In this document: positions 1 to 47,149 of the stretch, in pieces
Numbering within the stretch: position 1 is the stretch's first letter
Layout of the letters: each line of letters begins with the position of its first letter
Assembly (NCBI GenBank): GCA_017415005.1
Contig: JAFQJK010000066.1
Span: 1 to 47,149, forward strand
DNA from: Rikenellaceae bacterium
Lineage (GTDB): Bacteria; Bacteroidota; Bacteroidia; Bacteroidales; Rikenellaceae
Reading direction: 5' to 3'
DNA: 47,149 bases
The notes under the pieces: model-generated
What the model was told of the DNA's origin: nothing
Seen by the model: the letters and a program-made list of their open reading frames with translations, nothing else
The model's database searches: none
Program-made: the position numbers and the translations under genes

Positions 1-83
1 CGGCCCTGCCGGCCAGGATCGATATCCGGAACAGGGGCTGTTCGGGAGTCCGGGGCATCGCCCGCGACTTCCCGGGAGGCGGA

Positions 84-1040
84 GTGTGCCGCCGTTCGCC
101 TTTCGGCGTCCATTTGGGCGCTTTGGTGTGCCTGCTGTTGCTTCCGGGGTGTGGAAACCGGGGAGGTGGCGCTGCGGGGACGAGGCCTCTTGCCTCCGTC
201 GAAACCCCGGCGCTGACCATACCTCGGCCTCCGGTACTGCTTACGGGCGATAGCCTGCGTATACGGTGGATGGCCGAACACTACTGGGACAATCTCGACT
301 GGTCGGACACGACGTGGATCGCCGATACTTCGGTGCTGGAGACCTATTTCACCCCTTGGGCGCAGTTACTCGCGCAGATACCCGAAAGTGAGGCCGCAAC
401 TCTCTCCGGGGCACTGTTCCGCAAAGGTAACGCACATCCCGATATGCAGCTCCGCATGATGGATGCGGCGGAATACTTCTGGTACCACCCCAATTCGCCC
501 TTTCGCAGCGAGACATTGTTCATTCCCGTACTGGAAGCCATAACGGAAGCTCCCGGCATCGAAGATATCTATAAGGTACGTCCGCGGGCCCAGCTTGCCT
601 CGGCACTGAAAAACCGTCCCGGAACACGGGCTGCTGACTTCACCTACGTGATGGGCGACGGCGAGCGCGGCACGCTGCACGGGTTCCGTGCTGAATATAC
701 GTTGCTGATGTTCTATAACCCCGGCTGCCCGGAATGTACCCGGATAGAGGAGTATATCCCGCAGTCGGAGGTCTTCGCCCCTCTGATCGCTTCGGGCCGT
801 CTGAAGGTGCTGGCCGTCTATCCCGACGACGATGTCATGGCATGGCGCTCCCACCTCCCTCAAATGCCTGCGGGCTGGACCGTGGGCCATGCCCCGGTGG
901 ACAAGGGTGGTACGGCGGCCTACGACCTGCCGGGCATCCCGGCTCTTTATCTGCTGGACCGAAATAAACGGGTGCTGGTCAAGGATTGCCCCGAGGATAT
1001 TATCGAAGCATGGCTTGCGCAACACGCGGACGGCAAGTAA
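84..1040 (+). CDS. DUF5106 thioredoxin-like lipoprotein
   Basis: Probable envelope lipoprotein of the Bacteroidetes DUF5106 family, which joins a helical N-terminal domain to a thioredoxin-like C-terminal domain. The GTG start follows GGGAGG at 74-79. The signal peptide ends in lipobox LPGC with Cys23 as lipidation site. HYWDNLDWSDTTWI and HPNSPFRSE are DUF5106 hallmarks. The thioredoxin active site is C215-P-E-C218 in FYNPGCPEC, followed by the cis-Pro segment GIPALYLLD. A thiol-disulfide role outside the cytoplasm is inferred; the substrate is unknown. A closely related paralogue lies at 5959-6870 and a decayed copy at 3960-4376. The frame stays open to the left edge, so a start before the window cannot be excluded, although the signal peptide favours this one. 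Confidence 0.8.
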   Translation: MCRRSPFGVHLGALVCLLLLPGCGNRGGGAAGTRPLASVETPALTIPRPPVLLTGDSLRIRWMAEHYWDNLDWSDTTWIADTSVLETYFTPWAQLLAQIPESEAATLSGALFRKGNAHPDMQLRMMDAAEYFWYHPNSPFRSETLFIPVLEAITEAPGIEDIYKVRPRAQLASALKNRPGTRAADFTYVMGDGERGTLHGFRAEYTLLMFYNPGCPECTRIEEYIPQSEVFAPLIASGRLKVLAVYPDDDVMAWRSHLPQMPAGWTVGHAPVDKGGTAAYDLPGIPALYLLDRNKRVLVKDCPEDIIEAWLAQHADGK

Positions 1041-1235
1041 TCGTGACATGTCGTTCCCCCTGTCTGTTCGCCCGCCTGACGCAGAGTCGCATATTCGTCC
1101 GAAGACAGAACGGAAAAAGCGGGATATCCGCAAGGGAAAAATGCTGTACGATACGGATGAATGATGGAAACGGCGACGGGATTTACGGAGGATTCGACAG
1201 AAATGACGGTTCCCGACGAAGGTAAGAGATTGACA

Positions 1236-1766
1236 ATGGCAACGAAGAGTCATAGACATAGCGGTCCGAAGGTTTGCGGGCTTCGGGATGCGGAAAGGCG
1301 CTTCCGCAGAGGCGGCCGTTTTGCGGTGACCTTTGTCGTGCTGCTCCTGTTTCTTGTGGGGTTTTGCATTCCGGTGTCCCGGGCCCAAATGTCCGGTTCG
1401 GTTCTGGGCTGGACTGCGGCGCAGGACAAGACTCTGACGCAAGCCAAAACAGACACCCGTACGGGCTTTACGCTGGATCGTACGGAGCACGATTTCGGGC
1501 AGGTGGCCTGGGGCGATACCGTCACTACGGCCTTCAGGGTCACGGCCGACGGCGCGCCTGTGGTTCTGCTCTCGGGATCGTCCAACTGCGGGTGTACATG
1601 GGCGGAGTTTGCAAAGCGACCGCTTCGTCCGGGGGATACGGCGCAGGTGAAGGTGATTTTCGTAGCTAAGGATAAGGGTAATTTCCACAAAGCAGTGCGT
1701 CTGCTACTCAATGCCGGAGGACGGGAGTATAGTGTGCTTTTGATCGTGCAGGGTACGGTAAGGTGA
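1236..1766 (+). CDS. DUF1573 domain protein, exported
   Basis: Protein of 176 residues. The start at 1236 is chosen because it places a basic stretch and a strong hydrophobic segment (VTFVVLLLFLVGFCIPV) at the N terminus, ending at SRAQ; an in-frame ATG at 1161 would add 25 residues without features. The mature part is one DUF1573 immunoglobulin-like domain with the signature HDFGQVAWGDTV and the SNCGCTWAEF Cys-Gly-Cys motif, ending in strands (VKVIFVAKD, VLLIVQGTV). DUF1573 proteins are abundant exported proteins of Bacteroidetes with no settled biochemical role. It lies between an intact DUF5106 gene and a decayed HTH-array gene, so it may be part of the same duplicated locus. Confidence 0.8.
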   Translation: MATKSHRHSGPKVCGLRDAERRFRRGGRFAVTFVVLLLFLVGFCIPVSRAQMSGSVLGWTAAQDKTLTQAKTDTRTGFTLDRTEHDFGQVAWGDTVTTAFRVTADGAPVVLLSGSSNCGCTWAEFAKRPLRPGDTAQVKVIFVAKDKGNFHKAVRLLLNAGGREYSVLLIVQGTVR

Positions 1767-1948
1767 TCGCCCCGAAGCTGCCGTACAAACGTAAACCGGC
1801 TACGCCCCTCCCCTCCTTTTTCCGATTGCTTCGAGATCGTCGGCGTGGAAGCCGGCCACAATGCGTCCGACGGATTGCTTGACGAGTGGTGGATCGTTAC
1901 CGTCGTCAGGTCCGGAAAAGGTTCTTTGTCGTCACAAAAAATGCGTAA

Positions 1949-2173
1949 CGGACGCGAGTTTCTGGGAATGCGTTCTGCGGGAACTTTATCAAACATAACT
2001 TTCCGGAAGCGGTTGAAGAGCAGTGCCGGCAATGGAACGGGAGCATGAATGCAAGACCGTCAGTACGGCCGGAAACGGCGGCCTCGTGCCCCAAGAGGAG
2101 CGAACACTTGCCCGGATACCCGCAGAACGAATCGGCATGCAGGCTTCGGGGCAGAAACGACCGAACATTATAA
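1949..2173 (+). pseudogene. Decayed 3' end of an HTH-array gene
   Basis: In one frame this stretch reads NFIKHNFPEAVEEQCRQWN, matching the sixth repeat of the intact array gene at 4378-5895 (QFIKRHFPEAVEEHRRAVE). Just upstream the match continues in a different frame (REFLGMRSAGTL against RRFGLNDCSLGQ), so there is at least one frameshift, and the rest of the gene is not recognisable. The frame ends at TAA 2171-2173. It indicates that an HTH-array gene once followed the DUF5106/DUF1573 pair at the left of the window. The remainder of 1767-2307 holds nothing else I can identify. Confidence 0.6.
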
Positions 2174-2307
2174 TTACGGACGAATGCGAAGGATAACAGC
2201 ACCTGTTACGCTGTGATTCTGACTGCTGAGGACACGCATCTATTGCTCCATGTCGGGATCCGCATTGTTGTCAGCGGGCGTAGTAGGTAAATAGAAAAAA
2301 GGAAACA

Positions 2308-3612
2308 ATGAGAAATAGGGAACGGACATGGTGTGCGCTCGTGTGTTACACGCTTGTATTGTTGGCAACGCTACTCGCCGCCTGCTCTAAGAACGAAGAA
2401 CTGTGCCTTCCGCACTCCTCGCGGGTGGTGCTGGTCTACATGGCCGGGGACAACAGTCTGGGCGGTTATGCGTGGGACAATCTCGATGCGATGGCGCGCG
2501 GTATGGCCTCCGCGCCCTCGGGCAGCCGCACGATCGCCTATGTGGATACCCCGGGTGAAAACCCGCGCTTGGTGGAGGTCACGGCCTCGGGTACGGAAAC
2601 CTTGCATGTCTGGCCCGGGCCACAAAATTCGGCTTCGGCCGCGACGGTGCGCGAGGTGGTCTCTCTCGTGCGTACGCTCGCCCCGGCCGACCGTTACGGA
2701 CTGGTGCTCTGGAGCCACGGACTGGCGTGGATGCCCTCGTGGGCCACGGGATACCTGACCCGCTCGGAGGCCCGCATGGTGGAGTCTTGGCCGCAGACCA
2801 AGCATGACGGGGCGATCTCGGAAACCTCAGCGTCCTTTCTCCCTGCCGCCTTTTCCGCCGCGGCTTCCTGGCCTGCTACCAAATGGTTCGGGCAGGACAC
2901 GGGCGAGAGCCCCTCGGGGTATTTGGATGTGGAACAACTCTCGGAGGTTATTCCCTCCGAGGTGTTCGACTGGATCCTGTTCGACGCCTGCTTCATGGCT
3001 TCGGCCGAGACGCTCTACGCGTTGCGCGACAAAGCGGAGCGGATCGTCTGCTCGCCCGCCGAGGTGATCGCCGACGGATTCCCTTACGAGAAGATCATGG
3101 CGGAGCTGCTGCGCCCGGAACCCGACCTACAGGCAGTATGCGAAAGCTATTACCTTCATTATGCCCGGCACGCCCAATCCTCCTACCGCTCGGCCACCGT
3201 GTCGCTCATCGAGACTTCTCAGCTCGAAGCCCTGGCCGCAGCTACGGCCTCCGTGCTCGGGGCGGCCCTGACGGCCGATCCCGAAGCCCTCGCGGGTATG
3301 GAACTGAGCCGCGTGCAATCCATGGATCGCTACCGCCGTCACTTCCTGTTCGATATGGGGAGCGTGGTCGGTGAGCTGGAAACCCGCGGCCTCGTTCCCG
3401 CCTCGCTGGCCGGAGCCTGGCGTGCGCAGCTCGCCCGCACGGTAATCTACGAGGCGCATACGCCCACGATGCTGGGCCTTCCGCTCGATGCGTGCTGTGG
3501 CCTCTCGATGTACGTGCCCGTGGCATCTTACGCCGACCTGAACGAATATTACCGGACGCTGGAGTGGTACGTCCGGTGCTTCCCGGCGGACTATTCGATC
3601 TGCGATAAATGA
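2308..3612 (+). CDS. Clostripain (C11) family cysteine protease, lipoprotein
   Basis: Peptidase C11 family protein of 434 residues, probably surface or periplasmic. The N terminus is a lipoprotein signal ending LLAACSKNEE. The family core is clear: VVLVYMAGDNSLGGYAWDN strand and loop, GLVLWSHG with the catalytic His, and DWILFDACFMAS with the catalytic Cys after the DAC turn. C11 enzymes usually cleave after Arg or Lys and self-activate; specificity cannot be read here. The ORF starts 20 bases after an AGGTAAATAG stretch and is well separated from its neighbours, so it is probably its own transcription unit. It separates the first DUF5106/HTH group from the later ones and may be an unrelated resident of the locus. 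Confidence 0.88.
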   Translation: MRNRERTWCALVCYTLVLLATLLAACSKNEELCLPHSSRVVLVYMAGDNSLGGYAWDNLDAMARGMASAPSGSRTIAYVDTPGENPRLVEVTASGTETLHVWPGPQNSASAATVREVVSLVRTLAPADRYGLVLWSHGLAWMPSWATGYLTRSEARMVESWPQTKHDGAISETSASFLPAAFSAAASWPATKWFGQDTGESPSGYLDVEQLSEVIPSEVFDWILFDACFMASAETLYALRDKAERIVCSPAEVIADGFPYEKIMAELLRPEPDLQAVCESYYLHYARHAQSSYRSATVSLIETSQLEALAAATASVLGAALTADPEALAGMELSRVQSMDRYRRHFLFDMGSVVGELETRGLVPASLAGAWRAQLARTVIYEAHTPTMLGLPLDACCGLSMYVPVASYADLNEYYRTLEWYVRCFPADYSICDK

Positions 3613-3677
3613 AGTGATGAATATGAGGCACTATAAAACGCCTTTCAATCCCCATTAACTTAAATCCGACGAAAACC

Positions 3678-3821
3678 ATGCAAGAATCCAACGTTTGTTA
3701 CGCAGTATTGTTCATTTTACTGGTTATCATCGACATACAGTTGTGTGTTATCTATGCGCTGCTCAAGGAAAGGAGCGGCTATGCACAGAAACGGACGCTG
3801 TCGCAACGAATTCTCCGATGA
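3678..3821 (+). CDS. Small membrane ORF, 47 residues
   Basis: A short ORF with one strong transmembrane stretch (AVLFILLVIIDIQLCVIYAL, residues 9-28) followed by a basic tail (KERSGYAQKRT). It starts 65 bases after the C11 protease gene. No family is recognised. It could be a real small membrane protein or the start of a decayed gene, since the following 500 bases are clearly pseudogenic. Confidence 0.35.
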   Translation: MQESNVCYAVLFILLVIIDIQLCVIYALLKERSGYAQKRTLSQRILR

Positions 3822-3959
3822 ATTCGGAAACGCTTCTGGAAGAATGATGCTCAATGGTGGAATGTGACCGAATATCTTACGAGACAGGGTATACGGTCGC
3901 AAAATTCGAAAATCGGCGACAGTAAATCCGGTCAATTTGTAGAAACGCCAACGAAAGTG

Positions 3960-4376
3960 ATGATGAAAAAGATATTGTTCGTAGCGCTATTCATGCTTAT
4001 TTCCTTTTCAGACATCGGAAGCTCCGGACTTGGACACGAGAGGTTAGAGAAACGCCCCGGACACAACATCACAATCGAACAGCCATCCAATACAATGTGG
4101 ACGATCGCACGCTGCGCTTCGACGGCAAGGGTCGCTTCTTGCTGAAAGAATGACCAACATCCTTGGAATGAGGTGCTATAAGATATTCTTGCCGACAACT
4201 GCGACGAACCTGCATGACTTACCTGAAATCTTACTTGTCCTCCTGCCGCTGGAACCATCTTCAACGTGACGACGATACTGCCCGTGTCGTTGCAGGATCG
4301 GGACAAAACAGTCGTGCTGAAAGACGCCCCGGTGGAACGCATCGAAGAGTGGTTGTCCGATGAAGTCGATCAATAA
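3960..4376 (+). pseudogene. Decayed DUF5106-type gene
   Basis: The 5' end reads MMKKILFVALFMLISFSDIG, a typical signal peptide, but this frame ends at 4145 without a domain. A second frame across 4075-4152 gives IQYNVDDRTLRFDGKGRFLL before a stop. The 3' end, in yet another frame, gives LQDRDKTVVLKDAPVERIEEWL ending at TAA 4374-4376. It matches the C terminus of the intact paralogues (LLDRNKRVLVKDCPEDIIEAWL; LLDRDKTVLVRNRPVDVIEAW). So this is a DUF5106 thioredoxin-like gene broken by several frameshifts and deletions, directly upstream of an intact HTH-array gene, the same order as the intact pair at 5959-8307. Confidence 0.6.
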
Positions 4377-4377
4377 G

Positions 4378-5895
4378 ATGGAGACGATAACGATGATTCC
4401 CGATAACGGACATAACGTGTGCAGTCAGCCCCCGAAGCCCCGGCCGGAGACGGAGAAAAAGTACCGCGAGGCGGTCGAGTTGTATGCCACGACGTCTCTT
4501 TCGTGTGCCGAGATATGTAGGCAATGCAACGTGACGGTGTCGGGGTTATCCGGTCATATCTGCAAGTACCACCGCCACCTGATGCTTGCGCGCAACGGCA
4601 TCGAGTGCAGTCCGGAAAAAGCCTCCGCTATCCGTATGGACCAGCGCCGGGGGCAGAAACCCTCTACTCATGCCAAATACAAGGAGGCGATCGCGGCGTG
4701 CGGCAGCATGGACTATCTCGAATACAACGTCTCGCAGATCGCCCGTGAGTTCGGATTGAGCGGCACGGATCTCGGCAGGCAACTGCGTACGCATTATCCG
4801 GAGGTGCTGGAGTTTCGGGAACGGGCGCGTCAGCATTTGGGATTGAACGACAACCTGCCGCGCGGCGCACGCCCTTGGAGCAAAGAGCGATATGCCGGGG
4901 CCGTGGAGCTGCTGCGCGGGGACCGTTATATCACGGTGCAGGAGGTTGCGGAGCGTTGCGGGGTCTCTTATACGGGATTGGAACAGCATCTTATTTTCTA
5001 TCACAAGGAGCTGATCGACAATCGGATCAAGATTCGCAAGCAGGCCGTGGGACAGCAGCGCAAGGGCAAGATCACGGGCCGCGGCAGCCTCCATGCTCCC
5101 AAGCCGGCAATCGTGGAAAAGTACGCCGAAGCGCTGCATTTGTACCGTACCACACCCTTGTCGGCCCGAAAAATAGCCCGGCAGACCGGACTGCCGATCA
5201 AGGGCTTTTACAGGTATCTGCAAACATGGCACATGGATTTGGTCTGTGCGCGGAGAAACATTCCTTACGAAGAGGAACAATCCGTGGATTTCTCGAAAGC
5301 ACGCAAATACAACCCGGCGACCAAAGTTAAATACGCCGATGCGATCCGCCGGTTGAAGCAGAGCGACCTCACCACTGCTGCCGTGGCTGCCGAATTCGGA
5401 CTCCAGCCCGAATGTTTCCGTCAGTATTTGAAAAAGCACGAGCCGGAATTGTACACCCGTCAAGGGATGGCCCAAACGGAAAATGGCCGGGCGGTGTCGC
5501 GGCGCAGCATGGCCAAATACGCCGAGGTCATACGGCTGTACGGCTCAACATCCGAGAGCCTGCGATCGCTGGCCCGACGGTTCGGACTGAACGATTGTTC
5601 GCTGGGACAATTCATCAAACGGCACTTCCCGGAAGCGGTCGAGGAACACCGCCGGGCAGTGGAGCGGGATCGTGAATACGAAGCTACCGATGCGGCTTCC
5701 GTCTCCGTTCCGGCCTCTTCTCCTGCGGCCCGTCCCGTTACGGCGGCGAAGTACCCGGATGCGACACCCTCCCGGCGGGCGGAGAAAGCCTGCGCCGGAA
5801 GCATGAAAGCGAAAACGGATGTCCCGCCCGAAAACCGACCTTCGCGCCTTACGGCGATGATCCGCATGGAGAATAAAGTCGTGCGGCACGGATGA
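4378..5895 (+). CDS. Six-repeat helix-turn-helix array protein, copy 1
   Basis: About 505 residues made almost wholly of six related HTH units, each opening with KY-x-EA-x-x-LY and continuing with a recognition-type segment such as EVAERCGVSYTGLEQHL. Counted from the in-frame ATG at 4360, the units lie near residues 34-80, 106-160, 178-222, 254-300, 323-368 and 386-432. Basic linkers (RKQAVGQQRKGK) separate some units, and the C-terminal 75 residues are Pro/Ala-rich and probably disordered. DNA binding across several sites is inferred; the target is unknown. Possible starts are 4360, 4378 and 4393; the paralogue aligns best from 4393 (MIPDNGHNVC against MDTADKGHTGC). It follows a decayed DUF5106 gene. 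Confidence 0.75.
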   Translation: METITMIPDNGHNVCSQPPKPRPETEKKYREAVELYATTSLSCAEICRQCNVTVSGLSGHICKYHRHLMLARNGIECSPEKASAIRMDQRRGQKPSTHAKYKEAIAACGSMDYLEYNVSQIAREFGLSGTDLGRQLRTHYPEVLEFRERARQHLGLNDNLPRGARPWSKERYAGAVELLRGDRYITVQEVAERCGVSYTGLEQHLIFYHKELIDNRIKIRKQAVGQQRKGKITGRGSLHAPKPAIVEKYAEALHLYRTTPLSARKIARQTGLPIKGFYRYLQTWHMDLVCARRNIPYEEEQSVDFSKARKYNPATKVKYADAIRRLKQSDLTTAAVAAEFGLQPECFRQYLKKHEPELYTRQGMAQTENGRAVSRRSMAKYAEVIRLYGSTSESLRSLARRFGLNDCSLGQFIKRHFPEAVEEHRRAVERDREYEATDAASVSVPASSPAARPVTAAKYPDATPSRRAEKACAGSMKAKTDVPPENRPSRLTAMIRMENKVVRHG

Positions 5896-5958
5896 GACGC
5901 CCGGCAAAACGAATGAAGGAAACAGAAATAACAGAGACGAATTGACAGGATACGACAG

Positions 5959-6870
5959 ATGATGAAAACAGACAGACATATACACAGCGTTCCGGATACC
6001 TTCTCTCCCGGCGGGTCCTTCGCTTGTGCCGGGCCTTCCGGGACGGCCGTTGCGCCATCGGCGGAGCTGCCTGCGGATTCCGTCCGGCGGCTGGCCGGGT
6101 TGGCCGAGCACTACTGGGACAGCTTCAACTGGAACGACGCCCGTTGGATCACCGAAGAATCGGCCCTGGAAGGGGCGTTCATGTTCTGGGCGGGTCTGCT
6201 CGGCCGGATATCCGAGACCGATGCCGCACGGCTTTCCGGGGCCCTGCTGCACAAGGTCGATTCCCACCCGGACATACAGCTCCTGCTGCTCGATGCCGCC
6301 GGATATTTCTGGCAGCACCCCGGTTCGATGTTCAGGAATGAAGAACTGCTTATTCCCATGCTGGAGACTGCCATTGCCGCACCCGGCATCGGGGATATCC
6401 ACAAGGCGCGTTTGCGTGCCCGGCTCGCCTCGGCGCTCAGGAACCGTCCCGGAACGAGGGCCGCGGACTTTACCTACACGACGGGCGACGGCACCCGTGG
6501 TACTCTCCAAAGTTTCAAGGCCGAAGATACCCTTGTGATGTTCTACACCCCCGGCTTCCCTGAGTGCGGCCGGATCGAAAAGTCTATCCAGCGCTCGGAG
6601 GTCTTCGCACCCCTGATCGCTTCCGGGAGATTAAAGGTGCTTGCCATATATCCCGGCGAGGACGCCGAGGCGTGGCGCGAACATCTGCCGCAGATGCCCG
6701 CGGGGTGGACCGCGGGGCACGCCCCGATGGAAAAAGACGGTACGGCAGCCTACGACCTGCCGGGCATTCCGGCGCTCTACCTGCTGGACCGCGATAAAAC
6801 GGTGCTGGTCAGGAATCGTCCGGTGGACGTGATCGAGGCATGGTGTGCGAAGCACGCGGACGACAGGTAA
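5959..6870 (+). CDS. DUF5106 thioredoxin-like paralogue, redox site and signal peptide lost
   Basis: Close paralogue of the gene at 84-1040: the segments HYWD-F/L-W, ASAL-NRPGTRAADFTY and AAYDLPGIPALYLLDR are shared nearly unchanged. Two things differ. The N terminus (MMKTDRHIHSVPDTFSPGG) has no hydrophobic signal or lipobox. The redox motif CPEC has become FPEC (F200, C203), removing the first, usually nucleophilic, Cys. If translated, the product is probably cytoplasmic and not an oxidoreductase; it may be a decaying copy or one kept for binding. It sits 63 bases after HTH-array copy 1 and 87 bases before copy 2. In-frame length and intact domain core argue against recent pseudogenisation. 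Confidence 0.75.
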   Translation: MMKTDRHIHSVPDTFSPGGSFACAGPSGTAVAPSAELPADSVRRLAGLAEHYWDSFNWNDARWITEESALEGAFMFWAGLLGRISETDAARLSGALLHKVDSHPDIQLLLLDAAGYFWQHPGSMFRNEELLIPMLETAIAAPGIGDIHKARLRARLASALRNRPGTRAADFTYTTGDGTRGTLQSFKAEDTLVMFYTPGFPECGRIEKSIQRSEVFAPLIASGRLKVLAIYPGEDAEAWREHLPQMPAGWTAGHAPMEKDGTAAYDLPGIPALYLLDRDKTVLVRNRPVDVIEAWCAKHADDR

Positions 6871-6957
6871 CGGAAGATATAGCCGTTCCCGGCCTTTCGG
6901 TTCGGCTGACAAGTGGAAACGGCGTGAAAAAGAAGGCCGACGCTGCGGAGCCGGCAG

Positions 6958-8307
6958 ATGATGACGAAGGATAACGAACGACGGGAGAAAAGGCAACGGC
7001 GGATAAGGACGATGGATACTGCTGACAAAGGACATACCGGGTGCAGCCACACTCATAGGCCCGCCCCGGCGACGGAGGCGAAGTATTCCCGTGCGCTGGA
7101 ATTGTATGCTACGACGAACATGAGTATCCGTGCAATCTGCACGCAGAGTGAAGTCTCGTACCCTGCTTTTCAGAGTTACCTGTACAAATATCACCGCGAT
7201 CTGCTGTTGGCGCGTTACAGCAAGCAGTATCCGTCAATGCATGTTTCGGCTTCCATATTGCACCACAACCGCGGCCAGACACCTGTGGCGCATGCCAAAT
7301 ATAAGGACGCAATAGCAGCGTGCGACAACATGAATTACATCGAATACAACGTTTCGCAGATTGCACGCATCTTCGGGGTGAATCCCACGGGTCTGGGCAA
7401 TCAGCTTCGTGCCCACTATCCGGAGTTAATCGAGCGCCGAGAGCGGGAGCGTCAGCGACGAGGCTTGGCCGACAATCAGCAGCGGGGAGTCCGTTCATGG
7501 TGCAAGGAGCAGTATGCCGAAGCCGTGGAACTGCTACGCACGACCGAATTGACCGTTTCGGAGGTTGCCGAGCGGTGCGGGGTCTCCTTTACCGGACTCC
7601 GCCAGCATATACACTTCTATTGCAAGGATGTAGCTGAGGTGCGGCGCAATTTGCGGGAGCAGGCCAAGACTCAAAAAAGAAAAGGCCGTGTCACCGGCAG
7701 CGGACGGCGCCACGAGCCGAAGCCTGTGACCCGTGAGCGTTATCAGGAAGCTGTACGGCTTTACCGGGATACGCCCATGACGATAAAGGAGATCTGCAAG
7801 ATGCAGGGACTGAATCGATATGCGTTTTCAAGCTATTTGCAAACATGGCATAAAGAGGATGTCTTCGCACGCCGGGGCGCGGAATATCATGAAGGTGCGA
7901 ACCTTTCGGAGACCAAACAGTACAAACGCCCCACGGCTGCCAAATACGCCGATGCCATCGCTCGATTGAAGAAAAGCGGACTCCCCACCGCTGTCGTAGC
8001 TGCTGAATTCGGATTGCATCCGGACTGTTTCCGGCAATATCTCAGGGAACATGAACCGGAGCTGCACGCTCGGCAAGGGATGATGACTGCCGGGAATGGA
8101 CGCATCGTCTCACGGCGCACTATGGAAAAATATGCTGAAGCGCTGCGACAGTACGAAACCACGGACGAGCCTTTAATATCCATAGCACGACGGCTGGGAC
8201 TTCAGTACAACAGTTTGGGTGGGTTTGTCAGGCGCAATTATCCGGAACTGATCGAAAGGCACCGGAATAAATCGAGCGATGATGCCCGGTCCGCAAATAC
8301 TCCATAG
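6958..8307 (+). CDS. Six-repeat helix-turn-helix array protein, copy 2
   Basis: Paralogue of the protein at 4378-5895, 449 residues, with six units at about 42-88, 114-169, 186-229, 261-305, 329-373 and 391-436. Units correspond one-to-one with copy 1: unit 2 shares EYNVSQIAR-FG, unit 3 VAERCGVS-TGL-QH, unit 5 AAEFGL-P-CFRQYL. The pairwise order is kept, so the six-unit gene was duplicated whole. Copy 1 has an extra Pro/Ala tail that copy 2 lacks. The likely start is 6958 (ATG ATG) or 7012, where similarity to copy 1 begins. It is followed 33 bases later by an HU-like gene, perhaps one operon. A regulatory or DNA-architectural role is inferred only from the HTH content. Confidence 0.75.
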   Translation: MMTKDNERREKRQRRIRTMDTADKGHTGCSHTHRPAPATEAKYSRALELYATTNMSIRAICTQSEVSYPAFQSYLYKYHRDLLLARYSKQYPSMHVSASILHHNRGQTPVAHAKYKDAIAACDNMNYIEYNVSQIARIFGVNPTGLGNQLRAHYPELIERRERERQRRGLADNQQRGVRSWCKEQYAEAVELLRTTELTVSEVAERCGVSFTGLRQHIHFYCKDVAEVRRNLREQAKTQKRKGRVTGSGRRHEPKPVTRERYQEAVRLYRDTPMTIKEICKMQGLNRYAFSSYLQTWHKEDVFARRGAEYHEGANLSETKQYKRPTAAKYADAIARLKKSGLPTAVVAAEFGLHPDCFRQYLREHEPELHARQGMMTAGNGRIVSRRTMEKYAEALRQYETTDEPLISIARRLGLQYNSLGGFVRRNYPELIERHRNKSSDDARSANTP

Positions 8308-8340
8308 CCCTGAATACTTGAATATTTTACAGATAACATC

Positions 8341-8637
8341 ATGAATAAATACATATTGGCCCGTCAGGTTTCCCAAGAGCTCAAAAAGCCTATGAAGGAG
8401 GTTCTACCAATCGTCAACGCCCTCTTCGAGCAAATAGTCCGTTCTATTCTCGACGGCCAGAAGGTTACCATATCATCGCTGGGATCTTTCCGCTTGCGTG
8501 ACTGCCGTGAGCGTAACGGGTACGATCCTTACCGGCGTGAGCATATTCTCGTTCCTGCGGGCCGATCGATACGTTTTACGGTTTCTCCCGCTTTGCAGGA
8601 ACGAATCAATATGCACTACCGACAAAATAGGCTCTAA
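8341..8637 (+). CDS. HU/IHF-family DNA-binding protein
   Basis: A 98-residue protein with the HU/IHF layout: two N-terminal helices (ARQVSQELKKPMKEVLPIVN, FEQIVRSILD), the turn KVTISSLGSFRLRD, a DNA-binding arm region (RNGYDPYRREHILVPAGRSI) and the closing strand and helix (RFTVSPALQERI). The arm carries basic residues, but its exact tip differs from canonical HU RNPxT. Such proteins bend and compact DNA. It follows HTH-array copy 2 closely and is the last gene before the tail module, so it could belong to either the locus or the phage. Confidence 0.85.
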   Translation: MNKYILARQVSQELKKPMKEVLPIVNALFEQIVRSILDGQKVTISSLGSFRLRDCRERNGYDPYRREHILVPAGRSIRFTVSPALQERINMHYRQNRL

Positions 8638-8709
8638 AATGATGCTGTTTTATAAACATTCCCCGGCAATGCCTCTATTCTTCCATGTACATCGAAACAA
8701 CGACATGTC

Positions 8710-9063
8710 ATGGAAGAAAAAAGTTTAACGCTCAAACAGGAGTCCGAGATCCGCGAGAGGGCTGCGGGACTCAAATCAGAAAAGAAGCTCCGTAAGGTCT
8801 ATCCGATGGTGGTCTTCGGGGATACGCAGTGCGGTGAAAAGGAGATTTACGTGGCCTATATGGCCGAGCCGACTTTCCCGCAATTTTCAAAATTCATGGC
8901 TGCTTCCAAGAAAGACGAAGTGACGGCTATGCGCACACTGGCCAAGGACTGCTTTCTGGATGGCGACCGCGATCTGGTAGATAACGACTCCCTGTTTCTT
9001 TTCGGCCTTATGGGCCAACTCGCGGAGATCATCCAGACCCGGCAGACTGCACTGGTAAACTGA
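8710..9063 (+). CDS. Probable tail assembly chaperone, upstream ORF
   Basis: A 117-residue acidic/basic helical protein (begins MEEKSLTLKQESEIRERAAG) directly upstream of the tape measure region. No catalytic motif is visible. In tailed phages the one or two ORFs immediately before the tape measure gene are typically the tail assembly chaperones (lambda G/T type), often linked by a -1 frameshift. Here the next ORF (9078-9260) is in the -1 frame, and that frame is open from 8985 to 9260. Assignment rests on position, size and this frame relation, not on a recognised domain. Confidence 0.5.
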   Translation: MEEKSLTLKQESEIRERAAGLKSEKKLRKVYPMVVFGDTQCGEKEIYVAYMAEPTFPQFSKFMAASKKDEVTAMRTLAKDCFLDGDRDLVDNDSLFLFGLMGQLAEIIQTRQTALVN

Positions 9064-9077
9064 TCGACGGGGCTGTA

Positions 9078-9260
9078 GTGCAGGACGGACAGCGGATTCG
9101 TCAGCGGCTGTTGTATATCCGCCATTACTTCCCCGGCGTAGATCTCGAAAACATTACGGACGAGGAGTTCGCCTCCCTTTCGGAGGAAGCCCTTTGGTTG
9201 CACGATCAGTTTATGCTCCATAATTCCGCACGGGCCTTCTTTACTCCTCCTTCAGATTGA
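9078..9260 (+). CDS. Probable tail assembly chaperone, downstream (-1 frame) ORF
   Basis: Sixty residues (GTG start; QDGQRIRQRLLYIRHYFPGV at the front) in the -1 frame relative to 8710-9063, whose TGA stop lies at 9061-9063. It may be translated alone or as an extension of the first ORF by a -1 shift. The segment RLLYIRHYFPGVDLENITDE and the following acidic helix resemble small proteins found between chaperone and tape measure genes. A strong terminator follows 12 bases after the stop. Confidence 0.5.
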   Translation: MQDGQRIRQRLLYIRHYFPGVDLENITDEEFASLSEEALWLHDQFMLHNSARAFFTPPSD

Positions 9261-9272
9261 CTTGCAGATGCG

Positions 9273-9301
9273 GCCTGCACCTTCCGGGTGCAGGCTTTTT
9301 T
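9273..9301 (+). terminator. Intrinsic terminator between chaperone ORFs and tape measure gene
   Basis: Perfect 9-bp stem GCCTGCACC (9273-9281) with GGTGCAGGC (9287-9295), loop TTCCG, then six T residues. It would end transcription of the chaperone ORFs before the tape measure gene, which therefore needs its own promoter, readthrough or antitermination. Confidence 0.85.
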
Positions 9302-9367
9302 ATATCCTCATGAAAGCGTAATCACTGGGCGGGCTGCGGCTCTATTCTTATCAGGAACAGAACTGCC

Positions 9368-12300
9368 ATGTCCGATCAGACTTACAACGTCAGATACAAC
9401 ATCGAGGTAGAGTCCACCGTCGCTACCCAGAACCTCCGTAATTTCACCACGGCGGTCGAATCCCTTTCGCGCTTCAAAGACCTTTCGGGGGCTGTGGAGA
9501 CCGTAAACAAGGCGCTGCGGACGATGGATCGGGCTTTCAAAGCCGATGGCTCCGGCAAAGGACGTCGCTACGAGTTCAAATTCAGCATTGACACGAAAAG
9601 CGGCGAGGCAAAGCTCAACCGTGTCCTTAAAACCCTCGAGACGATCGAGACGAAAGCCAAGGGGCTCCGCCTCGTAGTCAACCCCGGTAAGGCATTCGAC
9701 AGTCGTGCCGTACAGAAAAACGCCAAGCTGATCGTCGAGCAGTCGGAAGGCTTCTTTCGAAGCCTTGCGAAAACGACCGGCACAACGCAGACGAGTCTTA
9801 CGCGCTCGCTGGGTAAGATCAACGCATCACTCACGCATCTGACGCAGGCCCGAGAGCTCAACATCCAAACCGATGCTTCGAAAGCCCATCTAAAAGAGAT
9901 ACTCTCTCTTTTGGGACAGGTTCGCACGGCAGCCGCCACGGTTATGCCGCTCAGGGTTTCCCCGGCCGGACGTCCGAAGCAGTCCGCACAAACGTCATTC
10001 GTGCTGCCGCCCCGTATACAGCAGCACCTTGCAGCCGTACTTCCGAAAACGACCGCGATCTTACCTGCGGAGAAGGAGGCTGCGGCAGCACAGAAGAAGC
10101 TCATGGCCGAGGAGGAGCGGGCCCGTAAGGCAGCAGCCAAAGCCCTGCGGCAACGTAATATCGAGGCTGTACGCGGTGTCATGCGCACCGACACGTTCTA
10201 TCGCAACATCCAGAACAGCCGCCAACGCGCGGCGATCAACCGCCTGCAATATTCGCGTCCTCCGTCACTGCGGGGCGCACTGCCGTTCGCCTATATGCTC
10301 AACGGCTACATGCTTTACGACACGATGCGTTCACAGCTTACCGAGGCTGTGGAGTACGCCAATACCATGGAATCTGCGCGTTCGATCCTGCGTGTGGCCG
10401 ATGGCGAACTCTCGACCTTCGAGCAACGCTTCGCAGCTATGGCCCGGGGCGTTCGTCAGGTAGGCATCGAGACGAAGTTCACGGCCGTAGAGGTCGGCGG
10501 TGCCGTGAAATACCTTGCAATGGCCGGTCAGGGTATCGAGCAGATCAACGCTTCGATACGGCCGATCACGAACCTTGCCCTTATCGGTGACAACGCGTTG
10601 GATCAGGTCGCCGACCTTGTAACGAATATCACGGCCGGTTATGACATTGATTCGAACAGCATGCCCGCTGTAGCGGACATCATCTCTTCGACGATCTCGC
10701 GTTCGAACGTCAATGTCATAGAGACAGCCGAGGCGTTCAAAATGGCTGCCGGTTACCTGCGTATGGCAGGTATCGACTTTACGGAATCCTCCGCGGCGAT
10801 CGGTATGTTGGGCAACATGGGTGTCAAGGGTACTATGGCGGGTACATCTTTACGCGCTCTGGCTACGCGTCTTGCCTATCAGCCCAAGGAGGCGCGCGAA
10901 ATTCTCGAACGTCTGGGCGTGAAATTCACGCACAAGGTTGATGTCTATGGGCGTATGCTGGAAAAAATCCGCCCGCTGGCCGACATTTTCGAAGAACTTA
11001 ACAGCAAAGGCGCCACGCTCGGCGACATGCACAAAATCTTCGGCCGTATCGGTGGCAACGCTGCGATGATGTTCCTGCAGAATTACGACCAGCTCCGAGA
11101 ACTCACGGCCCACAACCGTACCTCGCAAGGAATTTCGGCACAACTCGCTCAAGTCAAGCAGGATACGACCAAGGGGCTCTGGTACCGGTTTACCTCGACT
11201 TTTTCAGAGATGTTCATGCGCGGCTACGAGATCATGGAGCCGCAGATTCAACGTACGTTGCAAAAACTCACGGCTGCGATCAATACGGAGAAGTTCGCCA
11301 AGGGGCTGGCATCGATAGCTTCAGCGCTGCTGGATCTTTTTACTCTTTTCGGTAAAATCGCTACGTGGTTCGCTAACAACTATCGCTGGCTGGAGCCGGT
11401 ACTTTTCACGGGCTTTGCCGCAACGCGCCTTTTCAAGTTAGCGGGTGCCGTCACGAACCTTGCCATCGCCTTCGGGTTACTGGGTAAGCAGAAGGCTGCC
11501 ATGACAGGTGTAGGACTCATCTCTTCATTTACGGGACTCGGCGGCAGCGGGCTGCTGGGACGTATGAACTTTGCCGACAAGCGTAACCTTGTCGGTGCAC
11601 TGCGCCAAGCGGGAGTTACGGGAGGCCGTGGAGCTTTGATGTCGGCACTGGCGGGTGCAGGGGTACAGCGTTCGCTGACGGGCTTCGGCATACGTCGTGC
11701 TGCATCGGGAGTTTTCGCTTCGCAGGTAGCTACGGGACGCGGCATTATAGGTGCCGGTGCCGCCCTCGGAGCTCTGGGCACAGGGGCCGTCGTTGCGGCA
11801 GGAGCCGTAGGCGTACTGGCCGGAGCTCTGGGGTGGGCGGCATACAAAGCATGGAAGGTCAAGGAGGCTACGGATGCGGCCTTTGTCGAGTTACAGGAGG
11901 AGCGCAAATATAACTATCCTTCGGTAGATGCTCTGTACGAATCGCTTCGTAAAACCTACAACGCAGCAGTGAATGCCAAGGGGGCCGTAGACAAACTCAC
12001 CGAGGGCAAAAGTCTTCAGGAGTCGACGGGTCTGAAGATCGGCGCATGGACAGGCAACTGGTTTCGGGCCCTTCTGAGTGGCCTACCCTCGGGCGGCAGC
12101 TCCTTTGGAGGCTATACGTTCAATACGGATATTTACACCCTTGCGGATGCCTATCGCGATGACTTGACCCGTGCTATCATCTTTCAGGCCGACAAAGACG
12201 GAGCCACGCGCATTAAAAGTGTCTATGCCGAGTTGGGAAAGCTGACATCGCAGGCCGAGATACAGGCATACATCGATGCTATTCCTACGGTCTACGGCTA

Positions 12301-13060
12301 CGACTTTTCGACGGTGGACAAGAGCTTTTACAGTCAGTACAGCGAAACGTCGAGGAGCCTGAAACGAGGTCTGAAGGAGATGACGGATCTCGAAGCGGCA
12401 GGAACATGGGAGTACCAAAACCGGATGAACGAACGGTTCGTTCCGGAGGCCATCGTGGTAGCCCGTGAATACAAAACGCTCATGGAGAGCCAACCCAATG
12501 CCCAGTCGGGCATTGCCGCTACGGGGTTTGCTTTCCGGGAGATGACCGATCGCGGCTTTCATTTCAACCATAAGACAGGACTCTGGGAGCAGACACCGCT
12601 GGCAGCAAATGCCACCGAGGAACAGAAAGTCGAACATCTGAAGAACTTCCGCATTGTTCATGACAAGTTGGCTACAGCGCTTGCAGCGCTGCGCGATACC
12701 TACCAGAGCGGACAGATCGCCGAAAACATCTTCAAACGGGCCGGCATTCCGGCTTATATGTATTCCAACGAACCCAATCAGCGAGATGAGACTCCATGGG
12801 AAGCCCCCGGCATTTCGGTGACGGGTAGCGGTGCCGATGACGGAGGAGCCGGCGGCAATTACAGCGGCACGGGCAAACTTTCCTCAGCTACGCCTAAACA
12901 GGTTATCGTCAATATCACTAACCTTTTGAGTATCGAGACCATCGAATTGCTGAAAAGCGAAAACGGCAGCCATCCCGAAATTCGTGACCTGAAAGAGCAG
13001 ATGGCGCAGGCACTGATCGACGTAGTGCACGACTTCGACGCCTCGTGGAACGGAGCATAA
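9368..13060 (+). CDS. Tail tape measure protein (TP901 type)
   Basis: Protein of 1230 residues that sets tail length and is packed inside the tail tube. Residues about 325-510 are the TP901 tape measure core, seen in AARGVRQ-type helices, FTAVEVGGAVKYLAMAGQG, ITAGYDIDSNSMPAVADII and SSAAIGMLGNMGVKGTMAG. The N-terminal 300 residues are helical and charged. Two hydrophobic regions lie near residues 655-715 and 785-832 (rich in Gly and Ala), as expected for a protein that enters a membrane during DNA delivery. The C-terminal 250 residues are mixed and end in an acidic helix. It is the longest helical ORF in the module and is followed 10 bases later by the next tail gene. Confidence 0.92.
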   Translation: MSDQTYNVRYNIEVESTVATQNLRNFTTAVESLSRFKDLSGAVETVNKALRTMDRAFKADGSGKGRRYEFKFSIDTKSGEAKLNRVLKTLETIETKAKGLRLVVNPGKAFDSRAVQKNAKLIVEQSEGFFRSLAKTTGTTQTSLTRSLGKINASLTHLTQARELNIQTDASKAHLKEILSLLGQVRTAAATVMPLRVSPAGRPKQSAQTSFVLPPRIQQHLAAVLPKTTAILPAEKEAAAAQKKLMAEEERARKAAAKALRQRNIEAVRGVMRTDTFYRNIQNSRQRAAINRLQYSRPPSLRGALPFAYMLNGYMLYDTMRSQLTEAVEYANTMESARSILRVADGELSTFEQRFAAMARGVRQVGIETKFTAVEVGGAVKYLAMAGQGIEQINASIRPITNLALIGDNALDQVADLVTNITAGYDIDSNSMPAVADIISSTISRSNVNVIETAEAFKMAAGYLRMAGIDFTESSAAIGMLGNMGVKGTMAGTSLRALATRLAYQPKEAREILERLGVKFTHKVDVYGRMLEKIRPLADIFEELNSKGATLGDMHKIFGRIGGNAAMMFLQNYDQLRELTAHNRTSQGISAQLAQVKQDTTKGLWYRFTSTFSEMFMRGYEIMEPQIQRTLQKLTAAINTEKFAKGLASIASALLDLFTLFGKIATWFANNYRWLEPVLFTGFAATRLFKLAGAVTNLAIAFGLLGKQKAAMTGVGLISSFTGLGGSGLLGRMNFADKRNLVGALRQAGVTGGRGALMSALAGAGVQRSLTGFGIRRAASGVFASQVATGRGIIGAGAALGALGTGAVVAAGAVGVLAGALGWAAYKAWKVKEATDAAFVELQEERKYNYPSVDALYESLRKTYNAAVNAKGAVDKLTEGKSLQESTGLKIGAWTGNWFRALLSGLPSGGSSFGGYTFNTDIYTLADAYRDDLTRAIIFQADKDGATRIKSVYAELGKLTSQAEIQAYIDAIPTVYGYDFSTVDKSFYSQYSETSRSLKRGLKEMTDLEAAGTWEYQNRMNERFVPEAIVVAREYKTLMESQPNAQSGIAATGFAFREMTDRGFHFNHKTGLWEQTPLAANATEEQKVEHLKNFRIVHDKLATALAALRDTYQSGQIAENIFKRAGIPAYMYSNEPNQRDETPWEAPGISVTGSGADDGGAGGNYSGTGKLSSATPKQVIVNITNLLSIETIELLKSENGSHPEIRDLKEQMAQALIDVVHDFDASWNGA

Positions 13061-13070
13061 TACGGATATT

Positions 13071-14021
13071 ATGAGCAGACTTTTGAACATAGGGGTCTCG
13101 ACCCTGCTTTCGGGCGGCATCCTGAGCCACGGGACGCTCGCAGGCTACGTCTCGGATGCGGCGCGTCGGGCACTGGGCATGGGGCTGGCGCACTTCAAGG
13201 CTGGCGCGGTGCACTACCTCGGTAAGGACGTCGATCTGCTGGGGCGGGGCCTTGTCCAGACTGTGCATCAGGCGGCTTACGGAGCCTTGCGTTCGTACCC
13301 CCGTTACCTGAAATACTGGGAGCAGACCGTACGGGACAAATACCTGCAAACCCAGTCTCAAACGAGCCTCGCCAACAAAACGGGACAGTATTATCGTCTT
13401 ATCGAGGATCAACAGGCCGTAGCGCGGCAGAAGAACCATACGGATACGATCGTGGGCAATATTGTCGCAGACTATCTGGAATTGGGAGCCGCCGTCACGG
13501 AAACGGTCGGCGGTCAGGCCGGCCCCCGCGTGGAGTTCGTGGACCTCGGCCCGCGGGTACAGGTTTCGAGCAAGAACAACATCGTGCTTACGACGGTGCA
13601 GGGGCGCGACTACACGCGCAAGGAGTTCGTATCGGGCGGCGACTACGAAATATCCATAGAAGGCAAAATCACGTCGAAGTATCCCGACGTCTATCCGGAG
13701 GCTGAAGTAGCGAAATTTCTCAAGCTCATGCAGCACAAGGGCATTATCGATTGCAGCAACACGATCCTGCGTCAGTTCAAAATTTCGCAGATCATCGTGC
13801 TGAGCTATGCCCTTGGAGTCTCGGATTGCCGCAACGTGCAGCCTTACACGATGCAGTGCGTGGCCGTCGAGCCTTCGGAGGCTGTCGAGATCAAAACGGC
13901 CGAACAGGAGCGTGTGGACGAAGCAATCAAACATACGAACAAATGGATCAAGTGGGTGAAGATGGGCACGGAGGTCGTGGACCCTTCGTCACTGCTTAAA
14001 ATAAGCCGTCTATGGCTCTGA
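13071..14021 (+). CDS. Tail/baseplate protein between tape measure and hub
   Basis: Protein of 316 residues lying where contractile phages encode the tube-to-hub adaptor (T4 gp53/gp54-like or Mu gp43 neighbourhood). It starts with a Gly-rich helical segment and has a beta-rich C-terminal half including EFVSGGDYEISIEGKIT and a conserved-looking IVLSYALGVSDCRNVQPYTM. It may belong to the DUF6046 phage family, but I recall this from memory only. It overlaps the next gene by 10 bases, supporting translational coupling with the hub protein. Confidence 0.6.
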   Translation: MSRLLNIGVSTLLSGGILSHGTLAGYVSDAARRALGMGLAHFKAGAVHYLGKDVDLLGRGLVQTVHQAAYGALRSYPRYLKYWEQTVRDKYLQTQSQTSLANKTGQYYRLIEDQQAVARQKNHTDTIVGNIVADYLELGAAVTETVGGQAGPRVEFVDLGPRVQVSSKNNIVLTTVQGRDYTRKEFVSGGDYEISIEGKITSKYPDVYPEAEVAKFLKLMQHKGIIDCSNTILRQFKISQIIVLSYALGVSDCRNVQPYTMQCVAVEPSEAVEIKTAEQERVDEAIKHTNKWIKWVKMGTEVVDPSSLLKISRLWL

Positions 14022-15370
14022 GTACGTTGGATATCCTCTCGTGTCGCATAACCGTCGGGGATGCCGATCCGGCGAATCCAATCGTCATCAAAAACGGTAT
14101 CGAACTCTCGGAGGTACAGCAGATACAGATTACCGAGTCCTACAAAAAGCTCATCGGAACGGCCAAGGTGACCTTTCCCAAAGGCACAGTCTATAAAAGC
14201 ACGATCATCGGTCCCGTGACGGCCGAGGGCGTGGACGCCACGCGCCTGACCACGGAGGTCATGCAGGACGGTGTGCTGATCGAGAAACGGACCGGTCAGG
14301 CAGCCTTGGATGACAAGACGTTCAAGATCGGTCAGCGTATCAACATCAAGCTGGGCTACAACGGTGCGCTGAAGAACATGTTCGACGGATATATCACGGC
14401 CTACAATTCGGACAGCCACTTCGAGATCGAATGCGAGAATATGGCTTATAAACTCAAGTTGAAGACGGCGCCCAAGTTCGAGACACCCGTCGAAGGCACA
14501 AAAGTAAACGACGTGCTGGGCGATAAGTACGGTCTGCTAAAGGATACGGGGTTTGTGCTCCACAGCCAGACGAAACGGTTCGACATCGAGATCGGGAAAA
14601 TCAAGGTCACGGACAATTTCACAGTAGCCGATGTGCTGAATTCATGGAGCCGCTACCGCGTCTACTGTTTCCTCAAATACGACAGCGATTCGGATGATGC
14701 GATGCCTGCGATCGCCGTAGGACGCCCATACTCTTCGTCGCCGAGCCAGCCGCAATTCCCGAATGATGACCCTGCGCCCTTCCCGATACGTTTCGACTGG
14801 CATGTGGCGCAGAACGACCTGAAGGTGCTGCGTACGGACCCGCGCTTTCTGGCCGTGCAGGCCAAGGCGTTGGGTACGGATGAAAAGTTCTTCGAAGTGA
14901 CGGTACGTTTGAACCCGGACTACGACCCTTCGAATCCCGAAAGCAAGGAGTTCCAGACGGTCAACGCCACGCAAATCAGTAAGAAGACGCACAAGCTAAC
15001 GGGTAACACTACGGCTACCGGGGCCGCAACGCGCACGAAGGTCGATCTTTCGACCTATACGGTGGTGCCGTACACCTCGACCAATATGCGTATTACTTCG
15101 GATAAACTGGTCGAGGAGGCCATCGAATATTTCCGTGCTTACAACCTGAACGGCATCACGGGACACCTGACGATCTTCGGCGATCACGCCCTTACACCCG
15201 CCTGCCAAGTGGAACTTATAGACGAACGCAACCCCTCTAAAAACGGCATCTATCTGGTCGAGGAGGTCACGACGACTTTCGGAACCGGAGGCTATCGCCA
15301 ACGCATCTCGATCCCATATAAAATCAAAGGAGAGAAAACGACTTACGGGGACGGGAAAAAGGAAATGTAA
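14012..15370 (+). CDS. Baseplate hub protein (gp27 / late control D-like)
   Basis: Protein of 452 residues with the layout of the central baseplate hub: an N-terminal beta domain (ITESYKKLIGTAKVTFPKGT), a second beta domain at 95-150 (FKIGQRINIKLGYNG, MFDGYITAYNSDSHFEIECE) that resembles the gpD/gp27 fold, then ADVLNSWSRYRVYCF and a C-terminal domain ending in VEEVTTTFGTGGYRQRISIPY. Hub proteins form a trimer carrying the spike. The spike gene at 17133 would normally follow directly; here a toxin-antitoxin operon and a terminator lie in between. Confidence 0.75.
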   Translation: MALSTLDILSCRITVGDADPANPIVIKNGIELSEVQQIQITESYKKLIGTAKVTFPKGTVYKSTIIGPVTAEGVDATRLTTEVMQDGVLIEKRTGQAALDDKTFKIGQRINIKLGYNGALKNMFDGYITAYNSDSHFEIECENMAYKLKLKTAPKFETPVEGTKVNDVLGDKYGLLKDTGFVLHSQTKRFDIEIGKIKVTDNFTVADVLNSWSRYRVYCFLKYDSDSDDAMPAIAVGRPYSSSPSQPQFPNDDPAPFPIRFDWHVAQNDLKVLRTDPRFLAVQAKALGTDEKFFEVTVRLNPDYDPSNPESKEFQTVNATQISKKTHKLTGNTTATGAATRTKVDLSTYTVVPYTSTNMRITSDKLVEEAIEYFRAYNLNGITGHLTIFGDHALTPACQVELIDERNPSKNGIYLVEEVTTTFGTGGYRQRISIPYKIKGEKTTYGDGKKEM

Positions 15371-15380
15371 AATGCCGAAG

Positions 15381-15420
15381 CGTTCCGAAAAGTCAATATT
15401 TTCTTTGATTTTTCGGAACG
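15381..15420. terminator. Bidirectional hairpin between hub gene and hipT
   Basis: A 16-bp stem (CGTTCCGAAAAGTCAA with TTGATTTTTCGGAACG, one G-T wobble) around an 8-base loop. It lies between the convergent ends of the hub gene (15370) and hipT (15473) and carries A and T runs inside the arms, so it can act in both directions. Confidence 0.75.
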
Positions 15421-15472
15421 TTTCGATCGGATACACACGATTCTCCGCCTTTCGATAAAGAGTCTGCTGCGT

Positions 15473-16471
15473 TTATCTTTGCCTGAGAAACCGCTGCAAG
15501 CGCTCCCGATAGGAGCGCTTATACATCCGCTTGACTTTCTCGTCGAGCAGCGAACGGTCGGTCAGGGCGTAAACGTCGGGCTGTTCGCGGGAAAACATAT
15601 CGAGTATCTCGGCCATCTTCTTGGGCACGACGCCGATCCTTTGCCCGAAGGTCTCGAAGTCCGCGCGGCAGGGATGCCCCGTGCGGGTGTACGTGTCGGA
15701 CCATTCGCTCTTTGGCATCAGACCGTCCTGCAGGGCGAAATCCCCGTCCTGTATGTGTATGGATGTGTTCAGAAGGTCATAGGCGGGCGCGAGTAAATAA
15801 TCCCCGCCCGGGGTTTGCTGCACGGAGAAGTTCTTTAAGTGAGCATCCCCGTTGGCGAAAAGGTAGTTGAAGACCACGAGCGCGAAGAACCGGCTCATCT
15901 GCACCTGCCATGCCGCAACAGTGGCACGGATAAGGGCTGCGGCGTCTTCGTAGCTGCCGGTATATTTGAAATCGCTGCCGTGCGTGGCGCCGCTCTTGCG
16001 GGAGAGCGATGCGAAGTCTTCCTGTTGTATCTTACAGCCTGCGCTGTCGTAATCGAAGCGGCGGGTGATATAGGCCGCCGCTCCGTCCGGAAAGAAGACC
16101 AGTGCGTTTTCCGCCGTCGGAATTTTGTAAACCTGCCGTGCGATCTGCATCGTCAGGTGCTCGTTTGCCGGGATCTGATCGCGTAGGCGCAGGTGTTTGT
16201 AGGCTGGCGCGGGCTTTATGATGTAGCGGCCACGCTCTCCGGCGGGCGTCAATACGATCCTGCCGCCAGAAACCACCGCCGAGAGTTTCTCCTGCACGCC
16301 CGACACCGATAGCTGGTTGATTCCTTCGGTAAGGTCGGCATTTGCGGCATCATAGTCGAATTCCAGCAACGGGCTGACCCGCTGCCCGTCGAAAATCCGT
16401 CGCAGGCATGCGGGACAATATCGGTCGAACCCTTCGGCCAGATGGCCGGGACATACATTCAGCGGTTTCAT
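15473..16471 (-). CDS. hipT: HipT-like Ser/Thr kinase toxin (HipA C-terminal)
   Basis: Kinase part of a split HipA, 332 residues from the ATG at 16471 (longer ORF starts lack conserved residues). The N terminus has paired Cys (C7, H10, C19-P-A-C22) that may bind zinc. The Gly-rich loop reads QLSVSGVQEKLS with Ser55 and Ser57, like the SxS autophosphorylation site of HipT. The catalytic part has NGDAHLKNFS (catalytic Asp and Asn) and LAPAYDLLNT (metal-binding Asp). HipA-family kinases phosphorylate aminoacyl-tRNA synthetases and halt translation; the target here is unknown. The start overlaps hipS by ATGA. Reading is opposite to the surrounding tail genes. Confidence 0.85.
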   Translation of the reverse strand: MKPLNVCPGHLAEGFDRYCPACLRRIFDGQRVSPLLEFDYDAANADLTEGINQLSVSGVQEKLSAVVSGGRIVLTPAGERGRYIIKPAPAYKHLRLRDQIPANEHLTMQIARQVYKIPTAENALVFFPDGAAAYITRRFDYDSAGCKIQQEDFASLSRKSGATHGSDFKYTGSYEDAAALIRATVAAWQVQMSRFFALVVFNYLFANGDAHLKNFSVQQTPGGDYLLAPAYDLLNTSIHIQDGDFALQDGLMPKSEWSDTYTRTGHPCRADFETFGQRIGVVPKKMAEILDMFSREQPDVYALTDRSLLDEKVKRMYKRSYRERLQRFLRQR

Positions 16472-16788
16472 ATTCTCTTTACGGTTATGGCTCCGATGGT
16501 GTCGGTATGCGCTGTGGCGAGCAGCAGCCCGAAAGCATCGTTCTCGTCGATCTTCAGCGTGCGGCACTGATACGCCTTGTTCGCACCTTCGGCAAGCATG
16601 TTATAAAAAAACGGGAACAGCGTCTTCGCAGAGAACTCCTGCTGGCTCTTAGGGAAAGAGAGGGCGATGGCTCTCTGCCGGCTGTCGGCCAGAAAAACAT
16701 CGTCGTACCGAAAGCGGTATGTTCCTTCGTCCGTCTCGGTCAGGGTCCCGGCTAAAACGCCGTTGTTGTAAACTTCTGCCTGTCTCAT
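16468..16788 (-). CDS. hipS: HipS-like small protein (HipA N-terminal subdomain 1)
   Basis: A 106-residue protein equal to the first subdomain of HipA: EVYNNGVLAGTLTE, a strand pair, then SFPKSQQEFSAKTLFPFFYN and the closing IGAITV. In HipBST systems this piece is separate and can serve as antitoxin for the kinase. There is no Trp anywhere in it, whereas the E. coli O127 HipS is reported to use a Trp to plug the kinase site, so any inhibition would be made differently. It overlaps hipT by ATGA (16468-16471) and hipB by ATGA (16785-16788), so the three are translationally coupled. Confidence 0.8.
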   Translation of the reverse strand: MRQAEVYNNGVLAGTLTETDEGTYRFRYDDVFLADSRQRAIALSFPKSQQEFSAKTLFPFFYNMLAEGANKAYQCRTLKIDENDAFGLLLATAHTDTIGAITVKRI

Positions 16789-16985
16789 TTAACGACTTCC
16801 TTTACGTTGAGTTGCAACTGCAGGCCGAGCACTTCGGCGATCTTCGAGATCGTCGCCACGGAGGGATTCCCTTTACCGGCCTCTATGCTGCGGATGATTC
16901 TCAGGCTTACGCCCGCATAGTCGGCCAGATCCCGCTGCGTGAGCGAAAGCAACGCACGTCTCTGTTTTATTATCGAATAGTCCAT
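16785..16985 (-). CDS. hipB: HipB-like XRE-family regulator
   Basis: First gene of the operon, 66 residues from the ATG at 16985. It is an XRE/Cro-type HTH domain: IKQRRALLSLTQRDLADYAG, VSLRIIRSIEAGKGNPSVAT, ISKIAEVLGLQLQL. The start at 16985 is preferred over 17072 because the longer form would translate the promoter and operator region. HipB-type proteins bind inverted repeats before their own gene; two facing copies of a 12-base motif are present (16990-17001, 17051-17062). Confidence 0.85.
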   Translation of the reverse strand: MDYSIIKQRRALLSLTQRDLADYAGVSLRIIRSIEAGKGNPSVATISKIAEVLGLQLQLNVKEVVK

Positions 16986-16989
16986 AGGT

Positions 16990-17062
16990 GCAAAATATTG
17001 CCTGTTTTTGCAAATATAGTACAAAATCCGCTTCCCCGCAAGAGAAAGATGCAATATTTTGC
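16990..17062 (-). promoter_or_regulatory. Promoter and paired operator for the hip operon
   Basis: Reading the minus strand, CTTGC (17042-17038) stands 19 bases before TATATTTG (17018-17011), a match to the Bacteroidetes promoter (TTTG, N19, TAnnTTTG). The promoter lies between two facing copies of one 12-base word: GCAAAATATTGC at 16990-17001 and its exact complement at 17051-17062. The inner copy lies at or just after the expected transcription start. This is a good arrangement for repression by HipB, alone or with HipS/HipT. Confidence 0.7.
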
Positions 17063-17132
17063 CTATTTTCACGCCGCCGGATCACCACCATTCGCCACTT
17101 ATTCGTCCTATTCCTTATAAACGGAATGGGCA

Positions 17133-18044
17133 ATGAACCAAACGCATGATCATCCCCTCGGCAGTTCCGGCAGCCAACACCTAATCCGCGAGGCGATCCG
17201 TCGCATTGCGCTGGGCCGGAGTATCGACCGCGTAGACATGTCGCCCGGCGGTACGGGCGGTGTGGGTACGGCACGCCTGATCCACGGCTATGTGGCCAAG
17301 GTGCACGATGACCCTTCGGACGCGGAGTTCGAGCAGTACGGCGGAACGATCGACGTGGGCGAATACCCCGATGAAACAGCCTCGACGGAGCCGATTATCC
17401 ATAAGGGCGTGCTGCTCGCAGGGACACAGGACAACAGCGGCGGCGTACTGCTCATCCCGACGCTATTCTCAGACGTTACAATCGTCTCGGACGCCGCCAC
17501 GCGGGCGATGTACGTCGTGAACTTCTCGCATGCCGACGTACTGCAATACAGCGCGCATCGCGAGGTCACGGTAGGTATTCGAGAGACAGAGGACTTGGAT
17601 GCGTCGAACAACTCGTCACCGGACTACGACGAGCTGGCGCCTACGGGCAACGAGGCTACGACGCACTATACGGCCGAGGGGATCACCTCGACGGTCAAAA
17701 ACGATGGCAGCAAGGAAACGGCCGTTACGCAGGATGCCGAGCATATCGGTCTGGAGGCGGATCAGGGAGCCTTTACGCTCTCGACGGACAAAGCCGAGAC
17801 GAAGGTCGGCGGACAGGCCGTGACTGTCACGGGACAGAAAATCACTCTCGGCTCCGAGGATGCCACGGAACCCGTGGTACTGGGCCGGCAGCTCGCACAG
17901 CTGATGATGGAGTTCCTCACCGAGTGTACGAAGCTGATGACCCCGACGCTCATGGGTACGATGCCGGCGGTGAACGCCCCGAATTTCGCACCGCTGATCT
18001 CCAAGATCCAGAACTTTCTTTCCCAAACCTCCTTTACGAAATGA
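17133..18044 (+). CDS. Baseplate spike protein (gpV / Mu gp45-like)
   Basis: Protein of 303 residues at the place of the central spike. The N-terminal part contains a Gly-rich stretch (MSPGGTGGVGTARLIHGYV) and an OB-like beta region with KGVLLAGTQDNSGGVLLIP. Residues about 180-255 alternate short strands with Gly and charged turns (EHIGLEADQGAFTL, ETKVGGQAVTVTGQKITLGS), as in the triple-stranded beta helix of P2 gpV or Mu gp45. A helical tail (LAQLMMEFLTECTKLM) ends it. It shares ATGA with the next gene. It is separated from the hub gene by the inverted hip operon. Confidence 0.75.
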   Translation: MNQTHDHPLGSSGSQHLIREAIRRIALGRSIDRVDMSPGGTGGVGTARLIHGYVAKVHDDPSDAEFEQYGGTIDVGEYPDETASTEPIIHKGVLLAGTQDNSGGVLLIPTLFSDVTIVSDAATRAMYVVNFSHADVLQYSAHREVTVGIRETEDLDASNNSSPDYDELAPTGNEATTHYTAEGITSTVKNDGSKETAVTQDAEHIGLEADQGAFTLSTDKAETKVGGQAVTVTGQKITLGSEDATEPVVLGRQLAQLMMEFLTECTKLMTPTLMGTMPAVNAPNFAPLISKIQNFLSQTSFTK

Positions 18045-19699
18045 GCGTCGAGAAAGATCCTGCCATCGGCTCCCTTACTCCGGGAAGCCTCTGTCACAAC
18101 ATCTATACGGAACTTTATAACCGGTTCTTCAACGCCCAGGACCGGCGGGACGACGAACATCCGTGGGGCGTGGAAGAAGGCAACGAGACGTCGATCCGCC
18201 TGCACAATACGGCCTACGGCTTCGCTGCGGCCATAGCGGGTGCCGTAGGCGGCGACGGCAGTAGCGAGGGCGGTATCCTCATCGAGTACCTGCGTAAGAG
18301 CGGAGGCGATATGTCGGGGCTGTTGCGCGCCCACTACGGCTTCGAGGCGGGTGCGGAGAACCGGACGCTTCTTATGGCTTACGCCCGTGAGGACGGCGCT
18401 GGGGTCCGCTTTACGGAGGATATCGACGTACGGGGCGGCATCCTGCTCTCCGGACACCGGGTCCTCTGCTACGATCCACAGGGCGGCCGTATCGTCCTCT
18501 CGGCCGCAGGGCTCGATCTGGGCGATACGCTCCTTACATCCCGTTCTTCGGTTCTCATAGGCGATACCGATAGCGGAGTGAGGATCGCTCCGACGGGAAT
18601 TTCGATCGGTGGAAATGAAGTCTTTCATGGCGGCAACTCCAACCGCAGCGATGCGGACTGGACGATGCGCGACGCGAAGGTCGCAGGCACGTTGTCCGTT
18701 GCAGGAGCCGTCGAGTTGTCGGGCACGCTCCGGGCCCTGCACGGCGTGGAGCTGGGTCTCGACGGACGGCGGATGCTCCTGCTGCGTGGGGAGGAGCTCT
18801 CGGCCGTGTGTCACCTCTCCTTCGGCGAGGGGTACGGCATGCGTATGGGCGGCGTCACGGTGCTGGGCGGCCTGCCGGATGGTGCGGTGCAGCTCTCGGG
18901 CGCCGGGGGCAGCCTCCTGCTGGGCGGGGAGCGGACGGGACGCATCCGCCTGCTTTCAGGGCTGATGGATACGGACAACAGCTATATGCTCCTCTCACCG
19001 CACGGGGAGGCTTCGTTCCCCGGTTCGCTTACCGTGTGCCACAACTTCGGCGAGGTGCTGCTGTCGAGCTACCGCACCGATTCCGAGGACGAGGGCGTCA
19101 CGATCCACAAACGGCTGCGGCTGGGATCGGACGCGGGGGCATACCTCTGCGCGGAGGATGGAGGCGCGGCGCTGTACGGTGTCTTTACGCGGACGCTTCC
19201 CGACAGCGGAACAGTGGAGCGCACAGCACTGGGCACGCGGATCGGCTACCGCTACTCCGCAGCGGATACGATCGGCGAAGAGACTCCGGCAGGTATCCTC
19301 ACGGTAGATACGGACGCCGTGGCGGTACTATTCGAGAAACCTGTCCGTAGCGGGAGATCCTTCGAAATAGCGGCTTCCGCCACCCGACTTATGGACGGCA
19401 TTCTATACTTATCCGAGGGGCTCTTCCTCTCGGCCGCAGCGGACGGCATCACGCACTACGGCAACACCTACCTCACGGGCGATGTTTCGAGCGTGCGCTT
19501 CACGCCGGGGCTGGCGGGTACGGGCTGGGCTGTGCAGCGCAGCGGTACGACAGGAAATGTCATTGCGACATTCGACGAGCTGACCGTCCGCAAGCGGATG
19601 CGCGTTTACGAACTGGAGATACAAAGGGCCGATGTCGTGGGCGGGGCTCTGTGGATCAGCCACAGCTTCCGGGGCGACGAGGTCGAAAGAATACTCTGA
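18041..19699 (+). CDS. Phage tail structural protein, beta-rich
   Basis: Protein of 552 residues starting at 18041 (ATGA overlap with the spike gene). Residues from about 190 hold FHGGNSNRSDADWTMRD followed by KVAGTLSVAGAVELSGTLRA, a module common in Bacteroides phage fibres, then many short Gly-turn strands. No enzymatic motif is seen. It abuts the 2042-residue tail protein with a one-base overlap (TGATG at 19697-19701), so the two are probably made and assembled together. Confidence 0.65.
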   Translation: MSVEKDPAIGSLTPGSLCHNIYTELYNRFFNAQDRRDDEHPWGVEEGNETSIRLHNTAYGFAAAIAGAVGGDGSSEGGILIEYLRKSGGDMSGLLRAHYGFEAGAENRTLLMAYAREDGAGVRFTEDIDVRGGILLSGHRVLCYDPQGGRIVLSAAGLDLGDTLLTSRSSVLIGDTDSGVRIAPTGISIGGNEVFHGGNSNRSDADWTMRDAKVAGTLSVAGAVELSGTLRALHGVELGLDGRRMLLLRGEELSAVCHLSFGEGYGMRMGGVTVLGGLPDGAVQLSGAGGSLLLGGERTGRIRLLSGLMDTDNSYMLLSPHGEASFPGSLTVCHNFGEVLLSSYRTDSEDEGVTIHKRLRLGSDAGAYLCAEDGGAALYGVFTRTLPDSGTVERTALGTRIGYRYSAADTIGEETPAGILTVDTDAVAVLFEKPVRSGRSFEIAASATRLMDGILYLSEGLFLSAAADGITHYGNTYLTGDVSSVRFTPGLAGTGWAVQRSGTTGNVIATFDELTVRKRMRVYELEIQRADVVGGALWISHSFRGDEVERIL

Positions 19700-22600
19700 T
19701 GGCAAAGGTCGATTATCCGATATACAAGATCCGCCGGGACCCGCATTCGAAAAAGTTGCAAGGCCTCGCAGTCGGGGACGTGGTGCGGCGCTCGTATTAC
19801 GATGCTCCGCGCGAGGTCTATTCGCTGATGGTGGTGCTCAGTACCGGCACCGAAAGCGTCTCAGGCACCGAAACTCCATACTTTATCGGGGCGCTTATCG
19901 AAGGAGACGAACCCCGCAGCGGCGAACTGCTGGATTTCGTGCGCATCACGAGCCTCTTCGACACGGATCGCAGCGGGGCTTTGTACCTCACGGCTGCGGA
20001 CGCTGAAGCTCCCTATATGGATGTGATCGACTCCCCGGCCCGGGACTTCGCCCTGCTGTGGCCCGAAACGGGCGGCGGCGACGAGTTCGAGCCCGACCGC
20101 CGCCGCTACGCCCGACAAGGGGCGGACTACCTGAATGAAGGCTATACGGAAAGCGAGGAGGGCGTGTCGCGCATCTACCGCCTCACGCGCACGGCGTATG
20201 AAGGGAACGGAAAGTACGGCATAAGAACCTGCCCGGAGCAGACGGTGGAGAGCCCCCAGCGGCTGCTCCTTTCGTTCAAGGTCCGCGCCTCCGTAGCGCT
20301 GCAGGACGTCCCTGTTTCATTCGGCTATACGGACAACTCGCGCATGGACTACGCGGATACGATCGACGTGGGCACGCAGTGGGAATACCGCCTTGCAGTC
20401 TTTACGGCAGAACATTCGGCCACGTACGCTCGTGTCCTCTGGATGGATCTCACGGGATTGCTCGCAGAGGCGGAGTGGTTCGAGATCGCGGAGCTGACGC
20501 TCGTTCGTCTCTCAGACCTCACGGCCTTCGGCAAAGCCACCAAAGGACGCGTGGGCAAAATCCGGGGTGTCGTGGATTCCGTTTTCGGAACATTGGAAGG
20601 CTACGGAGCCTACTTCCGCAACCTGTATGCCGCAGGAGACGTCCATGTGGCCGGCACGCTCACGGCGGCCGACGAACGGGGCTCCGCTTCGACCTTCTAC
20701 GTGGGGCGCATACACCGCAACTGCACGCCCAACAGCCTGCGCCCGGCCTTTTATCATCCCAAGACCGTGTCGTCGTGGAGCTCCGTCGGAATCCCGACGG
20801 GCATCGGCTATTACTGTTATGTCCCATCAGGCACGGCGCTCTATGAGTTCCAGAGCGAGGAGTGGGCCAAGGCCCATGACGGCCAGATGTACTGCTTCTC
20901 GTTCTGGGCCCGCACGAACGCGCCCCACGCTGTGACACTGGCGCATGCCCGCCGCCCGGTCGTGAGCATCATGCTCGAAAGGCGGTGGCAGCGTTTCCAC
21001 TACACATTCCGCGTACAGCGTGTGCAGGGTGTGAAACCGGATATCGCCTTTACTAAAGGCAAAGGATTCTACTTCGCGGCGCCCCAACTGGAGGCTGGCG
21101 AGCGGCCCACGCCGTACCAGCCTACGGACGAGGCGCTGCGCGAGACGGACGAGTATGGTGCATGGTTCGTGCGCGGCGGCATCGGGGGTACGATCCAGCA
21201 TCCGCTGTTGCGGCTCGACGACGACGGCTCGATCCGTGCGGGCAACGACTCCTTCGTCATCAACCCCGACGGTACGGGTCACTTCGCTGCGGGACGCTTC
21301 CGCTGGACGGAGGATACGATCGTGCTTCAGGATTTTACGATCCGCTGGGAAGACCTGAGCGAGGAGGCGCGCAAGAACCTCAAGGGCGAACCCGGCCGTG
21401 ATGCCGTCCTTCCAGACTGGGTGGAGGATTGGGATTCGGGCAAGACACGGATCGATGGCCAGAGCGTCATTACTCCGAAAATCTTCTCCGGGGTCAAAAA
21501 CAGCGACAACACACTGACGGGTGTTGCACTGGGTCGTTTTTCGCTGCTTGTGCGGGACGATACGGGGCAGTTCCTGTCCGAGACCATCGATGGCGTATGC
21601 GGCTTCCACGAGGGCCGGAAGACCTTCTCCATAGACACTTCGGGCAGTGTCACGCTCGGCCGCGGGGACGAATCGATCCGCTACGACGCCGCGAGCGGTA
21701 AGATCATCTTCGGCAAAGAGGTATCCATGCAGTGGATCGGGGCCACCTATATCGACAAGGAGGGCATCTTCACGGGCCGGCTTTCGGCCGATACGGTGCA
21801 GGCCCTCACGATCGACGCCTCCCAGATCACGGCCGGGGTAATCGACGCCGGGCGCCTGAACGTGGACGCGCTGAAAGCGCGGCTTCTGACGGCCGAGAAT
21901 ATCGAGGCCCTGACGCTCGACGTAGTGCGGGGCACGATCGGCGGCTGGACCATCGACAACGAGGCGATCTTTCGGGGAACGAAAAGCAACACTCCGGAGA
22001 GTAATACGGCGGGGCCCGGCGCCGTTACGCTCTCCTCGAACGGACTGCGGGGTTACCGGTGGCGGCTGGAAGCGTCGGGTGCCGGAGCCGTGGCCGGGGA
22101 TGGCATCGTGTGGGACGCTGCGGGCAACGTGACCTTCGCCGGACGCATCAGTCTTCAGTGGACACAGCCGCTGGAGGCGATCTCAACGGCCCTCGGCGGT
22201 AGTTCGTACCCCAAACTTACACACATCTCCTCGACAGGAATCTATACGGGAACGCTTACGGCCCAGCAGGTCAACGCCGTTGCGATCGACGCGGGGAGTA
22301 TCAAGACCGGAACGCTTTCGGCCGAGCGCATTGCCGCGGGAAGTATCACAGCCGAAAAACTCGATACTGAGAGTATCCGTGCAAACATTGTCGATGCCGA
22401 TTATATCAGCGGCCTGAACTTGAATTTCAAGCGAGGTACGATCGGCGGCTGGATAATCGGGACCACGACGCTTGCGAGCAGCCATATCCTGCTGGACAGC
22501 GGCAACCGGCGCGTCGCAGTCTTCGGCGCGGGAGGAAGCACCACGGCCGGACATCGCGTGCAGATCTATTACAATTCGGACAGCGATTTCGGCATTTGGG

Positions 22601-25600
22601 CTTCGGATGCAACCGGTACGCGTGTGGCGGCGCTGGGCTCCATGAACCAGATCGCAGGATGGAACCTCGATCCCGCACGCATTTTCAAAAACAACGTCTC
22701 GCTGGGTGCCGACGGTTCGATCGCCAACACGTCGAAATGGAAATTGAACAATGACGGTTCGGGACAACTCGCCTCGGGCAACATCTCATGGGACACCTAC
22801 GGGAACGTCACCTTCGGGGCATCGGTATCGCTCCAGTGGACCAGCGCCGCGAATGCCGCGCTGGCTTCGGCCAAGACGTATGCCGACACGAAGAAGAGCG
22901 AGGCGGTGAGCGCTGCGGCTACGGACGCCACGACAAAGGCCGAGGCAGCCAAGGAACTGGCGCGGGCCATGGCCTTCGGACGGATGCTTTACCGCATTCC
23001 GGAATTTTTCCTAAACGGAAGCGTCCACTACAACGGCACAAGCAATTACCTGCAAAATACGACCCGGACCATCGAGCAGGTGACGGGCTGTCCCAACTCC
23101 ACGGGCTACGCCCTCAAATACACCGCGACGGGGTGGAATACGGCCTCCGACCTACGTGCCGGCGGTTTTCTGTTCGGCACGCGGAGCCGTGCGAACGCCG
23201 TTTTCATCGTCCGCATCATCGCCAAGATCCCCGCAGGCCGCGCCTTGCAGAACTACCACAACTCGTATGGTACGGGAGGTACAACGCGCTGGCTCACCTC
23301 CAACGCCGGTACGGGCAAATGGGAGGAGTACATCTGCAAGGTTACCTGTGGAGCTGCGGGGACGTTCAGCACGCTGAATCATTTCGCGCTGACGGGAGGT
23401 ACGGCACCGACCGCCGTAGCACCTCTTGTCTGGTATATTGCTTACGCCACGGTCTTCGACGTCTCGGCTTCCGAGGGATACATTACAACGCTCGACGCCA
23501 ACGGCATCTACACCGGGACACTCACGGCGCAGCAGGTCAATGCCGTATCGATTGACGCTGCGAGCATCCGCACGGGTACGCTCTCTGCGGATCGTCTCGC
23601 TGCCGGAAGCATCAAAGCCGAAAAACTCGATGCCGCAAGCATTAAGGCCAATATCATCAATACCTCCTACATCAATGGTCTGGAGCTGACCTTCAGCAAA
23701 GGTAAGATCGGCGGCTGGACGATCGGCGCCAACGCCATTACAGGCACGCACATCTCTTTGGACAGCGGCAACCGCAGGGTGGCCGTCTTCGGAACTAATT
23801 CGAGCAGCACCTCCGGACACAGGGTGCAGATATACTATAATACGGATGCGGATTTCGGTTTCTGGGCTTCCAACTCTTCGGGCAGTTGCGTAGTCTGCTT
23901 CGGCAGTCATAATCAGATTGCGGGCTGGAATATTGATGCTTCGCATATTTGGAAAAACAACGTTTCGCTGGGCGCCGACGGCTCGATCGCCAACGGTTCG
24001 AAGTGGAGGTTGAACAACGACGGCTCGGGCTCGCTGGCTTCGGGCAATATCGCGTGGAATGCCGCCGGCGCCGTGACCTTCGGCGCTTCGGTGTCGCTTC
24101 AATGGAAGAATGACATTGCGGCGGCCAAGAGCGCCAATTACGGCTATCGCTACTACAAGAAGATCATCATCAACGGGGACTCAGCGACTTATTATCCGGT
24201 CATTTTCAAGGGTGGGGATCAAACCGTTAAGCGCGACATCATGATCCGGCGCTCGTTCAACGAGCAGGCGCCTTCGGACTGGAATGACGGAAGTACGACG
24301 CATATGGGCGGATTGAACTTGTTGATCAAGACGAATTTCGGCGGTTGGGGCGGCGCAGGTTACTCATGGGACATCTACGATTTGCAGGAGACATACTGCC
24401 GCATGTTCGGCGGTGCGGCGCACTGCGGCAACTGGTGTATGTTCGCGGTGTTCCTGCGCGGGGGCGGCGATACGGGTGCCGTCTACCACCTTTATTCGGA
24501 CCAGCCCATCGAGAGCTCGTTCCTGAGTCCGTCTCCGATCCCTCCGGCCCCACAGATCGCTTATAACTCGGATCAGATTTTCCAAAGCGGGAGCACGACG
24601 GCCAATGCTCCGGCGCCGCGCACGCTCACAACTGCGGTCGTAGAGGAAATCCGCCGGCATCGCTTTATTATGCTGGCCCAAGGCAACGACACCATGCTCA
24701 AGGAGCATCCGCTGACCTACATCGGCTCGACAGGCATCTATACGGGAACGATACGCGCCAATCAGATACAGGTGGATTCGGCGCTGGTGGTAGGCGGCAG
24801 CACCTATAACGGCAGCATCTCGGTGCGTGATGCCAGTAATGCAGTCAAGGTCACGCTCGATCGCACGGGCATCACGGCCGTGGGCGGCAAGATCGGAGGC
24901 TGGAACCTTACCTCTACCTCGCTTTATGCAGGTTCGGTCTACCTGAATTCCGCGGGTAATATCTACAACGGGAGCTACTGGCGTCTGTCTGCCGACGGCT
25001 CGGGATACTTGGCCAAGAACAATATATCGTGGACAGCAGCCGGAGTATTGACGATGAAGGGCGCGACGATTCAGGATGCCGTGATCAAAGGCACGCTGCG
25101 CAACCCGTTTGTTATGGTAGACAGCTCAATATGGATTGACGTCAGCACCGGCTCTTCCTCGACCAACAAACCCGATGCGGACAAGTACGACAATATCTGC
25201 GTGCAGGCCGGACAGGACTCCGGGGGCTGGAACATCGGACAGCCGGAGCTTCCGTGGGACGTGAGCCAGTCGGGGCGCCGTCTCTGCCTGACTCACTATC
25301 GCTACGGCAATGAGTTCGTCTACGGCACGAGTACGTTCACGGCACCATCGGGCAAGTATTTCTACGAGAACGGACGCCTTGCCTCGAAATTGACCATGTC
25401 GCGTCAGGTCTTGGAGCTGATAGGCTTCGGCACTTCTACGACCTTCTACGGGTGGATCGTCCTGAACCGACGAGATCTGGGTACGCAATCCAAATACGGG
25501 GAGTACCTGCAATATCTGGCTATGGGAAGCGTGACGCTGAACTCCGGCTACAGCATTACGCTCAAGCAGAAGACCTACGACGGCACCAAGGTCTCGGTGA

Positions 25601-25827
25601 GCAGAACGGGCGTCGGCATCTTCAACGTCTACCTGCCATGGAGTTTGGGCGCAGACAAGTACATGGTCATGTTATCGGGAAAACGAAGTCCGGTCTTTGA
25701 CACCTCGATCTACGCCACGGTCCGGTACCAGTATGACAGCTACTTTATCGTCCACACGCAGGACGACGCCTCGCAGAACGACGGCTCGTTCAATTTCGTC
25801 ATCATCTCCACAGCGGACTTTACTTAA
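19699..25827 (+). CDS. Very large modular tail protein, receptor-binding candidate
   Basis: Protein of 2042 residues from the ATG at 19699. Residues about 345-480 look like a jelly-roll carbohydrate-binding module (YCFSFWARTNA, VSIMLERRWQRFHYTFRV). The middle repeats a block: ITGTLTAQQVN-like strands, SLSA-R-AAGSI-AEKLD, then IGGW, then SGNRRVAVFG and NQIAGWN. Two copies are 201 codons each with no length change (see repeat entries), and partial copies sit before and after. Residues near 1100-1240 form another beta module. Such proteins decorate baseplates and often carry host-recognition domains. No chaperone or autocleavage motif was recognised at the C terminus. Confidence 0.75.
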   Translation: MAKVDYPIYKIRRDPHSKKLQGLAVGDVVRRSYYDAPREVYSLMVVLSTGTESVSGTETPYFIGALIEGDEPRSGELLDFVRITSLFDTDRSGALYLTAADAEAPYMDVIDSPARDFALLWPETGGGDEFEPDRRRYARQGADYLNEGYTESEEGVSRIYRLTRTAYEGNGKYGIRTCPEQTVESPQRLLLSFKVRASVALQDVPVSFGYTDNSRMDYADTIDVGTQWEYRLAVFTAEHSATYARVLWMDLTGLLAEAEWFEIAELTLVRLSDLTAFGKATKGRVGKIRGVVDSVFGTLEGYGAYFRNLYAAGDVHVAGTLTAADERGSASTFYVGRIHRNCTPNSLRPAFYHPKTVSSWSSVGIPTGIGYYCYVPSGTALYEFQSEEWAKAHDGQMYCFSFWARTNAPHAVTLAHARRPVVSIMLERRWQRFHYTFRVQRVQGVKPDIAFTKGKGFYFAAPQLEAGERPTPYQPTDEALRETDEYGAWFVRGGIGGTIQHPLLRLDDDGSIRAGNDSFVINPDGTGHFAAGRFRWTEDTIVLQDFTIRWEDLSEEARKNLKGEPGRDAVLPDWVEDWDSGKTRIDGQSVITPKIFSGVKNSDNTLTGVALGRFSLLVRDDTGQFLSETIDGVCGFHEGRKTFSIDTSGSVTLGRGDESIRYDAASGKIIFGKEVSMQWIGATYIDKEGIFTGRLSADTVQALTIDASQITAGVIDAGRLNVDALKARLLTAENIEALTLDVVRGTIGGWTIDNEAIFRGTKSNTPESNTAGPGAVTLSSNGLRGYRWRLEASGAGAVAGDGIVWDAAGNVTFAGRISLQWTQPLEAISTALGGSSYPKLTHISSTGIYTGTLTAQQVNAVAIDAGSIKTGTLSAERIAAGSITAEKLDTESIRANIVDADYISGLNLNFKRGTIGGWIIGTTTLASSHILLDSGNRRVAVFGAGGSTTAGHRVQIYYNSDSDFGIWASDATGTRVAALGSMNQIAGWNLDPARIFKNNVSLGADGSIANTSKWKLNNDGSGQLASGNISWDTYGNVTFGASVSLQWTSAANAALASAKTYADTKKSEAVSAAATDATTKAEAAKELARAMAFGRMLYRIPEFFLNGSVHYNGTSNYLQNTTRTIEQVTGCPNSTGYALKYTATGWNTASDLRAGGFLFGTRSRANAVFIVRIIAKIPAGRALQNYHNSYGTGGTTRWLTSNAGTGKWEEYICKVTCGAAGTFSTLNHFALTGGTAPTAVAPLVWYIAYATVFDVSASEGYITTLDANGIYTGTLTAQQVNAVSIDAASIRTGTLSADRLAAGSIKAEKLDAASIKANIINTSYINGLELTFSKGKIGGWTIGANAITGTHISLDSGNRRVAVFGTNSSSTSGHRVQIYYNTDADFGFWASNSSGSCVVCFGSHNQIAGWNIDASHIWKNNVSLGADGSIANGSKWRLNNDGSGSLASGNIAWNAAGAVTFGASVSLQWKNDIAAAKSANYGYRYYKKIIINGDSATYYPVIFKGGDQTVKRDIMIRRSFNEQAPSDWNDGSTTHMGGLNLLIKTNFGGWGGAGYSWDIYDLQETYCRMFGGAAHCGNWCMFAVFLRGGGDTGAVYHLYSDQPIESSFLSPSPIPPAPQIAYNSDQIFQSGSTTANAPAPRTLTTAVVEEIRRHRFIMLAQGNDTMLKEHPLTYIGSTGIYTGTIRANQIQVDSALVVGGSTYNGSISVRDASNAVKVTLDRTGITAVGGKIGGWNLTSTSLYAGSVYLNSAGNIYNGSYWRLSADGSGYLAKNNISWTAAGVLTMKGATIQDAVIKGTLRNPFVMVDSSIWIDVSTGSSSTNKPDADKYDNICVQAGQDSGGWNIGQPELPWDVSQSGRRLCLTHYRYGNEFVYGTSTFTAPSGKYFYENGRLASKLTMSRQVLELIGFGTSTTFYGWIVLNRRDLGTQSKYGEYLQYLAMGSVTLNSGYSITLKQKTYDGTKVSVSRTGVGIFNVYLPWSLGADKYMVMLSGKRSPVFDTSIYATVRYQYDSYFIVHTQDDASQNDGSFNFVIISTADFT
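22237..22839 (+). repeat. Tail protein repeat, copy A
   Basis: In-frame 603-base (201-codon) segment of the large tail gene that is collinear, without gaps, with 23503-24105. Shared landmarks are LTAQQVNAV-IDA-SI-TGTLSA, AAGSI-AEKLD, IGGW-IG, LDSGNRRVAVFG and NQIAGWN, spaced identically. The intervening 663 bases encode an unrelated module, so the copies are not in direct tandem. Confidence 0.8.
23503..24105 (+). repeat. Tail protein repeat, copy B
   Basis: Second 603-base copy, offset from the first by exactly 1266 bases. A weaker third copy is recognisable around 24731-25080 (GIYTGTIRANQIQV, KIGGWNLTSTSLYAG, YWRLSADGSGYLA). Confidence 0.8.
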
Positions 25828-25898
25828 AAAAACTCGCGATGTCATAAACCCTGCACCAGCATCCGCCCTAATCTTCGATACACAGAACAAAAGACACA

Positions 25899-26228
25899 AT
25901 GGAAATTACCAGCACCATCGTCACACGCACGGCCCGTCAACAGACCGACAAGGCATCCTTCGGTATCGAATATTCGACCGTCGACGGCTCACTGCAACAC
26001 GTACAACTCACCATCTACTCTGCGGAGGGAGATGCCGCCGCAGGGGAATACTGCGGAAACGTCCATTTCAACGGCAACGATTTTACCTGTAACCTTGCCT
26101 TCTCGGAGCAGATACCGCACTATATCGAGAAGTCCATGGAGTTCATCCGGCAGATTGTAGAGGAGTGCGCTGCATCTGTGCCGGCCGCAGCCTCGGAGGT
26201 CACGGTGCCCGTACAACAATCCAGATAA
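25899..26228 (+). CDS. Hypothetical phage protein
   Basis: A 109-residue protein, beta-rich at the front (STVDGSLQHVQLTIYSAEGD) with a C-terminal helix (SMEFIRQIVEECAASV). No family recognised. It follows the large tail gene by 71 bases and precedes another small ORF by 12, on the same strand, so it is probably part of the tail operon, perhaps an assembly factor. Confidence 0.6.
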   Translation: MEITSTIVTRTARQQTDKASFGIEYSTVDGSLQHVQLTIYSAEGDAAAGEYCGNVHFNGNDFTCNLAFSEQIPHYIEKSMEFIRQIVEECAASVPAAASEVTVPVQQSR

Positions 26229-26240
26229 CAAAATACACGC

Positions 26241-26564
26241 ATGGAAATGACAGTCAAAGACCGGCTCTATCTGCCGGCACTCCTGCCCGACAAGGGTACC
26301 TATAAGGAGTTCAATATCAAGAAATGTATCCTGCAGAAGATCGCTCTCTCGGATGCCGAGCGCGAGCAGATCGGCCTGCACCGCGTGGATGAAACGGGGC
26401 GCATCGAGTGGGACACGCAGAAGGAAACTCCGCTTGCAGTAGAATTCTCGCACGAGGAGCTGGAATTGCTTAAAAATTCCTGCGAGCGGCTCTCCGACCA
26501 GACTCTTCCCGACGATATGTGGGGCACGGTCGAGCGCATCTTCGATGCCTGTCAGGAGTTATGA
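26241..26564 (+). CDS. Hypothetical phage protein
   Basis: A 107-residue, acidic protein (begins MEMTVKDRLYLPALLPDKGT). The N-terminal part looks like a short motif that precedes several phage proteins (RLYLPALLPDKGTYKEFNIK), followed by helices (FSHEELELLKNSCERL). No function recognised. It ends just before an intrinsic terminator, so it is the last gene of this unit. Confidence 0.6.
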   Translation: MEMTVKDRLYLPALLPDKGTYKEFNIKKCILQKIALSDAEREQIGLHRVDETGRIEWDTQKETPLAVEFSHEELELLKNSCERLSDQTLPDDMWGTVERIFDACQEL

Positions 26565-26770
26565 CAGCCCTCTGACACCTTTATGGGCAAGAAGAAAGGC
26601 AGGATCTTCGGGATTCCTGCCTTTTCTTTTTTGCGATTATATGTTTTCCGAGACCGATGCACCTCCGGCCGCAACCCGATAGGTTTGCCGTGGAGAGCGA
26701 TCTCCTCCTCACGGCTCGCTTTGCGATGGGCCTTGAGGTAGTCTTGCTGGGTGATTTTCCGATTTTTCAT
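26552..26770 (-). CDS. Small minus-strand protein, accessory (moron-like)
   Basis: From the ATG at 26770 this gives 72 residues beginning MKNRKITQQDYLKAHRKASR, very basic, with RSRKTYNRKKEKAG. Short proteins opening with ITQxDYLKA and a basic tail are familiar in Bacteroidales, so I judge it real, but no function is known to me. The C-terminal part is encoded by the terminator hairpin of the plus strand (26594-26632) and overlaps the gene at 26241-26564 by 13 bases, so the natural end of the protein may be unusual. It is inverted relative to the tail genes. Confidence 0.55.
   Translation of the reverse strand: MKNRKITQQDYLKAHRKASREEEIALHGKPIGLRPEVHRSRKTYNRKKEKAGIPKILPFFLPIKVSEGCHNS
26594..26632 (+). 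terminator. Intrinsic terminator after small tail genes
   Basis: Stem of about 10-11 bp, GAAAGGCAGGA (26594-26604) with TCCTGCCTTT (26615-26624), followed by a T-rich tract to 26632. It ends the plus-strand unit and lies inside the 3' end of the minus-strand gene. Confidence 0.8.
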
Positions 26771-26793
26771 AGCTATACCGATCAATTCGCTTG

Positions 26794-26801
26794 CAAAGAT
26801 A
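26794..26801 (-). promoter_or_regulatory. Promoter -7 element for the minus-strand small gene
   Basis: On the minus strand this reads TATCTTTG, fitting TAnnTTTG, 23 bases before the ATG at 26770. No clear TTTG was found at the matching upstream spacing, so only the -7 part is supported. Confidence 0.45.
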
Positions 26802-26886
26802 CCGGATTTTTCCCGATAAAGGTACAGCCGAGAGATAAACCCTTGTCTCCGATACGGTCTATCCTTTAGCGAAGACAATATTAGAG

Positions 26887-27567
26887 ATGCCTCGTCAGGA
26901 CATACTTATAGAAGCCGATTACGGCGAATTGGTCACGGCTGATAACCTTACGGGACGTACCGTCTGCGACTTCACATTGCTGGGCCGTATCGACGGTATG
27001 GATAACGAAAAATACGCGTATGGGGAAATCACCGTGTCGGAGCATTTCGGGGCGCGTTTCCCCGAAGCTGACAGTCTCCATGTGCGGATTCCCTATACGG
27101 CTTTTTACCGAGAATTGAAAGTTCGTCTGCGGGTCATGACCTCCGGCGGCGACACACACTATCTGGTCAATCCGGCGGACAACACCTCATGGTTTGTCAT
27201 ACGTGATCGGAACGGCGCTCAGATACGTCTTTCAGAATATGGGACCGTAGATGCCGAAGGTCGTTTCCTTCTTGTGCGTTGCGGCGGAGACCTACTCCTG
27301 TTCGGAGGTACGGATATCGACCTTCCGATCGGTGCGGCTCTGCGCCAGAACGAAGTTTTCCTGTTGAAAGCCTCTCCGGGCAGCCTTTACCAGCATCCGA
27401 CAACAGGCGTGGGTCTCATAGACTTTCTTCATGGGAACTTCGAAAACACAGGTCTCGCCGTACGATTGCAGCGGGAATTCGAGAACGACAAAATGGTGAT
27501 CAATAACGCATACATGAACTCCGAGACAGGCGAACTGTTGCTTGATGTTACCGAACGCGATGGGTAA
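26887..27567 (+). CDS. Baseplate wedge protein, W/gp25-like at its C terminus
   Basis: Protein of 226 residues. The C-terminal 55 residues (YQHPTTGVGLIDFLHGNFEN, LQREFENDKMVINNAYMN) resemble the gpW/gp25 wedge fold, where a T-G-V-G turn precedes a helix and a two-strand hairpin. The N-terminal part is a beta-rich domain not recognised. Position ahead of the LysM and J-like genes fits the order W-J-I of contractile phages. It overlaps the next gene by 8 bases (ATGGGTAA). Confidence 0.5.
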   Translation: MPRQDILIEADYGELVTADNLTGRTVCDFTLLGRIDGMDNEKYAYGEITVSEHFGARFPEADSLHVRIPYTAFYRELKVRLRVMTSGGDTHYLVNPADNTSWFVIRDRNGAQIRLSEYGTVDAEGRFLLVRCGGDLLLFGGTDIDLPIGAALRQNEVFLLKASPGSLYQHPTTGVGLIDFLHGNFENTGLAVRLQREFENDKMVINNAYMNSETGELLLDVTERDG

Positions 27568-28591
27568 ATATACGGTCATAACGGGACAGAACCTCTACGA
27601 CGTAGCGCTCGGCATCTACGGCTCCATCGAAGGCATCACCGACCTGCTGATCTCGAATCCTCAGCTCTCGATGGCCACGCGCCTGCGTGCCGGAGATATC
27701 CTCGATTATTCGGACGGCTACCTGATCGATACCGAAACTGTTGCCATTCTGCATCGCGATGGTATCACGCCTTCGGGTGGAGAACGACATGTCTACTTCA
27801 AGGAAACTTCCCTTGCGTGCCGTGCGGAGTTTCATCTGCCCGCCGCAGCCACTTCGGCGCAATTCTCCCTTTCGGGCGAGGGCGAGATACAGATCGATTG
27901 GGGCGACAACTCGGCCCTGCAGAACCTTCCGCTCGGACCGCAGCCGTCGACATTGACGCATACGTTCGACAACGTGATTCCTCATAGTCGTGTCGTGCGT
28001 CTTTACGGCGACTTCTCGCTCCGCGAGGCCGACTTCACGGGTATCATAACCGAATCCCTGCGGCTCTTCATGCCGCTGCACGTCGAAGAACTTACGCTCG
28101 ACGGTTTCCATGCCCCGTTGTCGTTCCTGCCCCTGACCGAAGGACTCTATGCTTTGAGACTGCGGAATACGAAGATCGAGAACCTGGCCCCGCTGGTCGA
28201 GTGCCGGTCTTTGATGCTTCTCGACATGGAAGGGACGGACATTCCGCAGCAGATACTCGACGAGTGGCTCATCGCTCTCGTCAAGAAACATTACGGACGC
28301 CGTGCCTGCCATATAATGCTTACCGTACGTCCTTCGGGCGTGTATCGCGAGCCGGAGCGGGACGACGACCTGAACTACACTCTCACGAGCGGCATGGAGG
28401 CCGTGTGGCTGCTGACGCACGAAGAAGCATGGAACGAAGGTGCCCCGTGGCACTTTTCGATCTGCGGCGAAGAATACGTCTACGAAGCGATTCCGAGGCC
28501 AGAACCTAACTCCGATCCCGAGCCGGAACTTGAGCCGGAACTGGAACCGGAACCGATTCCACCTTGGCATTCCGGAGGAATGAATGATTAA
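27560..28591 (+). CDS. LysM-containing baseplate protein with leucine-rich-like segment
   Basis: Protein of 343 residues starting at 27560. Residues 2-55 are a LysM-type module (YTVITGQNLYDVALGIYGSI, RLRAGDILDY), found in phage baseplate proteins of the gp53 type. A beta module (GEGEIQIDWGDNSALQNLP) resembles PKD-like folds, and residues about 170-230 have leucine-rich spacing (EELTLDGFH, LYALRLRNTKIENLAPLVE). The C terminus is a Pro-Glu run (PEPNSDPEPELEPELEPEP). The likely role is peptidoglycan contact or wedge assembly; no hydrolase motif is seen. Confidence 0.6.
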   Translation: MGKYTVITGQNLYDVALGIYGSIEGITDLLISNPQLSMATRLRAGDILDYSDGYLIDTETVAILHRDGITPSGGERHVYFKETSLACRAEFHLPAAATSAQFSLSGEGEIQIDWGDNSALQNLPLGPQPSTLTHTFDNVIPHSRVVRLYGDFSLREADFTGIITESLRLFMPLHVEELTLDGFHAPLSFLPLTEGLYALRLRNTKIENLAPLVECRSLMLLDMEGTDIPQQILDEWLIALVKKHYGRRACHIMLTVRPSGVYREPERDDDLNYTLTSGMEAVWLLTHEEAWNEGAPWHFSICGEEYVYEAIPRPEPNSDPEPELEPELEPEPIPPWHSGGMND

Positions 28592-28602
28592 ATCGAAAAC
28601 AG

Positions 28603-29487
28603 ATGAGCAGAACCATTCGACAGATCTACGAAGAGGCTATCGCCGAGCGCAACCGGCGACTGGAACTTACGGAATTTTCGAACGACTCGAAGATGTCGGT
28701 TTTGAACGGCGTGGCATGGATGGTCGCGGCGTTGATCTACACTTTCGAGTCGATCCTCGACGTCTTCGCCGTGGATGTTTCCGAGACGCTCGAAAGCCGC
28801 ATCAACGGCACGCCTCGCTACTATGCCGATGCCCTGTTGAACTACCAGAAAGGCGATCGGCTTGTGGTGCGCGAGGACGGTCTGGCCTTCGGCTATGCGA
28901 GCATCGATCCCTCGAAGCGGATTATCACGCAGGTATCGTATGTCGAGAGCACCGATTCCCAGAACGTGGACAGCAAACTGATTCTCAAGGTCGCCACGGG
29001 CGAGCGGGGTGCGCTGCATGAGATCGAGGCCGAAGAGCTGACGCTTATTACGGCTTATATCAATCAACTCAAATTCGCAGGTACACGTATCGAAGTAATC
29101 AGCCGCAAGGGCGACGTACTCATCCCCCGTGTTACGGTCTATTGGGATGGAGCGGTACCGGAAGCGGAGATATACGACGCCCTCGACGAGGCGCTCTATA
29201 CATACGTCATGAGCATCGACTTCGATGCCGCGATTTACGTCAACCGCGTATGGGAGGCCATCCGCTCCGTGGAGCATGTTACGGATGTCTGGATCGACTC
29301 CTCGGGCACGCCCGCACAGGGCATTTTTCTCGCCTCGTACGATGGAGACGGGAACCTGCAGCCTACACGGCGGATCGAGCGTATGACCCATACGTCGTCG
29401 GGCTATGTACGGGAGTCTACGGGTACGGGCGCAGAAGCGGAACTACCGACGTTCCGGCAATCCATCAAACTGGTAATCGATAAATAA
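28603..29487 (+). CDS. Baseplate J-like protein
   Basis: Protein of 294 residues with the layout of P2 gpJ / Mu gp47: an N-terminal helical part (EAIAERNRRLELTEFSND, VAWMVAALIYTFESILDVFA), a central beta part (GYASIDPSKRIITQVSYVES) and the typical C-terminal strand-helix region, including YTYVMSIDFDAAIYVNRV and EAIRSVEHVTDVWI. gpJ proteins form the wedge arms. It overlaps the next gene by one base (TAATG). Confidence 0.75.
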   Translation: MSRTIRQIYEEAIAERNRRLELTEFSNDSKMSVLNGVAWMVAALIYTFESILDVFAVDVSETLESRINGTPRYYADALLNYQKGDRLVVREDGLAFGYASIDPSKRIITQVSYVESTDSQNVDSKLILKVATGERGALHEIEAEELTLITAYINQLKFAGTRIEVISRKGDVLIPRVTVYWDGAVPEAEIYDALDEALYTYVMSIDFDAAIYVNRVWEAIRSVEHVTDVWIDSSGTPAQGIFLASYDGDGNLQPTRRIERMTHTSSGYVRESTGTGAEAELPTFRQSIKLVIDK

Positions 29488-30038
29488 TGCGATACAAATT
29501 GTCTACGGACTACCTGACGAACTGTCTGGTCCCGCACTACCTGTCGGGGAGAAGATTCATCCTCTGGGTGCAGAGCCTCGTATGGCCCCTGCAAACGCTC
29601 AACGATCGTTTTTGCGAATTCGCCCGCGAAAAGCGCATCGAGGCGGCCATGACCTCGCAGGTTCTCTACTTCGAATGGTTCCTGAACCGCCGCTTCGGAC
29701 GCTGGCTGCAAGATCCGTCGCGGCGAATCACCATCTCCGAAGGAGCCTCCGCAGGAGTGGATCTCTACTTCGAAGGGACACAGTACGCACGTCCCTTTAC
29801 CGTTTGGTTCGAGGACGAGGAGTTGTCGGGGATGGAGGAGGAACAACCCCGACACATGTACCTGAACGCGGAGGACAAGATACAAAGGCAGGTCAGTTTC
29901 ACGGTCTGCGTACCGGCCGTAACGCTGCCCGACGAAGAGTTCGTACACATGCTCTCGCATGTGGTGGACACCTACCGTCTGGCGGGAAGGACCTATCTGA
30001 TCCGCATCGAGAACAAAGATACGAACCGAGAAAGATAA
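29487..30038 (+). CDS. Tail protein I-like
   Basis: Protein of 183 residues located between J-like and tail fibre genes, the usual place of gpI. It has a helical front (SLVWPLQTLNDRFCEFAREK, VLYFEWFLNRRFGRWLQDP) and a beta-rich rest (VSFTVCVPAVTLPDEEFVH). Assignment rests mainly on position. It is followed 6 bases later by the tail fibre gene. Confidence 0.55.
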   Translation: MRYKLSTDYLTNCLVPHYLSGRRFILWVQSLVWPLQTLNDRFCEFAREKRIEAAMTSQVLYFEWFLNRRFGRWLQDPSRRITISEGASAGVDLYFEGTQYARPFTVWFEDEELSGMEEEQPRHMYLNAEDKIQRQVSFTVCVPAVTLPDEEFVHMLSHVVDTYRLAGRTYLIRIENKDTNRER

Positions 30039-30044
30039 TATGCC

Positions 30045-32603
30045 GTGAAAGAGTATATAGCCAAAACAGGCGGGCGCTACACCTATAACGACGACCTGCT
30101 GAACCTTCAGGAGCTGGCCCGGAGCATGACCTCGATCTTCGAGGGGTGCTCGAACTTCATCATATCGGGATGTGAGGTGCACGATGGCCGCATCACGCCC
30201 GGCTACGTGTGGATCGGCGGACATGTGCGTTCCTTCGAGGGGGCTGCCGAGGTGTCGCTGCCGTACTACATCTACGAAAAGAACCACTACGAAACGATCC
30301 CTTATGCCGGAGATATCGACAAACCCGGTCGCTGCTGCTACCTCACTTCGGGCGGAACGACGGTGCCGCAGACCGAAGACGAAGTGACGAATGCACTGCC
30401 GGGGTATATCGAGGTACGCGAGGAGTATGCTCCGCGCTTTATCGACAAATTCATCGGACGCTACGCCGTACTGCTGGAGAGTCCCTTCGCACGGCAAACC
30501 GTACGCAAGGACCTCACGATGGCGGGTGCCGTGAGTATTGAGAAGATGCTCGAATGCAAGACGGGCTTCTCGATTGTGAACACCGAAAACGGCTACGCCT
30601 TGCGCGGCTTTGTCCGGGAATCGGGCGATGCTGCCGTAGGACTTTATCATCGGGGATTGCTCGTAAGCCGCATCGAGATTGCTACGGACGGATCGTTTAC
30701 CCTTTATCGTCAGGATACGCCCCTTGTAAGTATCGGGGCCGACGGCGTACGCACGCAGCATTTCTCTTCCGAGAGTGCCCGCCTCGGAACCCTGCATATC
30801 GGTTCCTGCGACATCTGCAATACGGCGGACGATACGGATGCGGGAGCCGTTGTCATAAACCGCATGGGCTATCTGGGGGGCGGAGACCGCTTCCGCGACT
30901 GCATGGTCTATGATGGGCGCGGCAGGGTCTTGTTGCATGTAGAAGGCCGCAGTGCCCGCGTTACTGTCCACGGTGCCTTCGAGGTGCAGGGCGCCGAGGG
31001 TCTCACGCTGCGAAATTCCTTGTACGGAAAAAGCGAGCAGGCGCTTACGGCGCTGCTACAATGGCAGGACAAAGACGCCGAACGGATCGCATGGATCGGA
31101 TATGCCGATGCTCAGAGCCTTGATTGGACGTTGCACAACAACTTGGGTGGCATGGTGATCTCCGCACGCAACTGGATCGATATGCGAAGCGAACTGCGCC
31201 TTGCGGGCACACCTATCGGCGAGATCTACGTGACGCGCACGGCCTTCTCGGAGGCCATGGCCGCGAAGGTCGACAGGCAGGAAGGAAAGGGACTCAGCAC
31301 GGAGGACTTCACCACGCAGTACCGCAAGAAGCTGGATGCCATCTGTCAAGGAAGCCTTTCGACAGGCGCGGCAGGGTTCGTGACGGCGGAGGATGTCTCG
31401 CAAGTGTTGGGCGGCAAGCTCAACTGTACGGACAACCTCGCGGATTTGGCGGACAAGGCCGAGGCCCGTAGCGTATTGGACGTCTACTCCGCCTCGGAGT
31501 GCGACCGCCGCTATCTCAATACGGAAAAGTATCTCGCGGATATGACCGAACTTACGGCTGCGGAGATCGAGGGCAAGAGCCCCGAGCAGATCATCGCCCT
31601 GCAGGAAGAGCGGCGGGCTGCGGCGCGCGACAATATCGGTGCGGAGAAGAAAGGCACCGGAGAGCTGAAACTTTCGAAAGCCTCGAATCTCGCGGATGTA
31701 GAGGACAAAGCCCGCGCACGGCAGAACATCGGGGTCTATTCCATCGAACAGATAGACAGGCTGCTGGCCGGAAAACTCGGTACCGACGATGCTTACACAG
31801 GAGCACTCTTTACTGCGGAACATAAAACCAAACTCGAAGCGATCCGCACGGGTACATTTGCTGGAAAGAATGCCGAAGGCATCGCCCAGTCGCAGATCGA
31901 GGGCTATGTGATGACCTCGGCCGTAGTGCGCGAACTCACGAAATACGCCCCGAAGCTCATGGATGGGTATAATGCTTCGGATAAGGCCGCAGTAGCCGCC
32001 AATCTGGAGCTCTATACCAAAGCTGAAGTTGACGGTCATTTCCCTGCATTCGGACAGTTCTTACAGGATTATGTCGCATATCTTGTCCGTCAGGGAAAGA
32101 CGACGGCCGAGGCCCGCAAGGCGCTACGTGGTGTGCTCGCCGCGGCGGGTATGGATGACCTGACCGTCTATGCGCGCCGCGATCAGAACCTCGCGGACCT
32201 TGTGCTCAAGGACGACAATGCCCGGCGTCTGGTATGCCAAAATATCGGTGCCGCCTATGGTCCGGAGTACGAGAAGAAGATCACGGACACGGGATGGCTT
32301 CCATGCGGGGGCGAGAACGCCGGGACTCTTTGGGCACGGCAGATCGGCAGCGTCGTCTGCGTGCAGGGTACGATCAACACGGCCCGTCGCTCGTCCAACA
32401 CATGGGGGTCGATTGCCACGATCCCCAACGCTATCGGGGCTCCGCGCTTCGGATGCCGCCAGACGATGGCCGACTTCAACGACGACCATAAGTACAACCG
32501 CGGCTGCTCGTTCGTAATCCGGGCCGGAGAGCGCACGATCCTCATGCACGAGCGCGGCACGTACAACGTAACCACGGAACTGAGTTTTTCCTATATGACT
32601 TGA
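30045..32603 (+). CDS. Tail fibre protein
   Basis: Protein of 852 residues. The GTG start at 30045 is chosen because the nearby ATG (30040) opens a frame of two codons. The middle repeats a module of the form NLADLADKAEARSVLDVYS, NLADVEDKARARQNIGVYS and KAAVAANLELYTKAEVDGHF, like the repeats of Mu and P2 fibres. The C-terminal tip (DTGWLPCGGENAGTLWARQI, VVCVQGTINTARRSS) resembles a beta-sandwich receptor-binding tip. The N terminus should attach to the baseplate through I- and J-like proteins. No separate fibre chaperone is recognised downstream, unless one of the two small overlapping ORFs fills that role. Confidence 0.8.
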   Translation: MKEYIAKTGGRYTYNDDLLNLQELARSMTSIFEGCSNFIISGCEVHDGRITPGYVWIGGHVRSFEGAAEVSLPYYIYEKNHYETIPYAGDIDKPGRCCYLTSGGTTVPQTEDEVTNALPGYIEVREEYAPRFIDKFIGRYAVLLESPFARQTVRKDLTMAGAVSIEKMLECKTGFSIVNTENGYALRGFVRESGDAAVGLYHRGLLVSRIEIATDGSFTLYRQDTPLVSIGADGVRTQHFSSESARLGTLHIGSCDICNTADDTDAGAVVINRMGYLGGGDRFRDCMVYDGRGRVLLHVEGRSARVTVHGAFEVQGAEGLTLRNSLYGKSEQALTALLQWQDKDAERIAWIGYADAQSLDWTLHNNLGGMVISARNWIDMRSELRLAGTPIGEIYVTRTAFSEAMAAKVDRQEGKGLSTEDFTTQYRKKLDAICQGSLSTGAAGFVTAEDVSQVLGGKLNCTDNLADLADKAEARSVLDVYSASECDRRYLNTEKYLADMTELTAAEIEGKSPEQIIALQEERRAAARDNIGAEKKGTGELKLSKASNLADVEDKARARQNIGVYSIEQIDRLLAGKLGTDDAYTGALFTAEHKTKLEAIRTGTFAGKNAEGIAQSQIEGYVMTSAVVRELTKYAPKLMDGYNASDKAAVAANLELYTKAEVDGHFPAFGQFLQDYVAYLVRQGKTTAEARKALRGVLAAAGMDDLTVYARRDQNLADLVLKDDNARRLVCQNIGAAYGPEYEKKITDTGWLPCGGENAGTLWARQIGSVVCVQGTINTARRSSNTWGSIATIPNAIGAPRFGCRQTMADFNDDHKYNRGCSFVIRAGERTILMHERGTYNVTTELSFSYMT

Positions 32604-32608
32604 TAACC

Positions 32609-32812
32609 ATGAAAAAGAGAGTGAACATCACGCGCGATGTGGAGAGCCGCCGGCGTATCGCCCGCGGCGGCGCATCCCGACGTGCGGCACAACCCGCCGA
32701 AAAGTATGAAAAAGAAGCAGCAGCGCAAGAACAGTTATCGGTGCCGGAAGGTGCCGAGGTCGTGCCCGTCCGGAGTAAAAGACCTCGGGGGACGACCGCG
32801 GGGAAGCCTTAA
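32609..32812 (+). CDS. Small basic ORF after the tail fibre
   Basis: A 67-residue Arg/Lys/Ala-rich ORF (MKKRVNITRDVESRRRIARG) starting 5 bases after the fibre stop. It overlaps the next ORF by 107 bases in another frame. Low complexity makes its reality uncertain. Confidence 0.4.
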   Translation: MKKRVNITRDVESRRRIARGGASRRAAQPAEKYEKEAAAQEQLSVPEGAEVVPVRSKRPRGTTAGKP

Positions 32813-33161
32813 ACGCTTTCCCTTCGTCGAAACGCGCCTGGGCTTCATGCTCCGCTACGAGGTCCCTGCGGTCTACGACCTGATCGTGCGCCTCTCGCCG
32901 CCTTCGCGGCGGCAGTGCCCTTATCCGACGTTGGTGGAGGCCGTGTGCGCGGCTTCCACAGATCCGGTACTCCGAAAGCCTAAGTTTCGCCGTTATATGG
33001 ATGAATATATCCGCGATGGAGTTTACTGCCGCCGGGGCAAGCGTCTCACACCCGAAAGGGCGCGCTACTATGAACGTCTGCGGGAGAGACGTCTGGAGGA
33101 GTATATCCTCGAACATTGGGACGAGATCGAGCTGCGACGTCGGGGATTCGAACTTCCATAG
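32706..33161 (+). CDS. Hypothetical phage protein overlapping the previous ORF
   Basis: From the ATG at 32706 it has 151 residues, very basic at the front (MKKKQQRKNSYRCRKVPRS), then GGRPRGSLKRFPFVETRLGF and a helical charged C terminus (RYYERLRERRLEEYILEHW). No family recognised. The long 5' overlap with 32609-32812 in a different frame suggests either dual coding or that one of the two is not translated; the larger and more complex ORF is preferred. Confidence 0.5.
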   Translation: MKKKQQRKNSYRCRKVPRSCPSGVKDLGGRPRGSLKRFPFVETRLGFMLRYEVPAVYDLIVRLSPPSRRQCPYPTLVEAVCAASTDPVLRKPKFRRYMDEYIRDGVYCRRGKRLTPERARYYERLRERRLEEYILEHWDEIELRRRGFELP

Positions 33162-33255
33162 GCAGGATGCACGTAAGAGTGCCTTTGGAAACAGCAGACC
33201 ATATCGCCCTATGTCAATGCGTTAAAATAATTCATGAAAAACTAATTGTCAGAGA

Positions 33256-33287
33256 TTTGGATTTCATCTCAGGTCCGTATATTTTTG
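33256..33287 (+). promoter_or_regulatory. Bacteroidetes-type promoter ahead of the replication module
   Basis: TTTG at 33256-33259, 20 bases, then TATTTTTG at 33280-33287: an exact match to TTTG-N20-TAnnTTTG recognised by the Bacteroides primary sigma factor. The expected start is near 33293. Confidence 0.75.
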
Positions 33288-33292
33288 TCGTG

Positions 33293-33386
33293 CGGCATCT
33301 TCGTTCGCCGCATTCAATTTGATGCTCTTGTCCATCAGACGAGAGAGTGATAGTTAAGCCGGAGCCGTCGAGCACCGGTTTTTTTC
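33293..33386 (+). ncRNA. Candidate small RNA or attenuated leader
   Basis: Runs from the expected start of the promoter at 33256-33287 to the terminator T-run. At its 5' end TGCGG (33291-33295) can pair with CCGCA (33309-33313), and the 3' end is the terminator hairpin. This gives a transcript of about 90 nt unless termination is bypassed, in which case it is the leader of the SSB gene. No RNA family recognised. The interval 33162-33490 holds no convincing protein gene. Confidence 0.4.
33357..33386 (+). terminator. Intrinsic terminator before the SSB gene
   Basis: Stem AAGCCGG (33357-33363) with CCGGTTT (33376-33382, one G-T pair), 12-base loop, and seven T residues from 33380. It separates the tail module from the replication module, or acts as an attenuator for the latter. 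Confidence 0.7.
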
Positions 33387-33490
33387 ACGCCATATCTCAT
33401 AAATCTGACGATTCCCGGCGGTATCCGAACCCGGAACAAGAATTCCCAGATCCTTTCGGCAGTATTAACTATCATCGCATCAGCATTATT

Positions 33491-34738
33491 ATGCAAGACA
33501 ATTTTGAGGAAAGAGGCGTGGAAACGACCTCCGTAGAAGATCTCTTTCTGGGACTTCAGGAGTCCTACGCCGAGGCGCAGACCCGCGCTCAGGAGGAGAG
33601 CCGATCCTTCGCCAAGACCGAGTTCTTCCGTTTCGACAAACTGGGGACCTACCGCATCCGTATTCTCCCCATCGCACCGGACGTGCAGGAGGGCGCCGTC
33701 GGACGCCGCGGCTACGAGTATCCCGTGCGGCAGCTTCTCATGGAACTCCAGCGTCCCAACAGCGGCGATAAGCCCCAGAACACGTATGTCACGGTCTGCC
33801 GTGCCACGGACGCCGGCCATACGCTGGATCTCATCGACACCTACCGCCTGCTGGCCGTAGAGGCTGCCAAAGTGTCCGGGGATGAGAAGCTTGCCGAGAA
33901 GATCGGCGGCGGATCGTTCGGCGGTGGTCTGAAGTTCAACTACGGACACGCCATGTATATCATCGATCTGAAGGAGCGCACCAAAGGCATCCAGCTGCTG
34001 ACGCTCAGCCACTCCCAGTTCAAGGAACTCGACGAGCGCAAGTTCAAACTCTGGGAGAAGAAGATCGCCAAGAATCCCCAGCATCCGTGTCCCATCTCGT
34101 CGGTCTACAACGCCTATCCCGTAGAGGTCGAAAAACGCAAGAACGGAGGTAAGACCGAGTATTACATCTCGATCGACAACGAGTCCGACCCCGAAACTTT
34201 GACCCGAGAGGAGATGACCATGCTTGTCAATGCGCCCCGTATCCCGGAGGTCGTGTGCCGTTATACGCGCTATCACTACGAGGCGACACTGGAGTTTCTC
34301 ACCCAGTGCGATGTGCGTTACGGCCTGCAGGTCATGCAGAGCGAGGAGATGACGGCCGCCATCGAGACCTTCCGCGCCGAGATCCCCAAGGAGGACACCT
34401 CGTCGTTCAGTTTCGACAAGCGTTCGAAAGAGGCGCGTGAGAATGCCGATAGCAATGCCCTTACGATCGAATCCCTGTGCAGCCGCTTCGAAGAGCTCAA
34501 GGCGCAAGGCTTGGGTGACCGCACCGAAGAGGGTCAGGAACTGCGGGCCGCGATCCGCAGCTTCATCGAGCAGGAGAAGCTCCCGGTGCGCGTGACGCGC
34601 TCGACGACCAATGACGAACTGCTCGACATGATCGAAGATGCCCTCGGGGATCGTGCCGGGAACGAAGAGGTACCCGCGGAGGAACCGCAAACTACTACGG
34701 AACAAGACGAGGAAGCGCCCCTGCGCCGCAGACGTTAG
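33491..34738 (+). CDS. Single-stranded DNA-binding protein, gp32-like
   Basis: Protein of 415 residues from the ATG at 33491 (the longer ORF would translate the terminator and leader). The core pattern fits the T4 gp32 fold: FDKLGTYRIRILPIAPDVQ, YEYPVRQLLMELQ, YVTVCRATDAGH, GHAMYIIDLKERTKGIQLLT and GGKTEYYISIDNESD. The clear zinc Cys set of T4 gp32 is not seen. The C terminus is acidic (EEVPAEEPQTTTEQDEE) before a final RRRR; acidic tails of SSBs recruit replisome partners. Position ahead of gp47/gp46-like genes supports the call. It ends before a terminator. Confidence 0.7.
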   Translation: MQDNFEERGVETTSVEDLFLGLQESYAEAQTRAQEESRSFAKTEFFRFDKLGTYRIRILPIAPDVQEGAVGRRGYEYPVRQLLMELQRPNSGDKPQNTYVTVCRATDAGHTLDLIDTYRLLAVEAAKVSGDEKLAEKIGGGSFGGGLKFNYGHAMYIIDLKERTKGIQLLTLSHSQFKELDERKFKLWEKKIAKNPQHPCPISSVYNAYPVEVEKRKNGGKTEYYISIDNESDPETLTREEMTMLVNAPRIPEVVCRYTRYHYEATLEFLTQCDVRYGLQVMQSEEMTAAIETFRAEIPKEDTSSFSFDKRSKEARENADSNALTIESLCSRFEELKAQGLGDRTEEGQELRAAIRSFIEQEKLPVRVTRSTTNDELLDMIEDALGDRAGNEEVPAEEPQTTTEQDEEAPLRRRR

Positions 34739-34759
34739 CGGGTTACAGAAGGGTTTATC

Positions 34760-34784
34760 GGGAGCGCCCCGCGCTCCCATTTTT
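34760..34784 (+). terminator. Intrinsic terminator after the SSB gene
   Basis: Stem GGGAGCGC (34760-34767), loop CCC, GCGCTCCC (34771-34778), then ATTTTT. It separates the highly needed SSB from the nuclease genes, allowing different expression levels. Confidence 0.85.
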
Positions 34785-34798
34785 ATCTGCATATATCC

Positions 34799-35857
34799 AT
34801 GAACCAAGATAAAATACCGTGCCTGCTCTTGATGAATGACATGCACGTATCCAAAGAGGATGTCGCGGCCTTCGAGCGCAACTGGGCCGAGGCGCTGGAG
34901 CTCTGCACGGAGCGCGGCATTCGGGAGATCGCCCTCGGAGGCGATCTCTTCCAGAGCCGCACGGCACAGACGCTCGATGTGCTGCTGGCCGTACACGACG
35001 CGCTGCTTGCGGCGCACCGCGCCGGCATCCGCGTTACGCTGGCCGAAGGGAATCACTGCAAGGTGGATCAGGAGGCCCTGCGCGGCTACTGCCACGTCTT
35101 CGACCAGCATCCGAATGTAGTGGTCGTGGACGACTTCCTGACGCTCGAAGACCCTGCATGGGATTTCGCGCTGCACATGATGAGCTATTTCCCCGAGGAC
35201 GGGAGCTTCACTTCGCGTCTGCAAGCCCTCGTGATGGGGGGTCTCGCAGAAGGGAAGCTCAACTATCTGTATATCCACGAGGGTGTGAACGGTGCACTCT
35301 CGACGCCCGCGCCGCAGGAACTGCCGGCGCATATTTTCGACCGCTTCGACCGCGTCTTCGCCGGGCACTACCACAACCGGGCCGTCGTGCCCGGAACCCG
35401 CATCGAGTATATCGGCTCCTCGCGCCAGTTCAACTTCGGGGAGGACGAAGAGAAGGGCTACACGATTCTCTATACGGACGGCTCCTCGGAGTTCGTCCGC
35501 AACCGCGCCAACCTGCGCTACCGCACCCTCGACGTGGCGGCAACCGAGGTGGATGTCCCGCTTTTCGATCGCATCGATGAAATGCGCGACGGGGGCCGTT
35601 GCCGCATCCGGGTGCGCGTCACAGCCTCGGCGACCGACACGGTGGACCGCCGTCGGCTGCTCGAAGCCGGAGCCGGGAAGGTCGAGGTCGTCGTGCAGGA
35701 CCTGCGACGGACGGAGGTTCCCGAAGAGGAGGTACTGGAAAAATTCGACGGGGAACGCCTGCGCTGTGCCTACGGGGAGTTCTGCGACGCGCGCAACATC
35801 GACCAGAGGCTCGGAATGTCTTACCTGAAAAAAATCGACTTGCCATGTGGCGCTTAG
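34799..35857 (+). CDS. Mre11/SbcD-type nuclease subunit (gp47-like)
   Basis: Protein of 352 residues with all phosphoesterase motifs: D14 and H16 in MNDMHV, D49 in GGDLF, N85-H86 in GNH, H160 in YIHEGVNG, and H190/H192 in AGHYHNR. This enzyme with the Rad50-like partner encoded next resects DNA ends for recombination-dependent replication. The gene overlaps the Rad50-like gene by 13 bases (35845-35857), so the subunits are coupled. Order 47-46 is the same as in T4-like phages. Confidence 0.92.
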   Translation: MNQDKIPCLLLMNDMHVSKEDVAAFERNWAEALELCTERGIREIALGGDLFQSRTAQTLDVLLAVHDALLAAHRAGIRVTLAEGNHCKVDQEALRGYCHVFDQHPNVVVVDDFLTLEDPAWDFALHMMSYFPEDGSFTSRLQALVMGGLAEGKLNYLYIHEGVNGALSTPAPQELPAHIFDRFDRVFAGHYHNRAVVPGTRIEYIGSSRQFNFGEDEEKGYTILYTDGSSEFVRNRANLRYRTLDVAATEVDVPLFDRIDEMRDGGRCRIRVRVTASATDTVDRRRLLEAGAGKVEVVVQDLRRTEVPEEEVLEKFDGERLRCAYGEFCDARNIDQRLGMSYLKKIDLPCGA

Positions 35858-38157
35858 AACACGTTTCAGCACGAGATATATGCTCCTTCCGCGAGTTGGA
35901 GTATTCGCCCGCACAGGGCACCACGACCCTCGTATTCGGCCGCAATGCCGACAACGACAACCAGCGGAGCAACGGCTCCGGGAAATCCACCCTCGTGGAG
36001 GCCATCGCTTTCGGCATCACGGGAGCGCCCCTGCGGCGCGTACGCTCCGAGGAGATCATCAACGACGGCGCCGAGGCATGCCGCGTCGCGCTGCGTTTCG
36101 GCAATACGGCCACGGGCGAGGGACTTGCCGTCGAGCGCGAGATCTTTCGCAAAGGAACCTCCTCCGTAAAATGCCTTGCAGGCATGGCCGGGGCATTGGA
36201 GGCGGTCGCTTTCGAGAGCGTGGATGCCGCCAACCGCTATATTCTCGAAAGGCTGGGCATCACGCGTGACGAACTCTTCTTCGCCTTCATCCTCTCGCGC
36301 CACCGCTACGAGGATTTCCTATCCAGCTCTGACAGGGAGAAGAAAGAGATCATCAACCGCTTCAGCAACGGCATCGTCGTGGACCGCGCCATCGAACAGG
36401 TCGAGGCGGACCTTGCTCCATTGGGTGAGGCTCTGCGCGAAGCCGATCTGGAAATAGCTTCCCTCGACGGACGCATCGAGATGCTCGCGGAGCAGATTCA
36501 TACCGAGGAAGAGACCAGAACAGAGAAAGAACGTTCGCGGCAGGAAAAGATCGACGGCATCCGTGCGGGCATAGCGGCCAAGCGCGAGACGATCCGCAGC
36601 GAAAAGGAGCTGATCGCCGCAAAGCGGGAGTTCTGCGGACATCTCTCCGGGATCGACGAGCGAATGCGGGAGGTCGAGAACTCCGACGAGCCGCTCGCAG
36701 GCTGCATGGCCCGTGTCAGGGAGCTGCTCGCACCCGTGCCCGGAACGAAACTTACCGACTGGAGTAAGGTCTCCCAAATCAAGGAGCACCAGATCGCTGA
36801 GGCCCGTGCCGAGATCGACAAATGGACGAAGATCATCGCCATGACCGGCGAAAAACTCGCCCGTGCCGCGACCGACTTCGAGGCCCTGAAAAGCGAACAT
36901 GCGCAGTTCGAGGCCGCCGCAGCGGAAAAAGATACCGTCCTTGCGGCCCAGATGCAGGAGCTCGAAGAGCGCCTCGGCTCGGCCACAGCACGCATCGGAG
37001 AGCTGCAACGGAGCAAGCGGACGCTCTCGGCCGGTATCGAGGCGCTGCTGGCCCGGCTGGCCGGCACGGTGGAGTGTCCTGCCTGCGCGCACCGCTTCCT
37101 CGTATCGGACCGGACGTTCGACGTCGCGGCGGCACAGGCGGAACTGACGCAGAAAGAGTCCGAGGTCGCGGGCGTCAAGAAATGTCTCATGGATGACGAG
37201 GCCGAAGCCGGGAAAGTCGAGCAGATGATCACGGCCGTACGGGGCGAGGTGCGTACCTTGGCCGCAAACCGTCACGGATGGGAAGAGCGCATGGCCAAAG
37301 GAAAGCGCGCGGTCGAGGCCGCCGAGTACGAAATGGAAGGCGCGCGCTTCAATATCGGCCGCGTCAGGGACTATGTTGCGGCCCGCACCCGCGAGGTGGA
37401 GGATATGCGCCGCAGCCTCTTCGACGAAGCTTACGACGCCCTCGATGCGGCCCGCAAGAGTGCAGAGCGGGAGTCCACGCTCGCACGCGAGCGCATCGCC
37501 GCAGCCGAGAGCTCCATCGATACGCTGGAGCAGACCCTCACCGAGCTGGAGAAGACTACGACCGGGGAGTTCATAGCGTCGCTCCGCACATCGCTCAAAG
37601 AATACCGCCGCAAGGAGGCGGAGATCGTGGAGCGTCGCCGTGAACTGTCGGGACGCATCGCAGCGCTGCAGGCCCAACAGCAGACCTTCGTGCAGTTCCG
37701 CACCTACTTGGCCAATACGAAAATCGAGGCGTTGGCAGGGATGCTTAACAAAGTGCTCGAAGATCTGGGGTCGGACCTGCGCGTAAACCTCTCGGGATAT
37801 ACCCAGCTCAAGAGCGGCGCCGTGCGGGAGAAGATCTCGGTGTCGATCCTGCGCGACGGCATGGATGCCGGAGCCTTCGCCAAGTTCTCCGAGGGAGAGC
37901 GCGCACGCGTAAACCTCGCCTCGATCGTGGCCATGCAGCGACTTATAAACGGCAACTGCGACTTCGGAAAAGGCTTGGATCTGCTTTGCATCGACGAGGT
38001 GATCGACGCGATGGATGCGGACGGACTTGCAAGTGTCTTCGCCGCACTGAACCGTCTGGAGGCAACCGCGCTGGTCGTATCGCACGGACTCGTGCAGGAG
38101 AACTATCCCCACCGCATAACCGTCGTTAAGGAGAATGGAGAGTCCCGAATCGAGTAG
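35845..38157 (+). CDS. Rad50/SbcC-type ATPase subunit (gp46-like)
   Basis: Protein of 770 residues starting at 35845, inside the 3' end of the Mre11-like gene. Walker A is in RSNGSGKST (about 43-49). Two long coiled-coil arms flank a zinc hook C411-P-A-C414 (TVECPACAHRF). The ABC signature FSEGERARVNLA and Walker B LLCIDE (D717, E718) lie in the C-terminal lobe. Together with the Mre11-like subunit it forms the tethering and resection complex. It overlaps the resolvase gene by 23 bases. Confidence 0.92.
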   Translation: MWRLEHVSARDICSFRELEYSPAQGTTTLVFGRNADNDNQRSNGSGKSTLVEAIAFGITGAPLRRVRSEEIINDGAEACRVALRFGNTATGEGLAVEREIFRKGTSSVKCLAGMAGALEAVAFESVDAANRYILERLGITRDELFFAFILSRHRYEDFLSSSDREKKEIINRFSNGIVVDRAIEQVEADLAPLGEALREADLEIASLDGRIEMLAEQIHTEEETRTEKERSRQEKIDGIRAGIAAKRETIRSEKELIAAKREFCGHLSGIDERMREVENSDEPLAGCMARVRELLAPVPGTKLTDWSKVSQIKEHQIAEARAEIDKWTKIIAMTGEKLARAATDFEALKSEHAQFEAAAAEKDTVLAAQMQELEERLGSATARIGELQRSKRTLSAGIEALLARLAGTVECPACAHRFLVSDRTFDVAAAQAELTQKESEVAGVKKCLMDDEAEAGKVEQMITAVRGEVRTLAANRHGWEERMAKGKRAVEAAEYEMEGARFNIGRVRDYVAARTREVEDMRRSLFDEAYDALDAARKSAERESTLARERIAAAESSIDTLEQTLTELEKTTTGEFIASLRTSLKEYRRKEAEIVERRRELSGRIAALQAQQQTFVQFRTYLANTKIEALAGMLNKVLEDLGSDLRVNLSGYTQLKSGAVREKISVSILRDGMDAGAFAKFSEGERARVNLASIVAMQRLINGNCDFGKGLDLLCIDEVIDAMDADGLASVFAALNRLEATALVVSHGLVQENYPHRITVVKENGESRIE

Positions 38158-38614
38158 CGGTAGACTTACACGCTTCGAGTTGCTGGCCCTCGACGTGGCC
38201 ACCACGACGGGTTACTACTCGCTGCACGGCTCCGGAGCGTGGCGATTCCATGCCACACGTCATCGCCGCACCTATCTGGAGTTCTACCGTACGCTCCGGG
38301 AGTTCATACTCCGGCACGGCATACGCCGTATCGTGGCCGAGGACGTGAGCTTCAACGCCCACAACCGTGATCTGCGAAAACTCTCCGAACTGCGGGGCAT
38401 CGTGCTTCTTGTGTCGGAAGAACTGAACCTGCTGCCCGTGGAGTTCGTGAACGCCTCCTCGCTCAAGAAATTCGCCACAGGAGACGGCCACGCCGACAAG
38501 GTACGGATGATGGCCGCCTGCATCGACGACTACCGTTTCCACCCCTCCTCGCATGACGAGGCCGATGCCTTTCTGCTCTTTCATTATTACGTCCGCAAGC
38601 ACCGCATCCGGTAG
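38135..38614 (+). CDS. RuvC-like Holliday junction resolvase
   Basis: A 159-residue RNase-H fold nuclease. The four acidic sites are recognisable: D20 in LLALDVATTTGY, E69 in RIVAEDVSF, and D141 and D144 in HDEADAFLL. Length and spacing fit RuvC-type phage resolvases, which cut branched DNA before packaging. It follows the Rad50-like gene with a 23-base overlap; it takes the position of T4 gp49 near gp46/47. The 130 bases after it show no clear promoter. Confidence 0.8.
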   Translation: MESPESSSGRLTRFELLALDVATTTGYYSLHGSGAWRFHATRHRRTYLEFYRTLREFILRHGIRRIVAEDVSFNAHNRDLRKLSELRGIVLLVSEELNLLPVEFVNASSLKKFATGDGHADKVRMMAACIDDYRFHPSSHDEADAFLLFHYYVRKHRIR

Positions 38615-38743
38615 CGGACCCAGATCGCTCACTTTGATCGCGGGGCGGAACACAATATCCGCTCCGTACAGTTCCCAATTTGACGCTACCCATAAGCTGA
38701 CAGTTCTACCAGTTTATTTCTAACAGCAAGTCAATGAACGTGA

Positions 38744-39361
38744 GTGAAAAAGCAACAAACAGCGCCGTACTGCCACGACAGCGAAAAATCTATATGTGAG
38801 CGTACGGCCTTATTCAACGAACTGATACTTCCCAACCTGAATCTGGTCTACAAGCTCTCGATTCAGTTCTCTTCCCACCGACAGGACATCGATGAGAACT
38901 ACAACGAGTGCCTGGCCAATCTTTTCAGGTATATCCATACCTACGACAGAGAGAGGTCCCTTCAGAACTGGATTTATATCTGTTGTAAGCGGCTGATAGT
39001 CGATCTGGACCGTCGGCGTGCAGCCTTCAAGACCACGGACGACCTCAATCCGGAGCATATCATAAGTCATTACGCCGAAGATACCGAACGCGTAAGCGGC
39101 AACTGCATGGGAATGAACAATTACAGGGAGTTCTACAACGATGATATCCTGCAGGCTCTCGAACGTCTGAATCCCATATACCGCGAGGCGCTGCTCCTCC
39201 AGCAGGCCGGATACAAGCTCGAAGAGATCATGGAGATCGCTCTGCGCCGTGGAACGCTTGCAACACGGAATATCGAGACGGTAAAAAGCCGCCTGTTTCT
39301 GGCCAAACTGAAAATGCGTCAAATGATCGATCGCGATGGAAACGGCCGCAAGAAGAAATAG
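38744..39361 (+). CDS. Sigma-70 family (ECF-like) sigma factor
   Basis: Protein of 205 residues with two sigma regions. Region 2 (about 26-95): LILPNLNLVYKLSIQFSSHR, ECLANLFRYIHTYDRERSLQ, NWIYICCKRLIVDLDRRRA. Region 4 (about 137-195): ALERLNPIYREALLLQQAGY, LEEIMEIA and NIETVKSRLFLAKLKMRQ. The spacing fits a short ECF-like sigma. GTG at 38744 is the likely start; a nearby ATG (38734) opens a 21-codon frame only. T4 gp55, the late sigma factor, lies at a comparable place beside gp46/47, so control of phage late genes is a reasonable inference. Confidence 0.8.
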   Translation: MKKQQTAPYCHDSEKSICERTALFNELILPNLNLVYKLSIQFSSHRQDIDENYNECLANLFRYIHTYDRERSLQNWIYICCKRLIVDLDRRRAAFKTTDDLNPEHIISHYAEDTERVSGNCMGMNNYREFYNDDILQALERLNPIYREALLLQQAGYKLEEIMEIALRRGTLATRNIETVKSRLFLAKLKMRQMIDRDGNGRKKK

Positions 39362-39950
39362 ATGGGTCGAGAGGCTCTTCACGCTTCTCATGCGCCACAC
39401 CCTCGACGAGGGGTTCCGATTCCCCGGAGGGGGCCTCGCACGCCGGGCCGTGGATGGGTGCATGGAGGTACTCGCAGGCGGTGCGGAAGCTCCGTCCCGC
39501 GAGAAAGTCGTGGACTTTTGTGTCTGTCAGGTCTACGCGCTGACTTTCGATGCGAAGATGCTGCGGGGCTGGACGCCCGCCCATTCGTTCGGGAGGAAGG
39601 CTCTGGAGCGCTTCGCACGTAACACCAGCACACTCCGCTACTGGGAGGATCGATGGCTGAAGGAACACGGCCTCTCGCGCGGAGGGTTGCTGCACGAGGT
39701 GCGCGACCGTTCGCAGCATCCTCTTGCGAAGTTTCTCTATCCGGAATATGAAGACGCCACCAAGTGCCGCCGTATCGGTACCGAAGCAGGGCTCTACGTT
39801 TGCAGCCTCTCGACGCTGCTGTGGACGCCCCTCTCGCCCGTATGCCGCGAGTGTACCATGGCCGAGAAATGCCGAGAAATGACGTGCGAACGCTATCCCG
39901 AACTATACCGCCTGCGGGTCGAACACGGTAAACAGGGAGGGCGCTCATGA
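39336..39950 (+). CDS. Unknown protein with C-terminal Cys cluster
   Basis: A 204-residue protein overlapping the sigma gene by 26 bases and the helicase gene by 4 (ATGA). The front is helical (WVERLFTLLMRHTLDEGF, RKALERFARNTSTLRYWED). The C terminus carries C156, C170, C173, C179 and C184; the part CRECTMAEKC follows C-x2-C-x5-C, a spacing seen in 4Fe-4S cluster proteins including base-excision glycosylases and Cas4/AddB-type nucleases. A metal-bound DNA-repair or loader role is possible, but no catalytic motif is visible. Confidence 0.6.
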   Translation: METAARRNRWVERLFTLLMRHTLDEGFRFPGGGLARRAVDGCMEVLAGGAEAPSREKVVDFCVCQVYALTFDAKMLRGWTPAHSFGRKALERFARNTSTLRYWEDRWLKEHGLSRGGLLHEVRDRSQHPLAKFLYPEYEDATKCRRIGTEAGLYVCSLSTLLWTPLSPVCRECTMAEKCREMTCERYPELYRLRVEHGKQGGRS

Positions 39951-41302
39951 GCACGACGCGTAATGCCCTTTCGGCCGAGTACCTCTATGAGCTCTACTCG
40001 ACGGCCATACGCCATGACGTCGTATGCAGCATACTCGTAGCACACATGCGCCGCGAATACCTTCCCGACCGCACGTTTCAGCATGTGCAGGAGGTCTTCG
40101 TGAATCACTACCGTACATACAAGTCACCGCCTTCGTATGCCGTACTCGCGCAGACGTTCGCCTCGGATTTCGATGCGCTGGAGCTGGTGAACACTTTCCG
40201 CGAGTACGACGGCGAGAACAACCCCGAAGCGGTTGTCGACCTGCTCGAAACATACATCAAGGGCGTGCGCCTGCAGGCCGTCTACGGCGAGGTGGGAAAG
40301 CTCTACAACCAAAGCCGGCAGGCCGAGGCCGAAACGAAACTCAAGGAGTACGCCGAGTGGCTGGCGGGGTTCACACTCAAGGATTCGGCATTCGTAGACG
40401 TGGTGAAGACCTTCTCCGTGCGCTTCGGCCGCAACCGCCGCCGCGAGGAGGAGCTGCAGGCATCGGGCGTAAGACCCGTTACACGGTTCTACATCCCCGA
40501 TCTGGATGAGCTCAACGCCGGGCGTAATCTGCGCGGGCAGCTATCGTGCATCCTCGCATCCACGGGTGTCGGAAAGTCGCACATGGCCAAGTTCGTCGGG
40601 ATACGAGCCAACGTGGACGACGGTCTCCATGTCCTGCACTTCCAGCTCGAAGGCTCCGAAGAAGAGGCCCTGAACGCATACAGCGGAGGACTCATCGCCC
40701 GCAACGCCTTCTACTTCGAGCGGGGACGTATTTCCGAACTGGAAATGCGTCGCTTCGAAAAGGAGATAGAACGTTATGCCGGAAGCATTACCGTGAGGTC
40801 GTTTCCCCGGTTTGCGGCACACATATCGACCATAGACATCCGAAACGGAATTGCCGAATACCGCAAGATCAACGCCCGAACGCCCGACATCGTCATTATC
40901 GACTCGATGGACCTCTTGAACGACGCTTCGCGGCGACAGTGGGGAGCAGAGCACGAGCGGTCGAAACGCATCGCCGTAGCGAACGACCTGAAGGATCTCG
41001 CGGCCGACGAGAACCTCTGGATGGTGGCGACCTATCAGGCGACCATCGAGAACCGGGACTGGCTGAACGACGAGAACAACGTGCTCACAGAGTACAACTG
41101 CTCGGAAGCCAAAGGTCTGGCGCGGCCTTGCACGCACCTCATATCACTCAACCAGTCCTCGGCCGAGCGAGAGGCGAACCTCATGCGGCTGCATGTGGCT
41201 AAAAGCCGCTTCTTCCGCAAGGGAGATACCTTTCGCATCGCCACCGACTACGACAACGAGACCTTCTACGATGCGGCAAGGACCCTTAACATGAGAAGGT
41301 AG
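39947..41302 (+). CDS. DnaB-like replicative helicase
   Basis: Protein of 451 residues. The N-terminal 180 residues are helical, as in the DnaB/gp41 N-domain. The RecA-type motor has Walker A ASTGVGKSHMAKF (K210 in G-V-G-K-S), the IVIIDSMDLL Walker B from residue about 315, a motif QLEGSEEEAL after the H1a strand, and a C-terminal segment VATYQATIENRDW resembling H3. Such helicases form the hexamer at the fork with the primase. The primase gene lies downstream at 43801, separated by a TIR-type gene on the other strand. Confidence 0.85.
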   Translation: MSTTRNALSAEYLYELYSTAIRHDVVCSILVAHMRREYLPDRTFQHVQEVFVNHYRTYKSPPSYAVLAQTFASDFDALELVNTFREYDGENNPEAVVDLLETYIKGVRLQAVYGEVGKLYNQSRQAEAETKLKEYAEWLAGFTLKDSAFVDVVKTFSVRFGRNRRREEELQASGVRPVTRFYIPDLDELNAGRNLRGQLSCILASTGVGKSHMAKFVGIRANVDDGLHVLHFQLEGSEEEALNAYSGGLIARNAFYFERGRISELEMRRFEKEIERYAGSITVRSFPRFAAHISTIDIRNGIAEYRKINARTPDIVIIDSMDLLNDASRRQWGAEHERSKRIAVANDLKDLAADENLWMVATYQATIENRDWLNDENNVLTEYNCSEAKGLARPCTHLISLNQSSAEREANLMRLHVAKSRFFRKGDTFRIATDYDNETFYDAARTLNMRR

Positions 41303-41323
41303 TTCTTCTTTATTGAATAGTTA

Positions 41324-41351
41324 GCTCCGACCATAATATTTTGGTCGGAGC
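41324..41351. terminator. Hairpin between helicase and TIR gene
   Basis: Stem GCTCCGACCA (41324-41333) with TGGTCGGAGC (41342-41351), 8-base AT loop. It lies between the convergent 3' ends of the helicase (41302) and the TIR gene (41371). The following bases are only moderately T-rich on either strand, so it is a probable rather than strong terminator. Confidence 0.6.
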
Positions 41352-41370
41352 CTATTGCATTGCATAAAAT

Positions 41371-43686
41371 TTATTCTGCACCTTGATCTGGGTCAGGGTA
41401 TGTTGGAGGTATCCCCATTTTTATTTGTAGTTCATAGAGCGCACGTTTGGTATATCTTAATGGGTGCTCTATTTGCGTAAGGCTAAGTAATTTTGACAAG
41501 GCAGGTTCTATTTTTCGATTCACATAATACTCATATTCTGCCTCCATTGTTTGAGCGATTAAGCCATGATTATCATTATAGCTGGTTTTCATAGCATTGA
41601 TGAGTTCACGCAATATTTTACGGTCATCATAGCCTAAATTGTTCTTACGCACCAAGCATCTATAATACGCCTCAATATGATAGGGATTTATTTTGTTCTT
41701 CTCATAATTACTCTTTGCCAAAGATAAAGCTTCTGGGTAATTATGAAGTTGTACCAAAACCGTTACTAATTCTCTGGCAGCTTTAGAATATGATGCATTC
41801 TGTTCCAGTATATTACGAAATAGTCGCTCTGCATTTGGCAAATCGCCAGATAATCTACACATGAAGCCTTTGAGAAATAATTTGTCTTGTCCGTGCATTT
41901 CTTCCACTGCAACATCGAATTTTGATATATTCTGCTTTCGGGCTAAAGAGAGACAATACCAATAATTGATTTCCCGTTTTGCACCTTGATAAATACGGTG
42001 ACCTTCTTTGAGAAATCCTTCACAGAGTTCAATAACAGCATCATAATGCTCTTTGTTATATAACTCGATAATGGATTTTATTGCTACAGACGGTATAAGG
42101 TATTTGCTGTCATATTGCCCATTTTTTATTGCAATCTGAATTCTATATAAATAATCAGAGAGGTCTTCAGTTTCAACAGAATGTGCTAATGGCTCTGACA
42201 AATATTCTTTAGCCCTCTGCTCCATTCGTTCAGAAAAGCGGGCCAACGGTTTATAACCGGCGCGGTCAATATAATCGGCAACTCCGGCATCAAGTTGGAT
42301 ATACTCGTGATTTGGGCCAAAAAATTCGATTAAAGATAAATAATGCAGATCATCAATAAGTTGATAACAATTTTCCTTGAATTCGTCTCCAACAATCTTC
42401 AGTAACATATGATCACTAACAGACCCTAAAGATGCCAATAAAACCATGATATCCATCAACTTCAAATCATCAACACCTGTTACTGTACAGTAATCGATAA
42501 TTTCTTTTATCACTTTATCTCCAAACGCTATAATATGTTCTGCGTTTTTTCTCGCCAGCATTCGGCCGTCTCTATCAATGGTGTCAATAGCCATAAAGAT
42601 TTGTTCTGGAGAGCTATTAAGCTTGGTTGTCCAAAATATTACATCCTCTTTGTCGATGACCTGTAATCCAATATTTCGGGCATAAGCATAAAAAAGAGTT
42701 TTCCGATCAGCTTCACTTAAAGGATGTAGCTCAACGAATAAACAGTCTTTCCGATCTCGCACAAGATAGGTCTTAGGCGTTTGCACGCTCGCGATGAAGA
42801 GACCTATAAATTTTTGAAGAGATGGATTGGTTAGAATATCGACAAACCAATCTGCAATGTTCCCACTCGGAGAAATGCATGCGCCATTATCAATAATCAG
42901 AATATGTTGTTTACTTTTATATGCCTGATTCAACAGATCAACTGCAACACTGACTTTTTTATCTTTATCCCAAATATCCCATGAAAAATCAGTCAGATCG
43001 TATGATAACAAATAATAATTCAGTTGAAGAATAAAATTCTCAATGGAATCGCCTCGAGACAAAGATATGTCAAATGGATCTTTGGCGTACCCCAATTTAG
43101 ATTGAGTGAATTTTTTCAGGAATTTCCGCCGCCCAATATCCTTGCGTCCACTAACAACAATCGCCTTGATATCCTTATAGTTACTTGAAGAATATAATTT
43201 GCTTTCCAGGTACTCCATCTCATTATTGCGTCCAACAAATAACTCGTCACGCATTTTAATCTCAGGTCTCTTCCGATAGATAATCTCCCGTTGTTTCAGA
43301 ATAATATCACGGGACAATAATCGGGTATTCATGAAAGTTTTGAGATTCATCACCTCTTCTTTCGTAATCCAAGTCGGAATATTACTACACGTAAATTTGA
43401 CAGTAGGATCAATTATATAAGGGAAAAATTCAAGTTTCCCTTTCTCCATTCTGTCTCGAGCCTTTTCAATCTCAATTTTAACCCAATCCGACTCTAAAGC
43501 ACTTTGTGATATCAGAAGGATGAAAATATCGGCATTTCTGATATTTCTAAAAATTTCGTCTTTGCTTTTTCTTGCAGGTTCAAAATCGTATGCATCCACA
43601 ATACATACTGTTCGCCCTAAATTTTCGACCAGTGATTCAACGAAAGATTTTTGAATACTACTATGGGATATGAATGCTTTAATCAT
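41371..43686 (-). CDS. TIR-STAND-TPR-like protein, probable antiphage effector
   Basis: Protein of 771 residues. Residues 1-140 are a TIR domain: MIKAFISHSSIQKSF, ADIFILLISQSALESDWVKIE, with W68 and E72 at the place of the NADase Glu. Residues about 148-345 resemble a STAND ATPase: ELFVGRNNEMEYLESKL, then SGRKDIGRRKFLKKF in place of Walker A (Gly kept, Lys-Ser/Thr replaced by Arg-Arg), ILIIDN in place of Walker B, and FVELHPLSEADRKTLFYAYA. Residues 500-771 are TPR-like. TIR-STAND proteins sense phage and destroy NAD; here the ATPase site may be inactive. Two sampled 60-base lines are 37-38% GC against 52-60% in the next gene, and the strand is opposite, indicating transfer. Confidence 0.8.
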   Translation of the reverse strand: MIKAFISHSSIQKSFVESLVENLGRTVCIVDAYDFEPARKSKDEIFRNIRNADIFILLISQSALESDWVKIEIEKARDRMEKGKLEFFPYIIDPTVKFTCSNIPTWITKEEVMNLKTFMNTRLLSRDIILKQREIIYRKRPEIKMRDELFVGRNNEMEYLESKLYSSSNYKDIKAIVVSGRKDIGRRKFLKKFTQSKLGYAKDPFDISLSRGDSIENFILQLNYYLLSYDLTDFSWDIWDKDKKVSVAVDLLNQAYKSKQHILIIDNGACISPSGNIADWFVDILTNPSLQKFIGLFIASVQTPKTYLVRDRKDCLFVELHPLSEADRKTLFYAYARNIGLQVIDKEDVIFWTTKLNSSPEQIFMAIDTIDRDGRMLARKNAEHIIAFGDKVIKEIIDYCTVTGVDDLKLMDIMVLLASLGSVSDHMLLKIVGDEFKENCYQLIDDLHYLSLIEFFGPNHEYIQLDAGVADYIDRAGYKPLARFSERMEQRAKEYLSEPLAHSVETEDLSDYLYRIQIAIKNGQYDSKYLIPSVAIKSIIELYNKEHYDAVIELCEGFLKEGHRIYQGAKREINYWYCLSLARKQNISKFDVAVEEMHGQDKLFLKGFMCRLSGDLPNAERLFRNILEQNASYSKAARELVTVLVQLHNYPEALSLAKSNYEKNKINPYHIEAYYRCLVRKNNLGYDDRKILRELINAMKTSYNDNHGLIAQTMEAEYEYYVNRKIEPALSKLLSLTQIEHPLRYTKRALYELQIKMGIPPTYPDPDQGAE

Positions 43687-43800
43687 AACGTGTGTTATAT
43701 AACAATATCATGATAAAAATACAACATTTTACCTTAACTAAAAAATAAATTTCAAGCTTCTTTAATTCTCGACCTTGTTCCTATCCTACTCTTAAAGGCC

Positions 43801-44829
43801 ATGAACAAGGAACACGCATACATCATCGAAGAGCTCGCCCGCGAACTCGGCGCCCGACGCGACGGTTCGGGCCGCAACCTCATAGCCCGGTGTCCGTACT
43901 GTGGCAAGGAGGGCAAGTACGGTGTCTACATAGGCCCTGAAACAGCCCGTAAGAAACCCTTCATGGCACACTGCTTCTCATGCGGGGCTTCCACGCATTC
44001 GCTGGAGCGCACCCTCGAAGCCCTCGGACGCATGGACCTGCTGCCGACGCCCACGACCGACCCCGAAGCCAAGCTCGACTGCAACCTGCTTTTTCCGCTC
44101 GATGCGGGCGAGGAGATCGATGACGAACTGGGCATCGTGGAGCTTCCCGAATTTTACAAACGCACCTTCCTGCACCCGTACCTCAAAGGGCGCGGATTCA
44201 CCTTCGACGACTACGAGTTCTTCCCAGTGGGTACGACGCGGGGCCTGAACTTCCGCTACGACGACTACGTGATCTTCCCTGTCATCGACTCCGGCGATAC
44301 GGTGGGTTACGTCGCCCGCCACCTCTGGCCCAAGGGTGAGATCGACGCTTATAACCGGCGGGCGAAATTCACGGGCGACTACGCCATACGGCGCTTTCGC
44401 AACTCCACGCAGAACGATTTCGTGAAGCTGCTCTACAACTACGATGCGGTGCATGAGGGCAGCACCGAAACGGTCATCCTCTGCGAGGGCATCTTCGACG
44501 TGGTGGCGCTCACGCGCAAGCTCGACCTCTACGATTCGGAGCGTGTGGCCGCCGTGGCCACCTTCGGAAAGAAAATATCGCAGGCCCAGATCTACAAGCT
44601 CCAGACAAAGGGCGTGCGCAACGTCGTAGTGGGATACGACGGCGACGCTGTGGACGCCACGAAGAAGACCGCCGAGGAGCTCGGCCGCTACTTCGAGGTC
44701 CTCGTGGCCGATATTCCCGATCCGACGAAAGACTGGGAAGACCTCTCCCCGCAGGAGATCTACGACATCTTCGCCTACCGCCTGCGGACACCCGTAGAGT
44801 ACAAAATCAACAAGATACAGCAACAATGA
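43801..44829 (+). CDS. DnaG-like DNA primase
   Basis: Protein of 342 residues with a zinc-binding start (C31-P-Y-C34 and C58-F-S-C61), as in CHC2-type primases, and a TOPRIM domain: ILCEGIFDVVAL (E229) and GYDGDAVD (D280, D282). The C terminus has no recognised helicase-binding domain. It lays RNA primers for lagging-strand synthesis. It overlaps the polymerase ORF by ATGA and lies downstream of the helicase, separated by the TIR gene. Confidence 0.85.
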   Translation: MNKEHAYIIEELARELGARRDGSGRNLIARCPYCGKEGKYGVYIGPETARKKPFMAHCFSCGASTHSLERTLEALGRMDLLPTPTTDPEAKLDCNLLFPLDAGEEIDDELGIVELPEFYKRTFLHPYLKGRGFTFDDYEFFPVGTTRGLNFRYDDYVIFPVIDSGDTVGYVARHLWPKGEIDAYNRRAKFTGDYAIRRFRNSTQNDFVKLLYNYDAVHEGSTETVILCEGIFDVVALTRKLDLYDSERVAAVATFGKKISQAQIYKLQTKGVRNVVVGYDGDAVDATKKTAEELGRYFEVLVADIPDPTKDWEDLSPQEIYDIFAYRLRTPVEYKINKIQQQ

Positions 44830-46532
44830 ACGATCTTATACTCTGGCTCGACAAAGAGCGCATCGACTACCGCGTCATAGACAACGAGGTGGTCGATATA
44901 CCGGAGTTCGGACGCCTGTTCTGCGCCGACCTTACGGGAGTGAAGAGTATCTTCCGTCAGAGGGGCGACGAACAGGTCTTCAACCTGATGGAAGATCCGC
45001 AGGCGCTTATCGACGAGGGTATCTTCCACGTCGCCTTTCCCTTTGGCTGCAACTGGTACTACTACGATCTGCGCGGGGAGTTTTCCATGAATATCCTGAA
45101 GCATGTCGGACGGCCGAAACCAGACAGTTGCAACGTGGAGTTCGTGAACCTCGGTGTACACACTCCCTATGAACTGCTCAACGCTTCGGGCGATATCGGG
45201 GTGTGGGTCCGCAAGGCCAAATGGATGGGCCATACCGCCCTCGGCATCTGCGACCGCAATACGATGGCCGGGACGCTGACGCTTCAGAAGGAGTGCGCCG
45301 AGGCGGGCATCAGGCACGTCTTCGGCTATTCGCTCGCACTGGACGACGACGGCGCGGAGGTTCCGATGAAGGTCTACTGTCAAACGCAGCAAGGGCTTCA
45401 GAACCTGCTACGCATCCAGAAGGCCGTTATGGTGGACCGCGAGGACGGAAGAATCGACATGGAGAGCCTCGCAGCGCATGGCTGCGGCAACGTCCTCGTG
45501 CTGGGAGTGCTCGCAGCGGAGTGGATGACGCAGAACCGACCGGCTATCGGGCGGCTGCGCGAAGCTTTCGAGGCCGTCTACTACCAGATAGATCCCACGG
45601 AGTTCAAGGCCGACCGTATCGACATACAGCGGTTGGAGAGCATGCGTCGATACTTCCATGAATTCTGCCGGGGCGGTGCGTTCGAGGTCGAGCCGGTGCT
45701 GATCCCGGAGTGCTACTACATCGACCGGGCTGACGCCCGCAGCAAGATCATCCTGAACAAGATCGCCACGGGCGCCGCGCACGAGCAGAGCGACGAACAG
45801 TATCTGCGCTCGGCCGGAGAACTGCTCGATAAGCTGCGACCGTTGTTCGACCCTGCGCGGTGGGATGTGGACGAGCTGTTCCGACGCATGTGTCGCCATA
45901 CGGTCGTAATCGCCGAGGGTGTTGAGGCAGCATATCGAACGGATACCGTCTTCATGCCGCGCTACGACATGACGCCGGACGAAAAAACGAAATATGGCGA
46001 TACGCATACGATGTTTCTCTCGCTGCTCGAAGAGGGTTTTTCCAAATTGGTCCCTGCGGGAAAAGAGGCTGAGTATCGAGAACGGCTCGACAAGGAAATT
46101 TATATCCTCGAATCGACGGACAACGTAGATTATCTGTTAGTGCAATACGACACCGTAAACTGGGCGCGCCGCAATGGTATCCTCGTGGGTTGCGGCCGCG
46201 GTTCGGCGGGAGGCTGTTTGGCCCTCTACCTGCTGGGCATCACGCTGATCGACCCCGTGAAGTACGGCCTGCTGTTCGAGCGTTTCCTGCTGCCCGAACG
46301 CGCCGGATTGTATGAAGCCCGCACGACGCGCATCGTGGGACGCATCGACTCGCAGGACAGTTACCGCCTCGGGCTGGAGAACGGCCGCGAAATTCTGCTG
46401 GACCGCGACGCCCGGCTTATGGTTCGTCGCGGTGAAAAGATACTGGAAGTATATGCCGACGAGCTGCGCGAGCAGGACGACATCCTGTTCGACAATCGCG
46501 ATTTATTGTTTGAGATAGACCGACAACTATGA
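44826..46532 (+). CDS. DNA polymerase III alpha, N-terminal part, with vestigial N-intein
   Basis: Protein of 568 residues. Residues about 103-300 are a PHP domain with lost metal ligands (VNLGVHTPYE, ICDRNTMAG against the usual H-x-H and TDHG). Residues 430-492 are the start of the alpha-subunit palm: YLLVQYDTVNWARR, GRGSAGG (457-463), DPVKYGLLFERFLLPER. A normal subunit would continue with the Asp motif; here 75 residues follow and the ORF stops. Residues 499-556 look like intein block B and what follows: LENGREILLDRDARLMVRRG and ADELREQDDILF. The TxxH residues are D and A, and there is no Cys/Ser start. The partner begins four bases upstream of the stop (ATGA). The holoenzyme probably needs both polypeptides. 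Confidence 0.75.
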   Translation: MNDLILWLDKERIDYRVIDNEVVDIPEFGRLFCADLTGVKSIFRQRGDEQVFNLMEDPQALIDEGIFHVAFPFGCNWYYYDLRGEFSMNILKHVGRPKPDSCNVEFVNLGVHTPYELLNASGDIGVWVRKAKWMGHTALGICDRNTMAGTLTLQKECAEAGIRHVFGYSLALDDDGAEVPMKVYCQTQQGLQNLLRIQKAVMVDREDGRIDMESLAAHGCGNVLVLGVLAAEWMTQNRPAIGRLREAFEAVYYQIDPTEFKADRIDIQRLESMRRYFHEFCRGGAFEVEPVLIPECYYIDRADARSKIILNKIATGAAHEQSDEQYLRSAGELLDKLRPLFDPARWDVDELFRRMCRHTVVIAEGVEAAYRTDTVFMPRYDMTPDEKTKYGDTHTMFLSLLEEGFSKLVPAGKEAEYRERLDKEIYILESTDNVDYLLVQYDTVNWARRNGILVGCGRGSAGGCLALYLLGITLIDPVKYGLLFERFLLPERAGLYEARTTRIVGRIDSQDSYRLGLENGREILLDRDARLMVRRGEKILEVYADELREQDDILFDNRDLLFEIDRQL

Positions 46533-47149
46533 GAATAACGAAGATCACGCACGAAAAAGTCCCGGCCGAGGTCCTCGACACGATAGTGGACGACGGCTAC
46601 TTGCAAGGCTCCGGCCGTACCATGGCGGATTGCGACATCGACTTTCAGGCCGACCGCCGTCAGGAGATCAAGGAGTATCTGGAACGCCGTTACGACACCG
46701 GCGGACGGCAGCGGGTCTTCTCGGCCGGAACGTTCTCTACGATGAGACTGAAAGCCTGCCTGAAGGACGTCTGCCGCGTGCATAAGATACCCGTGTCGCT
46801 GGCTAACTATATCTCGGCGATCATCGGCTCTTCTGATGCGACATGGACCGACCTGTTTCGTCTGGCGGCCCGCACGCCTAAACTGCGGCGTTTCGTAAAC
46901 GACTACCCGCAGGCTATCGAGGACATGCGTCCGCTGCTGGGACAGCCTCGCTCGGCCTCTGTTCACGCCTCGGCCATACTCATCACACCCGAAAACCGCG
47001 ACGGAGAGGCTGCCGAGTGCTTTGACTTCACGCCCGTAAAGCGTGTGGACGGCATGCTCGTGAGCGAGCTGGACGGCTACTCGCTGGACGAGGTGGGGCT
47101 TCTGAAGAACGACTGCCTCGGTATTCTGGAACTTACCAAGATACAGTCC
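46529..47149 (+). CDS. DNA polymerase III alpha, C-terminal part (partial), with vestigial C-intein
   Basis: Open to the window end (207 codons). Residues 1-30 have the size and pattern of a C-intein: V15-x-D17-x-x-V20-D21 falls at the same offsets as V15-Y-D17-x-x-V20-E21 in the well-known Nostoc DnaE C-intein as I recall it. Then TMADCDIDF (31-39) supplies the catalytic Asp motif of Pol III alpha, usually (S)MPDxDxDF, and RRQEIKEYLERRY, FSTMRLKACLKDVCRV continue the palm/finger region as in DnaE. The expected HN end of an intein is absent. It is the only copy of this half, so it must act with the N-terminal part. Confidence 0.75.
   Translation, partial: MRITKITHEKVPAEVLDTIVDDGYLQGSGRTMADCDIDFQADRRQEIKEYLERRYDTGGRQRVFSAGTFSTMRLKACLKDVCRVHKIPVSLANYISAIIGSSDATWTDLFRLAARTPKLRRFVNDYPQAIEDMRPLLGQPRSASVHASAILITPENRDGEAAECFDFTPVKRVDGMLVSELDGYSLDEVGLLKNDCLGILELTKIQS

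What the first reader, a model, noticed from the sequence alone, without database searches (positions are those of the whole stretch)
46290..46650. Pol III alpha split at its catalytic motif by what look like dead split-intein halves
The replicative polymerase is broken into two ORFs (ATGA overlap at 46529-46532) between PER and (S/T)MPD, just before the catalytic Asp motif. The N-part carries a 75-residue extension whose core (LENGREILLDRDARLMV, then ADELREQDDIL) lines up with intein block B and the GD-x-L strand; the C-part begins with 30 residues whose V-x-D-x-x-V sits at the same offsets as in the Nostoc DnaE C-intein. All splicing residues are missing: no Cys/Ser1, TxxH replaced by D-x-D-A, no terminal HN. 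I infer a split intein that lost splicing and may now serve as the docking interface holding a two-chain polymerase together. To my knowledge such a fossil is unusual.
Basis: partly seen in the sequence, partly recalled or inferred. Interest (0 to 1): 0.82.

Follow-up and report, generated by a model that had tools for sequence, protein, structure and literature searches.

The report
Dead split intein docking phage polymerase
A family of gut-bacterial viruses builds its main DNA-copying enzyme from two separate proteins whose broken ends carry the remains of a protein-splicing element (a split intein) that can no longer splice and now probably acts only as the clip holding the two halves together.

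Summary
DNA polymerase III alpha is split between PER and the catalytic Asp motif into ORF1 (44826-46532) and ORF2 (46529-window end). The same split and both tails recur in over 100 Bacteroidales phage/prophage loci. The N-tail is intein-derived: Pfam Intein_splicing hits 26 of 60 members, and 5 of 6 PDB sequence hits are inteins. A natural re-fusion of both tails (L014) is predicted to fold as a Hint domain; all 50 listed Foldseek hits are inteins, Hedgehog or intein-like domains. Distant phages carry a splice-competent-looking split intein at the same site (PERN|CLT...TxxH; ...HN|SPPD), and close relatives of those carry the empty site. In the Bacteroidales family blocks A and G are deleted, TxxH is lost (His to Ala 58, Ser 2 of 60) and the terminal Asn is lost (0 of 44), so trans-splicing should be impossible. 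Both tails are under purifying selection (omega about 0.19 and 0.09). Best explanation: a split intein lost splicing and its Hint core was kept as a docking domain for a permanent two-chain polymerase. Origin is well supported; docking is inferred, since no complex was modelled or tested.

The parts
44826..46532 (+). ORF1: N-chain of DNA polymerase III alpha (PHP domain, first part of polymerase domain) with intein-derived tail
46188..46208 (+). GCGRGSA motif (polymerase active-site loop carried by the N-chain)
   Evidence: sequence; largely invariant
46302..46529 (+). N-tail, residues 493-568: remains of the N-half of a split intein, block A missing
46362..46433 (+). block B hairpin (YRLGLENGREILLDRDARLMVRRG)
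   Evidence: aligned with inteins
46401..46412 (+). dead catalytic TxxH site, now D-R-D-A
   Evidence: no Thr and no His at these columns in 60 members
46455..46487 (+). ADELREQDDIL strand (A-x-x-L-x-x-G-D-x-L of inteins)
46529..46532 (+). ATGA stop/start overlap of the two genes
46529..47149 (+). ORF2: C-chain of DNA polymerase III alpha, cut by the end of the window
46529..46618 (+). C-head, residues 1-30: remains of the C-half of a split intein; block G and terminal Asn missing
   Evidence: pairs into the Hint domain in the L014 model
46571..46588 (+). block F strand V-L-D-T-I-V
46628..46642 (+). catalytic Asp motif DCDID (C-chain)
   Evidence: D at three positions invariant in 44 C-heads
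47111..47113 (+). third conserved Asp (LLKND)
   Evidence: sequence; role from general knowledge of DnaE

Best explanation
An ancestor of these Bacteroidales phages carried a split intein in its replicative polymerase III alpha gene, between PER and SLPD. The gene was already broken in two, a 'fractured gene'. The lineage then deleted the splice-junction blocks (A on the N-half, G with the terminal Asn on the C-half) and replaced the block B catalytic Thr and His. Splicing stopped, but the core Hint strands that let the two intein halves find each other were kept. The polymerase now works as a permanent two-chain enzyme: the N-chain brings the PHP domain and the GRGS loop, and the C-chain brings the catalytic aspartates and the rest. 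The two dead intein halves pair as a Hint-like docking domain that aligns the palm. Shown by computation: the split, intein ancestry of the N-tail, Hint fold of the fused version, loss of all splicing residues, deep conservation, purifying selection, and same-site active and empty alleles. Inferred: that the tails dock in trans, that docking is their selected role, and that the two-chain enzyme is active.
For: 113 N-genes with the tail, down to about 46% identity, in viral contigs and in genomes of Bacteroides, Alistipes, Dysgonomonas, Prevotella and Muribaculaceae. N-tail profile against 177,635 PDB sequences: 5 of 6 hits are inteins. Pfam Intein_splicing in 26/60. Extein-free N-tail profile against 19,308 ORFs of all loci: outside the family the hits down to E 0.31 are L161 (a divergent relative), the Cellulophaga/Tenacibaculum tails and the active same-site split inteins. 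Same-site active inteins are closer (P 2.6e-5 to 5.3e-5) than Npu DnaE (5e-3) or an other-site intein (1.1e-2). Split intein with Cys1, TxxH and HN|S at the same site, and empty alleles in close relatives of those phages. L014, nested in the split clade, has re-fused the genes in frame with the former start codon now ACC; its insert folds as Hint. Splicing residues absent. Pooled omega: N-tail 0.185 (extein 0.098), C-head 0.090 (extein 0.042). In most relatives 0.5-2.8 kb separates the two genes, so the halves must meet as proteins.
Against: No complex was modelled; the full L014 model had pLDDT 56, so placement on the polymerase is unknown. The C-head match to C-inteins is weak by sequence alone (1 of 200 shuffles as high). 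The insert model is moderate (pLDDT 72; TM about 0.43; VIA Z up to 6.8). L014 is a single 6.5-kb metagenomic contig. Active-intein polymerases are distant in the tree, so shared intein descent rests on site plus profile similarity. No experiment exists.
Confidence: 0.78

Rival explanations
1. The halves still splice in trans by an unrecognised chemistry, giving one full-length polymerase.
For: The tails keep the Hint core and the split-intein layout; 30 of 113 N-tails have Cys after PER and 25 of 44 C-heads keep the penultimate His and 29 the +1 Ser.
Against: Block A is deleted, there is no TxxH in 114 tails, and no terminal Asn or Gln in 44 C-heads. Most members have Ala after PER. All known intein classes need a C-terminal Asn/Gln step (general knowledge).
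Confidence: 0.04
2. Intein ancestry is right, but the tails now do something other than hold the halves together, for example bind the Dda-like helicase, clamp or DNA; the halves associate through the polymerase fold itself.
For: Phage 25 gp43A/43B co-purify and have polymerase activity (PMC2988022), and no intein-derived dock is mentioned there, so a dock is not always needed. A helicase gene often lies between the halves.
Against: Both tails are conserved together, and in the one re-fused gene they are kept as one predicted Hint domain. The helicase gene is not between the halves in the window or in other adjacent loci, nor in the methylase-type loci.
Confidence: 0.15
3. The tails are neutral relics, not used (decay in progress).
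For: Tails evolve about twice as fast as the exteins.
Against: Omega is well below 1 (0.185 and 0.090); near-invariant residues such as D19 and G25 of alignment A13 and the Ala at the old His site.
Confidence: 0.03
4. The tails are an unrelated small beta domain, and the resemblance to inteins is convergence.
For: Individual sequence scores are weak and below curated cut-offs; DrmE_C also matches 17 of 60 weakly.
Against: Intein-specific PDB and Foldseek lists, same insertion site as an intact split intein, and N-tail score beyond all 200 shuffles.
Confidence: 0.04
5. The split is an assembly error, frameshift or pseudogene.
For: The window itself shows only a 4-nt overlap and a cut gene.
Against: The split recurs in over 100 loci, in most with another gene between the halves; the constraint is strong; isolates such as phage BS-TP1 show it.
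Confidence: 0.01

Closest known systems
Fractured genes with split inteins (Dassa et al. 2009, seen as cited in PMC10448857; the paper itself was not held)
   Same: Gene broken at an intein site with N- and C-intein halves on separate ORFs and an endonuclease gene in the breach (as I recall it). The L145/L157 phages have that layout, with a gene I read as nuclease-like.
   Different: There the split intein is intact and splices in trans. Here blocks A and G and the catalytic residues are gone.
Cyanobacterial split DnaE intein (Npu/Ssp)
   Same: Hint fold, split between the block B and block F regions, host protein DnaE (general knowledge).
   Different: Different insertion site (general knowledge); active; only weak profile similarity to this N-tail (P 5e-3).
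Split PolB3 of Methanobacteriales (PMC4104785)
   Same: Replicative polymerase encoded as two genes; proposed to result from erratic intein excision.
   Different: The passages read mention no intein remnants on the two proteins; here both halves of the Hint core remain and are conserved.
Genes-in-pieces enzymes: Aeh1 NrdA, T4 topoisomerase, Aeromonas phage 25 gp43A/B (PMC2988022)
   Same: Phage enzyme split in two yet active as two chains (reported for Aeh1 NrdA and phage 25 gp43A/B).
   Different: Split attributed to a homing endonuclease gene or an untranslated insert; no intein-derived dock described.
HO/WHO endonucleases of yeast (PMC7282813)
   Same: A non-splicing intein-like element that was domesticated (HO).
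   Different: The endonuclease was domesticated, as a stand-alone gene, not the Hint core as an assembly domain.
Listeria phage A511/P100 nrdA (PMC3653736)
   Same: Split gene with traces of an intein at the break.
   Different: Traces lie in a 210-nt non-coding spacer, not on the proteins.

Membership tests
DNA polymerase III alpha (DnaE) | PHP plus PF07733 polymerase domain | tested here: met
   PHP 5.6e-12; PF07733 8.3e-27 (ORF1) and 1.6e-26 (ORF2)
DNA polymerase III alpha (DnaE) | GRGS loop and catalytic Asp motif present across the two chains | tested here: met
   both motifs conserved
Hint fold (intein/Hedgehog superfamily) | Hint three-dimensional fold | tested here: met
   by prediction, for the natural fusion L014: all 50 listed Foldseek hits are inteins, Hedgehog or intein-like; all 50 listed VIA rows likewise, Z up to 6.8
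Splicing intein | Block A with a nucleophile at position 1 | tested here: not met
   about 32 residues shorter than the active same-site N-intein; Pfam match of the window tail begins at profile position 33
Splicing intein | Block B TxxH | tested here: not met
   0 of 114 tails; His position is A 58, S 2 of 60
Splicing intein | C-terminal Asn (or Gln) | tested here: not met
   G 26, S 8, A 6, R 3, K 1 of 44
Splicing intein | Ligated product in cells | not testable with these tools
   needs mass spectrometry
Fractured gene with split intein | Separate N- and C-ORFs, each with its intein half | tested here: met
   but with splice-dead halves
Fractured gene with split intein | Homing-type endonuclease gene between the halves | tested here: inconclusive
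   absent in the window (4-nt overlap); NUMOD4-HNH or NUMOD1/GIY-YIG genes lie in the gap of several relatives
Genes-in-pieces two-chain enzyme | Two chains assemble into an active enzyme | not testable with these tools
   needs co-purification and a polymerase assay

The most novel reading that the evidence does not exclude
A mobile protein-splicing element became a structural part of a replicative polymerase. After losing catalysis, the two halves of a split intein were exapted, in a large phage family, as a dedicated heterodimerisation domain that holds a permanently two-chain DNA polymerase III alpha together; in one lineage the halves were later re-fused into a single chain with an inert internal Hint domain.
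Probability: 0.72. Interest if true: 0.85.

Novelty: new variant of a known kind. Interest (0 to 1): 0.78.

Why it matters
Inteins are usually treated as selfish elements that must splice or be removed. This family shows a third outcome: splicing is lost but the self-assembling core is kept, apparently as a subunit interface of an essential enzyme. Empty, active split, dead split and re-fused states at one site of homologous polymerases make the passage from parasite to part testable. The dead halves may also serve as natural, non-splicing docking tags, and annotation that looks for splice residues will miss such relics.

Tried and rejected
Pseudogene or frameshift: rejected by conservation, selection and separated halves. 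Residual splicing: rejected. DrmE_C (DISARM) similarity: 17 of 60 tails hit PF24957 weakly, but all listed structural hits are Hint, so taken as a short beta-motif resemblance. Mycobacterium and Gordonia phage polymerases that match ORF2 from residue 1 at about 30%: in the two examined (Troll4, Suzy) the ORF is continuous there without an insert. Joint alignments of N-tails and C-heads misplaced the C-heads, so A2 (20 rows) was used for folding. Full-length L014 model: too poor to use. Literature: searches for a split Pol III alpha with an intein in Bacteroides or Cellulophaga phages found no report. Benler et al. 2021 (PMC8008677) describe 'Gratiaviridae', whose DnaE groups with that of phiST, and the parts read mention neither a split polymerase gene nor an intein. 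Dassa et al. 2009 was not held. The Cellulophaga-type sequences are not in the tree because the motif filter missed them.

Full report
OBSERVATION. ORF1 (44826-46532, 568 aa) and ORF2 (from 46529, cut by the window end) overlap by ATGA. ORF1 carries PHP and the first part of PF07733; ORF2 carries the rest. Each chain holds part of the active site: GRGSA on ORF1, DCDID and LLKND on ORF2. The window is a phage or prophage region with tape measure, baseplate hub, DnaB helicase and primase genes. The missing part of ORF2 is not elsewhere in the assembly; only a 36% identical stretch in a long ORF was found, probably the host DnaE. Relative L003 has the same 4-nt overlap and a complete C-gene ORF of 729 codons.

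HOW WIDESPREAD. Scans of viral contigs and genomes gave over 100 relatives, down to about 46% identity, including contigs from Bacteroides, Alistipes, Dysgonomonas, Prevotella and Muribaculaceae genomes. Of these, 113 N-genes end with the tail; after PER the residue is A 72, C 30, G 10, S 1, then GL. The set contains near-copies; 60 tails remain when those over 93% alike are dropped. The C-head consensus is MKVxxIxxxxxxxPxxVxDCFVDxGYxxGxHGSLPDVDxDF. The gap between the two genes is at most 60 nt in 22 loci and longer in 82. Genes in the gap were typed in representatives: a PIF1/Dda-like helicase, an N6/N4 DNA methylase, NUMOD4-HNH endonucleases, or a NUMOD1/GIY-YIG protein. The record of phage BS-TP1 annotates a Dda-like helicase between the two. 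Marine Cellulophaga and Tenacibaculum phages have the same split with shorter tails.

IS IT AN INTEIN? Pfam Intein_splicing matches 26 of 60 N-tails (best 7.6e-5); the window tail matches at E 4.5e-4, below the curated cut-off, from profile position 33, so block A is missing. A profile of the tails against the PDB gave 6 hits up to E 10, of which 5 are inteins, best E 0.008, aligned at block B in the three alignments shown. One relative, L014, has re-fused the genes: the codon at the former start is ACC and both other frames have stops across the junction. It lies inside the split clade next to the window (support 100/99), so fusion is secondary. AlphaFold2 of its insert (pLDDT 72) makes the C-head one long strand (residues 81-107). 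Foldseek lists 50 PDB chains, all inteins, Hedgehog or intein-like domains. A second aligner lists 50 entries, again only such proteins, Z up to 6.8. Individual scores are moderate; the uniformity of the lists is the evidence.

ACTIVE AND EMPTY ALLELES. A search for Cys after ERFLxPxRx found other phage contigs with ERFLNPERN|CLTSNCNVMMKDGSYKNI...VYEIETEDGAIVELTGCHIVPVFRDGERIEVRVDGIMESDQLFVF-stop. About 1.1 kb downstream a second ORF begins MRLSKIKSINKIDYKNKVYDLSFDKDNLF...SSVLIHN|SPPDIDIDF. The gene between matches only PF24308, below its cut-off; I read it as nuclease-like from its sequence, which is inference. Relatives of that group (69-88% identical) have PER[N/D]SPPDIDIDF with no insert, which fixes the insertion point. 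The dead N-tail profile is closer to these same-site inteins (P 2.6e-5 to 5.3e-5 for single sequences) than to Npu DnaE (5e-3, sequence typed from general knowledge) or an other-site intein (1.1e-2). Among 19,308 ORFs of all loci, the hits outside the family down to E 0.31 are L161, the Cellulophaga/Tenacibaculum tails and these active inteins. Column shuffles reach the observed score in 0 of 200 cases on the N side and 1 of 200 on the C side. The active polymerases form a distant clade, so common descent of the inteins is inferred from site and similarity.

WHAT WAS LOST AND KEPT. Compared with the active alleles, the dead N-tail lacks about 32 residues with Cys1 and block A, and the C-head lacks most of the stretch up to SVLIHN. 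TxxH occurs in none of 114 tails (one more row than); the His position is Ala in 58 and Ser in 2 of 60. The terminal residue is G, S, A, R or K in 44 C-heads, never Asn; the residue before it is still His in 25, and Ser(+1) survives in 29. Kept are the block B hairpin, the ADEL...D strand and the block F strand. Pooled omega from 13 and 11 pairs: N-tail 0.185 against 0.098 for its extein; C-head 0.090 against 0.042. The window-L003 pair gives tail dN 0.098 and dS 0.575. The pairs are not all independent, but these are constrained sequences, not freely decaying ones.

MECHANISM. Most likely the two tails form a Hint-like dock that brings the two parts of the polymerase palm together, without splicing. 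Shown by computation: split, intein ancestry, fold of the fused insert, loss of catalysis, constraint. Inferred: pairing in trans, function as dock, enzyme activity. The full-length fused model was too poor (pLDDT 56) to say where the domain sits.

COMPARISON. It resembles fractured genes with split inteins but fails the defining splicing features. Two-chain phage enzymes are known (Aeh1 NrdA and Aeromonas phage 25 gp43A/B, PMC2988022), and an intein-related origin was proposed for split archaeal PolB3 (PMC4104785). A non-splicing intein relative was domesticated as yeast HO (PMC7282813), for its endonuclease. A review of recruited mobile elements describes inteins as splicing switches (PMC8987985). 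I found no report of a dead split intein kept as a subunit interface, but the library searched is partial. The group may overlap 'Gratiaviridae' (PMC8008677), whose DnaE groups with phiST; that was not tested.

VERDICT. Observation confirmed; interpretation supported for origin and probable for function.

Noticed in passing
window 41371-43686 (-): A 771-aa TIR-NLR defence-type protein (PADLOC PDLC03015, E 5.8e-90) on the opposite strand, lying between the phage DnaB helicase and primase genes.
   Followed up: partly
L052, L095, L132 (C-chain gene): A second, intact-looking intein (TADH or TSDH, VHN|C) at the CYQE[QD] site of the C-chain of the same two-chain polymerase; the one in L132 is much longer, perhaps with an endonuclease.
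   Followed up: partly
L141 about 4031-4140: Another intein ending VHN|SAAGSLL at the GRGSAAG site of a polymerase that also has the active split intein.
   Followed up: no
L137-L147, L157, L158: A splice-competent-looking split intein at the PER|S site of phage DnaE, with a gene weakly matching PF24308 between the halves; no report of it found.
   Followed up: partly
L038 (Bacteroides phage DAC19): An unsplit polymerase with a different insert of about 60 aa just before SLPDVDMD, near the same site.
   Followed up: no
L161, from 6001: A divergent viral contig with a related N-tail (hmmsearch 3.7e-12), found with the Cellulophaga phage N-chain.
   Followed up: partly
window 47149: The window ends inside the C-chain gene and the rest of the gene was not found in the assembly.
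   Followed up: yes
N-tails, alignment A5: 17 of 60 tails weakly match the DISARM DrmE C-terminal domain PF24957 (best 3.6e-4).
   Followed up: no
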